NCBI RefSeq assembly: GCF_000315425.1
Contig: NZ_JH992922.1
Location: 1,403,234-1,467,233, forward strand
Reading direction: 5' to 3'
Source of the DNA: Massilia timonae CCUG 45783
GTDB lineage: Bacteria > Pseudomonadota > Gammaproteobacteria > Burkholderiales > Burkholderiaceae_D
DNA length: 64,000 nt
In this document: piece after piece, positions 1-64,000 of the stretch
Layout: every line of letters starts with the position of its first letter
Numbering within the stretch: position 1 is the first letter of the stretch
The notes under the pieces: model-generated
Seen by the model: only the letters and a program-made list of their open reading frames with translations
Database searches by the model: none
What the model was told of the DNA's origin: nothing
Position numbers and translations under genes: made by a program

Positions 1-199
1 ACTCACGTTAGATAGCGTTTTTGCATCGCTGTTCATGCACCGGTCCGTTGTCGGCCAGGCTCCACCGGGGAATGCGGCGGGTCAGCGCGCAAGCGTGCGT
101 GAACGAACAGAGCCATAAAGACGAGCGGCATAAGGTGGATGTCCCTGGCAGCGCCGCTTCACAGCGCCTGGCCACCCCAACTACCAGAAAGGATTCGTC

Positions 200-1522
200 A
201 TGAGCAGCTACGACACCACTCGTCAGAACCAGAACCAGCGCATGGTCACGGGCCTGTTCCCGGACCGCGCCAGCGCCGAGCGCGCCTATGGCACCGTGTC
301 CGATCGCGGCTATACCCGCGACGACGTCAACCTGATGATGTCCGACACCACCCGCCAGACCCACTTCGCCGATAAAGATACGGAACTGGGCAGCAAGGCG
401 GCCGAAGGCGCCGGCATCGGCGCCGGCATTGGCGGCACCATCGGCGCCGTGCTGGCCGGTATCGCAGCGGTCGGCACCACCCTGGTGCTGCCGGGCCTGG
501 GCGTGGTCGTCGCCGGTCCATTGGCGGCGGCCCTGGCCGGCGCCGGCGCGGGCGGCATCACGGGCGGCCTGATCGGCGCGCTGATCGGCGCCGGCATCCC
601 CGAAGAACGCGCCAAGCATTATGAAGAAGGCATCAAGAACGGCGGCATCGTGATGGGCGTGCATACCCGCTCCGATGAAGACGCGGCCCACATCCAGGAA
701 TCGTGGACCAAGCAGGGCGGCTCGCACGTGATCGGCGCCGGTCTGGGCATCGCGGGCGGCGCGGCGCTGGGCGCCACGGTCGGCACCGTGGCCGGTCCGA
801 TCGGCACCGTGACCGGCGCCGTGGTCGGCGGCGTGGCGGGCGGCATCGCCGGCAAGGGCGTGGGCGAAGTGGTCAATCCGAAGGCCGGCGACGATCTCGC
901 CGAACACCACCTGGCCAAGGGCGTGGGCGCCGGCACCGGTGCAGCCGCCGGTGCGGCGGTCGGCGCCGTGGGTGGCCCGATCGGGATGGCGGCGGGCGCC
1001 GTGGTCGGCGGCCTGGCTGGCGGCGCGGCCGGCCGTGGCGCCGGCGAGGTCGTCAATCCGAAGGCCACCGACGAACTGCATGACCACAACCTGGCGCAGG
1101 GCGTGGGCGCCGGTGGCGGCGCCACCGCGGGCGCGATCATCGGCGCCGCGGCCGGCCCGCTGGGCGTGGCGGCGGGCGCGGCGATCGGCGGCCTGGCGGG
1201 CGGCGCGGCCGGCAAGGGCGTCGGCCACATGGTCAATCCGCACGAGGAAAACGAGTACTGGCGCACCCAGTACCAGACCCAGCCTTATTACTCGCCGGGC
1301 TACACCTACGACGACTACGCGCCGGCCTATGCGCTGGGCTACAACAGCTATGGCAAGTACGATGGCGGCTATGACGCCAACGAAAGCCACCTGGCCGGCG
1401 AGTGGGAACGCTCGAAGGGCAACTCGCGGCTGAAGTGGGAGCAGGCCAAGTCGGCCACCCGCGCCGGCTGGCACCGCGTCGAGCGCGCGATTCCGGGCGA
1501 TTTCGACCGCGACGGCCGCTGA
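200..1522 (+). CDS. Glycine-zipper repeat stress/membrane-associated protein
   Basis: Unusual 440-residue protein. The N-terminal part (about residues 14-170) resembles the general-stress-protein-17M type domain, with a conserved stretch around YEEGIKNGGIVMGVHTR. It is followed by three near-identical units of about 55-60 residues (about 175-350). Each unit is a run of GxxxG glycine zippers ending in a segment like GEVVNPKA or HMVNPHE. The C-terminal tail is Tyr-rich and then basic. There is no cleavable signal peptide; the glycine zippers could insert in or pack against membrane. The start is supported by an AAAGGA Shine-Dalgarno 9 bases upstream. The gene is monocistronic, closed by a strong hairpin. 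A stress role is inferred from the family only. Confidence 0.8.
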   Translation: MSSYDTTRQNQNQRMVTGLFPDRASAERAYGTVSDRGYTRDDVNLMMSDTTRQTHFADKDTELGSKAAEGAGIGAGIGGTIGAVLAGIAAVGTTLVLPGLGVVVAGPLAAALAGAGAGGITGGLIGALIGAGIPEERAKHYEEGIKNGGIVMGVHTRSDEDAAHIQESWTKQGGSHVIGAGLGIAGGAALGATVGTVAGPIGTVTGAVVGGVAGGIAGKGVGEVVNPKAGDDLAEHHLAKGVGAGTGAAAGAAVGAVGGPIGMAAGAVVGGLAGGAAGRGAGEVVNPKATDELHDHNLAQGVGAGGGATAGAIIGAAAGPLGVAAGAAIGGLAGGAAGKGVGHMVNPHEENEYWRTQYQTQPYYSPGYTYDDYAPAYALGYNSYGKYDGGYDANESHLAGEWERSKGNSRLKWEQAKSATRAGWHRVERAIPGDFDRDGR

Positions 1523-1545
1523 TCGCACGGCGTTGAAACGCACGT

Positions 1546-1583
1546 AAAAAAGCCCCGCCGGTTTGCGCCGGCGGGGCTTTTTA
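1546..1583. terminator. Bidirectional intrinsic terminator
   Basis: A perfect 10-bp GC stem (gccccgccgg / ccggcggggc, 1552-1561 and 1568-1577) with a 6-base loop is flanked by an A-run on the left and a T-run on the right. It can terminate both the plus-strand glycine-zipper gene and the minus-strand YceI gene. Confidence 0.9.
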
Positions 1584-1609
1584 CATGATTCGATCGATGG
1601 CGCGGTCGA

Positions 1610-2179
1610 TCAGCGCTTGACGGCTTCGACCTGGATCGCCAGCTTCACTTCCGGCGAGAAGTTCGGCAGGCCGAAGCTGATGCCGAAGTCGTCGCGCTTG
1701 AAGGTGCCCACCACGTCGGCGCCGCAGGCTTCCTTCTTGAGCATCGGGTGCATGATGCACTTGAACTTGTTGATCTGCAGGGTCAGCGGCTTGGTCACGC
1801 CGTGCAGGGTCAGCTCGCCGTCGACCGAGGTCGGCACGTCGCCGGTGTACTTGATCGACTTCGACTTGAAGGTCGCGGTCGGGTATTTGGCGGCGTCGAA
1901 GATGTCCGGCTTCTTGGCGTGCTCGTTCATCTTTTCGTGGCCGAAGTCGATGCTGTTGATGTCGACGGTGATGTCCAGCGAGCCGGTCTTGGCTTCGCGG
2001 TCGAGGGTCACGCTGCCGCTCGACTTGTTGAACTTGCCGCGCCATACCGACAGGCCCATGTGGTCGGCTTCGAAGCTCGGATAGGTGTGGTTCGGTTCGA
2101 TGTCATAGGTGACCGGCGCGGCGAAGGCGGTGCTGGCGGCGAGGGCGGCGGCGGCCGCGATCAGGTGCTTGATCTTCAT
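1610..2179 (-). CDS. YceI family periplasmic protein (copy 1)
   Basis: A 189-residue YceI-family lipocalin-like protein. Family members bind isoprenoid or other amphipathic ligands in the periplasm. A Sec signal peptide is clear (MKIKHL, hydrophobic Ala-rich core, cleavage near AFAAP). The mature part starts with the family motif around [18 protein letters not shown] and keeps the repeated [19 protein letters not shown] element. Two Cys residues sit in the [16 protein letters not shown] loop. It lies 36 bases downstream of a second YceI gene and a cytochrome b561 gene on the same strand, as in the yceJ-yceI arrangement of enterobacteria. The ligand is unknown. Confidence 0.9.
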
Positions 2180-2215
2180 GTGGTGATGTCCCTTTGATAG
2201 GTGTGGTGGTGAAGT

Positions 2216-2770
2216 TTAAGGCGCCGCGGTGACGCGGAACTTGATGACGACTTCATCGGCGACCATGCTCGTGTCCTTCCACTCGCCTTCGCCGATGTTG
2301 AAGGCCAGCCGCTTGATCGGCAGCTGCCCCTCGAATACCTGTTTGCCGCCTTCGGCCTTGACCGCCAGCGGGAAGGTGACGTCCGCGGTCTTGCCCTTCA
2401 GGGTCAGCTTGCCCGACACGTTCAGCTTGCCGGCGCTGCCAGGCACGATGCTGGTGGACACGAAGCTGGCCTTCGGGAATTGCGCCGAATTGAACCATTC
2501 CTTCTTGGCGACTTCCTTGTTGTACATCGGGTCGCCGATGTCGAAGCTGGCGGTATTGATCTCGACGTTCGCCTTCGAGGCGGCCGGCTTGGCCGCGTCA
2601 TAGTCGATGCTGGCGCTGAAGCTGCGGAACGGCGCCTCGACCGGCACGTTCATCTGCTTGAACACGGCCGAGACGCTGCTCCTGGCCGCATCGGTCTTCA
2701 GTGGGACGGCGGCGGCGATGGCGCTGGCGCCGACCAGGGTCGCCACCAGCAGGGCCTTGAATGGTTTCAT
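2216..2770 (-). CDS. YceI family periplasmic protein (copy 2)
   Basis: A 184-residue diverged YceI paralogue with its own signal peptide (MKPFKALLVATLVG, cleavage near AIAAAVP). It keeps the beta-barrel pattern, for example VEINTASFDIGDPMYNKEV and GKLTLKGKTADVTFPL. The ATG overlaps the TGA of the upstream cytochrome b561 gene (ATGA), so the two are translationally coupled. A longer in-frame extension upstream runs inside the cytochrome gene and is rejected because the signal peptide starts here. The role is probably linked to the neighbouring membrane cytochrome. Confidence 0.9.
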   Translation of the reverse strand: MKPFKALLVATLVGASAIAAAVPLKTDAARSSVSAVFKQMNVPVEAPFRSFSASIDYDAAKPAASKANVEINTASFDIGDPMYNKEVAKKEWFNSAQFPKASFVSTSIVPGSAGKLNVSGKLTLKGKTADVTFPLAVKAEGGKQVFEGQLPIKRLAFNIGEGEWKDTSMVADEVVIKFRVTAAP

Positions 2771-3315
2771 CGTTTTTCCTTCGGGGTAGGGATAGGGAGC
2801 ATGCGCTGCATCACGCCGTCGCGGTCGACCAGCAGGTGCTTGAACGCGGCCAGCACGTGCAGGGCGACCAGGCCAGCCAGCAGCATATTGAGCCAGTAGT
2901 GCACGCCGCGCAGCACGGCGCGCAACTCGGGATCGGGCCCGATCAGCACCGGCAGCGGGATTTCGCCGAAATACACCACCGGGAAGCCGGCCGCCAGGCT
3001 GAAGAAATACCCCGACAGCGGCACCGCGAACATCAGCACGTACAGCAGGATGTGCAGGCCGTGCGCGGCGCCGCGCTGCCAGGCCGGCATCTCGTCGGCG
3101 TACTGCGGCGGATGGTTGAACAGGCGCCACAGGAGGCGCAGCGCCGCCAGGCCGAGTACGGTAACGCCGGCCCATTTATGCCAGTTGGTGTAGCGGATCT
3201 TGGCCATGCTGATGCCCTGGATGTCGGTCATGACCAGGCCGAGCGTGAACGTGCCGATGATGGCGACGGCGATCAGCCAATGCAGCACGATTGCAGGCAT
3301 CGTATAGCGGCGCAT
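2767..3315 (-). CDS. Cytochrome b561 family membrane protein
   Basis: A 182-residue four-helix diheme membrane cytochrome of the bacterial b561 type. Candidate heme-ligand His residues are visible in helix 1 (IVLHWLIAVAI), in IRYTNWHKWAGV, and in the last helices (ALHVLAAFKHLL). Family members pass electrons between the quinone pool and periplasmic acceptors; the partner here is unknown but the coupled YceI genes are candidates. It is the first gene of the b561-YceI-YceI operon, with a short palindrome just upstream. Confidence 0.9.
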   Translation of the reverse strand: MRRYTMPAIVLHWLIAVAIIGTFTLGLVMTDIQGISMAKIRYTNWHKWAGVTVLGLAALRLLWRLFNHPPQYADEMPAWQRGAAHGLHILLYVLMFAVPLSGYFFSLAAGFPVVYFGEIPLPVLIGPDPELRAVLRGVHYWLNMLLAGLVALHVLAAFKHLLVDRDGVMQRMLPIPTPKEKR

Positions 3316-3336
3316 GTTGTCTCTGGGTAACTAGTA

Positions 3337-3354
3337 CGAGTTAGAACTAACCAA
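3337..3354. promoter_or_regulatory. Candidate operator palindrome upstream of b561-YceI operon
   Basis: The sequence gttagaactaac (3340-3351) is a two-arm palindrome (GTTAG/CTAAC) with a related ACTAG element just beside it. It lies 25-36 bases upstream of the cytochrome ATG in the divergent intergenic region with the TonB receptor. Position fits a repressor site; the regulator is unknown. Confidence 0.35.
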
Positions 3355-3466
3355 CTATAGCAAAAAAGCGATCACCCGTGCTGCCGGGCTTGAATTTCTG
3401 TCGCAAACACTAGCACGGACTTGTAAATCATGCACCGTTCGGCTCGACCGAATGTAAAATCCGGTC

Positions 3467-5422
3467 ATGAGCGCATTTATTACTTATTGCTGCCGGAACC
3501 TTGTGTTGGCCACGGGCACAGCCGCCTGCCTGGCATTGCCCGCCACGGCGGCGCCTGGCGGGCAGATGCAAGACCTGGCCGACCTGTCGATCGAGGAGCT
3601 GGCCAATATCCAGGTCACCTCGGTCTCGAAGCGGCCCGAGCGCCTGCAGGACGCGGCGGCGGCCGTGTTCGTGATCACGGCCGACGACATCCGCCGCTCC
3701 GGCGCCGATTCGCTGCCCGAGGCGCTGCGCCTGGCGCCCAACCTGCACGTGGCGCGCATCAACGGCTATGCCTATTCCATCAGCGCGCGCGGGCTCAACA
3801 GCGGCGGCAGCGCGGTGTCGAACAAGCTGCTGGTGCTGATCGACGGCCGCTCGGTGTACACGCCGCTGTTCTCGGGCGTGTTCTGGGACGCGCAGGACGT
3901 GCTGCTCGAAGACGTCGAGCGCATCGAGGTGGTCAGCGGGCCGGGCGGGGTGCTGTGGGGCCTGAACGCGGTCAACGGCGTCATCAACATCACCACCCGC
4001 TCCGCGCGCGATACGCAGGGCGCAATGGTGGCGGCGCACGGCGCCGACGACGGCGACGCCGGCGCCGCCTTCCGCCAGGGCGGCGCCAGCGGGGACGGCG
4101 TCGCCTGGCGCGCCTTCGGCAAGTTCACGCGCCGCGCCGACGGCGATGGCGTCGGCGGGAGCATCGACGACGGCTATCGCCGCGCCATGGCCGGCGTGCG
4201 CGCCGACTGGGAGCGGGGCGCCGACCGCTTCACGGTGCGGGGGAATGTCTACCAGGGCCGGCTCGACCAGCCGGCGCCGGGCGAGATCGCCACCCCGGGC
4301 GGACCGAACCGCTTCGGCCGGGTGCATTCGGATGGCGCCAACCTCACGGCGCGCTGGCAGCGGGTGCTGGACGATGGCGGCAGCGTCGACGTGCAGGCCT
4401 ATCTCGACCACACGCTGCGCGAGGCGCCGCCCTTGTTCGCCGAGCGCCTCACCACCGCCGACCTGCAGTTCCAGCACACGCTGCCGGCGCACGGCCGCCA
4501 TGGCGTCGTCTGGGGCGCCAACTACCGGCATTCGCGCGACCGGGTCGACAACAGCCCCTACGTCGCTTTCTTGCCGGCGCGCACCACCCAACGCTGGGGC
4601 AGCCTGTTCGTGCAGGACGAGATCACGCTGCGCGACGACTGGCGCCTGGTGCTGGGCGGGCGGGCCGAGTACAACCATTACACGGGCACCGAGTTCCTGC
4701 CCAGCGCGCGGCTGTCATGGCGGCTGTCGCCGCAGCATGCGCTGTGGGCGGCCCTGGCGCGCACGGTGCGCGCGCCGTCGCGCCTGGACGTCGATGCCTG
4801 GGTGCCCGGCCAGCCGCCTTACATCCTGCAGGGCGGGTCGCAGGTGCGCAGCGAAGTGGCGCGCGTCGTCGAGCTCGGCTACCGCGGCCAGCCGGCGCCG
4901 GCGCTGTCGTATTCCGTCACGCTGTTCCACCACGACTACGAGCACTTGCGCACGCAAGAATTCGACCCGACCCGCACTTACCTGGTGTTCGCCAGCCTGA
5001 TGGAAGGCTATGGCACGGGCGTGGAAGCCTGGGGCAGCTGGCAGGCCATGCCGCGCTGGCGCCTGTCGGCCGGCTGGACGGCGCTGCACCAGCGCCTGTA
5101 CACCAAGCCGGAAAGCAACGACATTGGCAGCGTGCTGGCGGCGCGGCGCGACCCCACGTACACCCTGCAACTGCGTTCGAGCTACAACATCGACGATGCG
5201 CGCGAGATCGACGTCAGCCTGCGCCGGGTGGCCGAGCTGGCGGCGGTCGGCGTGCCTGCGTATACGGCGCTGGACGCGCGCTTCGGCTGGCGCCTGCGGC
5301 CGGGCCTGGCGCTGTCGGTGTATGGAGAAAACCTGAATGGCGGGCACACCGAGTTCGGCACGGCGATGTACCGCGCGCAGTTCGAGCGCCGGGTGGGGGT
5401 CAAGCTGAGGTGGGATTACTGA
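3467..5422 (+). CDS. TonB-dependent outer-membrane receptor
   Basis: A 651-residue receptor with an N-terminal signal peptide, a plug domain (about 45-170) starting LSIEELANIQVTSVSKRPE and containing the IDGRSVYTPLFSG and GPGGVLWGLNAVNGVINI signatures, then a beta-barrel ending in VKLRWDY with the C-terminal aromatic expected for BamA recognition. The LSxEELxNIxVTSVSKR opening is typical of receptors close to the vitamin B12/colicin I group, but the substrate cannot be read from sequence. It is transcribed divergently from the b561-YceI operon and has no Fur-like site that I could see. Monocistronic. Confidence 0.9.
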   Translation: MSAFITYCCRNLVLATGTAACLALPATAAPGGQMQDLADLSIEELANIQVTSVSKRPERLQDAAAAVFVITADDIRRSGADSLPEALRLAPNLHVARINGYAYSISARGLNSGGSAVSNKLLVLIDGRSVYTPLFSGVFWDAQDVLLEDVERIEVVSGPGGVLWGLNAVNGVINITTRSARDTQGAMVAAHGADDGDAGAAFRQGGASGDGVAWRAFGKFTRRADGDGVGGSIDDGYRRAMAGVRADWERGADRFTVRGNVYQGRLDQPAPGEIATPGGPNRFGRVHSDGANLTARWQRVLDDGGSVDVQAYLDHTLREAPPLFAERLTTADLQFQHTLPAHGRHGVVWGANYRHSRDRVDNSPYVAFLPARTTQRWGSLFVQDEITLRDDWRLVLGGRAEYNHYTGTEFLPSARLSWRLSPQHALWAALARTVRAPSRLDVDAWVPGQPPYILQGGSQVRSEVARVVELGYRGQPAPALSYSVTLFHHDYEHLRTQEFDPTRTYLVFASLMEGYGTGVEAWGSWQAMPRWRLSAGWTALHQRLYTKPESNDIGSVLAARRDPTYTLQLRSSYNIDDAREIDVSLRRVAELAAVGVPAYTALDARFGWRLRPGLALSVYGENLNGGHTEFGTAMYRAQFERRVGVKLRWDY

Positions 5423-5423
5423 G

Positions 5424-5450
5424 GCGATGCCGCCGGAGCGGCGGCATCGC
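5424..5450. terminator. Hairpin between convergent TonB receptor and purB
   Basis: A perfect 11-bp stem (gcgatgccgcc / ggcggcatcgc) with a 5-base loop starts two bases after the receptor stop. No T-run follows, so termination efficiency is uncertain; it may protect both converging transcripts. Confidence 0.6.
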
Positions 5451-5460
5451 ATGATACGGC

Positions 5461-7620
<2,160 letters not shown>

Positions 7621-7624
<4 letters not shown>

Positions 7625-8565
7625 GCGGCACGCCGGGCATGTCCACCGCCGTGGTGTTCGGCGAAGCGCTGGTCGACGATTTTCAGGCCGAGCAGGTCGT
7701 CGGCGGGGCGCCGTTCAACGTGGCGCGCCACCTGGCCGCCTTCATGGCGCCGGTGCTCAGCATCACCCGCATCGGCGACGACAAGAGCGGCCAGCTGGTG
7801 CGCGCCGAGTTCGAGCGCTTCGCCATGAGCGAGGCCGGGCTGCAGCTCGACCCGCTCGAGGAAACCGGCCGCGTGCTGGTCGAGCGCGGCCCGCGCGGCC
7901 ACCGTTTCACGATCCTGCCCAACCAGGCCTACGACTTCATCGACCGCGCCGCTGCGGTGGCGAGCGTCGACAGCGTCACGCCGGGCATCGTCTATTTCGG
8001 CATGCTGGCCCAGCGCCATGAGGTGTCGCGCGGCGCTTTGAGCGCCGTACTGGATGGCGCCGCCGGCACGGCTGTGCGCTTCCTCGACCTGAACCTGCGC
8101 GACGGCCAGTACGACGAGCGCGGCGTCACCCGCTCGCTGCAGGCGGCGAACATCGTCAAGGTCAACGAAGAAGAATTGCAGGCGCTGTTCGGCTGGTACT
8201 TCCAGATCAAGCCCGACGATCCGCCGCTGGCGGCCGGCGAGGTGCATGCCTCGTGCCAGGCATTGCTCAAGATGTTCTCGCTCGACGCCCTGATCGTCAC
8301 CCTGGGTCACCGCGGCTCGGTGTACTTCGACAGCGAGGGCCGGGTCCTGACCCAGCGCGACCATCCCGCGCCGCCGTTCGTGATCGATACGGTGGGGGCG
8401 GGCGACGCCTTCGCGGCGATCTTCCTGCTGGGACGGATGCGTGGCTGGCCGCTGGAAACCGCCTTGTCGCGCGCGAACGAATTCGCCGGCGCGATCTGCG
8501 CGATTCCCGGCGCGGTGCCGAGGGATATGGGGTTCTACGACAAGTGGATGACGCGCTGGCGCTGA
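7621..8565 (+). CDS. PfkB family carbohydrate kinase
   Basis: A 314-residue ribokinase-fold sugar kinase. VVGGAPFNVARHLA is the N-terminal PfkB signature (GGAPxNVA). [14 protein letters not shown] is the C-terminal signature carrying the catalytic Asp of the anion-hole motif DTxGAGD. It resembles fructokinase-like members, but substrate specificity cannot be assigned. The chosen ATG overlaps the TGA of the upstream GST gene; MSTAVVFGEAL at 7639 is the alternative start. Confidence 0.9.
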
Positions 8566-8590
8566 AGACCGGGCCGGATGGCGCGCAATG

Positions 8591-8616
8591 CAAAAGGGCC
8601 GGCGCAAGTCGGCCCT
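8591..8616 (-). terminator. Intrinsic terminator of bfr
   Basis: On the minus strand a 7-bp stem (agggccg / cggccct on the plus strand, 8595-8601 and 8610-8616) with an 8-base loop is followed by TTTT. It lies 30 bases after the bfr stop. Confidence 0.7.
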
Positions 8617-8623
8617 CGGTTGA

Positions 8624-8656
8624 TCACGACGCGATCACGCCGTGATCACGAAGCGA
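8624..8656. repeat. Three-copy 11-bp tandem repeat at bfr 3' end
   Basis: The units gatcacgacgc, gatcacgccgt and gatcacgaagc lie head to tail and span the bfr stop codon. Reading bfr on the minus strand, each unit supplies a TGA (TCGTGATC), so the repeat multiplies the stop codon context. Confidence 0.6.
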
Positions 8657-9116
8657 TCTGGCTTTGCAGGTAATTCTGGATGCCGACCTTGACGATCAGG
8701 TCGAGCTGGGTTTCCAGCCACTCGATGTGTTCTTCGGTGTCTTCCAGGATTTCCAGGAACAGGTCGCGCGACACGTAATCGGCGGCCGCTTCGCAGGCGG
8801 CGATGCCTTCCTTGACGGTCACTTGCGCGGCGCGTTCCAGCTTCAGGTCGCATTCCAGCATTTCCTGGGTCGATTCGCCGATCAGCAGCTTGTGCAGCGC
8901 CTGCAGGTTCGGCAGGCCGTCCAGCATCAGGATGCGGTCGATCAGCTTGTCGGCGTGCTTCATTTCGCCGATCGATTCTTCGTATTCTTTCTTGCCCAGT
9001 TTTTCCAGGCCCCAATGGCGGTACATGCGCGCATGCAGGAAATACTGATTGATTGCGGTGAGTTCATTGGTCAGCTGTGCGTTCAGCAGACGGATGACGT
9101 TTTGATCGCCTTTCAT
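8646..9116 (-). CDS. bfr: Bacterioferritin
   Basis: A 156-residue heme-containing ferritin that stores iron as a 24-mer and oxidises Fe(II) at a dinuclear centre. Ferroxidase ligands are visible: Glu18 in [10 protein letters not shown], the EMKHAD segment (Glu51, heme-ligand Met52, His54), Glu94 region, and [11 protein letters not shown] near residue 127. The length matches E. coli Bfr (158). Its electron-donating partner ferredoxin Bfd lies about 1 kb away in the same orientation, separated by decayed DNA. Iron-dependent regulation is likely, given the GAAA..TTCTC repeats upstream. Confidence 0.97.
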
Positions 9117-9585
9117 TTGGAGTGCCCCTGGTGATTTTGAATGGGCTCCATGATAGCAAACAAGCCGTCACGATATGCCCTCAAAAGAGAGAAATTTCGC
9201 GAAAAAAGCGCATTAAATCGAAGAAAAAGCCACGAAATACGCCGTAATAGAAACCGTTCTCACTCCATGTTGAAAACGCTTCTCGCTACCGCGAAAATGA
9301 AAATGAAAGCGCTTCTCATTTCATCGTGCGCATCTGTTTTTATCATCCCTCATCCATTAAAAAACCATTAATCGTTGCTTGGCATGATTCGCCCTTCCAT
9401 GGTTCGCCGCGATACGCCCGTCAATTGCGGCCGGCGTCATCCGTATTCCCGCGTCCATGTCGCCGATGCCTACACGTCCCAGGTTTCTTTTCCACACACC
9501 CACCCGGCGTCTTTTCGCCATCGGCGCAGGCACGGCGGCGGCGCGCTGCTGGCGCGCTTCGACGCCACCCTGCCGCGTCTTGATG
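9117..9585. other. Non-coding, AT-richer intergenic stretch upstream of bfr
   Basis: There is no convincing gene between the bfr start and the RND fragment. The part nearest bfr is clearly AT-richer than the window and includes three GAAA(n)CGCTTCTC(n)CT repeats. The part from about 9375 to 9585 is GC-rich with only short ORFs that I do not recognise; it may be residue of the decayed genes that follow. Confidence 0.6.
9250..9320. promoter_or_regulatory. Three phased GAAAnCGCTTCTC repeats, Fur-like
   Basis: Near-identical elements occur at 9250-9264 (gaaaccgttctcact), 9272-9287 (gaaaacgcttctcgct) and 9305-9320 (gaaagcgcttctcatt). The starts are 22 and 33 bases apart, that is two and three helical turns. 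The third copy sits in AATGAAAGCGCTTCTCATT, which resembles a 19-bp Fur box. They are 134-204 bases upstream of bfr. Confidence 0.45.
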
Positions 9586-9696
9586 GGCGGCGTGGAGCGC
9601 GAGGTGCGGGTGGAGGTCGATCCGGCGGCGATGGCGGCGCTGGGCGTCACCGTGACCGACCTGTCGCGGGCCCTGGCCGCCGTCTCGCGCGACGCC
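9586..9696 (+). pseudogene. Remnant of an RND efflux transporter gene
   Basis: Plus-strand codons here read VEREVRVEVDPAAMAALG followed by VTVTDLSRALAAVSRD. This matches a conserved stretch of the periplasmic docking subdomain of RND pumps (pattern RxVxVxxDPxxLAAxGLTxxDVxxAL). Only about 37 codons remain of a gene usually over 3 kb. There is no start, no upstream continuation and no downstream continuation: the match ends abruptly where the opposite-strand response-regulator remnant begins. Clearly a fragment, not a functional gene. Confidence 0.65.
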
Positions 9697-9699
9697 TGG

Positions 9700-10034
9700 G
9701 TGGCTGCGCGCGATGATGTGGCCGGGCCGCTCCATGAAGGCGAGCAGGGTGCGGTAGTCGCAGGCGTTCAAGGTCACCGGCTGGCCGTCGCAGGTGACGG
9801 CCTGGCGTGCCACGTCCCGCACCACGTTGCGGCAGGCGAGCGTCGGCACCGTCTTGCCTACGCTGCGCCGGGTCACGGCGCGCATGCGCGCCCACAGCTC
9901 GCTGAATTCGACGGGTTTCACCAGGTAGTCGTCGGCGCCGGCATCCAGGCCGGCGATGCGCTCGGACATCTGGGCACGCGTTCGCGGATGGCGGCGGCCA
10001 GCATGGCGTCGTCCTCGACGAGCAGGATGTTCAT
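9700..10034 (-). pseudogene. Internally deleted OmpR-family response regulator remnant
   Basis: The ATG at 10034 opens a typical receiver start (MNILLVEDDAMLAAAIRE). At about 9975-9985 the frame shifts and the sequence jumps to AQMSERIAGLDAGADDYLVK, the end of a receiver domain. About 60 residues, including the phospho-acceptor Asp, are missing. Part of a winged-helix DNA-binding domain follows (NVVRDVARQAVTCDGQPVTL, then CDYRTLLAFMERPGHIIAR) and stops abruptly near 9705. Both ends are broken. Regulators of this type often sit next to RND pumps, so both remnants may derive from one lost efflux locus. Confidence 0.75.
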
Positions 10035-10159
10035 GGGGCGTACCCGGAAGTCGTTGACCGGCCAGTATAGCCGGCCGCGATGAACGACTTTTTAAGCGCA
10101 GGCCGCGGACGAAAGAAGCCCCGCGACGTGGCGGGGCAGGAGAGAGGAGATCCGGAAAT

Positions 10160-10369
10160 TCAGGCCGCTTGCGGGATGCGGCGCACTTCGGTGATCGTGG
10201 TCTTGCTGTCGATGTGCTCGTGCAGGACTTCACGCGCATAGCTGACGCACTTGCCGCACATGGTGCCGACGCCCAGTTCCTTGCGCAGTTCTGCGATGGA
10301 GGAGATGCCCAGGTCGGCCGCCTGGCGGATTTCACGGTCGGAGATGTTGTTGCAGACACAGACGATCAT
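10160..10369 (-). CDS. bfd: Bacterioferritin-associated ferredoxin
   Basis: A 69-residue [2Fe-2S] protein that reduces the bacterioferritin heme to release stored iron. The ligand pattern CxC at residues 4 and 6 (VCVCNN) and CxxC at 38 and 41 (GTMCGKCVSY) matches the Bfd/NifU-like BFD domain. The size matches E. coli Bfd (64). It is transcribed divergently from feoAB, with a Fur box 31 bases upstream of its start. Confidence 0.95.
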   Translation of the reverse strand: MIVCVCNNISDREIRQAADLGISSIAELRKELGVGTMCGKCVSYAREVLHEHIDSKTTITEVRRIPQAA

Positions 10370-10399
10370 CGAAACTACCCTTGCTGTTTATGCTACAAA

Positions 10400-10418
10400 A
10401 ATGCGAATCATTCTCATT
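10400..10418. promoter_or_regulatory. Fur box upstream of bfd
   Basis: The 19-mer AATGCGAATCATTCTCATT closely follows the Fur 6-1-6 hexamer pattern; on the minus strand it reads AATGAGAATGATTCGCATT. It lies in the bfd promoter region within the bfd-feoA divergent interval. Confidence 0.75.
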
Positions 10419-10517
10419 TGCGTTGCTATTTTCTGTAAACTCGGCCGCGAAATCAAGCGAATTCTGCGTGCCGTGTGCACTATTTTTGAGCTTTTCGATC
10501 CGGCAATGACAAGCTGC

Positions 10518-10538
10518 AAATAGAAATAATTCGCATTT
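10518..10538. promoter_or_regulatory. Fur-like site upstream of feoA
   Basis: AAATAGAAATAATTCGCATTT is a partly palindromic AT-rich element related to the bfd Fur box, 67 bases before the feoA start. The position suits control of feoAB by Fur. Confidence 0.5.
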
Positions 10539-10604
10539 AGCGCTATGATGTCGGCATTATTCCTGTCGCTGTCTCATAAGCGCAACAACCATCTGGAAGC
10601 TGCC

Positions 10605-10868
10605 ATGACCCTAGCCCCCACCCTGTCCACCCTCGACTCGCTGAAAGCGGGCCAGAGTGCCACCGTAGTCCAGCTGGCGCCGCATGCGCAGGGCGGCGTC
10701 GACATTCAGCGCCGCCTGATGGAGCTGGGCTTCGTGCCGGGCGAGCGCATCCGCGTGCTCAAGCGGGTGCTGGGCGGTCCGCTGGCGGTCAAGGTCGGCG
10801 AGTCGACCTTCGCGCTGCGCCGCTTCGAAGCGGCGCTCGTGTCGATCAATTCGATCAAGGCGGACTGA
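10605..10868 (+). CDS. feoA: Ferrous iron transport protein A
   Basis: An 87-residue SH3-like cytosolic FeoA-domain protein needed for FeoB-mediated Fe(II) uptake. Signature segments are MELGFVPGERIRVLKRV and GGPLAVKVGESTFALRR. The start is at MTLAPTLS rather than the upstream in-frame ATG at 10545, since the domain begins just after it. It is followed four bases later by feoB. Confidence 0.94.
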   Translation: MTLAPTLSTLDSLKAGQSATVVQLAPHAQGGVDIQRRLMELGFVPGERIRVLKRVLGGPLAVKVGESTFALRRFEAALVSINSIKAD

Positions 10869-10872
10869 GCGC

Positions 10873-12753
10873 ATGGGAGTGATGGAACAACAAGTGGCGG
10901 CCCGCACCCCGCTGGTCGCACTGCTCGGCAATCCCAATTGCGGCAAGACCGCGCTCTTCAACCGTCTCACCGGCTCGCGCCAGAAGGTCGCGAACTACGC
11001 CGGCGTCACCATCGAGCGCAAGGAAGGCAGCTTCAAGTCGCCGGCCGGACGGGCGTTCCGCGTGCTCGACCTGCCGGGCGCCTACAGCCTGAATGCGCAG
11101 ACGCCGGACGAAGGCATCACGCGTGACGTGGTGGCCGGCCTGCGCGCGGGAGAACAGCCGCCGGACGCGGTGCTGTGCGTGGTCAACGCGACCAATCTGC
11201 GCCTGAACCTGCGCCTGGTGCTGGAACTCAAGCGTCTCGGCCTGCCGATGGTGCTGACCCTGAACATGGTCGACGTCGCCAGGAAGCGGGGCATCGAGAT
11301 CGACACCGCGAAGCTGTCGCAGGAACTGGGCATGCCGGTGGTGGAGACCGTCGCCATCCAGTCGGGCGGCGAACAGGCCCTGCTGGCCGAGCTGGATCGC
11401 ATGCGCTTCGACGCGCCGGTCAAGGCCAATCCGCTGTCGGCGATCGACGCGGTGCCGGTCGAGGAGACCCAGCGCGAGGTGCGCCGCATCCTGGCCGCCG
11501 CCGTCTCCACCGCCAAGGACACCGGCAACCTGACCGAGAAGATCGACAACGTCGTGATGCATCCGATCGCGGGCCCGGTCATCCTGGCCGCGCTGATGTT
11601 CCTGATCTTCCAGGCCGTGTTCAGCTGGGCCGGCACGCCGATGGACATGATCGAGGCCGGCGTCGGCGCCCTGGGCGGATTCGTCGGCGACCTGCTCGGC
11701 GAAGGCATCCTGCACAGCCTGATCGTGGACGGCATCATCGCCGGCGTCGGCAGCGTGCTGGTGTTCCTGCCGCAGATCCTGATCCTGTTCTTCTTCATCC
11801 TGCTGCTCGAAGACGTGGGCTACCTGCCGCGCGCGGCCTTCCTGCTGGACCGCATCATGGGCAGCGTCGGCCTGTCGGGGCGCGCCTTCCTGCCGCTGCT
11901 GTCCTCGTTCGCCTGCGCGATCCCCGGCGTGATGGCCGCGCGCACGATCCAGAATCCGCGCGACCGCCTGGTGACGATCATGATCGCGCCCCTGATGACA
12001 TGCTCGGCGCGCCTGCCGGTGTATGCGCTGCTGATCGCGGCCTTCATCCCCGACCAGACCGTGGCCGGCATCCTCAACCTGCAGGGCCTGGTGCTGTTCA
12101 TCCTGTACATGGCCGGCATCCTGTCGGCGATGGGCGTGGCCTGGTTCATGAAGCGCCGCAGCACCTACAAGCAGCACGCGCTGATGCTCGAACTGCCGGC
12201 CTACCACTGGCCGCAGCTGAGCGCCCTGGCCTCGGGCCTGTGGGAACGCACCAAGATCTTCCTGATGCGGGTCGGCACGCTGATCCTGACCATGATGGTC
12301 CTGCTCTGGCTGCTGTCGAGCTTCCCGGGCGCGCCGGAAGGCGCGGCCGAGCCGCCGATCTACTACAGCGTGGCCGGCATGATCGGCCGCGCGCTGGAAG
12401 TGATCCTGGCGCCGATCGGCTTCAACTGGCAGATCGCGATCGCGCTGGTGCCGGGCATGGCCGCGCGCGAAGTGGCGGTCGGCGCGCTGGGCACCGTGTA
12501 CGCGCTGTCGGGCGGCGACGAAGTCGGCGACACGCTGGCGCCGCTGATCGCGCAATCGTGGTCGCTGGCCACCGGCCTGGCGCTGCTGGCCTGGTACGTC
12601 TACGCGCCGCACTGCCTGCCGACCCTGGCCACCGTGGCCCGCGAAACCGGCAGCCGCAAGTACGCCTGGATCATGGCCGGCTACATGTTCGGCCTGGCCT
12701 ACGTGGCGGCCTTCATTGTCTACCGCGTCACCCTCGCCATCACTGGAGCCTGA
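10873..12753 (+). CDS. feoB: Ferrous iron transporter B
   Basis: A 626-residue inner-membrane Fe(II) transporter with an N-terminal G domain. G1 is GNPNCGKT at residues 19-26, switch I follows in NYAGVTIERKEG, G3 is DLPGAYSL, and G4 is NMVD in LTLNMVDVA. The C-terminal half has two Gate segments and many membrane helices, with conserved Cys in the first gate (SSFACAIPGVMAAR) and in MTCSARLPVY. It is shorter than E. coli FeoB (773), as in many beta-proteobacteria. Operon feoA-feoB-small Cys-rich gene. Confidence 0.96.
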   Translation: MGVMEQQVAARTPLVALLGNPNCGKTALFNRLTGSRQKVANYAGVTIERKEGSFKSPAGRAFRVLDLPGAYSLNAQTPDEGITRDVVAGLRAGEQPPDAVLCVVNATNLRLNLRLVLELKRLGLPMVLTLNMVDVARKRGIEIDTAKLSQELGMPVVETVAIQSGGEQALLAELDRMRFDAPVKANPLSAIDAVPVEETQREVRRILAAAVSTAKDTGNLTEKIDNVVMHPIAGPVILAALMFLIFQAVFSWAGTPMDMIEAGVGALGGFVGDLLGEGILHSLIVDGIIAGVGSVLVFLPQILILFFFILLLEDVGYLPRAAFLLDRIMGSVGLSGRAFLPLLSSFACAIPGVMAARTIQNPRDRLVTIMIAPLMTCSARLPVYALLIAAFIPDQTVAGILNLQGLVLFILYMAGILSAMGVAWFMKRRSTYKQHALMLELPAYHWPQLSALASGLWERTKIFLMRVGTLILTMMVLLWLLSSFPGAPEGAAEPPIYYSVAGMIGRALEVILAPIGFNWQIAIALVPGMAAREVAVGALGTVYALSGGDEVGDTLAPLIAQSWSLATGLALLAWYVYAPHCLPTLATVARETGSRKYAWIMAGYMFGLAYVAAFIVYRVTLAITGA

Positions 12754-12754
12754 T

Positions 12755-13009
12755 ATGCAGGAATTGGCCGTCATTGTTATCGTGCTTGCCTCCGCGCTGT
12801 ACCTGGGCGCGAAATACATGTCGGCCGGCCTGCGCGCGCGCCTGGTCATGCACCTGACCCGGGGCGGTCGCAAGTCCGTCCTGGCGCGCTGGCTGGACAA
12901 GTCGGGCGGCGGCGGTTGCGGCGGCGGCAGCTGCGGCAGCGGTTGCACACCCAAGCAACCGGATCCGCCCGGCAAGCACCGCGTGATCAGGCTGCACCAG
13001 AAGCACTGA
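12755..13009 (+). CDS. Small FeoB-associated Cys/Gly-rich membrane protein
   Basis: An 84-residue protein with one N-terminal membrane helix (about 3-22), a basic segment (about 29-50) and a C-terminal tail with the cluster CGGGSCGSGC followed by a basic end. It starts one base after the feoB stop, in the place where enterobacteria have feoC, but has no FeoC winged-helix pattern. Similar Cys-rich small proteins occur behind feoB in other bacteria. A metal-handling or FeoB-assembly role is inference from position and Cys content. Confidence 0.8.
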   Translation: MQELAVIVIVLASALYLGAKYMSAGLRARLVMHLTRGGRKSVLARWLDKSGGGGCGGGSCGSGCTPKQPDPPGKHRVIRLHQKH

Positions 13010-13018
13010 GTTTTCTCT

Positions 13019-13891
13019 TCAATCCCGCAGCGCCGCGATCAGGCGCTGCGCGTCGAACGGCGCATGCACCTTGATGTCGTTGTCGAAGTAGCAGTAGACG
13101 TCGCGCTTGCCGCGCTTGCGCGGCGCCTTGCTCGATGCCAGGCAGGCATCCTGCGGTTGTCCCCCATCGCGCCAGGCGCGGATCTTCCTTGCCCAGTTCT
13201 CGATCGCATCGTCGTCGTAGCCGCTCGCATACAGTTCCTTGTCGCCATGCAGGCGCACGTACACGAAGTCGGCCGTCACGTCCTCGATCTGCGGCCAGCG
13301 CCCGGCGGTGTCGGCCACCACCAGCGCCACCTTGTGCTTGCGCAGCAGGGCGATGAAGGCGGGGTCGCGAAAGCTCTCGTGGCGGATCTCGACCGCGTGC
13401 CGCATCGCTCTCCTTGGTCCGGGATCGAGCGTGACCCTGCCTTCCATGCGCGCCTCATGACCCTTGGCCAGTTCGGCCGCGGCATGGGTATCATGCGGCA
13501 GCAAGGAGAGAAACGTCTCGAAGCGTTCCGGCTCGAAGGCGAAGTTGGGCGGGAACTGCCACAGCATGGGGCCGAGCTTCTCGCGCAGCTCGAACATGCC
13601 CGAGGCCAGCACATTGGCCAGCGGCTTGGCGACGTCGCGCAGGCGCAGCATATGGGTGATGAAGCGGTTGCCCTTGACCGCGAACACGAAGCCGGGCGGC
13701 GTGGCAGCGTACCAGGCGGCATAGCTCGCGGGCCGCTGCAGCGAGTAGAACGCGCCGTTGATCTCGATGCTGGGCAGCTGGGTCGCGGCGTATTCGAGCT
13801 CGCGGTGCTGGGCCAGCCCCGGCGGATAGAACTTGCCGCGCCACGGCACGTAGCGCCAGCCCGAGATGCCGATGTAGGTCGATCCGCTCAT
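13019..13891 (-). CDS. DUF72 domain-containing protein
   Basis: A 290-residue DUF72 (YecE-like) protein with a TIM-barrel fold. Characteristic segments are IGISGWRYVPWRGKFYP at the N-terminus, EINGAFYSLQRPASYAAW, FVFAVKGNRFITHMLRLRD and, near the end, YVRLHGDKELYASGYDDD. The biochemical function is not established. The start MSGSTYIGISG is chosen because an upstream in-frame extension is Ala/Arg-rich and overlaps the divergent GST promoter. Confidence 0.9.
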   Translation of the reverse strand: MSGSTYIGISGWRYVPWRGKFYPPGLAQHRELEYAATQLPSIEINGAFYSLQRPASYAAWYAATPPGFVFAVKGNRFITHMLRLRDVAKPLANVLASGMFELREKLGPMLWQFPPNFAFEPERFETFLSLLPHDTHAAAELAKGHEARMEGRVTLDPGPRRAMRHAVEIRHESFRDPAFIALLRKHKVALVVADTAGRWPQIEDVTADFVYVRLHGDKELYASGYDDDAIENWARKIRAWRDGGQPQDACLASSKAPRKRGKRDVYCYFDNDIKVHAPFDAQRLIAALRD

Positions 13892-14033
13892 GCCTGCCAC
13901 GATACACGGCGCGGCGGCGCGCGGTCGTGCGCTGGCGCACCCAGCCGGGGCCCATGCCGCCGGAGCGGCGACGCCCTTTTGGCAAAGGCGCAACAGTGCT
14001 AAGCTAGCGCCCATCGTCACTCCCAGAGCCGCC

Positions 14034-14708
14034 ATGATCGTCGTCCATCACCTGAACAATTCGCGCTCGCAGCGCATCCTGTGGCTGCTGGAAGAGCTGG
14101 GCCTGGAGTACGAGATCAAGCGCTACCAGCGCGACCCCAGGACCATGCTGGCCCCGCCCGAGCTGAAGGCGGTGCACCCGCTGGGCAAGTCGCCGGTGAT
14201 TACCGACGGCGACCTGGTCGTGGCCGAGTCGGGCGCCATCGCCGAGTACCTGGTCGAGCGCCATGGCGAGGGCCGACTGCGGCCCGCGGCCGGCACCCCG
14301 GCGCGCCTGCGCTACACCCACTTCCTGCACTATGCCGAGGGGTCGGCGATGCCGCCGCTGCTGCTCAAGCTGGTGTTCGACAAGGTCGAGAACAGTCCGA
14401 TGCCGTTCTTCGTCAAGCCGATCGCGCGCGGCATCGCGCAAAAGGTCAAGGGCAGCTTCGTGCTGCCGCAGATCGCGCTGCACCTGGGCTACCTGGAAGC
14501 GGAACTGGGCAAGCATCCCTGGTTCACCGGCGAGGAGTTCACGGCGGCCGACATCCAGCTCAGCTTCCCGCTGGAGGCGGCGGCCTCGCGCGGCGGACTC
14601 GATGGCAAGTACCCGAACCTGAGCGATTTCCTCGAGCGCATCCACGCGCGGCCGGCCTACCAGCGCGCGCTCGAGCGCGGCGGCAAGTACGAGATTGGAA
14701 AGGCCTGA
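14034..14708 (+). CDS. Glutathione S-transferase (Gtt1-like)
   Basis: A 224-residue GST. The N-terminal domain has HHLNNSRSQRILWLLEELGLEYE, with Ser as likely catalytic residue, HPLGKSPVITDGDLVVAES for glutathione binding and the cis-Pro, and the C-terminal domain has FTGEEFTAADIQLSFPLEAA. It begins a plus-strand run with a 5'-3' exonuclease gene 12 bases downstream. The substrate is unknown. Confidence 0.92.
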   Translation: MIVVHHLNNSRSQRILWLLEELGLEYEIKRYQRDPRTMLAPPELKAVHPLGKSPVITDGDLVVAESGAIAEYLVERHGEGRLRPAAGTPARLRYTHFLHYAEGSAMPPLLLKLVFDKVENSPMPFFVKPIARGIAQKVKGSFVLPQIALHLGYLEAELGKHPWFTGEEFTAADIQLSFPLEAAASRGGLDGKYPNLSDFLERIHARPAYQRALERGGKYEIGKA

Positions 14709-14720
14709 CGGAGTCCCAGC

Positions 14721-15497
14721 ATGGCCAAGCTGCTCGCCATCGACGGCCTGAACATCGTGCGCCGGGTGTACGAGGCCAGTCCCGAGCCCGATTCAAGCCT
14801 GAAGGCCAGTATCGCGCTGCGCCACGCCTTCTCGTCGTTTCGCAACGTGCTCGAGACGCATGCGCCGACCCACGTGCTGGCGGCCTTCGACCATGGCGGC
14901 GAGAACTGGCGCCACGCGCTGTATCCGCGCTACCGCGAGGGCAGGGCGGCGATGCCCCATGAATTGCGCGCGGCGCTGCCCGAATTCCACGAGCGCCTGC
15001 GCGCCGCGGGCCTGCACGTGGTGTCGATTCCCGAGGTCGAGGCCGATGACGTGATCGCCACCGGCGTGATGCGCTGGCTGTCGGAAGGACGCGGCGAAGC
15101 CATCGTCGCCACCACCGACAAGGACCTGCACCCCCTGATCGCGCATGGCGCGCTGGTGTGGGACCATTTCAAGAACGAATGGCACGACGACGCCTGGGTG
15201 CGCCAGCGCTTCGGCGTCGCGCCCGAGCTGCTGCACGACCTGCTGGCGCTGATGGGCGATCCGACCGACGGCGTGCCGGGCGTGTCCAAGATCGGCATGA
15301 AGACCGCCGCGCGCCTGCTCAATGCCTATGGCAGCCTCGACGCCGTCATTGCCGGCGCCGGCATCCTCAAGACGCCGCTGGGAGAAAGGCTGCGCGCCGA
15401 GCGTGAGATACTCGAGATCTCGCGTTGCCTGGTGTCGCTCAAGCTCGATGTGCGCCTGGGCGTGACCTGGAACATGCTGGCCTATGAATCGAATTAG
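14721..15497 (+). CDS. 5'-3' exonuclease / flap endonuclease-like nuclease
   Basis: A 258-residue FEN-family nuclease similar in size to E. coli Xni/ExoIX (251) and to the nuclease domain of PolA. Acidic metal-ligand motifs are MAKLLAIDGLNIVRR, EVEADDVIATG, ATTDKDLHPLI and DPTDGVPGVSKIGMKTAAR, the last being the helix-hairpin-helix preceded by two Asp. A full set of acidic residues appears present, so it should be active on flapped or 5'-ended DNA. It sits between a GST gene and a degenerate receiver gene, only 12 and 15 bases away. Confidence 0.9.
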   Translation: MAKLLAIDGLNIVRRVYEASPEPDSSLKASIALRHAFSSFRNVLETHAPTHVLAAFDHGGENWRHALYPRYREGRAAMPHELRAALPEFHERLRAAGLHVVSIPEVEADDVIATGVMRWLSEGRGEAIVATTDKDLHPLIAHGALVWDHFKNEWHDDAWVRQRFGVAPELLHDLLALMGDPTDGVPGVSKIGMKTAARLLNAYGSLDAVIAGAGILKTPLGERLRAEREILEISRCLVSLKLDVRLGVTWNMLAYESN

Positions 15498-15512
15498 AAG
15501 GAAAACGACGCG

Positions 15513-15911
15513 ATGCTCAAGGCGGTAATCGTGGATGGAAACGCGGTGTCGCGTTCGATGCTGGGCACCGTGCTGGCCGACGGCAGCTACGAGGTGGTGG
15601 GCGCGACCCACACCAGCGCGCTCGGCTACGGCCTGGCGATCAAGCACCGTCCGCACGTGATCTGCATCGCGCGCGAGCAGGTCGAGGACGGCAACAACGT
15701 GGTCGAGCAGCTGCGCGCCGAGCTGCCCAAGACCCTGATCTTCCTGGTCTCGGGCACGCTCGACGCGCAGGCCGTGCAGTCGGCGGCGGCGCGCGGCGTG
15801 CACGGCTTCATCGTCAAGCCGTTCAAGGCCGACACCGTGCTCAAGACCATCCGCAATACCGTGATCGCCTTCGTCAAGAAGCAGCAGGCTTCCGCCGCCA
15901 AGCCCGATTGA
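15513..15911 (+). CDS. Receiver-domain protein lacking the phospho-acceptor Asp
   Basis: A 132-residue stand-alone CheY-like fold. The switch Ser is kept (FLVSGTLD), as are the conserved Lys (FIVKPFKADTVL) and one acidic residue (VIVDGNAVSR). The second acidic-pocket residue is Gly9. Where the phospho-acceptor Asp is expected (P-D-x-x-x-x-D pattern) the sequence is RPHVICIAREQ, with Ala at residue 53. It therefore cannot be phosphorylated in the usual way and may act as a constitutive or ligand-controlled interaction module. It lies 15 bases after the exonuclease gene. Confidence 0.85.
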   Translation: MLKAVIVDGNAVSRSMLGTVLADGSYEVVGATHTSALGYGLAIKHRPHVICIAREQVEDGNNVVEQLRAELPKTLIFLVSGTLDAQAVQSAAARGVHGFIVKPFKADTVLKTIRNTVIAFVKKQQASAAKPD

Positions 15912-15917
15912 CGGTTC

Positions 15918-16649
15918 CTAGCCGCGGCGCCCGATTTCGTCGGACGCGATCGCGGCCAGTTCGCGCAGCGCGCGCAATTCGCGCTCGCGCAGGCGGCGCG
16001 GCTCGCGGTCCAGCACGCACAGCGAGCCGAGCGCCATGCCGCGCGCGTCCAGCACCGGATAGCCGGCATAGAAGCGGATGTGCGGTTCGCCCGTCACCAG
16101 CGGATTGGCGGCGAAGCGCGGATCGGCGCCCGCGTCCTGCACCACGAAGGCGGCGTCCTGCATGATCGTATGGCTGCAGAAAGCGACCTCGCGCGGCGTC
16201 TCGCTTTGCGCCAGGCCGATGCGCGACTTGAACCACTGGCGCCGGCCAGAGAGAAGCGTGAGCAGGGCCATCGGACAATCGGTCACATGGCTGGCCAGCC
16301 AGGTCAGGCGGTCGAATACTTCTTCCTGGGGCGAGTCCATCAGCCTCGTCGCGGCGAGCGCCGCCAGGCGCTGCGCTTCGTTGCGCGGCGCCGGATAGGC
16401 GGGAGCGGGCGCGGGGAGGAATTCTCCGGTCGGCGGGGACGCGTCCACCGCGGCGGCGTCCGCTTCGCGCTGGCGCAGCAAACGATGCACCTCGCTCAGA
16501 TGCACGCGGCGATGGCCGCCCGGCGTTTTCCAGGTCGGCAGCGCGCCGCCTTCCATCCACACCTGGGCAGTGCTCACCGCCACGCCGAGCAGGCGCGCCG
16601 CGTCGCGTGTGGTCAGGATCGGATCGTCGTTCTCGGTTTTCATCGTCAT
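15918..16649 (-). CDS. Excisionase/MerR-type helix-turn-helix plus GAF domain regulator
   Basis: A 243-residue protein. Residues about 8-55 form a helix-turn-helix of the excisionase type (TTRDAARLLGVAVSTAQVW, ending PGGHRRVHLSEV). After a Pro/Ala linker there is a GAF domain (about 92-240) with RQWFKSRIGL, IRFYAGYPVLDARGMALGSL and CVLDREPRRL. The layout suggests a one-component sensor-regulator. The GAF domain is a clear relative of that in the divergent neighbour. An in-frame extension of 30 codons upstream is possible but has no domain similarity. The ligand and DNA targets are unknown. Confidence 0.85.
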   Translation of the reverse strand: MTMKTENDDPILTTRDAARLLGVAVSTAQVWMEGGALPTWKTPGGHRRVHLSEVHRLLRQREADAAAVDASPPTGEFLPAPAPAYPAPRNEAQRLAALAATRLMDSPQEEVFDRLTWLASHVTDCPMALLTLLSGRRQWFKSRIGLAQSETPREVAFCSHTIMQDAAFVVQDAGADPRFAANPLVTGEPHIRFYAGYPVLDARGMALGSLCVLDREPRRLRERELRALRELAAIASDEIGRRG

Positions 16650-16730
16650 GGAGGCTGTATTGCTCTGATCGCTCAATTTTACACGAAGCAACATAAAATA
16701 ACGAATATGACGACCGATTACCGATAATTG

Positions 16731-16759
16731 TTGACTCATGGAATTTTTTTCGCAACAAT
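16731..16759 (+). promoter_or_regulatory. Putative sigma-70 promoter for GAF-EAL gene
   Basis: TTGACT (16731-16736) and AACAAT (16754-16759) are separated by 17 bases in an AT-rich divergent intergenic region, 60 bases before the start of the GAF-EAL gene. Confidence 0.4.
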
Positions 16760-16818
16760 AGCTTCTACTTCGTCAATTTCGTCACTTTTTGCGCGTGTGC
16801 GTACCAGTCAGGGCCCCC

Positions 16819-18597
16819 ATGAATTCACCTATCGAACCGGCACTATTTGCTTGTTCTGCTCAAGAAGCGGCGCGTCTCGAGGCCCTGCACCGCCTGGAAC
16901 TGTTGGACACGCCGCCCAGCGAGGCCTTCGACCGCATCACGCGCATGGCCGCCCAGCTGTTCAACCTGCCGATCGCGGCGGTGTCGCTGACCGACAGCGA
17001 CCGCCAGTGGTTCAAGTCGAAGGTCGGCGTCGAGCATGATTCGATCCCGCGCCTGCGCGCGCCGTGCGCGGAGGTGGCCGATACCGCCCACCTGCTGGTC
17101 GTGCCCGACCTGCTTGAAAACGCCTATTTCCGTGACAGCAAGCTGGCCGCCGACGGCATCCGCTTTTATGCCGGCGCACCGCTCGTGACCAGCGACGGTT
17201 TTGCGCTGGGCGCGATGTGCGTGCTGGGCACCGAGCCGCGCCAGGTGACGGCGGCCGAGAGCCAGGCGCTGCAAGACCTGGCGACGATGGTGATGGCGCA
17301 GATCGAGCTGCAGCACGCGCTGGGCCGGATCGACCCGATCAGCGGCCTGCCCAACCGCAACCAGTTCATCAGCGATTTCACCGACCTCGAGCTGGCCGGG
17401 CCGGCCGGCGACATGCGGCTGGCGGCCCTGGTCAGCCTGGCCAGCCCGCAGGAACTGAGCGACGCCCAGCGCGTGATGGGGTCCGGCTATCTCGACGAGA
17501 TGGTGCGCGACGCGGTGCCGCTGCTGCGCCTGGGCGGCGCCGGCAAGATCTACCATGTCGCCAGCACCCAGTTCGCCTTCTTCGCGCCACCCGGCGTCTC
17601 GCTCGAGACCTTCCGCGCCCAGCTGCAGTCCTGGCTCGACGCCCGTTCCGGTCATGGACAGGCGCGCTTCATCACCACGACCACGGTCGGCATCGCCCCG
17701 TTCACGGTCGGCCAGACCGAGGGCCTGGACCTGCTGCGCAATATGCACAGCGCCGCCCACGACGGCCTGGCCGCCGAGCGCTGCGTGCGCGTGTTCTCGT
17801 CCGAGCACGACGCCATCCTGCAGCGCCGCTTCTGGCTGGTGAACGCCTTCCGCGCCGCGCTCGAGAGCCGCAGCCAGCTGCACCTGGTGTACCAGCCCAA
17901 GGTCGCCCTGAAGGACGGCGCCTGCGCCAGCGTCGAGGCGCTGCTGCGCTGGACTCATCCCGAGAAAGGCGCCATCTCGCCGGGCGAATTCATCCCGGTG
18001 ATCGAAGGCACCTCGCTGGCGCGCGCCACCACCGAATGGGTGCTGGCCGCGGCGATGCGCCAGGTGGCCGCCTGGCGCCAGGACGGCGTCGCCTTGCAGG
18101 TGGCGGTCAACGTGTCGGCGGTGAACCTGGAAGAACCGGATTTCTGCGACCGCGTGCTGAAGCTGCTGGCGCGCCACCGCGTGCCGGCGTCCAGCCTGGC
18201 GATCGAACTCACCGAAAGCGCGCTGATGCGTAATCCGAAGGTGGCGCAGGTCACGCTGGAACGCCTGGCGCGCGCCGGCGTGCAGCTGGCGATCGACGAC
18301 TTCGGCACCGGCTACAGCAGCCTGGCCTACCTGCAAAGCCTGCCGGCGAACGTGGTCAAGATCGACCAGAGCTTCATGCGCAACCTGGCCCACGACGAAC
18401 GCCGGCGCGCGCTGGTAGGGACGATGATCAAGCTGTCGCACGACCTGGGCCACAAGGTGGTGGGCGAAGGCGTGGAGACGGTGGAAGTGGAAGACTTCCT
18501 GCGCGCGGCGGGCTGCGACGAGGTGCAGGGTTACCTGCATGCGCGCCCGCTGGCGCCGAGCGCGCTGGCCGAATGGCTGGCCGGGCGCGCTCGCTGA
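16819..18597 (+). CDS. GAF - degenerate GGDEF - EAL protein (c-di-GMP phosphodiesterase candidate)
   Basis: A 592-residue signalling protein. An N-terminal GAF domain (about 10-165) carries RQWFKSKVGVEHDSIPRLRA and IRFYAGAPLVTSDGFALGAM. A GGDEF-like domain follows, recognisable from DPISGLPNRNQFISDF, but its active-site loop is YHVASTQFAFFA instead of GGDEF, so it should not make c-di-GMP. The C-terminal EAL domain has ASVEALLRW, NVSAVNLEEPDF, ELTESALM and AIDDFGTGYSSLAYL, plus KIDQSFM and GEGVET, so the phosphodiesterase site looks complete. It is divergent from the HTH-GAF gene. MNSPIEPALF is preferred over an upstream start. Confidence 0.92.
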   Translation: MNSPIEPALFACSAQEAARLEALHRLELLDTPPSEAFDRITRMAAQLFNLPIAAVSLTDSDRQWFKSKVGVEHDSIPRLRAPCAEVADTAHLLVVPDLLENAYFRDSKLAADGIRFYAGAPLVTSDGFALGAMCVLGTEPRQVTAAESQALQDLATMVMAQIELQHALGRIDPISGLPNRNQFISDFTDLELAGPAGDMRLAALVSLASPQELSDAQRVMGSGYLDEMVRDAVPLLRLGGAGKIYHVASTQFAFFAPPGVSLETFRAQLQSWLDARSGHGQARFITTTTVGIAPFTVGQTEGLDLLRNMHSAAHDGLAAERCVRVFSSEHDAILQRRFWLVNAFRAALESRSQLHLVYQPKVALKDGACASVEALLRWTHPEKGAISPGEFIPVIEGTSLARATTEWVLAAAMRQVAAWRQDGVALQVAVNVSAVNLEEPDFCDRVLKLLARHRVPASSLAIELTESALMRNPKVAQVTLERLARAGVQLAIDDFGTGYSSLAYLQSLPANVVKIDQSFMRNLAHDERRRALVGTMIKLSHDLGHKVVGEGVETVEVEDFLRAAGCDEVQGYLHARPLAPSALAEWLAGRAR

Positions 18598-18600
18598 GGA

Positions 18601-19713
18601 TTACGCGACGCCCGAGCGGGCGTCGATGATGCCGCCGCCCAGGCAGACGTCGCCGTCGTACAGCACGGCCGACTGGCCGGGCGTGACTGCCCATTGCGGA
18701 TCGCTGAAATCGAGGACGAATCTACTGTCGCCTTCGGCCAGCACGCGGCAGGCCACGTCGGCCTGGCGATAACGGGTCTTGGCCGACAGCTCGCGCGGCG
18801 CCGGGGCTTCGCCCGCGATCCAGCTGGCCTGGCCCGCTTCCAGGCGGTTCGACAGCAGCCATGGGTGGTCATGGCCCTGCACGATGTACAGGGTGTTGGC
18901 CTCGATGTCCTTGCGCGCCACGAACCATGGCTCGCTGGTGCCGTCCGCGTTCTTGCGCGACTTCAGGCCGCCGATGCCGATGCCCTTGCGCTGGCCCAGC
19001 GTGTAGAACGACAGGCCGACGTGCTCGCCGACCTTGGTGCCGTCGTCGAGCCTGATCGGGCCCGGCTTGTACGACAGGTAGCGGTTCAGGAAGTCGCGGA
19101 ACGGGCGCTCGCCGATGAAGCAGATGCCGGTCGAATCCTTCTTGGCGGCATTCGGCAATTTCAGCTTTTCGGCGATCTTGCGCACTTCGGTCTTGGGGAT
19201 CTCGCCCAGCGGGAACAGCGACTTCGAGAGCTGCGCCTGGTTCAGGCGATGCAAGAAGTAGCTCTGGTCCTTGGTGGCGTCGAACGCCTTGAGCAGCTCG
19301 AACTTGCCGCTGCCGGTGTTCTGGCGCACGCGCGCGTAGTGGCCGGTCGCGATCAGGTCGGCGCCCAGCTTCATCGCATGGTCGAGGAAGGCCTTGAACT
19401 TGATTTCGGCGTTGCACAGCACGTCCGGGTTGGGCGTGCGGCCGGCCTGGTATTCGCGCAGGAACTCTGCGAACACGCGGTCCTTGTATTCGGAGGCGAA
19501 GTTGACTGCCTCGATGTCGACCCCGACCACGTCGGCCACGCTGGCCGCGTCGATCCAGTCCTGGCGCGTCGAGCAGTATTCGGAGTCGTCGTCGTCTTCC
19601 CAGTTCTTCATGAACAGGCCGACCACGTCGTAGCCTTGTTCTTTCAGCATCCACGCCGCGACCGAGGAGTCGACTCCGCCCGACATCCCGATCACGACTT
19701 TTTTCTTGCTCAT
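18601..19713 (-). CDS. mnmA: tRNA-specific 2-thiouridylase
   Basis: A 370-residue enzyme that thiolates U34 of tRNA Lys, Glu and Gln using ATP and sulfur relayed from IscS. The PP-loop is [15 protein letters not shown]. The two catalytic Cys are in [10 protein letters not shown] and [26 protein letters not shown] and [12 protein letters not shown] are further conserved segments. It is 18 bases downstream of the Nudix gene on the same strand, the conserved nudJ-mnmA pair. It converges with the EAL gene, with only three bases between stops. Confidence 0.97.
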
Positions 19714-19731
19714 GTTACGTCCGTATTGAAT

Positions 19732-20214
19732 TCAGATCCCGCCCTCGAACACCGAGGAATGGGTGTATAGCAGGGACAGCGGCGTGCTTCGTCCGGCCAG
19801 ATAGTCGTCCACGCACTGGAGCACGATCGGGCTGCGGTGGCGGTCGGCGGTGGCGGCGATCTCGTCGCGCGTCATCCACAGGGTGCGCAGGATGCCTTCG
19901 TCGAGCGGCTGGTCGAACTTGCGGCCGACTGTGCCGGCGAAGGTGAAGCGCAGGTAGGTGACGTCGGCATTGCGCGACTTCGAGTGGTAGCGCGACATGT
20001 ACATGCCCACCAGCGTGCGCGGGATGAACTCGTGGGCGGTTTCCTCGAGCGCTTCGCGCACGACCGCCTGCTCCAGCGATTCGTGCGGGTCGAGATGGCC
20101 GGCGGGCTGGTTCAGCTTGACGCCCTCGCTCGTCTCTTCCTCGATCAGCAGGAAACGGCCCTCGTGCTCGATGATCGCAGCCACGGTAACCGATGGTTTG
20201 AAGATGTCGCTCAT
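19732..20214 (-). CDS. nudJ: Nudix hydrolase (NudJ-type)
   Basis: A 160-residue Nudix protein. The Nudix box is complete apart from the last Gly: GHLDPHESLEQAVVREALEE, continuing TAHEF. FKPSVTVAAIIEHEGRFLLIEE precedes it as in NudJ/YmfB phosphatases, which act on nucleoside di- and triphosphates and a thiamine precursor. The position directly upstream of mnmA is the same as in E. coli, which supports the name. The substrate is inferred from the family. Confidence 0.85.
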   Translation of the reverse strand: MSDIFKPSVTVAAIIEHEGRFLLIEEETSEGVKLNQPAGHLDPHESLEQAVVREALEETAHEFIPRTLVGMYMSRYHSKSRNADVTYLRFTFAGTVGRKFDQPLDEGILRTLWMTRDEIAATADRHRSPIVLQCVDDYLAGRSTPLSLLYTHSSVFEGGI

Positions 20215-20460
20215 GCCTGTCCTTGAAAATGAGCCGGTATTCTACCTCGGGCCGGGCCTGCTCTGCTCAGCCTTGCCCCGCCTGCGGTGCTTGCCTGTCG
20301 TTAATTGGGCTTGATCTGTCGCAAAAATGCGCGCAAATACACTGCTTACCTTGTGTTTGCTCAGCACAACAGCATTATCACCAAAAGAAATTTATATTTG
20401 GGCAATTGTTGTAAAGACGTGATAGATTGGGAGCCGGCGCATCCACGTACGGAGGAATCC

Positions 20461-21573
20461 ATGAGGATAGGCATACCGGCCGAGACAAGGCCGGGCGAGA
20501 CACGTGTTGCAGCAACACCTGAAACCGTCAAGAAGCTGGCCGCGAAACACCAGGTCCTGGTGCAGTCCGGCGCCGGCCTGCATGCCGCGGCGCCCGACAG
20601 CGCCTATGAAGCGGCCGGGGCCAGCATCGTCGACGGCGCCGCCGCCTTCGGCGCGGACATCGTCCTGAAGGTGCGCAGCCCCGATGCCGCCGAACGCGGC
20701 CTGATGCGGCGCGACGCGGTGCTGGTCGGGATGCTCGATCCCTTCGACGCCGACAATCTCGCCGCGCTGGCCGCGAGCGGCCTCACCGCCTTCGCGCTGG
20801 AAGCGGCGCCGCGCATCACGCGCGCGCAGTCGCTCGACGTGCTCTCTTCGCAGGCGAATATCGCCGGCTACAAGGCCATCCTGCTGGCCGCCAACACCTA
20901 CGGACGCTTCATGCCGATGCTGATGACGGCGGCCGGCACGGTCAAGGCGGCGCGCGTGCTGATCATGGGCGTGGGCGTGGCCGGGCTGCAGGCGATCGCC
21001 ACCGCCAAGCGCCTGGGCGCCGTGATCGAGGCGTCCGACGTGAGGCCTCCGGTCAAGGAGCAGGTGGAGTCGCTCGGCGCCAAATTCATCGACGTGCCGT
21101 ATCTCACCAGTGAAGAACGCGAGATCGCCCAGGGCAGCGGCGGCTATGCGCGGCCGATGCCGGCCGACTGGATGCGGCGCCAGGCCGAGCTGGTGCACGA
21201 GCGCGCGAAACTGGCCGACATCGTCGTCACCACCGCCCTGATCCCGGGCCGCAAGGCGCCCACCCTGATCGGCGAGGAGACGGTGCGCGCCATGAAGCCG
21301 GGCTCCGTGATCGTCGACATGGCCATCGCCCAGGGCGGCAACTGCCCGCTGACGGAGCTGGGCAAGACAGTCATCAGGCACGGGGTGCACATCATCGGCG
21401 AGCCGAACCTGGCGGCGCTGGTGCCGGCCGATGCGTCGGCCCTGTATGCGCGCAACGTGCTGGACTTCCTCAAGCTCGTGATCGACAAGGACGACCGCTT
21501 CTTCATCGACCGCGAGGACGAGATCGTGACCGCGACGCTGGTGTGCGCGGGCGGGGACGTGTTGCGCAAGTAG
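20461..21573 (+). CDS. pntAA: NAD(P) transhydrogenase subunit alpha part 1
   Basis: A 370-residue NAD(H)-binding domain I of the proton-translocating transhydrogenase, homologous to alanine dehydrogenase. It opens MRIGIPAETRPGETRVAATPETV and carries the Rossmann segment VLIMGVGVAGLQAIATAKRLGA and the RQAELVHERAKLADIVVTTALIPG region. It lacks the membrane part, which is encoded by the next gene, as in Rhodospirillum-type split enzymes. First gene of a three-gene operon with a 40-base gap before pntAB. The preceding 246 bases hold no gene. Confidence 0.95.
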   Translation: MRIGIPAETRPGETRVAATPETVKKLAAKHQVLVQSGAGLHAAAPDSAYEAAGASIVDGAAAFGADIVLKVRSPDAAERGLMRRDAVLVGMLDPFDADNLAALAASGLTAFALEAAPRITRAQSLDVLSSQANIAGYKAILLAANTYGRFMPMLMTAAGTVKAARVLIMGVGVAGLQAIATAKRLGAVIEASDVRPPVKEQVESLGAKFIDVPYLTSEEREIAQGSGGYARPMPADWMRRQAELVHERAKLADIVVTTALIPGRKAPTLIGEETVRAMKPGSVIVDMAIAQGGNCPLTELGKTVIRHGVHIIGEPNLAALVPADASALYARNVLDFLKLVIDKDDRFFIDREDEIVTATLVCAGGDVLRK

Positions 21574-21613
21574 ATTCAGTCGGGCCAGAACAGAACAGGA
21601 CAGGAGACTAGGC

Positions 21614-21964
21614 ATGGACATCAGCCACACCATCATCAACCTGATCATCTTCGTGCTGGCGATCTACGTCGGCTACCACGTGGTCTGGACCGTCACCCCC
21701 GCGCTGCACACGCCGCTGATGGCGGTCACCAATGCGATTTCGGCGATCGTGATCGTCGGCGCCATGCTGGCCGCGGGCCTGACCGAGGGCCTGACCGGGC
21801 GCGTGGCCGGCACGGTCGCGGTGGCGCTGGCGGCGGTGAACGTGTTCGGCGGCTTCCTGGTCACCCAGCGCATGCTGGAGATGTTCAAGAAGAAGGAGCC
21901 GAAGGCCGCGAAGGCGCCGGTCGAGGGCAAGGTCGAGGAGAAGATCGAGGAGAAGCAGGCATGA
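21614..21964 (+). CDS. pntAB: NAD(P) transhydrogenase subunit alpha part 2
   Basis: A 116-residue membrane subunit corresponding to the C-terminal membrane region of E. coli PntA. Three to four hydrophobic helices are visible (about 8-25, 35-58, 65-87), with the motif TPLMAVTNAISAIVIVGA, and a charged Lys/Glu-rich tail. Its last codon region overlaps the pntB ATG by 4 bases. Confidence 0.94.
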   Translation: MDISHTIINLIIFVLAIYVGYHVVWTVTPALHTPLMAVTNAISAIVIVGAMLAAGLTEGLTGRVAGTVAVALAAVNVFGGFLVTQRMLEMFKKKEPKAAKAPVEGKVEEKIEEKQA

Positions 21965-23418
21965 ACGCCATCAGCATGAACGTCGTCACCCTGTTCTACC
22001 TGGTCGCCTCGGTATGCTTCATCCAGGCGCTCAAGGGCCTGTCTTCGCCCTCGACCGCGCGCATCGGCAACGCCTTCGGCATGGCCGGCATGGCGATCGC
22101 CGTGGTGACTACCGTGGCGCTGATGCTCAAGCTGCAGGACAGCCTGGGGCAGGGCGGCGGCTCGGGCTTCGTCCTGGTGCTGCTGGGCGTCGTGGTCGGC
22201 GGCGCGATCGGCGCCTATGCCGCGAAGAAGGTCGAGATGACCAAGATGCCCGAGCTGGTGGCGGCCATGCACTCGCTGATCGGCCTGGCGGCGGTGTGCA
22301 TCGCGATCGCCGCCGTGTCCGAGCCCTGGGCTTTCAATATCGCCACCCGTGAGACGCCGCTTCCGTTCGGCAACCGGCTGGAGCTGTTCATCGGCACCTT
22401 CGTCGGCGCGGTGACCTTCTCGGGTTCGGTGATCGCCTTCGGCAAGCTGTCGGGCAAATACAAATTCCGCCTGTTCCAGGGGGCGCCGGTGCGTTTCGTC
22501 GGGCAGCACATCCTGAACCTGGTGCTGGCGATCGCGATCGTGGCGCTCGGATTGATGTTCTGCTTCGCCGACGGCGTGGCGCCGGCCTGGACGCCCTTCA
22601 TCGCGATGGCGGCGCTGGCCTTCGTGCTGGGCGTCCTGATCATCATCCCGATCGGCGGGGCCGACATGCCGGTGGTGGTGTCGATGCTGAACTCGTATTC
22701 CGGCTGGGCGGCGGCCGGCATCGGCTTCTCGCTGAACAACTCGATGCTGATCATCGCCGGCTCGCTGGTCGGCTCGAGCGGCGCGATCCTGTCGTACATC
22801 ATGTGCAAGGCGATGAACCGCTCCTTCTTCAACGTGATCCTGGGCGGCTTCGGCGGCGAGGCGGTGAGCGACGCCGGCGGCGAAAAAGAGCAGCGTCCCG
22901 TGAAATCCGGTTCCGCCGAAGACGCCGCCTTCATCCTGCAGAACGCCGAGTCGGTGATCATCGTCCCCGGCTACGGCCTGGCGGTGGCGCGCGCCCAGCA
23001 CACGGTCAAGGAGCTGGTCGACAAGCTCACGGAGCGCGGCGTGACGGTGCGCTATGCGATCCACCCGGTGGCCGGCCGCATGCCGGGCCACATGAACGTG
23101 CTGCTGGCCGAGGCCGAGGTGCCCTATGACCAGGTGGCCGAGATGGAAGACATCAACGGCGAATTCGGCCAGACCGACGTGGTGCTGGTGCTGGGCGCCA
23201 ACGACGTGGTGAACCCGGCCGCGAAGGACCCGAAATCGCCGATCGCCGGCATGCCGATCCTGGAGGCCTACCGCGCCAAGAGCATCATCGTCAACAAGCG
23301 CTCGATGGCTTCCGGCTATGCCGGCCTGGACAACGACCTGTTCTACCAGCCCAACACGATGATGGTGTTCGGCGACGCCAAGAAGGTCATCGAATCGATG
23401 GTCAAGGCCATCGACTAA
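21961..23418 (+). CDS. pntB: NAD(P) transhydrogenase subunit beta
   Basis: A 485-residue subunit with about nine membrane helices in the first 260 residues and a C-terminal NADP(H)-binding domain III. Conserved elements are GNAFGMAGMAIAV, GGADMPVVVSMLNSYSGWAA, IIVPGYGLAVARAQHTV, HPVAGRMPGHMNVLLAEA and VLGANDVVNPAAK. Together with PntAA and PntAB it couples proton re-entry to hydride transfer from NADH to NADP+. The operon ends in a nested inverted repeat. Confidence 0.96.
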   Translation: MNAISMNVVTLFYLVASVCFIQALKGLSSPSTARIGNAFGMAGMAIAVVTTVALMLKLQDSLGQGGGSGFVLVLLGVVVGGAIGAYAAKKVEMTKMPELVAAMHSLIGLAAVCIAIAAVSEPWAFNIATRETPLPFGNRLELFIGTFVGAVTFSGSVIAFGKLSGKYKFRLFQGAPVRFVGQHILNLVLAIAIVALGLMFCFADGVAPAWTPFIAMAALAFVLGVLIIIPIGGADMPVVVSMLNSYSGWAAAGIGFSLNNSMLIIAGSLVGSSGAILSYIMCKAMNRSFFNVILGGFGGEAVSDAGGEKEQRPVKSGSAEDAAFILQNAESVIIVPGYGLAVARAQHTVKELVDKLTERGVTVRYAIHPVAGRMPGHMNVLLAEAEVPYDQVAEMEDINGEFGQTDVVLVLGANDVVNPAAKDPKSPIAGMPILEAYRAKSIIVNKRSMASGYAGLDNDLFYQPNTMMVFGDAKKVIESMVKAID

Positions 23419-23427
23419 GGGGGCGGC

Positions 23428-23482
23428 GCGGGAATGGAATGACAACTTCCGGCCAGGAAGTGATCCGATCATCCATTCCCGC
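23428..23482. terminator. Nested inverted repeat after pntB
   Basis: Outer arms GCGGGAATGGA (23428-23438) and TCCATTCCCGC (23472-23482) pair perfectly. Between them a second 6-bp stem ACTTCC/GGAAGT with a GGCCA loop lies at 23445-23461. There is no T-run; it could be a transcript-end stabiliser or terminator. Confidence 0.55.
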
Positions 23483-23525
23483 CCTCGGTGCTGGCGCCGG
23501 CCACAAAAATAATGTGAGAAAGTTC

Positions 23526-23540
23526 TAGACGACTGGTCTA
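23526..23540. promoter_or_regulatory. Operator palindrome TAGACGACTGGTCTA upstream of nemR
   Basis: A 15-bp palindrome with TAGAC/GTCTA arms, 21 bases before the TetR-family gene. The identical 15-mer recurs at 24220-24234 before the downstream reductase gene. The position between promoter and start suggests autorepression. Confidence 0.8.
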
Positions 23541-23560
23541 ATTCGATCTATAGTGACGTC

Positions 23561-24166
23561 ATGGCCAAGACAACGACACATGACTCTTCCGACGTCCGGG
23601 ACAATATTGTCGCGGTCGGGCAGCGCGTCATGGCCGGCAAGGGTTTCTCGGCGGTCGGCTTGAACGAGATCCTGGCCACGGCGGGTGTGCCGAAGGGATC
23701 CTTCTATCATTACTTCGGGTCGAAGGACGCCTTCGGCGAAGCGCTGCTGGCAAAGTATTTCGAGGATTACCTGGCCGACATGGACCGCATGTTCCAGCAG
23801 GCCGACAAGACCATGGCGGAGCGCCTGGTCGCGTACTTCGAGTCCTGGCGCGCCAACCAGTCGTTTTACGATTGCCAGGGCAAGTGCCTTGCAGTCAAGC
23901 TGGGCGCGGAAGTCGCGGACCTGTCGGAACCGATGCGCCTGACCCTCAAGCAAGGTACCGACGGCATCGTGACCCGCCTGGCCCAGGCGATCGAAGGCGG
24001 CGCAGCCGATGGCTCGCTCGCGGCGCAGGCAGATCCCGCGCAGTTGGCGGCAACCCTGTACCAGCTCTGGCTCGGCGCCAGCGTCATGGTCAAGATCGTG
24101 CGCGATGCATCGCCATTCGATGCCGCGATGGAAACAACACAACGCCTGCTGCGCCTGGCCCGCTGA
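23561..24166 (+). CDS. nemR: TetR-family redox/electrophile-sensing repressor NemR
   Basis: A 201-residue TetR regulator. The N-terminal HTH reads VGLNEILATAGVPKGSFYHY. The ligand domain is strongly NemR-like in GKCLAVKLGAEVADLSEPMR. Cys109 aligns with E. coli Cys106, the electrophile/hypochlorous-acid sensor, and the Lys in LYQLWLGASVMVKI aligns with the partner Lys175. It directly precedes an Old Yellow Enzyme gene, as in the E. coli nemRA operon, but here a terminator and a second operator separate the two genes. Alignment is from memory of the E. coli protein. Confidence 0.88.
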   Translation: MAKTTTHDSSDVRDNIVAVGQRVMAGKGFSAVGLNEILATAGVPKGSFYHYFGSKDAFGEALLAKYFEDYLADMDRMFQQADKTMAERLVAYFESWRANQSFYDCQGKCLAVKLGAEVADLSEPMRLTLKQGTDGIVTRLAQAIEGGAADGSLAAQADPAQLAATLYQLWLGASVMVKIVRDASPFDAAMETTQRLLRLAR

Positions 24167-24181
24167 AGGCGGGTCGCACCG

Positions 24182-24207
24182 GACGCTTCCAGCGAAGCGT
24201 CTTTTTT
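24182..24207 (+). terminator. Intrinsic terminator of nemR
   Basis: An 8-bp stem GACGCTTC / GAAGCGTC with a 4-base loop is followed by six T. It lies 15 bases after the nemR stop and 13 bases before the second operator. Confidence 0.85.
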
Positions 24208-24219
24208 GGGCGCCAGGAT

Positions 24220-24234
24220 TAGACGACTGGTCTA
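24220..24234. promoter_or_regulatory. Second copy of TAGACGACTGGTCTA, upstream of nemA
   Basis: Exact repeat of the 15-bp palindrome found before nemR, placed just after the nemR terminator and 25 bases before the reductase start. It implies a separate NemR-controlled promoter for nemA and the SDR gene. Confidence 0.8.
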
Positions 24235-24259
24235 CTCCATAAATTGCAGGAGCAAGCCC

Positions 24260-25477
24260 ATGAATAAACTGACCGTAACCCAGGCCGAGCCGATTGTGCC
24301 CGCCACCGAACCGAAAGACTCCTCCATGTCCCATCATCCATCCTTGTTCACGCCGGCGCCCCTCGGGCGCCATACGCTGAAGAACCGCATCGTGCTGCCG
24401 CCCCTGACCCGCCAGCGCTCCACCCAGCCGGGCGACGTCGCCAACGACCTGATGGCGAGCTATTACCGCCAGCGCGCCAGCGCCGGACTGATCATCACCG
24501 AAGGCACGCAGATCGAGCCGCGCGGCAAGGGCTACGCCTGGACGCCGGGTATCCATGACGCCGCGCACATCGCCGGCTGGCGCAAGGTGACCGAGGCCGT
24601 GCATGCCGAGGGCGGCATCATCTTCGCCCAGCTGTGGCACGTCGGCCGGGTCTCGCACGCCGCGCTGCAACCCGACGGCGGCGCGCCGGTGGCGCCGTCC
24701 GCCATCCGGGCCGCCGGGGTCAAGGTCTTCATCGAGACCGGCCCCGGCGCCGGCGAGCTGGTGGAGCCATCGGTGCCGCGCGCGCTGAGCGTGACCGAGA
24801 TCGGCGAGCTGGTCGCCCTGTACGCCCAGGCGGCGCGCAACGCGCTGGCCGCCGGCTTCGACGGCGTCGAGATCCATGCCGCCAACGGCTACCTGGTCAA
24901 CCAATTCATCTCGGCCCACTCTAACCACCGCAGCGACGAATACGGCGGCTCGCTGCAGAACCGCCTGCGCTTCCTGCGCGAGATCGTGCAGGCGGTGGGC
25001 GAGGTGGTCGGACCCGACCGGCTCGGGGTGCGCTTCGCGCCGCTGTTTTCCGGCACCGACGAAGAACGCGTCTACATCGGCCTGGTCGAGGACGATCCGC
25101 ACCAGACCTATCTGGAAGCGATCGCGGTGCTCGAACGCGCCGGCGTCGGCTACCTGTCGATCGCCGAGGCCGACTGGGACGGGGCGCCCGACCTGCCGCT
25201 CTCGTTCCGGCAAGCAGTGCGCGCCGCCTTCAGCGGCAAGATCCTGTACGCCGGCCGCTATACCGCCGAGAAGGGCGCGCGCCTGGTCGAGGCCGGCCTG
25301 GCCGACCTGATCGCTTTCGGTCGCCCCTTCATCGCCAACCCGGACCTGCCCGAGCGCATCGCCCAGGGCTGGCCGCTCAATCCGCTCAACGCCGCCACCA
25401 TGTACGGCGGCGGCGAGGCCGGCTTTACCGATTACCCGCGCCATGCGCAAACCATCAACCAAGGAGAACCAGCATGA
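24260..25477 (+). CDS. nemA: Old Yellow Enzyme family alkene reductase (NemA-like)
   Basis: A 405-residue FMN-dependent ene-reductase that uses NAD(P)H to reduce activated alkenes, N-ethylmaleimide, nitro compounds and similar electrophiles. The family core starts at MSHHPSLFTPAPLGRHTLKN (24326). The preferred ATG, with an AGGAG Shine-Dalgarno, adds a 22-residue leader. Active-site segments are VLPPLTRQRS, AQLWHVGRVSH, HAANGYLVNQF (His and Asn pair) and RSDEYGGSLQNR, with the FMN phosphate region IAFGRPFIANPDL. Coupled by ATGA to the SDR gene. Confidence 0.93.
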   Translation: MNKLTVTQAEPIVPATEPKDSSMSHHPSLFTPAPLGRHTLKNRIVLPPLTRQRSTQPGDVANDLMASYYRQRASAGLIITEGTQIEPRGKGYAWTPGIHDAAHIAGWRKVTEAVHAEGGIIFAQLWHVGRVSHAALQPDGGAPVAPSAIRAAGVKVFIETGPGAGELVEPSVPRALSVTEIGELVALYAQAARNALAAGFDGVEIHAANGYLVNQFISAHSNHRSDEYGGSLQNRLRFLREIVQAVGEVVGPDRLGVRFAPLFSGTDEERVYIGLVEDDPHQTYLEAIAVLERAGVGYLSIAEADWDGAPDLPLSFRQAVRAAFSGKILYAGRYTAEKGARLVEAGLADLIAFGRPFIANPDLPERIAQGWPLNPLNAATMYGGGEAGFTDYPRHAQTINQGEPA

Positions 25478-26226
25478 ATCAGCACATGAACCAGCAAATC
25501 GAAGGCAAAGTAGTCTTGATCACCGGCGGCGGCACCGGCATCGGCGCGGAGGCTGCGCGCCTGCTCGCCGAACGCGGCGCCCGGGTCGCCGTCGCGGCCC
25601 GCCGCAAGGACAAGATCGACGGCGTCGTCGCCGAGATCGCCGCCGCCGGCGGCGAGGCCAGGGGCTATGTCCTCGACGTCACCGACAAGAAGCAGGTGGA
25701 GGCGGTCGTGGCCGCCGTGGTCGTCGACTTCGGCCGGATCGACGTCCTGATCAACAACGCCGGCCTGATGCCGATTCGTCCGATGGCCGAGGTCAATACC
25801 GACGAATGGGACGCCATGATCGACGTGAACATCAAGGGCGTCCTGTACGGGATCGCCGCGGCCCTGCCGCGCTTCCTGGCCCAGCAAAGCGGACACATCA
25901 TCAATCTGAGTTCGGTCGCCGGGGTCAAGGTGTTCTCGCCGGGCGGCACGGTCTACTCGGGCACCAAGTTCGCGGTCCGGGCCATCTCGGAAGGTCTGCG
26001 CCACGAAGTCGGAAGCAAGGTCCGCGTCACCTCGATCGAGCCCGGCGCCGTGGAAAGCGATCTCAAGCACAGCACCACGGGCGGCGCGACCCAGACCGTG
26101 CTCGACTTCTACCGGCAAGCGATTCCGGCCGCTTCGGTGGCGCGGGCGATCGCCTTCGCGATCGAGCAGCCGGCCGACGTCGACATCAATGAAATCGTGC
26201 TGCGACCGACCGCACAGGAATTCTGA
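25474..26226 (+). CDS. SDR family oxidoreductase
   Basis: A 250-residue classical short-chain dehydrogenase. The cofactor motif is TGGGTGIG (about residues 17-24), followed by NNAG, catalytic Ser in NLSSVAGVKV and the YSGTK catalytic Tyr-Lys. An Arg-rich stretch after beta-2 (AARRKDK) favours NADP(H). It is translationally coupled to nemA, so it probably acts on carbonyl electrophiles or products in the same detoxification response. The substrate is unknown. An alternative ATG lies at 25486. Confidence 0.92.
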   Translation: MNQHMNQQIEGKVVLITGGGTGIGAEAARLLAERGARVAVAARRKDKIDGVVAEIAAAGGEARGYVLDVTDKKQVEAVVAAVVVDFGRIDVLINNAGLMPIRPMAEVNTDEWDAMIDVNIKGVLYGIAAALPRFLAQQSGHIINLSSVAGVKVFSPGGTVYSGTKFAVRAISEGLRHEVGSKVRVTSIEPGAVESDLKHSTTGGATQTVLDFYRQAIPAASVARAIAFAIEQPADVDINEIVLRPTAQEF

Positions 26227-26241
26227 CCAGGAATTTTTGAA

Positions 26242-26290
26242 CCGGGAGCGAAGCCGCTCCCGGCGCCCTGCCGCCAGCCGGCGGCAGGGC
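26242..26290. terminator. Two adjacent perfect hairpins between SDR gene and ubiH
   Basis: CCGGGAGCG/CGCTCCCGG (26242-26263, 4-base loop) and GCCCTGCCGCC/GGCGGCAGGGC (26265-26290, 4-base loop) lie one base apart between converging genes. Neither has a T-run. Confidence 0.6.
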
Positions 26291-26314
26291 CGCGCATCCA
26301 CCCGACAGGAGCGG

Positions 26315-27459
26315 TTAGCGGCGGCCGAACATCATCAGGTCGGCCAGGAGCATGCGCGCGGGCCTGGCCAGGTCGAGCGCCGCCAGGCCCAGGCCCAGCA
26401 GTGGTTGCAGCGGCTTGCTGCCGGTGAAGGCGCGGGCCATGGTGTCGGTCAGGCCGATCGTCAGCTTGCGGTCTTGCGCGCGCTCTTCCTGGAAGCGTTC
26501 GATCGCGGCCGGGCTGGCGTCGCGCGCCAGCTGGCGCGCCAGGACGGCGGCGTCGCGCAGGCCCAGGTTCAGGCCCTGCCCGGCGACCGGGTGCAGGGTT
26601 TGCGCGGCATTGCCGATGGCGACCGTGCGCGCCGTGGCGCGCGCTTCGGCGTTCAGGCCGAGGGGGAAGGCGACGCGGGGGGACACCTTGGTAAACGCGC
26701 CGAGGCGCGTGCCGAAGGCTTCGCCCAGCTGCTTCAGGAACGCCGTGTCGTCCAGGTCGAGGATCGTGCCGGCGCGCGCGCGGCGCACGCACCACACCAG
26801 CGCATACTGGTGGCCGTCGGGACCGTCTTCCGGCAGCAGGGCCAGCGGGCCTTCGCCGGTGAAGCGCTCGAAGGCGCGGTGGGCGATCGGCGCGTCGCTC
26901 GTCACGCGCGCGATCACGGCGCTCTGTTCGTAGTCGCGGCTCCTGGCGCGCTGGTCTTGCCGGCCGAAGATGCCGCCCTCGGCCTGGACCGCCACCTGCG
27001 CGCGCACCATGCGGCCGTCGTCCAGCGCCAGCAGCACGCCAATGGGGGTGTCGTCCAGCGCCTGCACGCGCGCCGGGCGCAGCATGGCGACGCCGGCCGC
27101 CTCGCAGCGCCGCGCCAGGGCGTCGACCACGGCGCCGTAGCGCGTGACGTAGCCCAGTGCCGCGACGTCGTGGTCGCGGCGGTCCATCAGGCTGCGACCC
27201 AGATGGCCGCGGCGCGAGACGTGGATCTGGTGGATCGCGGTGGCCGGCAACGGCCAGGCCTTGAGCTCGTCCAGCAGCTGCACGCTGCCCCAGGACAGCG
27301 CGATCGAGCGCGGGTCCGAGATCGCCTGGCCCAGCGACTTGCCGTCGATCAGGGCGATACGTGCGCCCGGCACGCCGCGCCGCACCAGGAAGGCCGCCAG
27401 CGCCAGGCCCACCGGGCCGGCGCCGCAGATCGCCACGTCGAAGTCCAGATCCGCTTGCG

Positions 27460-27463
<4 letters not shown>
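26315..27463 (-). CDS. ubiH: UbiH/UbiF/COQ6-family FAD-dependent ubiquinone hydroxylase
   Basis: A 382-residue flavoprotein monooxygenase of ubiquinone biosynthesis. FAD-binding motifs are DVAICGAGPVGLALAAFL at the N-terminus and VAIGNAAQTLHPVAGQGLN, followed by LGLRDAAVLA near the C-terminus. Its ATG overlaps the pepP stop (ATGA), and pepP-ubiH adjacency is conserved with E. coli, which favours UbiH over UbiF or UbiI. It is the last gene of the amgK-murU-pepP-ubiH run. Position of ring hydroxylation is not provable from sequence alone. Confidence 0.85.
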
Positions 27464-28802
<1,339 letters not shown>

Positions 28803-28806
<4 letters not shown>

Positions 28807-29525
28807 GACGCCGTCTTGGCCGCCCGCAGCGGCGCGTTCAGTTCTTCCAGCTGCCCCACGGTGCCGACGTTGACCCACTGGCCCTGGTAGATCTCGCCGC
28901 CGACGCGGCCCTGTTCGATGAACTTGCGCATCAGGGGCCCGAACTTGAGGAATTCTCCGGCCTTGATCCCGTCGAACATCTCGGCGCGATACACGCCGAT
29001 GCCGGCGAAGTTCCACTTGGTGGCGCCGTCGTTCTTGAGCGTGTACATGTCGAGCGCGAAGTCGCCCTCCGGGTTGTGCCACGGGTTCGGCGTCAGCCAC
29101 AGCCAGGCGATGTCGCGCTGGTCGACCGGGTAGGGAACACCCACCGCGTCTTCATCCTTCAGCGCGTCCAGCGCCAGCGAAAAATCGAAGTAGGGCGCAT
29201 AGATGTCGCCCGACACCGCCAGGAACGGTTCGTCGCCCAGCAGGTGCAGCGCATTGGCGATGCCGCCCGCGGTCTCGAGCGGCGTCGGCTCGTGCGAGTA
29301 CACGATGCGCGCGCCATAGCGGCTGCCGTCGCCCAGTTCTTCCTCGATCATGTGGCCGAGGTGGGAGTGGTTGATGACAATCTCGGTAATCCCGGCGCGC
29401 ACCAGGTTGAGCACGTGCCAGGTGATCAGGGGCCGCCCGCGCACTTTCAACAAAGGCTTCGGTAGCAGGTCGGTCAGGGGCCGCATGCGCTCGCCGCGGC
29501 CGGCGGCGAAAATCATCGCTTTCAT
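28803..29525 (-). CDS. murU: N-acetylmuramate 1-phosphate uridylyltransferase (MurU-like)
   Basis: A 240-residue sugar nucleotidyltransferase. AMIFAAGRGERMRPLTDLLP then KPLLKVRG is the nucleotide-binding signature, and LAVSGDIYAPYFD carries the metal-binding Asp. With the AmgK-like kinase gene seven bases upstream it forms the MurNAc salvage pair that makes UDP-MurNAc from recycled MurNAc in pseudomonads and many beta-proteobacteria, bypassing de novo synthesis. Assignment depends on this pairing; a generic glucose-1-phosphate nucleotidyltransferase is the alternative. Confidence 0.87.
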
Positions 29526-29532
29526 GCGGACC

Positions 29533-30603
29533 TCAGAAGGTGTAGCCGACTTGCGGCGCCTTGTTTTCCAAGGCGTCGAGCAGGCGCAGCAGCGGCTTGA
29601 GTTCGGTGTAGCGGTTCGCGGTCTTGCGCACGTAGTCGATCACCGTCGGCAGGTCGCCCATGTAGTGCGACTTGTTGTCGCGGTAGTTCAGGCGGCAGAA
29701 GATGCCGAGGATCTTCAGGTGGCGCTGCATGGCCATGAACTCGAAGTCGCGGTAGAAGGCGTCGATGTCCGGGTTGACCGGCAGGCCGGCCCCCTTGGCG
29801 CTCTGCCAGTAGCGCACCACCCAGTCCAGCACGATCTCTTCGTCCCACTGGATGTAGGCGTCGCGCAGCAGCGAAGCCAGGTCGTAGGTGACGGGGCCGT
29901 ACACGGCGTCCTGGAAATCGAGCACGCCGGGGTTGCCCTGGTCGAGGAACATCAGGTTACGCGAATGGAAATCGCGGTGCATGAACACCTGCTGCTGCGC
30001 CAGCACGTTCGAGGCGATCGCCTCGAATACCTTGTCGAGTTGCGCCTGCTGCTTGTCGTCGAGCGTGACGCCCAGGTGGCGGTTCAGGTACCACTCGGGG
30101 AAGATGTTCAGCTCGCGCAGGATGAAGGCGCGGTCGAACTCGGGCAGCACGCCAGGCTGGCTGGCCATCTGGAACTTGAGCAGGGCGTCGACCGCGTCCG
30201 AATACATGAAGGCGGCGTTGTCGCTGGACAGGCGCGCCAGGTAGGTGGTGGTGCCCAGGTCGCCCAGCAGCAGGAAGCCCTGCTCGACGTTGCGCGCGGC
30301 GATCGCCGGCACGGTCACGCCGGCGTCGAACAGCAGGCCCTGCACGTGGATGAAGGCCGGCACGTTCTCGCGTTCCGGCGGCGCGTCCATGGCGACCAGG
30401 GTCGCGCCCAGCTTGTCCTGCATGGCGGGCACGACGTCGTAGCGGAAGTAGCGGCGAAAGCTCGCATCGACGGAGGCAGGGCGGCCGGTTCCGACTTCCA
30501 CCAGGCCGGTCGAGGCCAGCCAGTCGTTCAGCTGTGCCAGGCGCGGATCGGTAGCAAGCGCGGCGCTGACAGAAGTGGAAGAATTTTGATACAAAGATGA
30601 CAT
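29533..30603 (-). CDS. amgK: N-acetylmuramate/N-acetylglucosamine kinase (AmgK-like)
   Basis: A 356-residue aminoglycoside-phosphotransferase-fold kinase. The catalytic loop is FMHRDFHSRNLMFL and the metal-binding motif is GVLDFQDAVYGPVTYDLASLLRD. Members next to murU phosphorylate the anomeric position of MurNAc or GlcNAc. It is divergent from lptD, an arrangement shared with Pseudomonas, and is the first gene of the amgK-murU-pepP-ubiH run. Confidence 0.87.
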   Translation of the reverse strand: MSSLYQNSSTSVSAALATDPRLAQLNDWLASTGLVEVGTGRPASVDASFRRYFRYDVVPAMQDKLGATLVAMDAPPERENVPAFIHVQGLLFDAGVTVPAIAARNVEQGFLLLGDLGTTTYLARLSSDNAAFMYSDAVDALLKFQMASQPGVLPEFDRAFILRELNIFPEWYLNRHLGVTLDDKQQAQLDKVFEAIASNVLAQQQVFMHRDFHSRNLMFLDQGNPGVLDFQDAVYGPVTYDLASLLRDAYIQWDEEIVLDWVVRYWQSAKGAGLPVNPDIDAFYRDFEFMAMQRHLKILGIFCRLNYRDNKSHYMGDLPTVIDYVRKTANRYTELKPLLRLLDALENKAPQVGYTF

Positions 30604-30643
30604 GAAGCGGCCTGACGAATCCGGTTGGTTGAGCTAATTCCCA

Positions 30644-30649
30644 TATAAT
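30644..30649 (+). promoter_or_regulatory. TATAAT -10 element upstream of lptD
   Basis: A consensus TATAAT lies 69 bases before the lptD start in the divergent interval with amgK. No good -35 is seen at the normal spacing. Confidence 0.4.
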
Positions 30650-30693
30650 AAGGGATTCATTCTAAAAAAACCGCCCTTTATGGTGCACGTCCG

Positions 30694-30727
30694 ATTTTCC
30701 ATGAGCTGCGATTTTCCATGAGCTGGT
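30694..30727 (+). repeat. 17-bp tandem duplication covering the lptD start
   Basis: GATTTTCCATGAGCTGC is followed directly by GATTTTCCATGAGCTGG. Each copy carries ATGAGC. The first ATG (30701) opens a six-codon ORF (MSCDFP) whose TGA overlaps the lptD ATG at 30718, so the duplication has created a minimal upstream ORF. Confidence 0.8.
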
Positions 30728-32970
30728 CGTCAAGCCAACCTTTCCCACCGCGGCAGGTCCTCGCGCTCTATGCATTGGTTTCCGCAACCGCGGTTCCGGC
30801 ATTCGCCCAGAGTGTTCCCCCTGCGCCACAAGCTGAAGACGAACTTCCCGTCGTTATCCAGGCCGAGGAGATCGGCGGCCGTCCCGACCGCCGGCTGGAC
30901 CTCAACCGCAACGTCGAGATCACGCGCGGCCAGAGCGGCATCACCGCCGATACCGCCTGCTACCTGCGGGTCGAGGACGAAGTCACGGCCACCGGCAACG
31001 TGAACATGTGGCGCTTCGGCGACCGCTACAAGGGCGACGAGCTGCAACTGAACCTCGAGACCGGCAAGGGCTACCTGCTCAATCCGACCTATTTCCTGGC
31101 CGACAGCAATGGCCAGGGACAGGCCGACCGCATCGACTTCCTGGGCGAGCAGCAGGCCCTGGTGCGCAACGGCACGTACAGCACCTGCGAAGGCCCCGAT
31201 CCCGACTGGTATCTCAAGTCGAGCACCCTGCGCCTGGACAACGGCCGCGACGTCGGCACCGCCGGCAAGACCATCATCTATTTCAAGGACGTGCCGATCA
31301 TCGGCACCCCGGCGATGTCGTTCTCGCTGTCGGGCCAGCGCCGCTCCGGCTGGCTGCCGCCCACGGTGGGCTTCGGCTCCCAGGGCAAGGCCGAGGTGAT
31401 GGTGCCGTACTACGTCAACATTGCCCCGAACCGCGACCTGACGCTGTATCCACGCATGATGTTCGACCGCGGCTTCCAGATGGGCGCCACCGGCCGCTAC
31501 CTGGGCAGCACCTACCAGGGCGAGACCCACGTCGAGGTCTTGCCGGACGACCGCGAGACCAATACCACGCGCTGGCGCGTCGACTCGCTGCACAGCCAGT
31601 CGATCAAGCCGAACTGGTCGTACGGCTGGAACCTGCACGGCGCCTCGGACGACGAATACCCGTCCGACTTCTCGCGCACCGTCGCCGCCAGCGCCGAGCG
31701 CCAGCTGCTGCGCGAGGTGCGCACCGATTACTATGGCCAGTTCTGGAGCCTGACCGCGCGCGCCCAGAACTACCAGGTGCTGCAGGACCCGGCCGCCGCG
31801 ACCAATCCGAGCCTGACGGTGCCGCGTCCCTACGACCGCCTGCCGCAGATTAACTTCCGCGCCGCGCGCTACGACGTGGCCGGTTTCGACTGGTCGATCG
31901 ACGCCGAGGCGACCCGCTTCGATCACCCGACCCTGGTCACCGGCAACCGCGCCGTGGTGCAGGGCCAGGTGAGCTATCCGATCGTGCGTCCGGGCTGGTT
32001 CGTCACGCCCAAGCTGATGTACAACGCGGCCAAGTACGACATCCAGGACCATATCGACCGGGCCGGCCTGGACACCAAGCTGACGCGCACGATCCCGACT
32101 TTCTCGTTCGACAGCGGCATGGTGTTCGAGCGCCAGACCACGCTGTTCGGCGGCGCCGCCACCCAGACCCTCGAGCCGCGCCTGTTCTATGTGTACACGC
32201 CGTACGAGAACCAGGACGACGTGCCGCTGTTCGACACCGGCCGCGCCGGCTTCAACTACGCCCAGCTGTTCTCCGAGAACCGCTACGTGGGCCTGGACCG
32301 CGTGTCCGACGCCAACCAGGTCACGGCCGCCCTGGTGTCGCGCTTCATCCAGGAAGACGGCGCCGAGCGCCTGCGCCTGGCCTTCGGCCAGCGCCTGTAT
32401 CTCGAAGAGCCGCGCGTGCGCATCCCTGGCGAAGAACAACACAAGAGCCGTTCCGACCTGCTGCTGGCCGCCGCCGGCACCATTTCCGAGTCCTGGACCT
32501 TCGATAGCGGCGTACAATACGATGCGAACGGAAGCAGTTTGTACAGCTCGAATGTGGGTGTACAGTGGCGTCCGGGGCCGATGAAGGTGTTGAACGCCGA
32601 ATACCGTTATCAGCGTGACAGCTTCCGCAATATCGACCTGTCGGCGCAGTGGCCGATCGGCCGCCGCTGGTATGGCGTGGGCCGGGTCAGCTACGCGCTG
32701 CGTTCGTATGGGGTGGGGCAGGAGGTCAATCCGGCCACCGGCGGCAAGCTGATCGAGAGCCTGATCGGTCTCGAATACAAGGCCGATTGCTGGGTGTTCC
32801 GGATGGGCGCGCAGCGTTTCGTGACCGCGGCGCAAGAGACGTCGACGCCGATCTTCTTCCAGCTCGAGCTCAATGGCTTGTCGCGCCTGGGCCTGGGTAA
32901 TCCGCTCGAGTCGTTCAACAAGAGCATCCCGGGCTATACGCGACTGAATACCGGAATTGGACGTCCATAA
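30718..32970 (+). CDS. lptD: LPS-assembly outer-membrane protein LptD
   Basis: A 750-residue outer-membrane beta-barrel that with LptE inserts lipopolysaccharide into the outer leaflet. A signal peptide covers about residues 1-30 (cleavage near AFAQS). The OstA-like N-terminal domain follows, with LNRNVEITRGQSGITADTA and NPTYFLADSNGQGQADRIDFLG. The barrel ends RLNTGIGRP. Cys residues in TACYLR, YSTCEGPDP and KADCWVFRMG are likely disulfide partners. First gene of lptD-surA-pdxA-rsmA; LptE is encoded at 47.8 kb. Confidence 0.96.
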   Translation: MSWSSSQPFPPRQVLALYALVSATAVPAFAQSVPPAPQAEDELPVVIQAEEIGGRPDRRLDLNRNVEITRGQSGITADTACYLRVEDEVTATGNVNMWRFGDRYKGDELQLNLETGKGYLLNPTYFLADSNGQGQADRIDFLGEQQALVRNGTYSTCEGPDPDWYLKSSTLRLDNGRDVGTAGKTIIYFKDVPIIGTPAMSFSLSGQRRSGWLPPTVGFGSQGKAEVMVPYYVNIAPNRDLTLYPRMMFDRGFQMGATGRYLGSTYQGETHVEVLPDDRETNTTRWRVDSLHSQSIKPNWSYGWNLHGASDDEYPSDFSRTVAASAERQLLREVRTDYYGQFWSLTARAQNYQVLQDPAAATNPSLTVPRPYDRLPQINFRAARYDVAGFDWSIDAEATRFDHPTLVTGNRAVVQGQVSYPIVRPGWFVTPKLMYNAAKYDIQDHIDRAGLDTKLTRTIPTFSFDSGMVFERQTTLFGGAATQTLEPRLFYVYTPYENQDDVPLFDTGRAGFNYAQLFSENRYVGLDRVSDANQVTAALVSRFIQEDGAERLRLAFGQRLYLEEPRVRIPGEEQHKSRSDLLLAAAGTISESWTFDSGVQYDANGSSLYSSNVGVQWRPGPMKVLNAEYRYQRDSFRNIDLSAQWPIGRRWYGVGRVSYALRSYGVGQEVNPATGGKLIESLIGLEYKADCWVFRMGAQRFVTAAQETSTPIFFQLELNGLSRLGLGNPLESFNKSIPGYTRLNTGIGRP

Positions 32971-33009
32971 GCAAGCGTTCAGACTAGCAGTCCATAATTC
33001 GTCCTTGAT

Positions 33010-34434
33010 GTGAACTATCCTGAAATGAGTGCTTTCCAGATGATGCGTACTACCCGTTTGCAGTCCCTCCAGATGGCGGCAGCACTGCTGTGCGCGCTGT
33101 CCGCCGGCCAGGCGCTGGCCCAGGCCGCCACCACGCCAGCCGCCAAGGCGGAAACGCCGGCGTCCACCGGCGGCGGCTTCCTGCCGCCGGCATCGGCCAA
33201 TGCCAAGGTGATCGATTCGATCCAGGTCGTCGTCAATGACGAAGTGATCACCCGCAATGAAGTGGCCGGCCGCGTGGCCCAGGTCAGCCAGAACATGAAG
33301 GCACGTAACGCCCAGATGCCCGACCCGGCCACCATGGAGCGCCAGGTGCTCGAGGCGATGATCGTCGAACGCGCCCAGCTGCAGCTGGCCAAAGAGATGG
33401 GCGTCAAGGTCGACGACCGCACCCTGGACGCCACCATCGGCCGCATCGCCGAAAATCAAAAGATGTCGGTGCAGGACATGCGCAACCAGATGGAAAAAGA
33501 GGGCATGCCGTTTGCCCAGTTCCGCGAAGACATCCGCAACGAGATCATGATGCAGCGCCTGCGCGAGCACGAGGTCGACAGCAAGATCCAGGTGTCCGAG
33601 GCCGAGATCGACACCTATATGGCGGCCGCCAAGGCTGCCGAGGCCGACCGCATCGAGGTCGACATCTCCCAGATCCTGGTGCGCGTGCCAGAGAACGCCT
33701 CGCCCGAGCAGATCGCCGCGCGCGCCGCGCGCGCCGAGGAAGTGATGCGCCAGCTGCGCACCGGCGCCGACTTCGCGCGCATGGCCTCGACCTATTCCGA
33801 CGCGCCCGACGCGCTCAAGGGCGGCGAGATCGGCTGGCGCGACGCCGACCGCCTGCCGCCGATGTTCTCGACCGAGCTGCGCAAGCTCGAAGCGGGCCAG
33901 GTCACGCCGATCCTCAAGACCAACGTCGGTTTCCACATCCTCAAGCTGGCGGGCAAGCGCTCGCTCGGCGGCGAGACCGAGAAGTCGGTAGTCGAGCAGA
34001 CGCACGCGCGCCACATCCTGATCAAGGTCACCCCGACCATGACCGAGGGCGAGGTCAAGCGCAAGCTGCTCGAGCTGAAAGAGAAGATGGACAACAATGC
34101 CGGCACCTTCGAAGACCTGGCGCGCCTGCACTCGCAGGACGGTTCGGCCTCGAAGGGCGGCGACCTGGGCTGGTTGTATCCGGGCGACACGGTGCCGGAA
34201 TTCGAGACCGCGATGAATGCGCTCAAGCCCGGCGAGGTGTCGGACGTCATCCAGTCGCCGTTCGGCTTCCACCTGATCCAGGTCATCGGACGCAAGAGCG
34301 AAGACGTCACCCAGCAGAAGGAGCGTAACGTGGCGCGCCAGGTGCTGCGCGACCGCAAGATGCAGGAAGCGATGGAAGACTGGATGCGCCAGGTGCGCGA
34401 CCGCGCCTACGTCGAGTTCCGCGAGGAGCAGTAA
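33010..34434 (+). CDS. surA: Periplasmic chaperone / peptidyl-prolyl isomerase SurA
   Basis: A 474-residue (from the GTG) periplasmic chaperone for outer-membrane proteins such as LptD. A signal peptide is seen in [19 protein letters not shown], cleavage after ALAQA. The SurA N-domain starts [18 protein letters not shown]. Two parvulin domains follow, at about 215-320 ([20 protein letters not shown]) and about 330-435 ([31 protein letters not shown]). The start is uncertain: ATG codons at 33025, 33040 and 33043 are in frame, and 33040 gives the most compact signal peptide. Confidence 0.95.
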
Positions 34435-34438
34435 CAAG

Positions 34439-35530
34439 ATGGTTGCGCCACAGGCGCCCGGGCGCCCGTTGGCGCATTGGGGGGCCGCATCCCCAAGGCC
34501 CGTGCTCGCTATTACAGTCGGCGAGCCCGCCGGCATCGGTCCCGAGATCGCGATCCGCGCCGCCTGGGCCCTGCGCGAGCAGGCCAACTGCGTGCTGCTC
34601 GGCGACGCCGCCTTCCTGGCGATGACGGCCAGCTATATCGATCCAGCTATCCGCCTGTCGGCGCTGTCGACCCAGGCCTTGCGCAACGGCGGCCTGCCGC
34701 ACTTCGGCGCCGACCGCCTGGCGGTGGTCGACGTGCCGCTGGCGGCGCACGTGGTGCCGGGCCGGCTCGATCCCGAGAATGGTCTTGCCGTGCTGGCCAC
34801 GCTGGACCTGGCCATCGAGGGCTGTGGCTGTGGGTGGTTCGACGCCATCGTCACCGCGCCGCTGCAAAAAAGCACGATCAACGATGCCGGCATCGCGTTT
34901 TCGGGACACACCGAATACCTGGCCGAGAAGACCGGCACGCCCAAGGTGGTCATGATGCTGGCCGGCGCGCCGGCACATGACCAGCCCTACCTGCGCGTCG
35001 CCCTGGCCACCACCCACCTGCCGCTGAAGGATGTGCCGGGCGCGCTCACGCGCGACAACCTGACCCAGGTGCTGGACATCCTGCACGCCGACCTGCGCGA
35101 CAAATTCGGCATCGCGGCGCCCGTGATCCTGGTCACCGGCCTGAATCCGCACGCCGGAGAAAACGGCTATCTCGGCCGCGAAGAGATCGACGTCATCACG
35201 CCGGTGCTCGAGGCCGCCCGCAGCCGCGGCATCGATGCGCGCGGCCCGTATCCGGCCGACACCCTGTTCCAGCCCAAGTACCTGAAGGATGCGGATTGCG
35301 TGCTGGCGATGTACCACGACCAGGGCTTGCCGGTGCTGAAGCACGCGACCTTCGGGCGCGGCATCAACGTCACCCTGGGCCTGCCCCTGATCCGCACCTC
35401 GGTCGACCACGGCACCGCCCTCGACCTGGCGGCCGAGGGCCTCGGCCTGGCCGACTGCGGCAGCATGGAAGAGGCGATCCGCGCCGCCATGCACATGGTG
35501 GCCGCGCGCCGCCAGGCCACTTCCGAATAA
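34439..35530 (+). CDS. pdxA: 4-hydroxythreonine-4-phosphate dehydrogenase
   Basis: A 363-residue NAD-dependent enzyme of pyridoxal 5'-phosphate synthesis. Conserved segments are [46 protein letters not shown] and [19 protein letters not shown], which include the metal-binding His residues. It has an N-terminal extension of about 20 residues before [10 protein letters not shown]. It sits between surA and rsmA, the conserved order. Confidence 0.96.
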
Positions 35531-35544
35531 CCAAGAAAGCAAGC

Positions 35545-36318
35545 ATGAAACACGTCGCACGCAAGCGCTTCGGCCAGAACTTCCTGACCGATGACCATGT
35601 CCTGAACAATATCATCGACGCCATTGCGCCGCGGCGCGGTGAAACGATGGTCGAGATCGGCCCGGGCCTGGCGGCGATGACGGCGCTGCTGCTCAAGTCG
35701 CTCGACCATATGCACGTCGTCGAGCTCGACCGCGACCTGGTGGCGCGCCTGGAAAAAGCCTACCCGCGCGAGCGCCTCAGCGTGCATTCGGGCGACGCGC
35801 TCAAATTCGATTTCGGTTCGATCCCGGTGCTGGAGGGACAAAAACTGCGCGTGGTCGGCAACCTCCCGTACAACATTTCCAGCCCGCTGCTGTTCCACCT
35901 GGCCGAGTTCGCCCATCTGGTCGAGGACCAGCACTTCATGCTCCAAAAGGAAGTGGTCGAGCGCATGGTGGCCGAGCCGGGCACCAAGGCCTACAGCCGC
36001 CTGTCGGTGATGCTGCAATGGCGCTACGACATGGCCATGCTGTTCATCGTGCCGCCGACCGCCTTCGATCCGCCGCCGCAGGTCGACTCGGCCATCGTGC
36101 GCATGGTGCCGACCCGGCGCCAGTTGCCGTGCGACGGCAAGCGCCTGGAGGCGGTGGTGGCCAAGGCCTTCTCGCAGCGGCGCAAGGTCATTCGCAACTG
36201 CGTGGCCGGCATGTTCACCGAAGCGCAGCTGGTCGAGGCGGGCATCGATCCGGGCGTGCGTCCGGAAGCGGTCAGCCTGGAACAATACGTGGCGCTGGCC
36301 AACCTCCCCGTATCCTGA
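35545..36318 (+). CDS. rsmA: 16S rRNA (adenine1518-N6/adenine1519-N6)-dimethyltransferase
   Basis: A 257-residue KsgA/RsmA. KRFGQNFLTDDHVLNNII is the N-terminal hallmark, MVEIGPGLAAMTALLL is the SAM-binding motif I, and VVGNLPYNISSPLLFHL is the catalytic NLPY motif. The C-terminal domain has FSQRRKVIRN. The ATG lies 14 bases after pdxA; an ORF reading upstream is inside pdxA. Last gene of the lptD operon. Confidence 0.97.
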   Translation: MKHVARKRFGQNFLTDDHVLNNIIDAIAPRRGETMVEIGPGLAAMTALLLKSLDHMHVVELDRDLVARLEKAYPRERLSVHSGDALKFDFGSIPVLEGQKLRVVGNLPYNISSPLLFHLAEFAHLVEDQHFMLQKEVVERMVAEPGTKAYSRLSVMLQWRYDMAMLFIVPPTAFDPPPQVDSAIVRMVPTRRQLPCDGKRLEAVVAKAFSQRRKVIRNCVAGMFTEAQLVEAGIDPGVRPEAVSLEQYVALANLPVS

Positions 36319-36370
36319 CCCAGGGTGGTCGGCTACGCCGACCACGCGTTCAGCATCATCTGCCCCCATC

Positions 36371-36394
36371 AGCGCCGCCCGTCGGCGCTTTTTT
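36371..36394 (+). terminator. Intrinsic terminator of the lptD-rsmA operon
   Basis: AGCGCCG/CGGCGCT stem (36371-36377, 36383-36389) with a 5-base loop followed by a T-run. A further perfect hairpin GTGGTCGGC/GCCGACCAC precedes it right after the rsmA stop. Confidence 0.8.
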
Positions 36395-36567
36395 GCGTCC
36401 AAACACGTCCTGCTGCGCCGCAGCATACGGGTTATCACGTATTTTCGGGCGCCTGGTCGCCGTTTTACGCAGTCTGTCGCATCCCGCTGGAGAACTGCGG
36501 CCCCATTTTCTATAGTGCTCACATGGACAGCCGATCCGGCGCCTCAACCGACCCACAGGAGCAAGAA

Positions 36568-36735
36568 ATGAACGTCCTCAAGCACATGGAAGCCATCTTC
36601 ATCGCCGCCGCCATCCTCGCCGGCTTCAGCAGCTACGCCGTCGCCGCCAATGCGCGATCGAGCGAGGCTTACCAGTCGCAGGTGTCGGTGGGCATGGAAA
36701 AGATCGCCGTGGTGAAGGTCAGCGCCGCCCGCTGA
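36568..36735 (+). CDS. Small exported protein of unknown function
   Basis: A 55-residue ORF preceded by an AGGAGC Shine-Dalgarno. It starts MNVLKHMEAIFIAAAILAGF with a hydrophobic stretch ending in SSYAVAANAR, which looks like a Sec signal peptide with cleavage after AVA. The mature remainder would be only about 28 residues (SSEAYQSQVSVGMEKIAVVK region). I do not recognise a family. It is isolated between the rsmA terminator and the minus-strand lipoprotein pair. Confidence 0.65.
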   Translation: MNVLKHMEAIFIAAAILAGFSSYAVAANARSSEAYQSQVSVGMEKIAVVKVSAAR

Positions 36736-36768
36736 GCAGCGCCGGCACACCGTACCGATGCGGCAGGC

Positions 36769-36797
36769 AAAAAAAAAGCCCGCTCAAGGAGCGGGCT
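36769..36797 (-). terminator. Intrinsic terminator of the lipoprotein pair
   Basis: On the minus strand GAGCGGGC-type stem (plus-strand gcccgctc 36778-36785 and gagcgggc 36789-36796) is followed by about nine T. It serves the minus-strand lipoprotein genes 120 bases upstream. Confidence 0.8.
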
Positions 36798-36919
36798 GAA
36801 ATCCAATTCTTTTCTGAGGAGAGTTGGAGGAGACAGGAGTTATTATGCTGCGCGACAGCATATAAATCCAATTTTCCTTTCAAATACTCGACATAAGAAT
36901 TGTGTATATCTGGCCAGGC

Positions 36920-37555
36920 TTACGCCGCGACGCAGTTGACCTGGATATTGGTCACTTCTGCATCAGGCATGACGCCAGTGCCGTTGACCACGGTGCAGAC
37001 CTGGCCAGTCGGGTTGGCAATCACCACCACGCCATAGGTCGTGCCATAGCTGACATTCGGCAGCTGGAAGTCGATCGGCGTCGTGACGCCGGCGGCCGGC
37101 TTCGTTACCGTACCCGCGCCGCCGGTGCTGCCGTTGGCCAGCACCAGGCCGTCGGCGGTCAGGCCATTGACCTTGCCGCTCAGCGGATAGTTGTTCACGA
37201 TGCAGACGTAGGTGACGTTGATCTCCGCCAGCCGGCCCGCCGTATCGTTGAAGTTCGGGATCGTATTGTCCGGCGTAACGCATTGGCGCTGGAATTGCGG
37301 CGTCGACTTGAAGACGACGTTGTACACGTCACCATACTCGAGCTTGTTCGGGAACTCGAAGTTGACCGGGTCGCCCGGCTTGGCAGGCGGGTCGATCGGC
37401 AGGTCCATGCCATTGGTGGTCAGGACGGCGCCCGGATAGACGATGCCGGAGATCGTGCCTTTCACGGCGAACTCGGCTTTGTCGCTGCCGCCACAGCCGG
37501 CCAGGCCCGCGGCCAGCGCCAGCGCGAGGGCCGGACGGATCAGGGAAGACTTCAT
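36920..37555 (-). CDS. Repeat-containing lipoprotein (paralogue 1)
   Basis: A 211-residue lipoprotein. The signal peptide ends in lipobox LAGC (Cys at about residue 21) followed by GGS, which suggests outer-membrane sorting. The mature part is built from two similar modules of about 80-90 residues: one opening VKGTISGIVYPGAVLTTNGM, the other LSGKVNGLTADGLVLANGS. Each proceeds through a Y-G-x-x-Y/V strand to a Cys-containing end (VCTVVNGTG, IQVNC). This beta-rich repeat is common in Burkholderiales lipoproteins of unknown role. It lies 20 bases after its paralogue. Confidence 0.8.
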   Translation of the reverse strand: MKSSLIRPALALALAAGLAGCGGSDKAEFAVKGTISGIVYPGAVLTTNGMDLPIDPPAKPGDPVNFEFPNKLEYGDVYNVVFKSTPQFQRQCVTPDNTIPNFNDTAGRLAEINVTYVCIVNNYPLSGKVNGLTADGLVLANGSTGGAGTVTKPAAGVTTPIDFQLPNVSYGTTYGVVVIANPTGQVCTVVNGTGVMPDAEVTNIQVNCVAA

Positions 37556-37575
37556 GCGTAACGCTCCAGGAAAAA

Positions 37576-38160
37576 TTAAGGGGTGCAGGTGACGGCCACG
37601 TTGGTGACGTCGGCAGGTCCCACGGTGCCGCTGCCGTTGTTGACAGTGCAAGTCTGATTGGCAGGCTGTTGCAGGATGGTGACACCGTAAGGCGAATCTT
37701 CGGCGACATCGGCCATCTTGAACGAGGTGGCGCCGGCCTGGAGTGCCACACGGTCGGAACCGTTGACCAGCACCAGCTCACCTTTCAGGTTGCTGACGCT
37801 GCCAGAGAGAGCGTGGCGCTTGAGCGTACACGTGATGTAGACGGTGTAGACGTGATAGCCCGCGCGGCCACTCGCATTCTGGATATCGCAGCGCTCGACG
37901 TTCGATGGCGTGGATTTGATTTCGACGGAATAGCGGTCGTCGGTCGAGATCAGGTTGTCGAATGCCCAGGTCGCCGCACCGGTGCCATCGGCCGGCGGCG
38001 TGATCGCCTTTTCCTGGCCGTCGTTGGTCAGTACCAGACCGGTTTTGGTCACACCGGAAAAACTACCGCCCAGCACCAGCTGGCCATCGCTGCCGCCGCA
38101 GGCAGACAGTGCGACCGCGCAGGCCAGCGCCGCGCCGGCACGCAGGTAGGAACTCTTCAT
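37576..38160 (-). CDS. Repeat-containing lipoprotein (paralogue 2)
   Basis: A 194-residue lipoprotein with lipobox LSAC then GGSD. It has the same two-module plan as the neighbouring gene: GSFSGVTKTGLVLTNDGQEK and LSGSVSNLKGELVLVNGSDR, the second ending QTCTVNNGSGTVGPADVTNV. Cys residues occur in matching places (ERCDIQ, ITCTLK, QTCTV, VTCTP). Tandem duplication followed by divergence is evident. First gene of the pair; an ORF extension upstream lacks a signal sequence and is rejected. Confidence 0.8.
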   Translation of the reverse strand: MKSSYLRAGAALACAVALSACGGSDGQLVLGGSFSGVTKTGLVLTNDGQEKAITPPADGTGAATWAFDNLISTDDRYSVEIKSTPSNVERCDIQNASGRAGYHVYTVYITCTLKRHALSGSVSNLKGELVLVNGSDRVALQAGATSFKMADVAEDSPYGVTILQQPANQTCTVNNGSGTVGPADVTNVAVTCTP

Positions 38161-38400
38161 AACATCTCCAAAAAATCTAGCGGGAAAGCGCAGCTGCGCG
38201 GTGAGAATAGAAAAATCGCTCAACATTTTAGTCCATTTGGCAAGCAGCTGGTCCATTTCGGGCGTATATGGTTTTGTATCTTGGTGTAACCATAATTCAA
38301 CAAAGGCAACATTCCAGGGTGCTAACGGCGTGCGCATTGCGTTCGGCGTAGCGCGTCGCTATGCTTGGGGCGCACCTTTTCTCCCTTAGTCTGGAAGCCG

Positions 38401-39102
38401 ATGACCCGCCAACCCTGGCCGAAAGCCGTCCTGTTCGACCTCGACGATACCCTGTGGCCGATCGCGCCCGTGATCCTGGAAGCCGAAAAACTGTTGTATG
38501 CCTGGCTCGGCGAGCACGCGCCGCGGGTGGCCGAACGCTTCACGATCGACAGCCTGCGCGCCGCGCGCCTGGAATTGCTGGCCGCGCGCCCCGAATTCGG
38601 GATCGACCTGGGCGCGCTGCGCCATGCCGGCCTGGTCGCCGCCTTCGAACAGGTGGGCGAGGATCCCGGCAAGGTCGAGCTGGCGATGACCGTGTTCTTT
38701 GCCGCCCGCAATGCCGTGACGCCCTACGAGGATGTCGTGCCCGGGCTCGAGCGCCTGAAGCGACGTGCCCTGGTCGGCTCGGTCACCAATGGCGTGGCCG
38801 ACCTGCAGACCATCGGCCTGGCCCACCACTTCCAGGCTTCGGTGGCGGCGCGGCAGTATGGCCGCGCCAAGCCCGATCCCGGCATCTTCCTCGCCGGCTG
38901 CGCCGCGCTCGGCGTCCTGCCTGGCGAGACCCTGTACGTGGGCGACGACCTGTTGCTGGACGTGCAGGGCGCCCAGCGCGCCGGCCTGCGCGCGGCCTGG
39001 ATGAACCGGACCGGCAAGGTCAACGAATTCGCCCATGAAGTCCGGCCCGACGTCGAAGTGGCCAGTCTCGACGCGCTGCTCGACTGGCTTGAATCCTTGT
39101 AG
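38401..39102 (+). CDS. HAD superfamily hydrolase
   Basis: A 233-residue haloacid-dehalogenase-type phosphatase. Motif I is VLFDLDDTLW (nucleophile and general-acid Asp), motif II is VGSVTNGVAD, motif III Lys is in YGRAKPDPGIF, and motif IV is LYVGDDLLLDVQGAQRAG. A cap domain sits between motifs I and II. It resembles the YjjG/GPH-like subgroup; the substrate is unknown. MTRQPWPK is chosen over an ATG 36 bases upstream. Confidence 0.9.
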   Translation: MTRQPWPKAVLFDLDDTLWPIAPVILEAEKLLYAWLGEHAPRVAERFTIDSLRAARLELLAARPEFGIDLGALRHAGLVAAFEQVGEDPGKVELAMTVFFAARNAVTPYEDVVPGLERLKRRALVGSVTNGVADLQTIGLAHHFQASVAARQYGRAKPDPGIFLAGCAALGVLPGETLYVGDDLLLDVQGAQRAGLRAAWMNRTGKVNEFAHEVRPDVEVASLDALLDWLESL

Positions 39103-39173
39103 AAGCGCGAGCACGAGCGTTGGACATGCGTCACAGCAAGCCTTGCGCTGCCCGTGCCATGCCCCAACCTGCC

Positions 39174-39179
39174 TATAAT
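39174..39179 (+). promoter_or_regulatory. TATAAT -10 element upstream of hrcA
   Basis: A consensus TATAAT lies 43 bases before the hrcA start. No convincing -35 or CIRCE element was found beside it. Confidence 0.4.
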
Positions 39180-39221
39180 GCACACGTTAAATACGCGCGC
39201 CATTAAACGTTTCCCGGAATC

Positions 39222-40250
39222 ATGCAACTCGACCAACGTGCCCACACCCTGCTCAAAGCCCTCGTCGAGCGTTATATCGCCGACGGCCAGCCGGTAGGCT
39301 CGCGCGCGCTGTCCAAGCTGTCGGGCCTGGAATTGTCGCCAGCCACGATCCGCAACGTCATGGCCGACCTCGAGGAGATGGGCTTCGTCGCCAGTCCGCA
39401 CACCTCGGCCGGCCGCATTCCGACGCCGCGCGGCTACCGAGTGTTCGTCGACACCCTGCTGACGGTGGGGCCGATCGACGACAAGGCGGTCGATGCCGAG
39501 CGCATGCGATTGCCGCAGCCCTTGTCCAACCTGCAACCGCAGAAACTGATCGCCAACGCGGCGCAGATGCTGTCCTCGCTGTCGCAATTCGCCGGCGTGG
39601 TGCAGAGCCCACGCCGCGAATCGGTCTTCCAGCAGATCGAATTCCTGCGCCTGGGCGAAAAGCGCATCCTGCTGGTGATCGTCGATCCGCGCGGCGACGT
39701 CCAGAACCGGCTGCTGCTGCTCGATAAGGATTATTCCCCGGCGCAACTGACCCAGTCGGCCAATTACCTGAACCAGAACTTCGCCGGGCTGTCCTTCGAC
39801 GAGGTGCGCAAGCGCTTGAGCGGTGAGCTGCAGCAATTGCGCGACGATATGGGCCGCCTGATGCAGGCGGCGGTCGAGGCTGGCAGCGAAGCGATGGCCG
39901 AGGGCGACGACATGGTCATCGCCGGCGAGCGCAACCTGCTGTCGGTGTCCGACCTGTCATCCAATATGAGCTCGCTGCGCCAGATGTTCGAGATGTTCGA
40001 GCAAAAAACCGGCTTGATGCAATTGCTCGACGTATCGAGCAAGGCTGGCGGCGTGCAGATCTTCATCGGCGGCGAGTCGAAGCTGGTGCCGATGGACGAG
40101 ATGAGCGTGGTGACCGCGCCGTATGCGGTCGACGGCCGCATCGTCGGCACCCTGGGCGTGATCGGCCCGACGCGGATGGCCTATGAACGAGTGATTCCGA
40201 TCGTCGACATCACGGCCAAGCTGCTGTCGAACGCCCTCAGCCACTCCTGA
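39222..40250 (+). CDS. hrcA: Heat-inducible transcription repressor HrcA
   Basis: A 342-residue repressor of groE/dnaK-type heat-shock operons that binds CIRCE elements with GroEL as co-modulator. The N-terminal winged helix reads [20 protein letters not shown] and [17 protein letters not shown], followed by [20 protein letters not shown]. The C-terminal GAF-like domain ends [19 protein letters not shown]. The length matches the family. Confidence 0.95.
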
Positions 40251-40320
40251 ATCGCTAAAAACTTAAGCCAGTGCAAGGCTGGCAACCTTCTTGCCACAAT
40301 TTGACAAAGTTTTGGAAATG

Positions 40321-40343
40321 CAAATGAGTATGATTCTCAATTG
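40321..40343. promoter_or_regulatory. Fur box upstream of FepA-like receptor
   Basis: CAAATGAGTATGATTCTCAATTG is a near-palindromic AT-rich element fitting the Fur hexamer pattern. It lies 58 bases before the receptor start. Confidence 0.75.
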
Positions 40344-40400
40344 CATTGAGCCGGAGCGCTCCGGCTTGTCCAGAACAATCAAATAACAGGAACAAGAGGG

Positions 40401-42602
40401 ATGAAACTGACAGCAAACCGCATGACGCCGCTCGCCGCCGCCGTCGGACTGGCGCTCCTTGGCTTGCCGGCCATGGCCCAGCAATCCAACCAGCCGATGC
40501 ACCAGGTGCACATCGTCGGCACCGCCGAGGAAGAACTCAAGCAGGCGATCGGCGTCTCGGTCATCACCTCGGAAGACATCGAAGCGCGTCCGCCGGCGAA
40601 TGATCTGGCCGAGCTGATCCGCACCATGCCGGGCGTGAACCTGACCGGCAACAGCGCCAGCGGCCAATACGGCAACCACCGCCAGATCGACCTGCGCGGC
40701 ATGGGCCCGGAAAACACCCTGATCCTGGTCGACGGCAAGCCGGTCAGCTCGCGCAACTCGGTGCGCATGGGCCGCAGCGGCGAGCGCAACACGCGTGGCG
40801 ACACCAACTGGGTGCCGGCTGAAGCGGTCGAGCGCATCGAAGTGCTGCGCGGCCCGGCGGCGGCGCGCTACGGGTCCGGCGCCGCCGGCGGCGTGATCAA
40901 CATCATCACCAAGGCGCCGGGCGACTATCTGACCGGTTCGGTCACCGCCTATGCGCTGGCGCCGGAGCACGGCGAGGAGGGCAACAGCAAGCGGCTCGGC
41001 TTCAACCTGTCCGGTCCGCTGGCCGGCAAGCTCTCGTTCCGCGTATTCGGCAACGTCAACAAGACCGATGCCGACGAGCTGGCGCTGAACGCCACGCCGG
41101 ACAATACCGCCAACGGCGCGATCCCGCCGGCCGGCCGCGAGGGCGTGCGCAACCGCGACATCGGCGGCCTGCTGCGCTGGGACTTCATGCCCGACCAGGT
41201 GCTGGAATTCGAATCCAACTTCAGCCGCCAGGGCAATATCTACGCCGGCGACCGGGCCGTGAATGCGGCCGGCTTCCCGATCCTGGGCGAGCTGGCCAAC
41301 GCGGCCGCCGAGACCAACGTCATGCTGCGCCGCACCGCCGCGCTGACCCACCGCGGCAAGTGGGGCGCCACCACCTCGCGCCTGTGGCTGACCTATGAAG
41401 GCACCGACAACACCCGCATGAACGAAGGCCTGGCGGGCGGGCCGGAAGGCAGCATCAGCGACCCGACCAAGAAGTCGACTTCGGAGCTGGAAACCTATGG
41501 CGCCAACGGCGAAATCAGCACCCCATTCAATGTCGGCGGGGTGGCGCAGATGCTCACCGCCGGCTTCGAGGCGCGCAAGGAAAAGCTCAACGATCCGTAT
41601 TCGATGACGCAGGCTGCCACCGCGATTCCCGGCATGCAGGAAGGCAGCCGCGATGGCCGTTCGAGCGCCGAAACCTATGCCGTCTACGTCGAAGACAATA
41701 TCGGCGTAAACACCGCATTCACCCTGACCCCAGGCCTGCGCTTCGACAAGCACAGCCAGTTCGGCACCAACTGGAGCCCGAGCCTGAACGCCTCGTATGC
41801 CTTGAGTCCAACCCTGACCCTGCGCGGCGGCGTGGCGCGCGCGTTCAAGGCGCCGAACCTGTACCAGTCGAACCCGAACTACCTGTACTACACGCGCGGC
41901 AACGGCTGCCCGATCAATAACCCGAACCTGGGCGGCGGCTGCTATGTGCGCGGCAACGAGAACCTGGCGCCGGAGACCTCGCTCAACAAGGAGATCGGCA
42001 TCGGCTGGAAGGACCGCGGCCATGAGGCCAGCCTGGCCTACTTCCACAACGACTACAAGAACAAGATCACCGGCGGCATGGATCGCCTGCTCGGCAACAC
42101 CTCGGCCAATGGCCGGTTGTTCCAGTGGGAGAACTCGCCGGAGGCGGTGGTGCAGGGCGTCGAGGGCAACCTGACGATCCCGTTCGGTCCGCGCCTGAAG
42201 CTGACCAACAACCTGACCTACATGATCGAGAACGAGAGCAAGAGCAATGGCGAGCCGCTGTCGGTGATTCCCGAATACACGCTGAACTCGACCCTGGACT
42301 GGAAGGTCAATGCCAGACTGACGACGCTGTTGACGGTGTCCTATTACGGCAAGCAGGAACCGCGGCGCCTGACCGGCACCGGCGGTCAGGCCAGCGGCGA
42401 GGCGCTCAACACGCTGGCGCCGTATGCCGTGGTGGGCGCCAACGTCGGCTACGCCTTCACGCCGAAGCTGTACCTGCGCACCGGCATCAACAACCTGTTC
42501 GACGAACGCCTGTTCCGGCGCAGCACCAACGGCAGCACGGGCGCCGAGTCGTACAATGAACCGGGCCGCTCGCTGTTCGTGAACCTGACGGCGTCGTTCT
42601 GA
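40401..42602 (+). CDS. TonB-dependent siderophore receptor (FepA/PfeA-like)
   Basis: A 733-residue outer-membrane receptor. A signal peptide ends near PAMAQQ. The plug domain has VHIVGTAEEELKQAIGVSVI and the FepA-type segment RMGRSGERNTRGDTNWVPAE, then VERIEVLRGPAAARYGSGAA and GGVINIITK. The barrel ends YNEPGRSLFVNLTASF with a terminal Phe. The closest known group is ferric-enterobactin/catecholate receptors, so a catecholate siderophore is the likely ligand. A Fur box upstream and fur itself on the other side support iron regulation. Confidence 0.92.
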   Translation: MKLTANRMTPLAAAVGLALLGLPAMAQQSNQPMHQVHIVGTAEEELKQAIGVSVITSEDIEARPPANDLAELIRTMPGVNLTGNSASGQYGNHRQIDLRGMGPENTLILVDGKPVSSRNSVRMGRSGERNTRGDTNWVPAEAVERIEVLRGPAAARYGSGAAGGVINIITKAPGDYLTGSVTAYALAPEHGEEGNSKRLGFNLSGPLAGKLSFRVFGNVNKTDADELALNATPDNTANGAIPPAGREGVRNRDIGGLLRWDFMPDQVLEFESNFSRQGNIYAGDRAVNAAGFPILGELANAAAETNVMLRRTAALTHRGKWGATTSRLWLTYEGTDNTRMNEGLAGGPEGSISDPTKKSTSELETYGANGEISTPFNVGGVAQMLTAGFEARKEKLNDPYSMTQAATAIPGMQEGSRDGRSSAETYAVYVEDNIGVNTAFTLTPGLRFDKHSQFGTNWSPSLNASYALSPTLTLRGGVARAFKAPNLYQSNPNYLYYTRGNGCPINNPNLGGGCYVRGNENLAPETSLNKEIGIGWKDRGHEASLAYFHNDYKNKITGGMDRLLGNTSANGRLFQWENSPEAVVQGVEGNLTIPFGPRLKLTNNLTYMIENESKSNGEPLSVIPEYTLNSTLDWKVNARLTTLLTVSYYGKQEPRRLTGTGGQASGEALNTLAPYAVVGANVGYAFTPKLYLRTGINNLFDERLFRRSTNGSTGAESYNEPGRSLFVNLTASF

Positions 42603-42618
42603 CGACGCCTGGATAGAG

Positions 42619-42652
42619 AAAGGGCGCATGGGATGACTCCCATGCGCCCTTT
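42619..42652. terminator. Long perfect hairpin after the FepA-like receptor
   Basis: A 15-bp perfect stem (AAAGGGCGCATGGGA / TCCCATGCGCCCTTT) with TGAC loop lies 16 bases after the receptor stop and before fur. A and T bases flank it, so it can serve both strands. Confidence 0.8.
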
Positions 42653-42654
42653 AC

Positions 42655-42682
42655 TTACTTTTACACTGTTACTTTTACACCG
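42655..42682. repeat. Two-copy 14-bp tandem repeat downstream of fur
   Basis: TTACTTTTACACTG and TTACTTTTACACCG lie head to tail between the hairpin and the fur stop. No function is evident. Confidence 0.6.
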
Positions 42683-42700
42683 GCCGTGCCGGCCGCAGGA

Positions 42701-43132
42701 TTACTCCGGCTTGGCGATGCCCCGGCACTCCGGGCAGCTGCCATAGATCGCCAGCGCATGCTCGACGATCGTGAAGCCGTGTTGCTCTGCAATCATCTGC
42801 TGGCGCTTCTCGATCTCGTCGTCGTAGAACTCTTCGACGCGGCCGCAGGTGACGCACACCAGGTGGTCATGGTGGGAACCGGCGTTGAGCTCATAGATGG
42901 CCTTGCCGGTCTCGAAATGGTTGCGGTTGAGCAGGCCGGCCTGCTCGAACTGGGTCAATACGCGGTAGACGGTCGCGAGGCCCACGTCCATATTGTCAGC
43001 AAGAAGGATCTTGTAGACGTCTTCCGCCGTCAGATGCCGTACGGAGCTGTTCTGGAAGATTTCCAGGATTTTCAGTCGTGGCAGCGTGGCCTTGAGGCCG
43101 CTCGCCTTCAGGTCGGTCGGGTTGTTACTCAT
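42701..43132 (-). CDS. fur: Ferric uptake regulator
   Basis: A 143-residue iron-dependent repressor. The winged-helix domain has LKATLPRLKILEIFQ, VRHLTAEDVYKILL and VGLATVYRVLTQFEQAGL. The metal-binding domain has GSHHDHLVCVTCGRVEEF and the second CxxC in YGSCPECRGIA. The start MSNNPTDLK matches family length. It is divergent from bamE (omlA), an order conserved in many proteobacteria. It probably controls the receptor at 40.4 kb, bfd and feoAB. Confidence 0.97.
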   Translation of the reverse strand: MSNNPTDLKASGLKATLPRLKILEIFQNSSVRHLTAEDVYKILLADNMDVGLATVYRVLTQFEQAGLLNRNHFETGKAIYELNAGSHHDHLVCVTCGRVEEFYDDEIEKRQQMIAEQHGFTIVEHALAIYGSCPECRGIAKPE

Positions 43133-43211
43133 GTTTGTCACTCGAATATTGGCGGAGTGCTTTATGATATAGCGTTTTGAAAGCTCCCGCTCGAACGTAT
43201 TGAGGTTAACT

Positions 43212-43838
43212 ATGCCTGTCAAACAAGCCGTATTCCATCGATTCTCCGCCAAGGCGGCGCTGGCGGCGGGCCTCGCCTGCACCTTGACGCTGTCCGGCTG
43301 CGCCTCCTGGCGCAACCAGACGCGTCCGGCGCCGCCGGTGGCGACGGATGCGGCCGCCAGTGCGTCCGACGCGGAAAAGTCGGCCGCCATCGCCAATGCC
43401 GGCGCCCAGACCGTCCAGGCGACGCGCCTGCAGCGCTTCCTGTGGATCTTCTCGCCTTATCGTCCAGACATTCAGCAGGGCAACTTCGTCTCGCAAGAGA
43501 TGCTGGACCAGCTCAAGGCCGGCCAGACCCGCGACCAGGTGCGCTTCCTGCTCGGTTCGCCGCTGCTGATGGATGCCTTCCACGCCGACCGCTGGGATTA
43601 CCCGTTCTACCTGGCGCGCGGCAATGGCGAGCTGACCACCAGCCGCGTGACCGTGTTCTTCAAGAACGACGTGGTCGAGCGTTTCGAGGGCGGCAACCTG
43701 CCGAGCGAGCGCGAGTACATCGACCGCATCGCCGGTCCAGCCAAGAAGAAGTCGGAGCAACTGCCTCCGAAACCGGCCGATGCGCCGGCTGTACAAATTA
43801 ATGCGGGCAACACCGAACGTCGCCCAGGAACGCCATAA
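43212..43838 (+). CDS. bamE: Outer-membrane protein assembly factor BamE
   Basis: A 208-residue lipoprotein of the BAM complex. The lipobox is LSGC (after a hydrophobic core [10 protein letters not shown]). The SmpA/OmlA domain reads [40 protein letters not shown] and [15 protein letters not shown]. It is longer than E. coli BamE (113) because of an Ala/Ser-rich insert before, and a Pro-rich tail after, the domain. ATG with GAGG upstream is chosen; a TTG at 43200 is possible. The stop overlaps the dapB ATG (TAATG). Confidence 0.95.
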
Positions 43839-44650
43839 TGACCATGTTGAATATCGCCGTTGCCGGCGCCAGCGGCCGCATGGGCCGCATGCTGATCGAA
43901 GCCATCCAGGAAGCGCCCGACATGCGCCTGGCCGGCGCCCTCGACGTCCCGGGTTCGCCCTTCATCGGCCAGGACGCGGGCGCCTTCGCCGGCATCCTGA
44001 CCGGCGTGGTCATCGAAGACAGCATCAAGCACGGCCTGCACAATGCCGACCTGCTGATCGACTTCACCCGCCCCGAAGGCACCCTGCAGCACCTGGAATA
44101 CTGCGCCGCCAACGGCAAGCAGATGGTGATCGGCACCACCGGCTTCGACGAGGCCGGCAAGGCCGCGATCCGCGCCGCCGGCGAAAAAATCGGCATCGTG
44201 TTCGCCCCCAACATGAGCGTGGGCGTGAACGTGACGCTCAAGCTGCTCGAAATGGCCGCCAAGAGTTTTTCGGAAGGCTATGACATCGAGATCGTCGAGG
44301 CGCACCACCGCCACAAGGTCGACGCGCCGTCCGGCACCGCCCTCAGGATGGGCGAAGTGATTGCCGACGCCATTGGCCGCGACCTGAAGGAATGCGCCGT
44401 CTATGGCCGCGAAGGCGTCACCGGCGAACGCGATCCGTCGACCATCGGTTTCGCCACCGTGCGCGGCGGCGACGTGGTGGGCGACCATACCGTGATGTTC
44501 CTCGGCACCGGCGAGCGCATCGAGATCAGCCACAAGTCGAGCAGCCGCGTGACCTATGCCCACGGCTCGCTGCGCGCGGCGCGCTTCCTGGCGGACAAGG
44601 CCAACGGCCTGTTCGACATGCAGGACGTGCTGGGCCTGAAGGACAAATAA
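43838..44650 (+). CDS. dapB: 4-hydroxy-tetrahydrodipicolinate reductase
   Basis: A 270-residue enzyme of lysine and diaminopimelate synthesis. The NAD(P)-binding motif is [42 protein letters not shown] and the catalytic [20 protein letters not shown] are all present. The start overlaps bamE by one base; ATG at 43844 is an alternative. It overlaps the next gene by one base (TAATG). Confidence 0.97.
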
Positions 44651-44976
44651 TGGCCGTGGCAGAACTGAACGGCGCCCTCATCACGGACGAAGCGTCGTTC
44701 CACCAGCAGAGCCGCGAGGCCTTCGGTTTCCCGGCCTCGTATGCGGACAGCATCGACGCCTGGGTCGACTGCATGAGCTATCTGCGCGACGACGAGAACA
44801 TGACCAAATTTAAGCTCAAGCCGGACGAGATGCTCGAAATCGTCATCCTCGAGGCCGACAAGATGAAGGCGGCGGCGCCCGACCTGCTCGAAGAGCTGAG
44901 CTATTGCGTCGGCGGCATCAACGAGCGCTATGAGGACTACGGCGAAAAGCCGGCGCTGGAACTGGTCCTGCGCTGA
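44650..44976 (+). CDS. Barstar-family protein
   Basis: A 108-residue acidic protein of the barstar fold. Barstar inhibits the ribonuclease barnase. The recognition-helix segment aligns as PASYADSIDAWVDCMSYL against the PEYYGENLDALWDCLTG type. Asp35 and Asp39 equivalents are kept, but the Tyr29 and Trp38 positions are Ser and Val, with a Trp one residue earlier. No barnase-like gene lies nearby. It is co-transcribed with bamE-dapB and closed by a strong terminator. Function as an immunity protein is uncertain. Confidence 0.75.
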   Translation: MAVAELNGALITDEASFHQQSREAFGFPASYADSIDAWVDCMSYLRDDENMTKFKLKPDEMLEIVILEADKMKAAAPDLLEELSYCVGGINERYEDYGEKPALELVLR

Positions 44977-44982
44977 TCCTCG

Positions 44983-45014
44983 AAGGCAGCGTTCAACGCG
45001 ACGCTGCCTTTTTT
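44983..45014 (+). terminator. Intrinsic terminator of bamE-dapB-barstar operon
   Basis: AAGGCAGCGT/ACGCTGCCTT 10-bp stem with an 8-base loop, followed by a T-run. Confidence 0.88.
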
Positions 45015-45058
45015 GCATTTTCCCTCGCGCACCGCGCCGTCGCCGCAGTGCAAAATGA

Positions 45059-47749
<2,691 letters not shown>

Positions 47750-47757
47750 GGATCAAT

Positions 47758-48267
47758 ATGTCGAACAAGACCCTGGTGCGTGCGCTGGCGGCGCTCTTGA
47801 TGGCAGGCGTGCTGGCAGGCTGCGGCTTCCAGCTGCGCGGCAGCGACGGCCAGTACAACCTGCCGTTCCAGAGCATCTGGCTGTCGTTCAACGAGTCTTC
47901 GCCGCTGGGCACGGAGCTCAAGCGCAACCTGCGCGCGGGCGACACCGTGCGCATCGAGACCGACGCCTCGAAGGCCCAGACCCTGTTCGACGTGATCAGC
48001 GAAACGCGCGGCAAATCGATCCTGTCGCTCAACAGCCTGGGCCGGGTGCGCGAGTACTCGCTCAGCTACACCCTGGTGTTCCAGGTGCGCGACGCCAACA
48101 ATCGCCAATTGCTGGCGCCGACCGAGATCACCCTGCGCCGCAACATCGCCTTCGACGAATCGCAGGTGCTGGCCAAGGAATCCGAAGAAGCGCTGCTGTA
48201 CCGCGACATGCAGTCCGACCTGGTGCAGCAGATCCTGCGCCGCCTGGCGGCGATCAAGCCGGCATAA
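47758..48267 (+). CDS. lptE: LPS-assembly lipoprotein LptE
   Basis: A 169-residue outer-membrane lipoprotein that plugs the LptD barrel. The lipobox is LAGC (residue about 22), followed by GFQLRGSDG, the LptE signature. ALLYRDMQSDLVQQILRRLA closes the domain. It lies 8 bases after leuS and 14 bases before holA, the conserved order. Confidence 0.95.
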   Translation: MSNKTLVRALAALLMAGVLAGCGFQLRGSDGQYNLPFQSIWLSFNESSPLGTELKRNLRAGDTVRIETDASKAQTLFDVISETRGKSILSLNSLGRVREYSLSYTLVFQVRDANNRQLLAPTEITLRRNIAFDESQVLAKESEEALLYRDMQSDLVQQILRRLAAIKPA

Positions 48268-48281
48268 GGAAACCAGTACCG

Positions 48282-49295
48282 ATGCAGTTGCGGCTCGAGG
48301 CGCTCGACGGCCATCTGAGCAAGGGCTTGGCGCCCTTGTACGTGATCACCAGCGACGAGCATCTGCTCGCGCTGGAAGCGGCCGACCGGATCCGCAAGAC
48401 GGCGCGCGCGCAAGGGTATACCGAGCGCGACGTGCTCACGGTCGAGCGCAGCTTCAAGTGGGGCGAGCTGCTGGCCGCCAACCAGGCGCTGTCGCTGTTC
48501 GGCGACAAGAAGCTGATCGAGCTGCGCATCCCGACCGGCAAGCCCGGCAAGGACGGCAGCGCCGCGCTGCAGAGCTACGCGAAAGACCTCAGCCCCGACA
48601 ACCTCACCCTGATCACGCTGCCGAAGCTGGACTGGCAGACCGCCAAGTCGTCATGGGTGACGGCGCTGCAGCAGTCGGCGGTCTATATCGAGATCCCGAA
48701 CGTCGAACGCGCCCACCTGCCGGGCTGGATTGGCCAGCGGCTGTCGAGCCAGGGCCAGAGCGCCGAACGCCAGAGCCTGGACTTCATCGCCGACCGGGTC
48801 GAGGGCAACCTGCTGGCGGCGCACCAGGAAATCCAGAAGCTGGGGCTGCTGTACGAACCGGGCAAGCTCAGTTTCGAGCAGGTGCACGACGCGGTGCTGA
48901 ACGTGGCGCGCTACGACGTGTTCAAGCTGTCCGAGGCGATGCTGGGCGGCGACCCGGCGCGCCTGGCGCGCATGCTCGAAGGATTGAAGGGCGAGGGCGA
49001 GGCGCTGCCGCTGGTGCTGTGGGCGGTGTCCGAAGAGATCCGCACGCTGCTAAAATTAAAGACCGGCATGTCGCAGGGACGCCCGCTGGGCGCGCTGCTG
49101 AAGGAATACCGGATCTGGGGGCCGCGCGAGCGGATGATGGAGCCGGCGCTGCGCCGCGTGTCGCTGGGCACGCTCGAGGCGGCGCTGCAGGACGCGGCGC
49201 AGGTCGACCGCATGGTCAAGGGCTTGCGCGCGAAGGGGTTCGCGGGCGATGCGTGGGATGCGATGCTGCAGCTGGCGTTGAAGGTGGCGCGCTAA
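48282..49295 (+). CDS. holA: DNA polymerase III subunit delta
   Basis: A 337-residue clamp-loader subunit that opens the beta clamp. Signature segments are LAPLYVITSDEHLLALEAAD at the N-terminus, LFGDKKLIELRIPTGKPGKD, and DFIADRVEGNLLAAHQEIQK in the middle. The length matches E. coli HolA (343). Last gene of the leuS run; proA follows after 66 bases. Confidence 0.95.
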   Translation: MQLRLEALDGHLSKGLAPLYVITSDEHLLALEAADRIRKTARAQGYTERDVLTVERSFKWGELLAANQALSLFGDKKLIELRIPTGKPGKDGSAALQSYAKDLSPDNLTLITLPKLDWQTAKSSWVTALQQSAVYIEIPNVERAHLPGWIGQRLSSQGQSAERQSLDFIADRVEGNLLAAHQEIQKLGLLYEPGKLSFEQVHDAVLNVARYDVFKLSEAMLGGDPARLARMLEGLKGEGEALPLVLWAVSEEIRTLLKLKTGMSQGRPLGALLKEYRIWGPRERMMEPALRRVSLGTLEAALQDAAQVDRMVKGLRAKGFAGDAWDAMLQLALKVAR

Positions 49296-49361
49296 GACAG
49301 CCGCTTTCGATACGGATGTGCATCGCTCGGCGCGCCTGATCGATAACGCAACGGGAATACG

Positions 49362-50627
49362 ATGGACATCACCGCACACATGCACCAACTTGGCCGCCAG
49401 GCCAGGATCGCCTCGCGCGCCATGGCGCGCGCCGACACGGCCACCCGCAACCGCGCACTGGAGCTGATCGCGACCGCCATCGAGCGCGACGCCGGGTTGC
49501 TGCGCGCGGCCAATCAAAAAGACCTGGACGCCGCGCAGGCCGCCGGCCTGGCCCCGGCCCTGATGGACCGCCTGGCGCTGTCGGATGGCGCCATCGCCAC
49601 CATGGTCGCCGGCCTGCGCCAGATCGCCACCTTGCCCGACCCGGTCGGCGAGATCTCGAACATGAAGGTGCGTCCGAGCGGCATCCAGGTCGGCCAGATG
49701 CGCGTGCCGCTGGGCGTGATCGGCATCATCTATGAAGCGCGCCCGAACGTGACGGTCGACGCGGCGGGCCTGTGCATCAAGAGCGGCAACGCCGCCATCC
49801 TGCGCGGCGGTTCGGAAGCGATCCACTGCAACCGCGCGCTGGCCAAGCTCGTGGCCGAGGGCCTGGCGGGCGCCGGCCTGCCGCAAGATGCCGTGCAGGT
49901 GGTCGACACGACCGACCGCGCCGCCGTCGGCGCCCTGATCACGATGCCGGAATACGTGGACGTGATCGTCCCGCGCGGCGGCAAGGGCCTGATCGCGCGC
50001 CTGATGAAGGAAAGCACGGTGCCGATGATCAAGCACCTGGACGGCATCTGCCACGTCTACATCGACGACAAGGCCGACGTCGAGAAGGCGCTGGCGGTGG
50101 CGTTCAACGCCAAATGCCACCGCTACGGCACCTGCAACACGATGGAAACCCTGCTGGTCGCGCGCGGGATCGCCCCCACCGTGCTGCCGCGCCTGGCCGC
50201 GCTGTATGCGACCAAAGAGGTCGAGCTGCGCGCCGATGCCGAGTCGCGTGCGATCCTGGCCGGCTATCCGCACCTGGCCAACGCGAGCGAAGAGGACTGG
50301 AGCACCGAATACCTGGCGCCGATCCTGGCGGTCAAGGTGGTGGCCGATATGGATGAAGCGATCGACCACATCACTGCCTATTCGTCGAAGCACACCGAGG
50401 CCATCGTCACCGAGGACTACACGAGCGCCATGCGCTTCCTGCGCGAAGTAGACTCGGCCTCGGTGATGGTGAACGCCTCGACCCGCTTCGCCGACGGCTT
50501 CGAATACGGCCTGGGCGCCGAGATCGGCATCTCGAACGACAAGCTGCACGCGCGCGGCCCCGTCGGGCTGGAAGGACTCACGTCGCTCAAGTACGTCGTG
50601 TTCGGGCACGGCGAAGTTCGTCAGTAA
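49362..50627 (+). CDS. proA: Gamma-glutamyl phosphate reductase
   Basis: A 421-residue NADPH-dependent enzyme of proline synthesis, in the aldehyde dehydrogenase fold. [20 protein letters not shown] and [17 protein letters not shown] are family hallmarks. The catalytic Cys is in [14 protein letters not shown]. The C-terminal segment [20 protein letters not shown] is conserved. Confidence 0.97.
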
Positions 50628-50648
50628 TCAACAACAACAAGGAATCGC

Positions 50649-51062
50649 ATGTACCTCTGGATCAAAGCCCTGCACATCGTCTTCATCGCCTCGTGGTTCG
50701 CCGGCCTGTTCTACCTGCCGCGCATCTTCGTGAACCTGGCCCAGGAAACCAACCCGGCCGCGCTCGAGCGCCTGCAGGGCATGGCGCGCCGCCTGTACCG
50801 CTTCACCACGATCCTGATGGTGCCGGCGCTGCTGCTCGGCCTGTGGCTGGCAATGATGATCGGCATGAAGCATGGCTGGCTGCATGCGAAGCTGCTGCTG
50901 GTGGTGCTGGCGATCGGCTACCACCACGCTTGCGGGTCGATCCTCAAGAAATTCGAGCGCGGCGTGAATACGCGTAGCCATACGTGGTTCCGCTGGTTCA
51001 ATGAAGTGCCGGTGGTCCTGCTGCTGGTGATCGTGATCCTGGCGACGGTCAAGCCGTTTTAA
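50649..51062 (+). CDS. HemJ/CopD-type integral membrane protein
   Basis: A 137-residue protein with four predicted membrane helices. The N-terminal segment IKALHIVFIASWFAGLFYLP, with His and the following Arg, is the hallmark of HemJ (UPF0093), the oxygen-independent protoporphyrinogen IX oxidase of many Gram-negative bacteria. The second segment has ERLQGMARRLYRF and the third TM contains WLHAKLLLVVLAIGYHHACG. I consider HemJ likely but a generic CopD-family protein is possible. Confidence 0.8.
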   Translation: MYLWIKALHIVFIASWFAGLFYLPRIFVNLAQETNPAALERLQGMARRLYRFTTILMVPALLLGLWLAMMIGMKHGWLHAKLLLVVLAIGYHHACGSILKKFERGVNTRSHTWFRWFNEVPVVLLLVIVILATVKPF

Positions 51063-51078
51063 GACGCGGCCTGTGCAC

Positions 51079-51180
51079 GTCGTCCCCGCGAAGGCGGGGA
51101 CCCAAGGTGCTCGCTCAGCCATTTACGCATGCGTTGATGGCTGCGCATAAGACTTGGGTACCCGCCTTCGCGGGTACGAC
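51079..51180. repeat. REP-like inverted repeat element
   Basis: Two 28-bp arms (51079-51106 and 51153-51180) are reverse complements with two compensating differences. Each arm is itself a small hairpin around CCCGCGAAGGCGGG. Between them CAGCCAT and ATGGCTG form an inner pair. This resembles a REP doublet (BIME) of the kind mobilised by REP-associated tyrosine transposases; no transposase gene is in the window. Confidence 0.75.
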
Positions 51181-51273
51181 GGAGCAGGTGGCAATAACTA
51201 ATCTAACGGTCATCCGGCAACACGGCTGACGCGTTATCAACACAGTTTCATCAACGGACAAAGGGTTCCCCTC

Positions 51274-52491
51274 ATGGCTTCCTATTTTTGCCCATGCCCA
51301 CGCGGCATGGAAGCGGCGCTGGCCGAAGAACTGGGCGAGATCGCCCAACTTTCCACCACCTTCAAGGTGCACAACCAGGTGCCGGGCGGCGTGCACTGCT
51401 CGGGCACGATGCAGGACGCCTGGCTGGTCAACCTGCATTCGCGCATCGCCTCGCGCGTGCTGATGCGCATGGGTCAACGCAGCTACAGCAACGAAAACGA
51501 CATCTACGACCTGGTGCTCGAGCAGCCCTGGGAAGACTGGTTCGGCCCCGACCACACGATCCGCGTGGACGTCACCGCCGTCAAGTCGCCGCTCAAGAGC
51601 CTCGAATTCACCACGCTCAAGATCAAGGACGCGATCTGCGACCGCTTCCGCGACCAGTACAACAAGCGTCCCTCGGTCAACACGCGCGAGCCGGACATGC
51701 GCATCGTCGGCTTCCTCGACCAGCGCAACTTCATCATCTACCTCGACACCTCGGGCGAAGCGCTGTTCAAGCGCGGCTGGCGCGAAGAGACGGGCGACGC
51801 GCCGCTGCGCGAAAACCTGGCCGCGGGCCTGCTGCGCGTCTCGGGCTGGAAGCCGGGCGTGCCGCTGTTCGACCCGATGTGCGGCTCGGGCACGATCCTG
51901 GTCGAGGCGGCCCAGATGGTGCAGGGCATCCCGCCCGGCGCGCGCCGCCGCTTCGCCTTCGAACAGTTCGCCGACCACGACCGCCAGGCCTGGGCCGCGA
52001 TGAAGGCCGCGATCAAGCCCAATCCGCTGCCGAGCGAGCCGACCATCTTCGGTTCCGACATCTCGGGCGACATGGTCGCCATGACGCGCCATAACCTGAA
52101 GGTGGCCGGCATCCTGTTCGACGTGCCGCTCAAGCAGATCGAGGCCCAGCACGTGTCGGCGCCGACCGCGCAGCCGGGCATCCTGCTCACCAACCCGCCG
52201 TACGGCGAGCGGATCGGCGTGCGCGGCGACAGCACCGTGCCGCAGGACGAGATGGCGCTGGGCTTCTACTCGGCCTTTTCCACCACGCTCAAGCAGCGCT
52301 TCGCCGGCTGGACCGCTTATCTGTTCACCGCCGATCTTGGCTTGCCCAAGATGCTGCGCCTGAAGGAATCGCGCAAGACGCCGTTCTTCAACGGCGCGCT
52401 CGAATGCCGCCTGTTCCGCTTCGACATGGTGGCCGGTTTCAACCGCCGCGAGGGAGCAACACCGAGCAAAACCGAAACAGGACAGAACTAA
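51274..52491 (+). CDS. THUMP-domain class I SAM-dependent RNA methyltransferase
   Basis: A 405-residue protein similar to the N-terminal methyltransferase half of RlmL (23S rRNA m2G). The N-terminal region holds a ferredoxin-like plus THUMP module (about 1-160, with LVLEQPWEDWFGPDHTIRVD). The methyltransferase domain has the SAM motif LFDPMCGSGTILVEAAQM and the catalytic LTNPPYGERIGVRG. The RlmK half of E. coli RlmKL is absent. The precise rRNA target is inferred only. Confidence 0.9.
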   Translation: MASYFCPCPRGMEAALAEELGEIAQLSTTFKVHNQVPGGVHCSGTMQDAWLVNLHSRIASRVLMRMGQRSYSNENDIYDLVLEQPWEDWFGPDHTIRVDVTAVKSPLKSLEFTTLKIKDAICDRFRDQYNKRPSVNTREPDMRIVGFLDQRNFIIYLDTSGEALFKRGWREETGDAPLRENLAAGLLRVSGWKPGVPLFDPMCGSGTILVEAAQMVQGIPPGARRRFAFEQFADHDRQAWAAMKAAIKPNPLPSEPTIFGSDISGDMVAMTRHNLKVAGILFDVPLKQIEAQHVSAPTAQPGILLTNPPYGERIGVRGDSTVPQDEMALGFYSAFSTTLKQRFAGWTAYLFTADLGLPKMLRLKESRKTPFFNGALECRLFRFDMVAGFNRREGATPSKTETGQN

Positions 52492-52503
52492 ACTGGATTA
52501 ACG

Positions 52504-53793
52504 ATGCTGCCGCCAACCGACCCGCCCGATCTTCCCAAGGACCCCGTCACCCCGGTTCCACTTCCCACTCCCCACAAGATCGCGATGCTGTCGGCCGGCG
52601 GCCTGGCGACCCTGCTGGCGGCCCTGTCGATGCTGGGGCCGTTCTCGATCGACGCCTATCTGCCGGCCTTCCCGCAGATCCAGGCCGAGCTGCGCGCCAC
52701 CCCGCTCGAGGTGCAGCAGACCCTGACCGCGTACATGCTGGCCTTCGCCGGCATGGTGCTGTGGCATGGGGCGCTGTCGGACGCCTTCGGGCGCCGCAAC
52801 GTGATCCTGGTGGCGCTGGTGGTGTTCGCGATCGGCACCTTCGGCTGCGCCTCGGCCTCCTCGGTGCATTACCTGTGGGTGTTCCGCATCATGCAGGGCG
52901 TGTCGGCGGGGGCCGGCGTGGTGGTGGGACGCGCCATCATCCGCGACCTGTATTCCGACACCGCGGCGGCGCGCCTGCTGTCGATGGTGACCATGATCTT
53001 CTCGATCGCGCCGGCCATCGCGCCGGTGGTGGGCGGCTGGATCGTGCTGTGGTTCGACTGGCGCGCGATCTTCCTGGCGCTGTGCATCTACACCGTGCTG
53101 CTCGGCTGGTTCTGCTGGAAGCACCTGCCCGAGACCATCCCCAGCACACAGCGCCAGCCGTTCAACCCGCGCTTCCTGGCCAAGAGCTATGGCGCGATCT
53201 TCAGCTCCTTCCTGTTCCACATGAAGGCCGGCGTGACCGCCCTGAACTTCGGCGGCCTGTTCCTGTACATCGCGGCGGCGCCGGTCATGCTGCCCGAAAG
53301 CCTGGGCCTGGGACCGTCGCAGTTCGCCTGGCTGTTCGTGCCGACCGTGAGCGGGATCTTCCTCGGCTCGCTGATGGCCAACCGCCTGGCCGGCAGGATG
53401 GACTTCGCGCGCCAGATCCGCATCGGCTACTTCTTCATGCTGGGAGCGGTGACCTTCAACGTGACCTACCACGCCTTCCTGCCGCCGGCGCTGCCGTGGA
53501 CGGTGGCGCCGATGTTCTTCTTCACCTTCGGCAGTTCGCTGATCGCGCCCGGCGCGACCCTGCTGGCGCTCGACCTGTTCCCGCACATCCGCGGCACCGT
53601 GGCCTCGTGCCAGTCCTTCGTCTCGACCCTGCTCGGCGCGGTGGTGGCCGGCGCGGTCGCCCCGGCGCTGTCGCACTCGGTGCTGGCGCTGGCCGTCGGC
53701 CAGATGTTCTTCGTGCTGGTCTCGCTGGCGTTCTGGGACACGGCGCGGCGCCACCGGCGAAAATTGCGGGCGCGGGGGCAACACGTTCCCTGA
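52504..53793 (+). CDS. Bcr/CflA family multidrug efflux MFS transporter
   Basis: A 429-residue major-facilitator transporter with 12 predicted helices. The DHA1 family motif A appears as WHGALSDAFGRRNVILVAL after helix 2, and RIMQGVSAGAGVVVGRAIIR in helices 4-5 is characteristic of Bcr/CflA drug exporters. FSIDAYLPAFPQI in helix 1 is also typical. It is 12 bases after the methyltransferase gene and ends with a terminator. The substrate is unknown. Confidence 0.92.
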   Translation: MLPPTDPPDLPKDPVTPVPLPTPHKIAMLSAGGLATLLAALSMLGPFSIDAYLPAFPQIQAELRATPLEVQQTLTAYMLAFAGMVLWHGALSDAFGRRNVILVALVVFAIGTFGCASASSVHYLWVFRIMQGVSAGAGVVVGRAIIRDLYSDTAAARLLSMVTMIFSIAPAIAPVVGGWIVLWFDWRAIFLALCIYTVLLGWFCWKHLPETIPSTQRQPFNPRFLAKSYGAIFSSFLFHMKAGVTALNFGGLFLYIAAAPVMLPESLGLGPSQFAWLFVPTVSGIFLGSLMANRLAGRMDFARQIRIGYFFMLGAVTFNVTYHAFLPPALPWTVAPMFFFTFGSSLIAPGATLLALDLFPHIRGTVASCQSFVSTLLGAVVAGAVAPALSHSVLALAVGQMFFVLVSLAFWDTARRHRRKLRARGQHVP

Positions 53794-53798
53794 GCGTG

Positions 53799-53823
53799 AA
53801 CCCGGCGAACGCCGGGTTTTTTT
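53799..53823 (+). terminator. Intrinsic terminator after Bcr/CflA gene
   Basis: CCCGGC/GCCGGG stem with GAAC loop, extended by AA/TT pairs and followed by a T-run. Confidence 0.88.
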
Positions 53824-53940
53824 GTGCCTGAATTTTACGATTTTTTATGCAACAGTCGTATCGATGCAACAAGCATATGTCTCATTTCACTCTGCCATAC
53901 AGTTAGAGCCTGCCCTCGGCAAGAGTTATTACTGTAACTA

Positions 53941-53969
53941 TTGTTCCTGATCGGAAATGTATATATGCT
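53941..53969 (+). promoter_or_regulatory. Putative sigma-70 promoter for the kinase operon
   Basis: TTGTTC and TATGCT are separated by 17 bases in AT-rich DNA, 69 bases before the HDOD-kinase start. Confidence 0.45.
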
Positions 53970-54037
53970 ACGATACGCGTTTTTACATCTGGAGCAGAGG
54001 GCAAGTTACTCGCCTGTTCCATTGACTGAAGTGCTAG

Positions 54038-56281
54038 ATGTTGTGGCAGGCCTCCCCCAAGGGCAACGCCACCAACCAACCTTCGACAAGTGGCGCCGTG
54101 CTAGAAAACATGCACCAATCCGACCAGGACATCCGCAATCGCTTGCTGATTGCGCGTCTGCCGGCCATGCCGCAGATCCTGGTCAAGCTGATCGAGCATC
54201 TGCAGGCCGACGACCTCGGCATGCCGGAGCTTGCCGCCCTGATCGCGAAGGATGCCGGCATGACCGGCAAGCTGCTGGCGGTCGCCAACAGCTCCGCCTA
54301 CCACCGCCACTCGCGCAGCGCCGACCTCGAACAATCGCTGGTGGCGCTCGGCACCGACATGATCAAGACCCTGGTCATCAGCGATTCGGTGTTCCAGACC
54401 TTCAACAGCTTCCCCCATTCGAACAGCACCGACCTGCGCGCGTTCTGGAAGCATTCGCTCAGCGCGGCGGTGCTGGCGCGCGACGTGGCGCGCGCGCTGG
54501 GTTACGCGCATCCCGAAGAAGCCTACCTGGCCGGCCTGCTGCACAACGTGGGCCGGCTGGCGCTGCTGGCCGCGGCGCCCAAGGAATACGGCTTCAACTT
54601 CACCGCGCGCGATGACGACGACCTGTGCGCGGTCGAGCAGCGCACCCTCCAGATCACCCACACCGAGGCCGGCGCCTGGCTGATCGAGCGCTGGCAGCTC
54701 GATTCCTTCCTGGCCGACGCGGTGCTGTACCACCACGAACCGAGCGAACGGCTCGAGTCCAGCCATCCCCTGATCCGCATCGTGCGCCTGGCGCACGTGC
54801 TGTCCCATCATGCGGACGATGCGACGATGGTGTTGGAAGCCAGCGCGCTGTGCGGCCTCGACGCCGGAGACGCGGCCCAGCTGGTGGAGAAGGCCGCGCG
54901 CCAGGTCGAGCAGGCCGCCGCCCACCTGGGCATCGACCTGGCGGGCGCCGACGACATCCTGAGCCCGCCGGCCTACGCGCCGCCAGCGCCCGTCGATCCG
55001 GTGCAACAGCGCCTGAACGAGGAAGTGCGCAATATGGTGCTGGTGTCCGAAGTCGGCCAGAGCCTGGCGCGCCAGCAGGGCGAGTCCAGCCTGCTGGACG
55101 CGATGACGCGCACCGCGCGCATCCTGTTCGATTTCGACAGCGCCGTGGTGCTGCTCGAGAACCCGACCGGCCAGCTGCTTGCCGGCGCGCCGACCTTCGG
55201 CGCGCAGCGCATCGCCGAGTTCACGCTGCCGCTGGCGAAAGGCGGTCCGGTCGCGCGCAGCGCGCTGGAACGCCGTCCGGCTTTCGTGCAGCGCGCGCGC
55301 CACCACGACCAGCTGGGCCTGGCCGAGGAGCAGCTGCTGCGCATGCTGGGCACCGACAGCCTGGTGGTGGTGCCGCTGGTCGCCGGCCCGCGTTGCCTGG
55401 GCGTGCTGATCGGCGGCGTGCCGGGCTGGCAGCTGCCGCATTGCCAGCGCCGCGAGCGTTTCATGCAGGCCTTCGGCGCGCAGGCCGCCGCGGCGCTGGA
55501 GAACCTGCTGCTCGAGCGCGGCCACGCGCGGCGCCAGCTGGCCAGCGTGGCCGAGGAATTCCGCGACGCCTCGCGCCGCGTGATCCACGAAGTGAACAAT
55601 CCACTGGCGATCATCAAGAACTACCTCAGCGTCCTGGACGGCAAGCTGGCGCGCCAGGAGCCGGTGGGCGGCGAGCTGTCGATCCTGAGCGAAGAGATCG
55701 ACCGCGTCGGCCAGCTGATCGGCAGCCTGGCCGACCAGCGCACGCCGGACGCTGCTCCGCGTCCGCTCGACGCGGCCAAGGTGGTGGACGACGTGCTGCG
55801 CCTGTTCCGCGGCAGCGGCTACGTGCCGGCCACGACCCAGGTCGTGGCGCGCATGGAAGGCGATGGCGCGATCGAGGGCGATCCCGACCTGCTCAAGCAG
55901 ATCCTGGTCAACCTGGTCAAGAACGCGGTCGAAGCCCTGGGCTCGCGCCCGGCGGGGCGCATCGAGATCGTCAACCGCGGCCACGTGAACCGCGAGCGCC
56001 GGGTCTACCTGGAACTCGTCGTCAGCGACAACGGCCCGGGCCTGTCGCGCGAGGTGCTGGCCAACCTGTTCTCTCCGGTCAGGAGCGCCAAGGACGGCCT
56101 CGAGGCCGGCGCCAACCGCGGCCTTGGCCTGTCGATCGTCCACGGCCTGGTCAAGCAGCTGGACGGCCACATCGCCTGCCGCAGCGGCAGCGCCGGCACT
56201 TCCTTTGAAATCCTCCTGCCGGCGTGGTCCGGCGCCGGCGCGGCCCCCGCGCTCCCGGCGCGCGCCCTCGGTTCCGCTTGA
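54038..56281 (+). CDS. HDOD - GAF - histidine kinase hybrid
   Basis: A 747-residue cytoplasmic signalling protein without membrane segments. The HDOD domain (about 30-230) has LPAMPQILVKLIEHL and AYLAGLLHNVGRLALL, the degenerate HD site typical of HDOD. A GAF-like domain (about 330-490) follows. The kinase region has the H-box RRVIHEVNNPLAIIKNYLSV, N-box LVNLVKNAVEAL, and G-boxes DNGPGLS and NRGLGLSIVHGLV. The next gene, a receiver-GGDEF-EAL protein 8 bases downstream, is its likely partner. ATG at 54110 is an alternative start. Confidence 0.9.
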   Translation: MLWQASPKGNATNQPSTSGAVLENMHQSDQDIRNRLLIARLPAMPQILVKLIEHLQADDLGMPELAALIAKDAGMTGKLLAVANSSAYHRHSRSADLEQSLVALGTDMIKTLVISDSVFQTFNSFPHSNSTDLRAFWKHSLSAAVLARDVARALGYAHPEEAYLAGLLHNVGRLALLAAAPKEYGFNFTARDDDDLCAVEQRTLQITHTEAGAWLIERWQLDSFLADAVLYHHEPSERLESSHPLIRIVRLAHVLSHHADDATMVLEASALCGLDAGDAAQLVEKAARQVEQAAAHLGIDLAGADDILSPPAYAPPAPVDPVQQRLNEEVRNMVLVSEVGQSLARQQGESSLLDAMTRTARILFDFDSAVVLLENPTGQLLAGAPTFGAQRIAEFTLPLAKGGPVARSALERRPAFVQRARHHDQLGLAEEQLLRMLGTDSLVVVPLVAGPRCLGVLIGGVPGWQLPHCQRRERFMQAFGAQAAAALENLLLERGHARRQLASVAEEFRDASRRVIHEVNNPLAIIKNYLSVLDGKLARQEPVGGELSILSEEIDRVGQLIGSLADQRTPDAAPRPLDAAKVVDDVLRLFRGSGYVPATTQVVARMEGDGAIEGDPDLLKQILVNLVKNAVEALGSRPAGRIEIVNRGHVNRERRVYLELVVSDNGPGLSREVLANLFSPVRSAKDGLEAGANRGLGLSIVHGLVKQLDGHIACRSGSAGTSFEILLPAWSGAGAAPALPARALGSA

Positions 56282-56289
56282 CCCTCACC

Positions 56290-58509
56290 ATGCACGCGCA
56301 TCCAGTCACCGCCACCATGCTTCCCGGCGAACCCGCTCCCTTCTCCCAGACCCTCGAGACCGACAGCCAGCCACGCCTGCTGCTGGTCGACGACGAGCCA
56401 CGCCTGCTGTCCTCGCTGTACGAACTGCTGCAGGGACGCGGCTACCGCCTGGTCACCGCGCCGTCGGGGACCGAAGCCCTGGCCCAACTGTCCCGCCAGC
56501 ACTTCGACCTCGTCCTGCTCGACCTGCGCCTGCCCGACATCGGCGGCCACGAGATCATGGACTTCATCAACGAGAAGGGCATCGACGCCGACGTCATCGT
56601 GATGAGCGGCGAGATCGGCATCGACGCCGCGATCGGCGCGCTCAAGCGCGGCGCCTACAGCTACCTGCGCAAGCCCTACAGCCGCGAAGAGTTGCTCTCC
56701 ACCGTGAGCAACGCGCTGCAGCGCCGTCGCCTGACCCTTGACAATGCGCGCATCGCGAACCAGCTCGAGAACTCCGAGAAGATGTACCGCTACCTGGTGG
56801 ACTCGTCGCCGGACATCATCTATACCCTGAACCACGAGGGCCGCTTCACCTTCGTGAACGACCGCGCCTACCAGCTGCTCGGCTATACCCGCGAAGAGCT
56901 GATCGGCCAGCACTACTCGATCCTGGTGCACGAGGAAGACCTGGAGCGCGCGCGCTACGTGTTCAACGAGCGCCGCGTCGACGAGCGCGCCTCGCGCAAC
57001 GTCGAGCTGCGCCTGAAGTGCCGCGGCGGCAATGGCCACGACCGCACCTTCAACACCACCCTGATGACGATCTCGCTCAACGCGATCGGCATGCACGTGC
57101 CGGACCAGGAAGTGAAGAAGCTCGAATTCTTCGGCACCTATGGCGTGGCGCGCGACATCACCGACCGCAAGCGCGCCGAAGAGGTCATCTCCTACCAGGC
57201 CTACCACGACATCCTGACCGACCTGCCGAACCGCATCCTGTTCAAGGACCGCCTGGGCCTGGCCGTGATCCAGGCCAAGCGCAAGCAGACCGAGCTCGCG
57301 GTGATGTTCATCGACCTGGACCGCTTCAAGCTGGTGAACGACACGCTGGGCCACGTGAAGGGCGACGAATTGCTGCAGCAGGCGGCCAGCCGCCTGAAGG
57401 AATGCCTGCGCAAGGGCGACACCCTGGCGCGCCAGGGCGGCGACGAGTTCACCATCGTGCTGCCCGAGCTGCGCGATCGCGACGACGCGCGCATGGTGGC
57501 GGATAAATTCCTGGAAGTGCTGCAGGACCCGTTCGACCTGGACGGCCACGAGGTGCACATCTCGGCCTCGATCGGCATCGCGATCTATCCGAAGGATGGC
57601 GAATCGATCGACGAGCTGCTGCGCCACGCCGACATCGCGATGTACCAGGTCAAGGCGCTGGGCAAGAACGGCCACAGCTTCTACCACGACTCGATGCTCG
57701 AAGTGTCGCACCAGAAGATAGCGCTGGAGCAGGCGCTGCGCCGCGCGCTCGAGCACGACGAGCTGGAGATGTTCTACCAGCCGCAGATCGACGCCATGAC
57801 CGGCCGCATCACCGGCGCCGAAGCGCTGATGCGCTGGAACCACCCGACCCGCGGCCGCCTGTCGGCGGGCGAGTTCCTGCCGTTCGCCGAAGAGAACGGC
57901 CTGATGCTGCCGATCTCGGACTGGATGATCGGCGCCCTGTGCCGCGACATGCTGCAGTGGAATGCGATCGGCGGCAGCGAGATCCGCCTGTCGCTGAACC
58001 TGTCGCCGCAATACCTGGACCGCGGCGACTTTTTCGAGAAGATGCGTGGCGCGCTGGCGCGCTACGGCATCTCGCCGCAGCAGATCGAGGTCGAGATCAC
58101 CGAGAACATCTGCATCCGCAATCCGCAGTATGCGATCGAGCAGCTCAACAAGCTGTGCCAGTTGGGCGTGTCGATCGCGATCGACGATTTCGGCACCGGC
58201 TACTCGTCCTTGTCGTACCTGCACCGCTTCCCGATCCACACCGTCAAGATCGACCAGTCCTTCGTCAAGGAGATCCACCAGGAAGACGGCCATTATCCGG
58301 TGATCCTGGCGATCATCTCGATCGCGCGCGGCCTGGGCCTGAACCTGATCGCCGAAGGCGTCGAGACCGAGGAGCAGGCGCGCTACCTGCGCGCCAACGG
58401 CTGCCTGACGATGCAGGGCTACCTGTACTACCGTCCGATTTCGCTGCAGGACTTCATGGCCGCGCTGCGCACCCAGTCGGGCGCCAGCCTGCGCGCGGTG
58501 CAGGCCTGA
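56290..58509 (+). CDS. REC - PAS - GGDEF - EAL response regulator
   Basis: A 739-residue c-di-GMP signalling protein. The receiver domain has LLLVDDEPRLLSSL, phospho-acceptor Asp in FDLVLLDLRLPDIGG and Lys in YLRKPYS. A PAS domain follows (YRYLVDSSPDIIYTLNHEGR, LLGYTREELIGQHY). The cyclase motif is intact (RQGGDEFTIVLPEL), and the EAL domain is also complete (GAEALMRWNHP, EITENICIRN, AIDDFGTGYSSLSYLHRF, AEGVETEEQA). It could make or degrade c-di-GMP; the receiver suggests control by the upstream kinase. Confidence 0.94.
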   Translation: MHAHPVTATMLPGEPAPFSQTLETDSQPRLLLVDDEPRLLSSLYELLQGRGYRLVTAPSGTEALAQLSRQHFDLVLLDLRLPDIGGHEIMDFINEKGIDADVIVMSGEIGIDAAIGALKRGAYSYLRKPYSREELLSTVSNALQRRRLTLDNARIANQLENSEKMYRYLVDSSPDIIYTLNHEGRFTFVNDRAYQLLGYTREELIGQHYSILVHEEDLERARYVFNERRVDERASRNVELRLKCRGGNGHDRTFNTTLMTISLNAIGMHVPDQEVKKLEFFGTYGVARDITDRKRAEEVISYQAYHDILTDLPNRILFKDRLGLAVIQAKRKQTELAVMFIDLDRFKLVNDTLGHVKGDELLQQAASRLKECLRKGDTLARQGGDEFTIVLPELRDRDDARMVADKFLEVLQDPFDLDGHEVHISASIGIAIYPKDGESIDELLRHADIAMYQVKALGKNGHSFYHDSMLEVSHQKIALEQALRRALEHDELEMFYQPQIDAMTGRITGAEALMRWNHPTRGRLSAGEFLPFAEENGLMLPISDWMIGALCRDMLQWNAIGGSEIRLSLNLSPQYLDRGDFFEKMRGALARYGISPQQIEVEITENICIRNPQYAIEQLNKLCQLGVSIAIDDFGTGYSSLSYLHRFPIHTVKIDQSFVKEIHQEDGHYPVILAIISIARGLGLNLIAEGVETEEQARYLRANGCLTMQGYLYYRPISLQDFMAALRTQSGASLRAVQA

Positions 58510-58515
58510 CCGACC

Positions 58516-60099
58516 ATGCTCGACGCCCCGCTGCAATCGAGCGCCACGTCCACTCACAGCGCTGCGCATTCCGCCGAATTCCTCCGTGTGAAAGCGCAGG
58601 CCGAGCGCGGCGTCGCCCAGGCCCAGCACAGCCTGGGCTTCATGTACGTGAGCGGCCAGGGGGTGCCGAAGAGCGACGAGCTGGCGGTGGCCTGGTACCG
58701 GATGGCGGCGGCGGCGGGGCTGGCGCAGGCCCAGTACAACCTCGGCGTGATGTTCCAGAAGGGCCAGGGCGTCGAGCAGGACTTCGGCCAGGCGGCCCAC
58801 TGGTACGGGCGCGCGGCCGACCAGGGTTATGCGCCGGCCCAGTACAACCTGGGCTGGCTGTACGCGAAAGGCCATGGCGTGGCCAGCGACGTGGGCCGGG
58901 CGCTGCACTGGTTCAGCCAGGCGGCGGACCAGGGCGAGCCGGGCGCGCAGCACAACCTGGGCATGATGTTCGAGACCGGCAAGGGCGTGGCCCAGGACCA
59001 GGAAGCGGCGCTGCGCTGGTACCGGCGCGCCGCCGAGCAGGGCTATGTGCGCTCGCAGTACAACCTGGGGCTGCGCTACGAGGCCGGCCAGGGCGTGGCG
59101 CGCGACGTGCGCGAGGCGCTGGCCTGGATGCGCAAGGCGGCGGAGCAGGGCCATGCGCCGGCCCAGTTCAACCTCGGCCTGCGCTACGACAAGGGCCAGG
59201 ACGTCGAGCAGGACAGCCGGCAGGCGATCCTGTGGTACGGCCGCGCCGGCGAGCAGGGGCATGCCAGCTCGCAGTTCAATCTCGCGCTCATTTACGACAC
59301 CGGCCATGGCGTCCCGCGCGACGAAGCGCTGGCCCTGACGTGGTACCGGCGCGCCGCGGAACAAGGCCATGCCGGCGCCCAGAACAGCCTCGGCATGCGC
59401 CATGAACACGGACAGGGTGTGGCGGTCGACGCGGCGCAGGCGGCCGCCTGGTACCGGCGCGCGGCCGAGCAGGGGCTGCCGGCGGCCCAGTACCACCTGG
59501 GACAGTTGCTCGATGCCGGCAACGGGGTTGAGCAGGATCCGGCCCAGGCGACCGACTGGTATCGCAGGGCGGCCGAGCAGGGCCACCTGCGGGCCCAGTT
59601 CGACCTGGGCCTGCGTTTCGAGGCTGGCAACGGCGTCGAGCAGGACAGCGCGCAGGCGCTGGCCTGGTACCGGCGTGCGGCCGGCCAGGATTACGCGCCG
59701 GCCCAGTACATGGTGGGCGCGCTGCTCGACCGGATCGAGACCGGCGACCCGGTCGAGGCGACCGACTGGTTCCACAAGGCGGCCGACCAGAAGCACGCGC
59801 TGGCGCAGTTCGAGCTGGGGCTGCGCTACGACTGCGGCAAGGGCGTGGAGCGCGACTACGAGGCGGCCCATTTCTGGTACCTGTGCGCCGCGCGCCAGGG
59901 TCATGCGCGGGCCCAGTTCAACCTCGGCGTGATGTATGCGGCCGGGCAGGGCGCCCAGCGCGACCTGGTCGAGGCCTATGCCTGGCTGCACCGGGCCGGC
60001 GGCGCCGGCGTGGCGGCGGCCAACGCCTATCTGGCGAAGCTCGCGGGCCGGATGGAGGCGCAACAGTTGTCCCAGGCCGAGCGCCTGGTTGCTGGTTGA
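58516..60099 (+). CDS. Sel1-like tetratricopeptide repeat protein
   Basis: A 527-residue protein made almost wholly of about 13 Sel1-like repeats of 36 residues (consensus A-x-x-W-Y-R-R-A-A-E-Q-G-x-A-x-A-Q-x-x-L-G). The first is near residue 30. There is no signal peptide, so a cytoplasmic scaffold role is likely. It starts 6 bases after the REC-GGDEF-EAL gene and may serve as an interaction partner in the same pathway. The repeat DNA is highly similar between units. MLDAPLQSS is the start. Confidence 0.9.
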   Translation: MLDAPLQSSATSTHSAAHSAEFLRVKAQAERGVAQAQHSLGFMYVSGQGVPKSDELAVAWYRMAAAAGLAQAQYNLGVMFQKGQGVEQDFGQAAHWYGRAADQGYAPAQYNLGWLYAKGHGVASDVGRALHWFSQAADQGEPGAQHNLGMMFETGKGVAQDQEAALRWYRRAAEQGYVRSQYNLGLRYEAGQGVARDVREALAWMRKAAEQGHAPAQFNLGLRYDKGQDVEQDSRQAILWYGRAGEQGHASSQFNLALIYDTGHGVPRDEALALTWYRRAAEQGHAGAQNSLGMRHEHGQGVAVDAAQAAAWYRRAAEQGLPAAQYHLGQLLDAGNGVEQDPAQATDWYRRAAEQGHLRAQFDLGLRFEAGNGVEQDSAQALAWYRRAAGQDYAPAQYMVGALLDRIETGDPVEATDWFHKAADQKHALAQFELGLRYDCGKGVERDYEAAHFWYLCAARQGHARAQFNLGVMYAAGQGAQRDLVEAYAWLHRAGGAGVAAANAYLAKLAGRMEAQQLSQAERLVAG

Positions 60100-60170
60100 T
60101 GCACCGCATTTGAACCGGCAGCACGTGCGCACGGCTGCGCCAGCGCACCGTATGCGTAGGCACGCCGCGT

Positions 60171-60190
60171 TATACTGTATGCCCATACAG
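60171..60190 (+). promoter_or_regulatory. LexA (SOS) box overlapping a -10 element
   Basis: TACTGTATGCCCATACAGCC contains a perfect CTGT-N8-ACAG (60175-60190), the proteobacterial LexA consensus core. A TATACT -10-like element (60171-60176) overlaps its left arm. The box ends 13 bases before the radical SAM ATG. Confidence 0.8.
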
Positions 60191-60203
60191 CCACGCGCGC
60201 GCG

Positions 60204-61433
60204 ATGGAACTCAACGACAAGCTCGAAATCCTGGCCGACGCGGCCAAGTACGACGCATCCTGCGCCAGCAGCGGTGCGCCCAAGCGCGGCTCCGAAGGCA
60301 AGGACGGCCTGGGCGCCACCACCGGCATGGGCATCTGCCACAGCTATACGCCGGACGGCCGCTGCGTCTCGCTGCTCAAGATCCTGCTCACCAATTTCTG
60401 CATCTACGACTGCCAGTACTGCATCAACCGGCGCACCTCGAACGTGCCGCGGGCGCGCTTCGCGGTCGATGAAGTCGTGAAGCTGACCCAGGATTTTTAC
60501 CTGCGCAACTACATCGACGGCCTGTTCCTCAGCTCGGGCATCATCCAGTCGGCCGACTACACGATGGAGCAGCTGGTGGCAGTGGCGCGCCAGCTGCGCG
60601 AGGTGCACCAGTTCCGCGGCTACATCCACCTCAAGACCATTCCCGACGCCGATCCGCTCCTGATCCAGGAGGCCGGCCGCTGGGCCGACCGCCTGTCGGT
60701 GAACATCGAGCTGCCGACCCACGACAGCGTGACCCGCCTCGCGCCCGAAAAAAGCGTCCACACGATCAAGCTGGCGATGGGCTCGATCCGGCGCAAACTG
60801 GACGAAAAAGCCGAAGAGCCGAAGGCGCCGGCCTTCGCGCCGGCTGGCCAGAGCACGCAGATGATCGTCGGCGCCGACGCCAGCGACGACCACACCATCC
60901 TGAACACGGCCGAGACGCTGTACGGCAGCTACAAGCTCAAGCGCGTGTATTACTCGGCCTTCAGCCCGATCCCGCACAGCCCCGGCAGCGTGCCGCTGGC
61001 GCCGCCGCCGCTGCTGCGCGAGCACCGCCTGTACCAGGCAGACTTTTTATTGCGCGGCTACGGCTTCACGGCTGGTGAACTGATGCCGCAAACGGGCAAC
61101 CTGGCACTGGACGTCGACCCCAAGCTGGCCTGGGCCCTGGCCAATCGCGAGCACTTCCCGATGGACCTGAACCGGGTGGATGCGTCGCTGATCCCGCGCA
61201 TTCCCGGCATTGGCCTGCGCAACGCCAAGCGCATCGTCGAGCTGCGCCGCCTGCGCCGCATCCGCTGGGAAGATTTATCTCGCCTGCGTTGCAGCCTCAA
61301 GAAGCTGGCGCCCTTCGTCGTCACCGCCGACTACAAGCCGGCGCAGGGCGCGACCAGTTCCGAGCTGCTGCGCAAGCACATGGCCGATGCGCCGCAGCAG
61401 ATGAACCTGTGGCCCGAATTGCAGGCGGCATGA
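60204..61433 (+). CDS. Putative DNA modification/repair radical SAM protein
   Basis: A 409-residue radical SAM enzyme of the group defined by co-occurrence with UdgX (TIGR03916 type). The [4Fe-4S] motif is C66xxxC70xxC73 in NFCIYDCQYCINRR. Extra Cys residues occur at 20, 45 and 54. The C-terminal region has a helix-hairpin-helix-like DNA-binding segment (IPRIPGIGLRNAKRIVELRR). The reaction is unknown. It is preceded by a LexA box and overlaps the UdgX fusion gene by ATGA, so SOS-induced DNA repair is the likely setting. Confidence 0.9.
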   Translation: MELNDKLEILADAAKYDASCASSGAPKRGSEGKDGLGATTGMGICHSYTPDGRCVSLLKILLTNFCIYDCQYCINRRTSNVPRARFAVDEVVKLTQDFYLRNYIDGLFLSSGIIQSADYTMEQLVAVARQLREVHQFRGYIHLKTIPDADPLLIQEAGRWADRLSVNIELPTHDSVTRLAPEKSVHTIKLAMGSIRRKLDEKAEEPKAPAFAPAGQSTQMIVGADASDDHTILNTAETLYGSYKLKRVYYSAFSPIPHSPGSVPLAPPPLLREHRLYQADFLLRGYGFTAGELMPQTGNLALDVDPKLAWALANREHFPMDLNRVDASLIPRIPGIGLRNAKRIVELRRLRRIRWEDLSRLRCSLKKLAPFVVTADYKPAQGATSSELLRKHMADAPQQMNLWPELQAA

Positions 61434-62992
61434 GCGCCAGCGCCGGCGCGGATGCCAATGCCAGCGCCGCCGCCCTCGCCGCGACCGCGGTGGCGAGCGT
61501 GCGCGCGGGCCAGCCGCTGCCGGTGGACGGTTTCACCGCATGGCGCGCGGTGGCGCGCGAATTGCTGCGCGCTGGCGTGCCGCCCGAGGCGGTGACCTGG
61601 GGCGCGCCGGGCGCCGACCTGTTCTCGGGTGCGCCGGCTTCCCAAGCTGCTGCGCATAATGGGGGCGACCTCCTGGCGACTCAAGCGGTTGAGCAGGAGC
61701 CTTCCAATGCAACGGCGCCAAGGCCGCATGTCCCTCGCTCCCTGATGGAGATGCTGCAGACCGCCGCCTGCTACCGCGATCACGACCGCTGGGCCTTCCT
61801 GTATCGGGTGATCTGGCGCTGGCAACAGGGCGAGCACGACGTGCAATCGCCCGCCGATCCGGACGGGCAGCGGCTGCACGTGATGGTCAAGGCGGTGCGG
61901 CGCGAGGTACACGATATGCACGCCTACATCCGATTCCGTGAACGGCCGATCGAGGCCGGCGCGCCCCATTTCGTGGCCTGGTTCGAACCCAGCCACGACG
62001 TCCTGCCGCAGGTGGCCGAGCATTTTGTGGCGCGCATGGGCAAGGTGAGCTGGATGATCGCCACGCCCGACGCCAGCGTGCTGTGGGACGGCGCCACCCT
62101 GCACCATACCGGCCCGCTGATGTCGAGCGCGGCCGACCTCGACGATGCGGGCGAGGCCCTGTGGCTGACCTATTACCGCAGCATCTTCAACCCGGCGCGC
62201 CTGAACACGCAGGTCATGAACAGCCACATCCCGTCGCGCTTCTGGAAGAACCTGCCGGAAGGCGCGCTGGTGCCGTCGCTGGTGAGCCAGGCCGGCCTCG
62301 GCGCGCGCCGCATCGGCCAGGTCGAGGCGGTAGGGCGGCGCAGCGGTCGCACGATCCCGATCGAAGCCGAACAGGCGCAGCCCGAGCGCCAGCAGCCGTC
62401 GAAGCTGGACGAGTGCCGGCGCTGCGACCTGTGGGAACACGCGACCCAGGCGGTCGGCGGCGAAGGGCCGAAGCACGCGCAGATCATGCTCGTCGGCGAG
62501 CAGCCGGGCGACCAGGAAGACCTGGCCGGCCAGCCCTTCGTCGGCCCGGCCGGCAAGCTGCTCGACCGCGTGTTCGAGCAGGCCGGCGTGGAGCGCAAGG
62601 GCGTCTACATCACCAACGCCGTCAAGCATTTCAAGTGGGAGCCGCGCGGCAAGCGGCGCCTGCACAAGACGCCGGCGCAGAAGGAGATCGAGGCCTGCCA
62701 CTACTGGCTCGAGAAGGAGATCGCCACCCGCAAGCCCAAGGTCATCGTGGCGATGGGCGCGACCGCGCTCAAGTCGGTGCTGCAGGCCGGCAGCGCGACG
62801 CTCAAGGACAAGCTGGGACGGCCCATACGCCATGGCGACAGCTGGGTGGTGACGATCTACCACCCGTCGTACGTGCTGCGCGTGCCGGACGAGGCGTCCA
62901 AGCACGAGGCGTTTTCGGTGATGGTCAAGGGCTTGAAGCTGGCGCAGGAATTATTGGACCGGCCAGATGTGCCGGAGCCGCCGGAAAGCTGA
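61430..62992 (+). CDS. DUF4130 - UdgX uracil-DNA binding/glycosylase fusion
   Basis: A 520-residue two-domain protein. Residues about 1-300 match the probable DNA metabolism domain (DUF4130, TIGR03915 type), with CYRDHDRWAFLYRVIWRWQQ and NSHIPSRFWKNLPEG. Residues about 325-515 are UdgX: Fe-S Cys pair CRRCDL at 329 and 332, motif GEQPGDQEDLAGQPFVGPAG, and the diagnostic insertion loop RGKRRLHKTP with His412, equivalent to the His that UdgX links covalently to the abasic sugar. Motif HPSYVLR is near the end. Coupled to the radical SAM gene. Confidence 0.92.
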   Translation: MSASAGADANASAAALAATAVASVRAGQPLPVDGFTAWRAVARELLRAGVPPEAVTWGAPGADLFSGAPASQAAAHNGGDLLATQAVEQEPSNATAPRPHVPRSLMEMLQTAACYRDHDRWAFLYRVIWRWQQGEHDVQSPADPDGQRLHVMVKAVRREVHDMHAYIRFRERPIEAGAPHFVAWFEPSHDVLPQVAEHFVARMGKVSWMIATPDASVLWDGATLHHTGPLMSSAADLDDAGEALWLTYYRSIFNPARLNTQVMNSHIPSRFWKNLPEGALVPSLVSQAGLGARRIGQVEAVGRRSGRTIPIEAEQAQPERQQPSKLDECRRCDLWEHATQAVGGEGPKHAQIMLVGEQPGDQEDLAGQPFVGPAGKLLDRVFEQAGVERKGVYITNAVKHFKWEPRGKRRLHKTPAQKEIEACHYWLEKEIATRKPKVIVAMGATALKSVLQAGSATLKDKLGRPIRHGDSWVVTIYHPSYVLRVPDEASKHEAFSVMVKGLKLAQELLDRPDVPEPPES

Positions 62993-63101
62993 CGTATGCA
63001 TGATATGCGCCGTTCATGTAATTGAAACAGCCGTGTTACAGCGGCTTCGCTGACGCTGCCATTGGCGTAAGATCTGGCGATTCCCATCACCGGATCATTT
63101 C

Positions 63102-64000
63102 ATGAGCAAACTCGCCGTACCTGCTTTCTGCATATGCATGCTGGCCGCTCCCGCCTGGGCGCAATCGGAAGATGCGACCGTCCCGGCGCAGGCCGCCGTC
63201 GATGTGCTTGAGACCGCCGCCGAACCGGCGCCGGAGCAGATCCACGTCGTGGCCCAGCGCCCCGGACCGGGCATGTGGAAGGTAACGAAGGGCGAGCACG
63301 TGTTGTGGGTGTTCGGCATGTACGGGCCGGTGCCAAAGAACATGCAGTGGCGCTCGCAGCAGGTCGAAAACGTCATCATGAATTCGCAGGAATACCTGTC
63401 GGCGCCAAGCGTCTCGGCCAGCCCGGGTTTCTTCAGGGGGATCACGCTGCTGCCAAGCTTCATCGGCATGCGCAAGAATCCGGATGGCGCAACCTTGCGT
63501 GACGTGATGCCGGCGGAGGAGTATGCGCGCTGGACCACGCTCAAGTCCAGGTACTTGCCCGAGAACGACGACGTCGAGCGCGAGCGCCCGATCTTCGCGG
63601 CGGAGGTGTTGTCGAACGCCGCGCGCAAGCAGGCGGGCCTGGTCGACAGCTACGCGGTGCGCAAGCCGCTGCTGGACCTGGTCAAGAAGGCGAAGCTGAA
63701 GGAGACCTCGTCGACCTTCCAGCTGCCGATGGACAATGCGCGCACGGTGCTGAAGAACTTCAAGAAATCGACCCTGGGCGACGCCGCCTGCCTGGCGCGT
63801 ACGATGGCCACGCTGGAGCAGGACATCGAGGCCGCCAGCCAGCGCGCCAATGCCTGGGCCAAGGGCGATATGGATGAAATGCGCAAGCTGGATTTCGCCA
63901 GCCGCGAAGAGGCCTGTTCCGGCGCCCTGATGAACAGCGCGGCATTCGATGCCGAGCCCGAATTCAAGCATATGAGGACGCGTGCGAACGAAAAATGGAT
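63102..64000 (+). CDS. TraB/GumN-like protein, 3' end beyond window
   Basis: An open frame from ATG 63102 runs off the window edge (299 codons visible). The signal peptide is MSKLAVPAFCICMLAAPAWA. The mature N-terminus has GMWKVTKGEHVLWVFGMYGP followed by KNMQWRSQQVENVI, which matches the LWxVxxGxxxLYLFGTxHxLP...W pattern of TraB/GumN proteins. The metal-site GTxH equivalent is GMYG, so the His is absent. The usual second motif lies beyond the edge. A diverged family member is the best description; function unknown. Confidence 0.75.
   Translation, partial: MSKLAVPAFCICMLAAPAWAQSEDATVPAQAAVDVLETAAEPAPEQIHVVAQRPGPGMWKVTKGEHVLWVFGMYGPVPKNMQWRSQQVENVIMNSQEYLSAPSVSASPGFFRGITLLPSFIGMRKNPDGATLRDVMPAEEYARWTTLKSRYLPENDDVERERPIFAAEVLSNAARKQAGLVDSYAVRKPLLDLVKKAKLKETSSTFQLPMDNARTVLKNFKKSTLGDAACLARTMATLEQDIEAASQRANAWAKGDMDEMRKLDFASREEACSGALMNSAAFDAEPEFKHMRTRANEKW

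Follow-up and report, generated by a model that had tools for sequence, protein, structure and literature searches.

A radical SAM-DUF4130 gene pair behind a putative LexA operator in Massilia timonae, with UdgX as an apparently optional component

In the sections of PMC8565304 that concern it, the COG1573-COG4277 operon is read as putatively serving base excision repair, its control by LexA is predicted in Bacteroidetes, and SOS control of this UDG-based system is said to have been reported in Verrucomicrobia and Alphaproteobacteria. The relevant part of PMC3765255 connects DUF4130 with UDGs and with radical SAM proteins described as SplB-like. As bare listing entries, PMC9380542 gives a radical SAM gene for the Streptomyces venezuelae LexA regulon, and PMC7739468 a radical SAM protein for the SOS networks of Gram-positive bacteria and Balneolaeota. 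UdgX serves genome-wide methods, and its precise physiological role is said, in an excerpt of PMC10359453, to be largely unknown. Our literature search, whose coverage did not extend to studies of LexA in Betaproteobacteria or of the SOS response in Verrucomicrobia and Caulobacter, found no paper treating UdgX with a radical SAM protein. The gene pair described here is already known in outline and its SOS control is published for other phyla, so that the original prediction of an undescribed system is not supported as far as an SOS operon is concerned (PMC8565304, in the sections cited above).

The locus lies in a window of 64,000 nucleotides from Massilia timonae CCUG 45783 (contig NZ_JH992922.1), i.e., the whole stretch of DNA that was analysed; its features are collected in Table 1. 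As predicted, two genes form an ATGA-coupled operon, the end of the radical SAM gene overlapping the start of the DUF4130-UdgX gene at 61430-61433, and a perfect CTGT-N8-ACAG core stands 13 nt before them. A -10-like hexamer overlapping that core had also been proposed. The letters TATACT are indeed there, and they or similar letters lie 5' of the box in many orthologue upstream strings, but a strict sigma-70 scan of 60080-60260 returned no promoter pair. A search with the PADLOC defence models at E 0.01 gave no match.

Table 1. Positions (numbered from the first letter of the window) of the operon and its putative control elements
Feature	Positions	Strand	Basis or remark
LexA (SOS) operator, putative, CTGTATGCCCATACAG	60175-60190	.	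ends 13 nt 5' of ATG 60204
TATACT, -10-like hexamer, runs into LexA box	60171-60176	+	sequence
Radical SAM protein, TIGR03916, 409 aa	60204-61433	+	profile match
N-terminal stretch with extra invariant C20, C45, C54	60261-60365	+	homologue alignment
Radical SAM cluster motif CIYDCQYC	60399-60422	+	sequence; three Cys invariant in homologue alignment
Helix-hairpin-helix, R332-x-PG-x-G337	61164-61250	+	weak PF12836 match, invariant residues
DUF4130-UdgX fusion, 520 aa	61430-62992	+	ATGA overlap with first-gene stop
DUF4130 / TIGR03915 domain	61526-62260	+	profile match
UdgX / TIGR03914 domain	62366-62941	+	profile match
R-loop KRRLH; His412 at 62663-62665	62651-62665	+	alignment to M. smegmatis UdgX

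The bare core proves nothing by itself, because the whole genome holds 36 such sites against 33 for a reversed-pattern control, i.e., close to chance; 0.37 chance occurrences are expected per window. With a weight matrix the site scored 27.8 and no other place in the window more than 7.5, and the maxima of 20 shuffles averaged 9.4 and reached 17.5; this matrix was built from the boxes of other genomes with only 20-mers identical to that of the window excluded, and since several same-genus relatives share the 16-letter core, it is not independent of close kin. The lexA, dinB, imuA, parE and ruvC boxes of the same genome also scored high with the matrix, the lexA gene (235.7 bits) carrying a box of its own.

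The same core was sought upstream of homologous operons. Of the 54 family orthologues, 50 had a perfect copy no more than 60 nt from the start, and at least one of five LexA-type motifs was matched perfectly at 29 of the 30 best phylum loci and at 63 of the 80 named loci, with shuffled means of 0.5, 0.3 and 0.8 for the family, phylum and named sets, respectively; the gene starts used in these scans come from a mechanical assignment, and the genomes are related to one another. Neither a perfect box of any of these types nor a one-mismatch CTGT box was seen at three family loci (L018, L019 and L044, the last with a core 167 nt upstream), one phylum locus (L093) and seven named loci (L142, L146, L148, L153, L156, L176 and L201). 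The one-mismatch CTGT box of L165 is probably a chance occurrence, because L165 is a Verrucomicrobium. In other classes the radical SAM-DUF4130 operon is preceded by a LexA-type box particular to the class. At six loci from Bacteroidota, Clostridia and Fusobacterium (L205-L210) none of the tested boxes occurred within 150 nt; the Bacteroidetes motifs of PMC8565304 fall outside the patterns tested. A lexA gene in the genome and an operator conserved at orthologues make the operon a predicted member of a LexA/SOS regulon of the CTGT-N8-ACAG type, and at the level of sequence this supports the SOS-type operator originally predicted.

Co-occurrence was surveyed in 398 Pseudomonadota genomes using profile scores over curated cut-offs; because only the best four or fewer candidates per genome were scored in the radical SAM search, and the best seven or fewer in the UdgX search, the survey may have missed some radical SAM genes or free-standing UdgX genes. 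Caulobacter vibrioides, included as a control genome, was positive for TIGR03916, TIGR03915 and TIGR03914. Among the candidates scored, TIGR03915 (DUF4130) was present in all 84 genomes with TIGR03916 (phi 0.978), and in 76 of these 84 the radical SAM and DUF4130 genes lay no more than 250 nt apart. UdgX exceeded the TIGR03914 cut-off in at least 63 of the 84 (phi 0.722), and also in at least 15 genomes without a radical SAM match and at least 13 without a DUF4130 match. It adjoined DUF4130 directly in 64 of the 65 genomes having both, and is fused in most members of the family. No UdgX over the cut-off was found among the best seven or fewer candidates in 21 of the 84 radical SAM genomes. Read directly, 20 of these loci had an ORF without a UdgX domain behind the radical SAM gene, and the remaining one (G578) had a divergent fused UDG domain.

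When all candidates were scored, none of the eight Pseudomonas genomes that carry the radical SAM gene had a UdgX match at E 0.001; DUF4130 stood behind that gene in seven, and in the eighth the contig ended first. The whole of that UdgX search, 18 genomes with these eight included, gave a score over the cut-off in one only, and no match whatever in 10. Pseudoxanthomonas has an unfused DUF4130 and a separate UdgX over the cut-off, and the pair occurred without fused UdgX at all seven loci from Bacteroidota, Clostridia, Fusobacterium and G268 (L093, L205-L210). DUF4130 was found without a radical SAM match in three genomes, i.e., G393 (at a contig edge), G410 and G480. The radical SAM gene itself is patchy, being present in 56 of 195 family genomes and 11 of 44 genera. 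Two viral loci, both cut by contig ends, were seen in IMG/VR.

Boxes were also tallied at the 21 operons without UdgX over the cut-off (18 loci plus G268, G293 and G376). Fourteen, G578 with its divergent UDG domain among them, had a perfect LexA-type box, five had one mismatch and two had none, while UdgX genes away from the pair had a proteobacterial LexA-type box at only 1 of 17, itself a DUF4130-UdgX remnant. Judged by these sequences, the SOS box in the sampled Pseudomonadota goes with the radical SAM-DUF4130 pair and not with UdgX. Because the pair is nearly always together and UdgX is optional, the core enzyme probably repairs a lesion other than that of UdgX. The reading that we prefer, tentatively and with somewhat less than even confidence, is that the radical SAM protein and DUF4130 would form an obligate pair that is induced by SOS and processes lesions, with ImuA-ImuB-DnaE2 as a neighbour in some genomes and UdgX as an accessory. 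A pair that is tighter than the link to UdgX, is often free of UdgX and still keeps its SOS box shifts the question from uracil to another lesion.

The first-gene protein matches TIGR03916, which we take to be COG4277, with 529.3 bits (cut-off 343.5), and a CX3CX2C cluster motif in a partial barrel places it in the radical SAM superfamily. Six cysteines are invariant in 188 distinct homologues, i.e., C66-X3-C70-X2-C73 of the radical SAM motif together with C20, C45 and C54. The latter stretch is possibly a second metal or thiol site; a second Fe-S cluster is a guess, because the N-terminal Cys region is modelled at low confidence (pLDDT below 50 for residues 28-54, yet several invariant residues lie there). 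The radical SAM assignment of the original prediction stood, and the helix-hairpin-helix that went with it is less secure, its PF12836 match of 19.9 bits being under the Pfam cut-off of 27. R332, P334, G335 and G337 are invariant in the 188 homologues, ComEA and RuvA profiles match the region at E 0.01-0.08, and the motif probably binds DNA. HydE and lipoyl synthase lead the fold matches among those listed. LipA was considered as a relative and rejected: fold matches had pointed to it, but the hhalign probability was 0.7%. Lipoyl synthase has the auxiliary-cluster motif CX4CX5C; the spacing here is C20-X24-C45-X8-C54, and no profile relation was found.

A radical SAM protein with a likely DNA-binding motif and an SOS-type box might also reverse UV pyrimidine photoproducts directly, in the manner of spore photoproduct lyase (SPL) and with DUF4130 as helper, and the associated proteins are called SplB-like in the relevant part of PMC3765255. 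We consider this unlikely. The SPL profile PF20903 found nothing in the operon proteins at E 0.1, although the same model was positive in B. subtilis; HydE and lipoyl synthase head the 50 fold matches listed, whose lack of SPL is compatible with an SPL-like fold; and another radical SAM protein of this genome, a member of the PA0069 family, has a LexA box of its own.

The second-gene protein, used as a query without its first Met for TIGR03914 and TIGR03915, scored 259 bits with TIGR03914 (cut-off 189.95), and its best solved match was the UdgX structure 6ajo (E 4.5e-48). A GEQPG motif, a KRRxH loop with its His and an HPS motif B complete the assignment, so that UdgX with an intact KRRLH loop, as predicted, could be confirmed from sequence. 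His412 aligns with His109 of M. smegmatis UdgX, the cross-linking residue according to an excerpt of PMC10359453. Loss of this His had been named as a point against the original prediction; none was found, all 160 rows long enough to judge retaining it (163 were aligned without deduplication, and three short ones set aside).

That prediction put UdgX at the centre of a single pathway, in which it would covalently capture uracil or abasic sites and the radical SAM enzyme would then process or reverse the UdgX-DNA link. The retained His is consistent with such a scheme, as are the direct adjacency of UdgX and DUF4130 (64 of 65 genomes) and the separate UdgX that accompanies the unfused DUF4130 of Pseudoxanthomonas. 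However, 21 of the 84 radical SAM genomes have no UdgX over the cut-off among the candidates scored, 20 of these loci having no fused domain; the eight Pseudomonas genomes gave no match, and among all 18 genomes of that search only one had UdgX over the cut-off. Moreover, cells must be able to resolve cross-links without the pair, because 13 genomes have UdgX but no DUF4130. As an account of the core function the scheme lacks support, and we regard it as quite improbable.

The DUF4130 domain scored 193.9 bits with TIGR03915 (cut-off 112.25) and 126.7 bits with PF13566 (cut-off 27). Residues invariant in 175 rows include H161, R202, W245, Y248, N254 and R257, a count made without the remote Bacteroidota, Clostridia and Fusobacterium rows, whose coverage was under the 80% filter. 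Compared by sequence, solved structures held no credible relative (best E 0.66). The VIA list pointed to a DHHA1 domain, a reading that was tried and rejected: Foldseek was weak, and profiles against DHHA1 of AlaRS and RecJ (the RecJ alignment used without row L261, which is out of place) were null. A DHH/DHHA1 relation is a lead only.

The radical SAM protein could alternatively act on its partner, as a maturase that modifies DUF4130 (or UdgX) into an active repair protein. Co-occurrence in 84 of 84 genomes, 76 of them with the genes within 250 nt, would suit this, and the nearest folds listed include a maturase and an activase, i.e., HydE and pyruvate formate-lyase activating enzyme; but these matches reflect the common radical SAM barrel and are uninformative on function, the likely DNA-binding helix-hairpin-helix also speaks against it, and we rate it lower again, as very improbable. 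Lowest of all, and highly doubtful, stands a pair that modifies DNA or RNA instead of repairing it, e.g., by inserting sulfur or adding a methyl group so as to mark or protect damaged DNA: the extra cysteines and the fold matches to sulfur-inserting radical SAM enzymes would fit, but the LipA profile relation is absent, the Cys spacing differs and SOS timing is better suited to repair.

In the preferred reading, the working unit would be the radical SAM protein with DUF4130 as its obligate partner. We infer that LexA represses the operon through its box and that DNA damage lifts this repression, together with that of translesion polymerases. The helix-hairpin-helix would dock the radical SAM protein on damaged DNA, a 5'-deoxyadenosyl radical would take a hydrogen from the lesion, and the three extra cysteines, as an additional Fe-S cluster or a thiol relay, might accept or donate electrons or hydrogen. 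DUF4130 may recognise or position the DNA, and UdgX would be an optional module trapping uracil or abasic sites, or tethering the complex. The likeliest targets would be bulky or crosslinked lesions at stalled forks, where ImuA-ImuB-DnaE2 also acts. At least one of imuA, imuB and dnaE2 stands beside the operon at 15 of 112 loci (10 of them divergent; many loci are short), and at one locus the operon lies inside imuA-imuB-...-dnaE2. In three Xanthomonadaceae a common palindrome lies 5' of this operon and of a TIGR03817-type helicase gene, and in one of them also of uvrA. In the Massilia genome, the genes for the PA0069 radical SAM protein, ImuA and a FAN1-like nuclease also have LexA-type boxes. 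Such co-regulation suits any SOS function and names no lesion. What the sequences themselves show is the SOS-type operator, the gene pair, the optional nature of UdgX, the conserved cysteines and, for some genomes, the proximity to imuAB-dnaE2.

A bolder proposal, which strikes us as somewhat unlikely, is that the pair represents a new class of DNA repair enzyme, i.e., an SOS-induced two-cluster radical enzyme that acts directly on bulky or crosslinked lesions to unhook or reverse them. It would differ from photolyase, from spore photoproduct lyase and from reversal of the AlkB type, and UdgX would be an extra part, repeatedly gained or lost. If lesions are indeed attacked by a radical, a new repair reaction would exist in about one fifth of the sampled Pseudomonadota genomes (at least 84 of 398), and in some Bacteroidota, Clostridia and Fusobacteriota as well.

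Among known systems, the imuA-imuB-dnaE2 cassette resembles this operon in that imuA of the same genome has a LexA box and the cassette adjoins the operon at the 15 loci mentioned; it is a polymerase module, and was not seen beside the operon at most of the loci read, many of them short. SplB/SPL and PA0069-type proteins likewise belong to the radical SAM enzymes and are linked to DNA damage, and the PA0069 protein encoded in the Massilia genome is LexA-boxed as well, but the present protein lacks an SPL profile match and has six conserved cysteines, a helix-hairpin-helix tail and a DUF4130 partner. GEQPG, the KRRxH loop, HPS-x-x-LR and conserved Cys are common to the Massilia and M. smegmatis UdgX; the latter stands alone, to judge from its 209-residue PDB chain, whereas the former is fused behind DUF4130 under a putative LexA box. 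The COG1573-COG4277 operon, as the cited sections of PMC8565304 present it, also has two genes, a uracil-DNA glycosylase-family protein and predicted LexA control. Unlike that operon, the Massilia operon has an operator of the CTGT-N8-ACAG type of a Massilia-like betaproteobacterium, and here it is radical SAM-DUF4130 that is constant and UdgX that varies.

The LexA-type box predicted before the operon (features listed below) lies in a genome of 6.1 Mb, and the nearest counterpart of the radical SAM protein among the best 80 of at least 592 relatives, with 95% identity, is from Massilia aurea.

The operon and the genes beside it, in window coordinates
Feature	Position	Remark
Protein of many tandem repeats, presumably Sel1-like (named by the appearance of its sequence)	58516-60099	directly upstream of operon
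LexA-type box CTGTATGCCCATACAG	60175-60190	13 nt 5' of radical SAM ATG
Radical SAM protein, 409 aa	60204-61433	
DUF4130 followed by UdgX, one 520-aa protein	61430-62992	ATGA overlap with radical SAM gene
Further gene	from 63102	downstream of operon

By itself, the bare core (CTGT-N8-ACAG) is no evidence for an operator, because its counts are close to chance both in the window (one match, with 0.37 expected) and genome-wide (36 sites, versus 33 for the reversed pattern). The box was judged to be real, as originally predicted, because of three tests, i.e., orthologues, matrix score and the high-scoring boxes of other genes in the same genome. A radical SAM match was present in 56 of 195 family genomes (11 of 44 genera), including the genome of the window; of the 55 others, one fragmentary locus was omitted. 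A perfect core was found within 60 nt of the start in 50 of the remaining 54 loci, although, the genomes being related, these are not 50 independent events (37 distinct 20-mers). The core lay 9 to 32 nt from the start in these 50 loci, and the letters flanking it differed among orthologues. With a weight matrix built from the family boxes, excluding 20-mers identical to that of the window and retaining some same-genus relatives with its 16-letter core, the site scored 27.8 versus 7.5 for the runner-up place in the window; the maximum over 20 mononucleotide shuffles was 17.5.

Of the 36 genome-wide core sites, the one with the top matrix score (35.6) lay before a PA0069-family radical SAM gene, and the boxes of parE (34.0), imuA (32.4), lexA (31.8), dinB (30.9) and ruvC (21.1) also scored highly. 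A FAN1-like nuclease (PF21315, PF18081; L063:1-1269) lies 12 nt behind a core site scoring 26.1, and there were further high-scoring sites, e.g., at loci L064, L001, L067 and L006. Separately, a C5 cytosine methyltransferase (PF00145; L011:459-1442) of this genome lies 59 nt behind a core site with a score of 19.2.

Predicted SOS-type control of the operon persists across changes of LexA type. When 150 nt 5' of mechanically assigned starts were scanned for five LexA-type motifs, 63 of 80 named loci (the best 80 of at least 592 relatives, and so biased to close kin) carried a perfect motif, compared with a mean of 0.8 and a maximum of 4 for shuffled upstream regions. Most of these motifs were either GAAC-N7-GAAC or GTTC-N7-GTTC, from Alphaproteobacteria, or CTGT-N8-ACAG, from Beta- and Gammaproteobacteria. 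A CTGT box off by a single letter was present in ten further loci (in one, probably by chance), and seven of the 80 had neither a perfect motif nor a one-mismatch CTGT box in those 150 nt. Perfect motifs also preceded 29 of the 30 best loci from the phylum search (shuffled mean 0.3).

The usual LexA motifs failed in three Xanthomonadaceae genomes. There, a palindrome (GTCTCA-N5-TGAGAC) occurred at 25 sites with at most one mismatch, versus none for the reversed control, and we inspected every site individually. Ten of them (L295-L300, L302, L308, L313, L318) preceded the following genes: the radical SAM gene and a TIGR03817-type helicase (both in every genome, one helicase site being mismatched), uvrA (in one genome) and, at one mismatched site apiece, imuA, a PA0069 radical SAM gene and an SRAP gene. 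The other 15 lay inside ORFs, before other ORFs (one YgjP-like) or near none. The one helicase compared with the PDB was nearest to YprA (6znp; E = 2.8e-155), which we take to be MrfA, the mitomycin repair factor. The palindrome resembles an operator serving an SOS-like regulon, perhaps under a second LexA.

We ran the radical SAM, DUF4130 and UdgX profiles on the same 398 Pseudomonadota genomes at curated cut-offs, which were exceeded in 84, 87 and 78 genomes, respectively. DUF4130 was present in all 84 radical SAM genomes, within 250 nt in 76 of them, and occurred without a radical SAM match in only three (G393, at a contig edge, G410 and G480). UdgX, by contrast, exceeded its cut-off in 63 of the 84, and in 15 genomes that had no radical SAM match (phi = 0.722, versus 0.978 for radical SAM and DUF4130). 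At most four candidates per genome were scored in the radical SAM search and seven in the UdgX search, so that single genes can escape; the 21 loci lacking UdgX were therefore read directly. No UdgX domain lay behind the radical SAM gene in 20 of them, and the remaining one (G578) had a divergent UDG domain below the UdgX cut-off. A search for stand-alone UdgX elsewhere in 18 genomes, with every candidate scored, yielded one match over the cut-off (in Pseudoxanthomonas, whose DUF4130 is unfused), seven under it and ten genomes with none. All eight Pseudomonas genomes were among these ten; in seven of the eight, DUF4130 could be seen to follow the radical SAM gene, and in the eighth the contig ends first. 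The pair also stood without fused UdgX in all six loci from Bacteroidota, Clostridia and Fusobacterium (L205-L210).

When 181 distinct radical SAM proteins (141 with UdgX and 40 without, the latter partly sought out rather than surveyed) were placed on a tree, parsimony required 11 changes of the UdgX label, versus a mean of 36.6 for shuffled labels. UdgX has thus been gained or lost repeatedly, along lineages. The fragment omitted from the family comparison (L092, from G115) has a radical SAM tail with DUF4130-UdgX, and two other loci (L211 and L213) have UdgX with a DUF4130 remnant, a LexA-type box being retained in L213. These three are probably operons in decay.

Judged by motif occurrence, the SOS box goes with the radical SAM-DUF4130 pair. 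The 21 operons without over-cut-off UdgX had a perfect box in 14 cases (including G578), a one-mismatch CTGT box in five and none in two; 18 of them contributed 12, five and one, respectively, and G268, G293 and G376 two perfect boxes and one without. Seventeen UdgX genes lay apart from the pair, 13 of them in genomes where DUF4130 did not exceed its cut-off and four as second copies. One was preceded by a GAAC-N7-GAAC box, and that gene retains a DUF4130 remnant; a second gene with such a remnant had no box. Another of the 17 had a match to the Gram-positive type (GAAC-N4-GTTC), probably by chance.

Sequences resembling imuA, imuB or dnaE2 lay beside the operon in 15 of 112 loci (L093-L204), many of which had only 1.5 kb of flank. 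Five were co-directional and ten divergent, several of the latter from one genus (g150). In Alteraurantiacibacter (L185) the operon lies within the imuA-imuB-dnaE2 translesion cassette (imuA-imuB-radical SAM-DUF4130/UdgX-dnaE2); it is divergent beside the cassette in L144, L145, L154, L177, L112-L115, L119 and L120. These neighbours were named by similarity: four from Alphaproteobacteria (two ImuA, one ImuB, one partial DnaE2) fell below the curated NCBIfam cut-offs, the ImuB under polymerase IV models, and ImuA of the window's genome exceeded its cut-off (231 bits). The orphan DUF4130 genes of G410 and G480 (L228 and L229) face an imuA-like gene, with one GAAC-N7-GAAC box between; UdgX is present in L228 and absent from L229, and no radical SAM match was found within the 7 kb read at either.

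We read the pair as a putative SOS-induced lesion-processing unit, with UdgX as an optional module, that would work near translesion synthesis. Bulky or crosslinked lesions are the target suggested, circumstantially, by its link to MrfA, UvrA and FAN1. Rival explanations are that the radical SAM protein is an enzyme of SPL type, that it is a DUF4130 maturase, or that the pair modifies DNA. The originally proposed sequence of lesion capture by UdgX followed by radical-based processing or reversal is at odds with a core frequently found without UdgX (no match over the cut-off in 21 of 84 genomes).

In the limited collection of literature searched, we found no earlier report separating the radical SAM-DUF4130 pair from UdgX. 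The operon itself had been put forward as the best candidate for an undescribed system; however, the parts of the literature consulted already describe COG1573-COG4277 under LexA in Bacteroidetes, and cite SOS control of such an operon for Verrucomicrobia and Alphaproteobacteria (PMC8565304). DUF4130 also appears there as a predicted mutagenesis-related enzyme tied to SplB-like photolyases and UDGs (PMC3765255).
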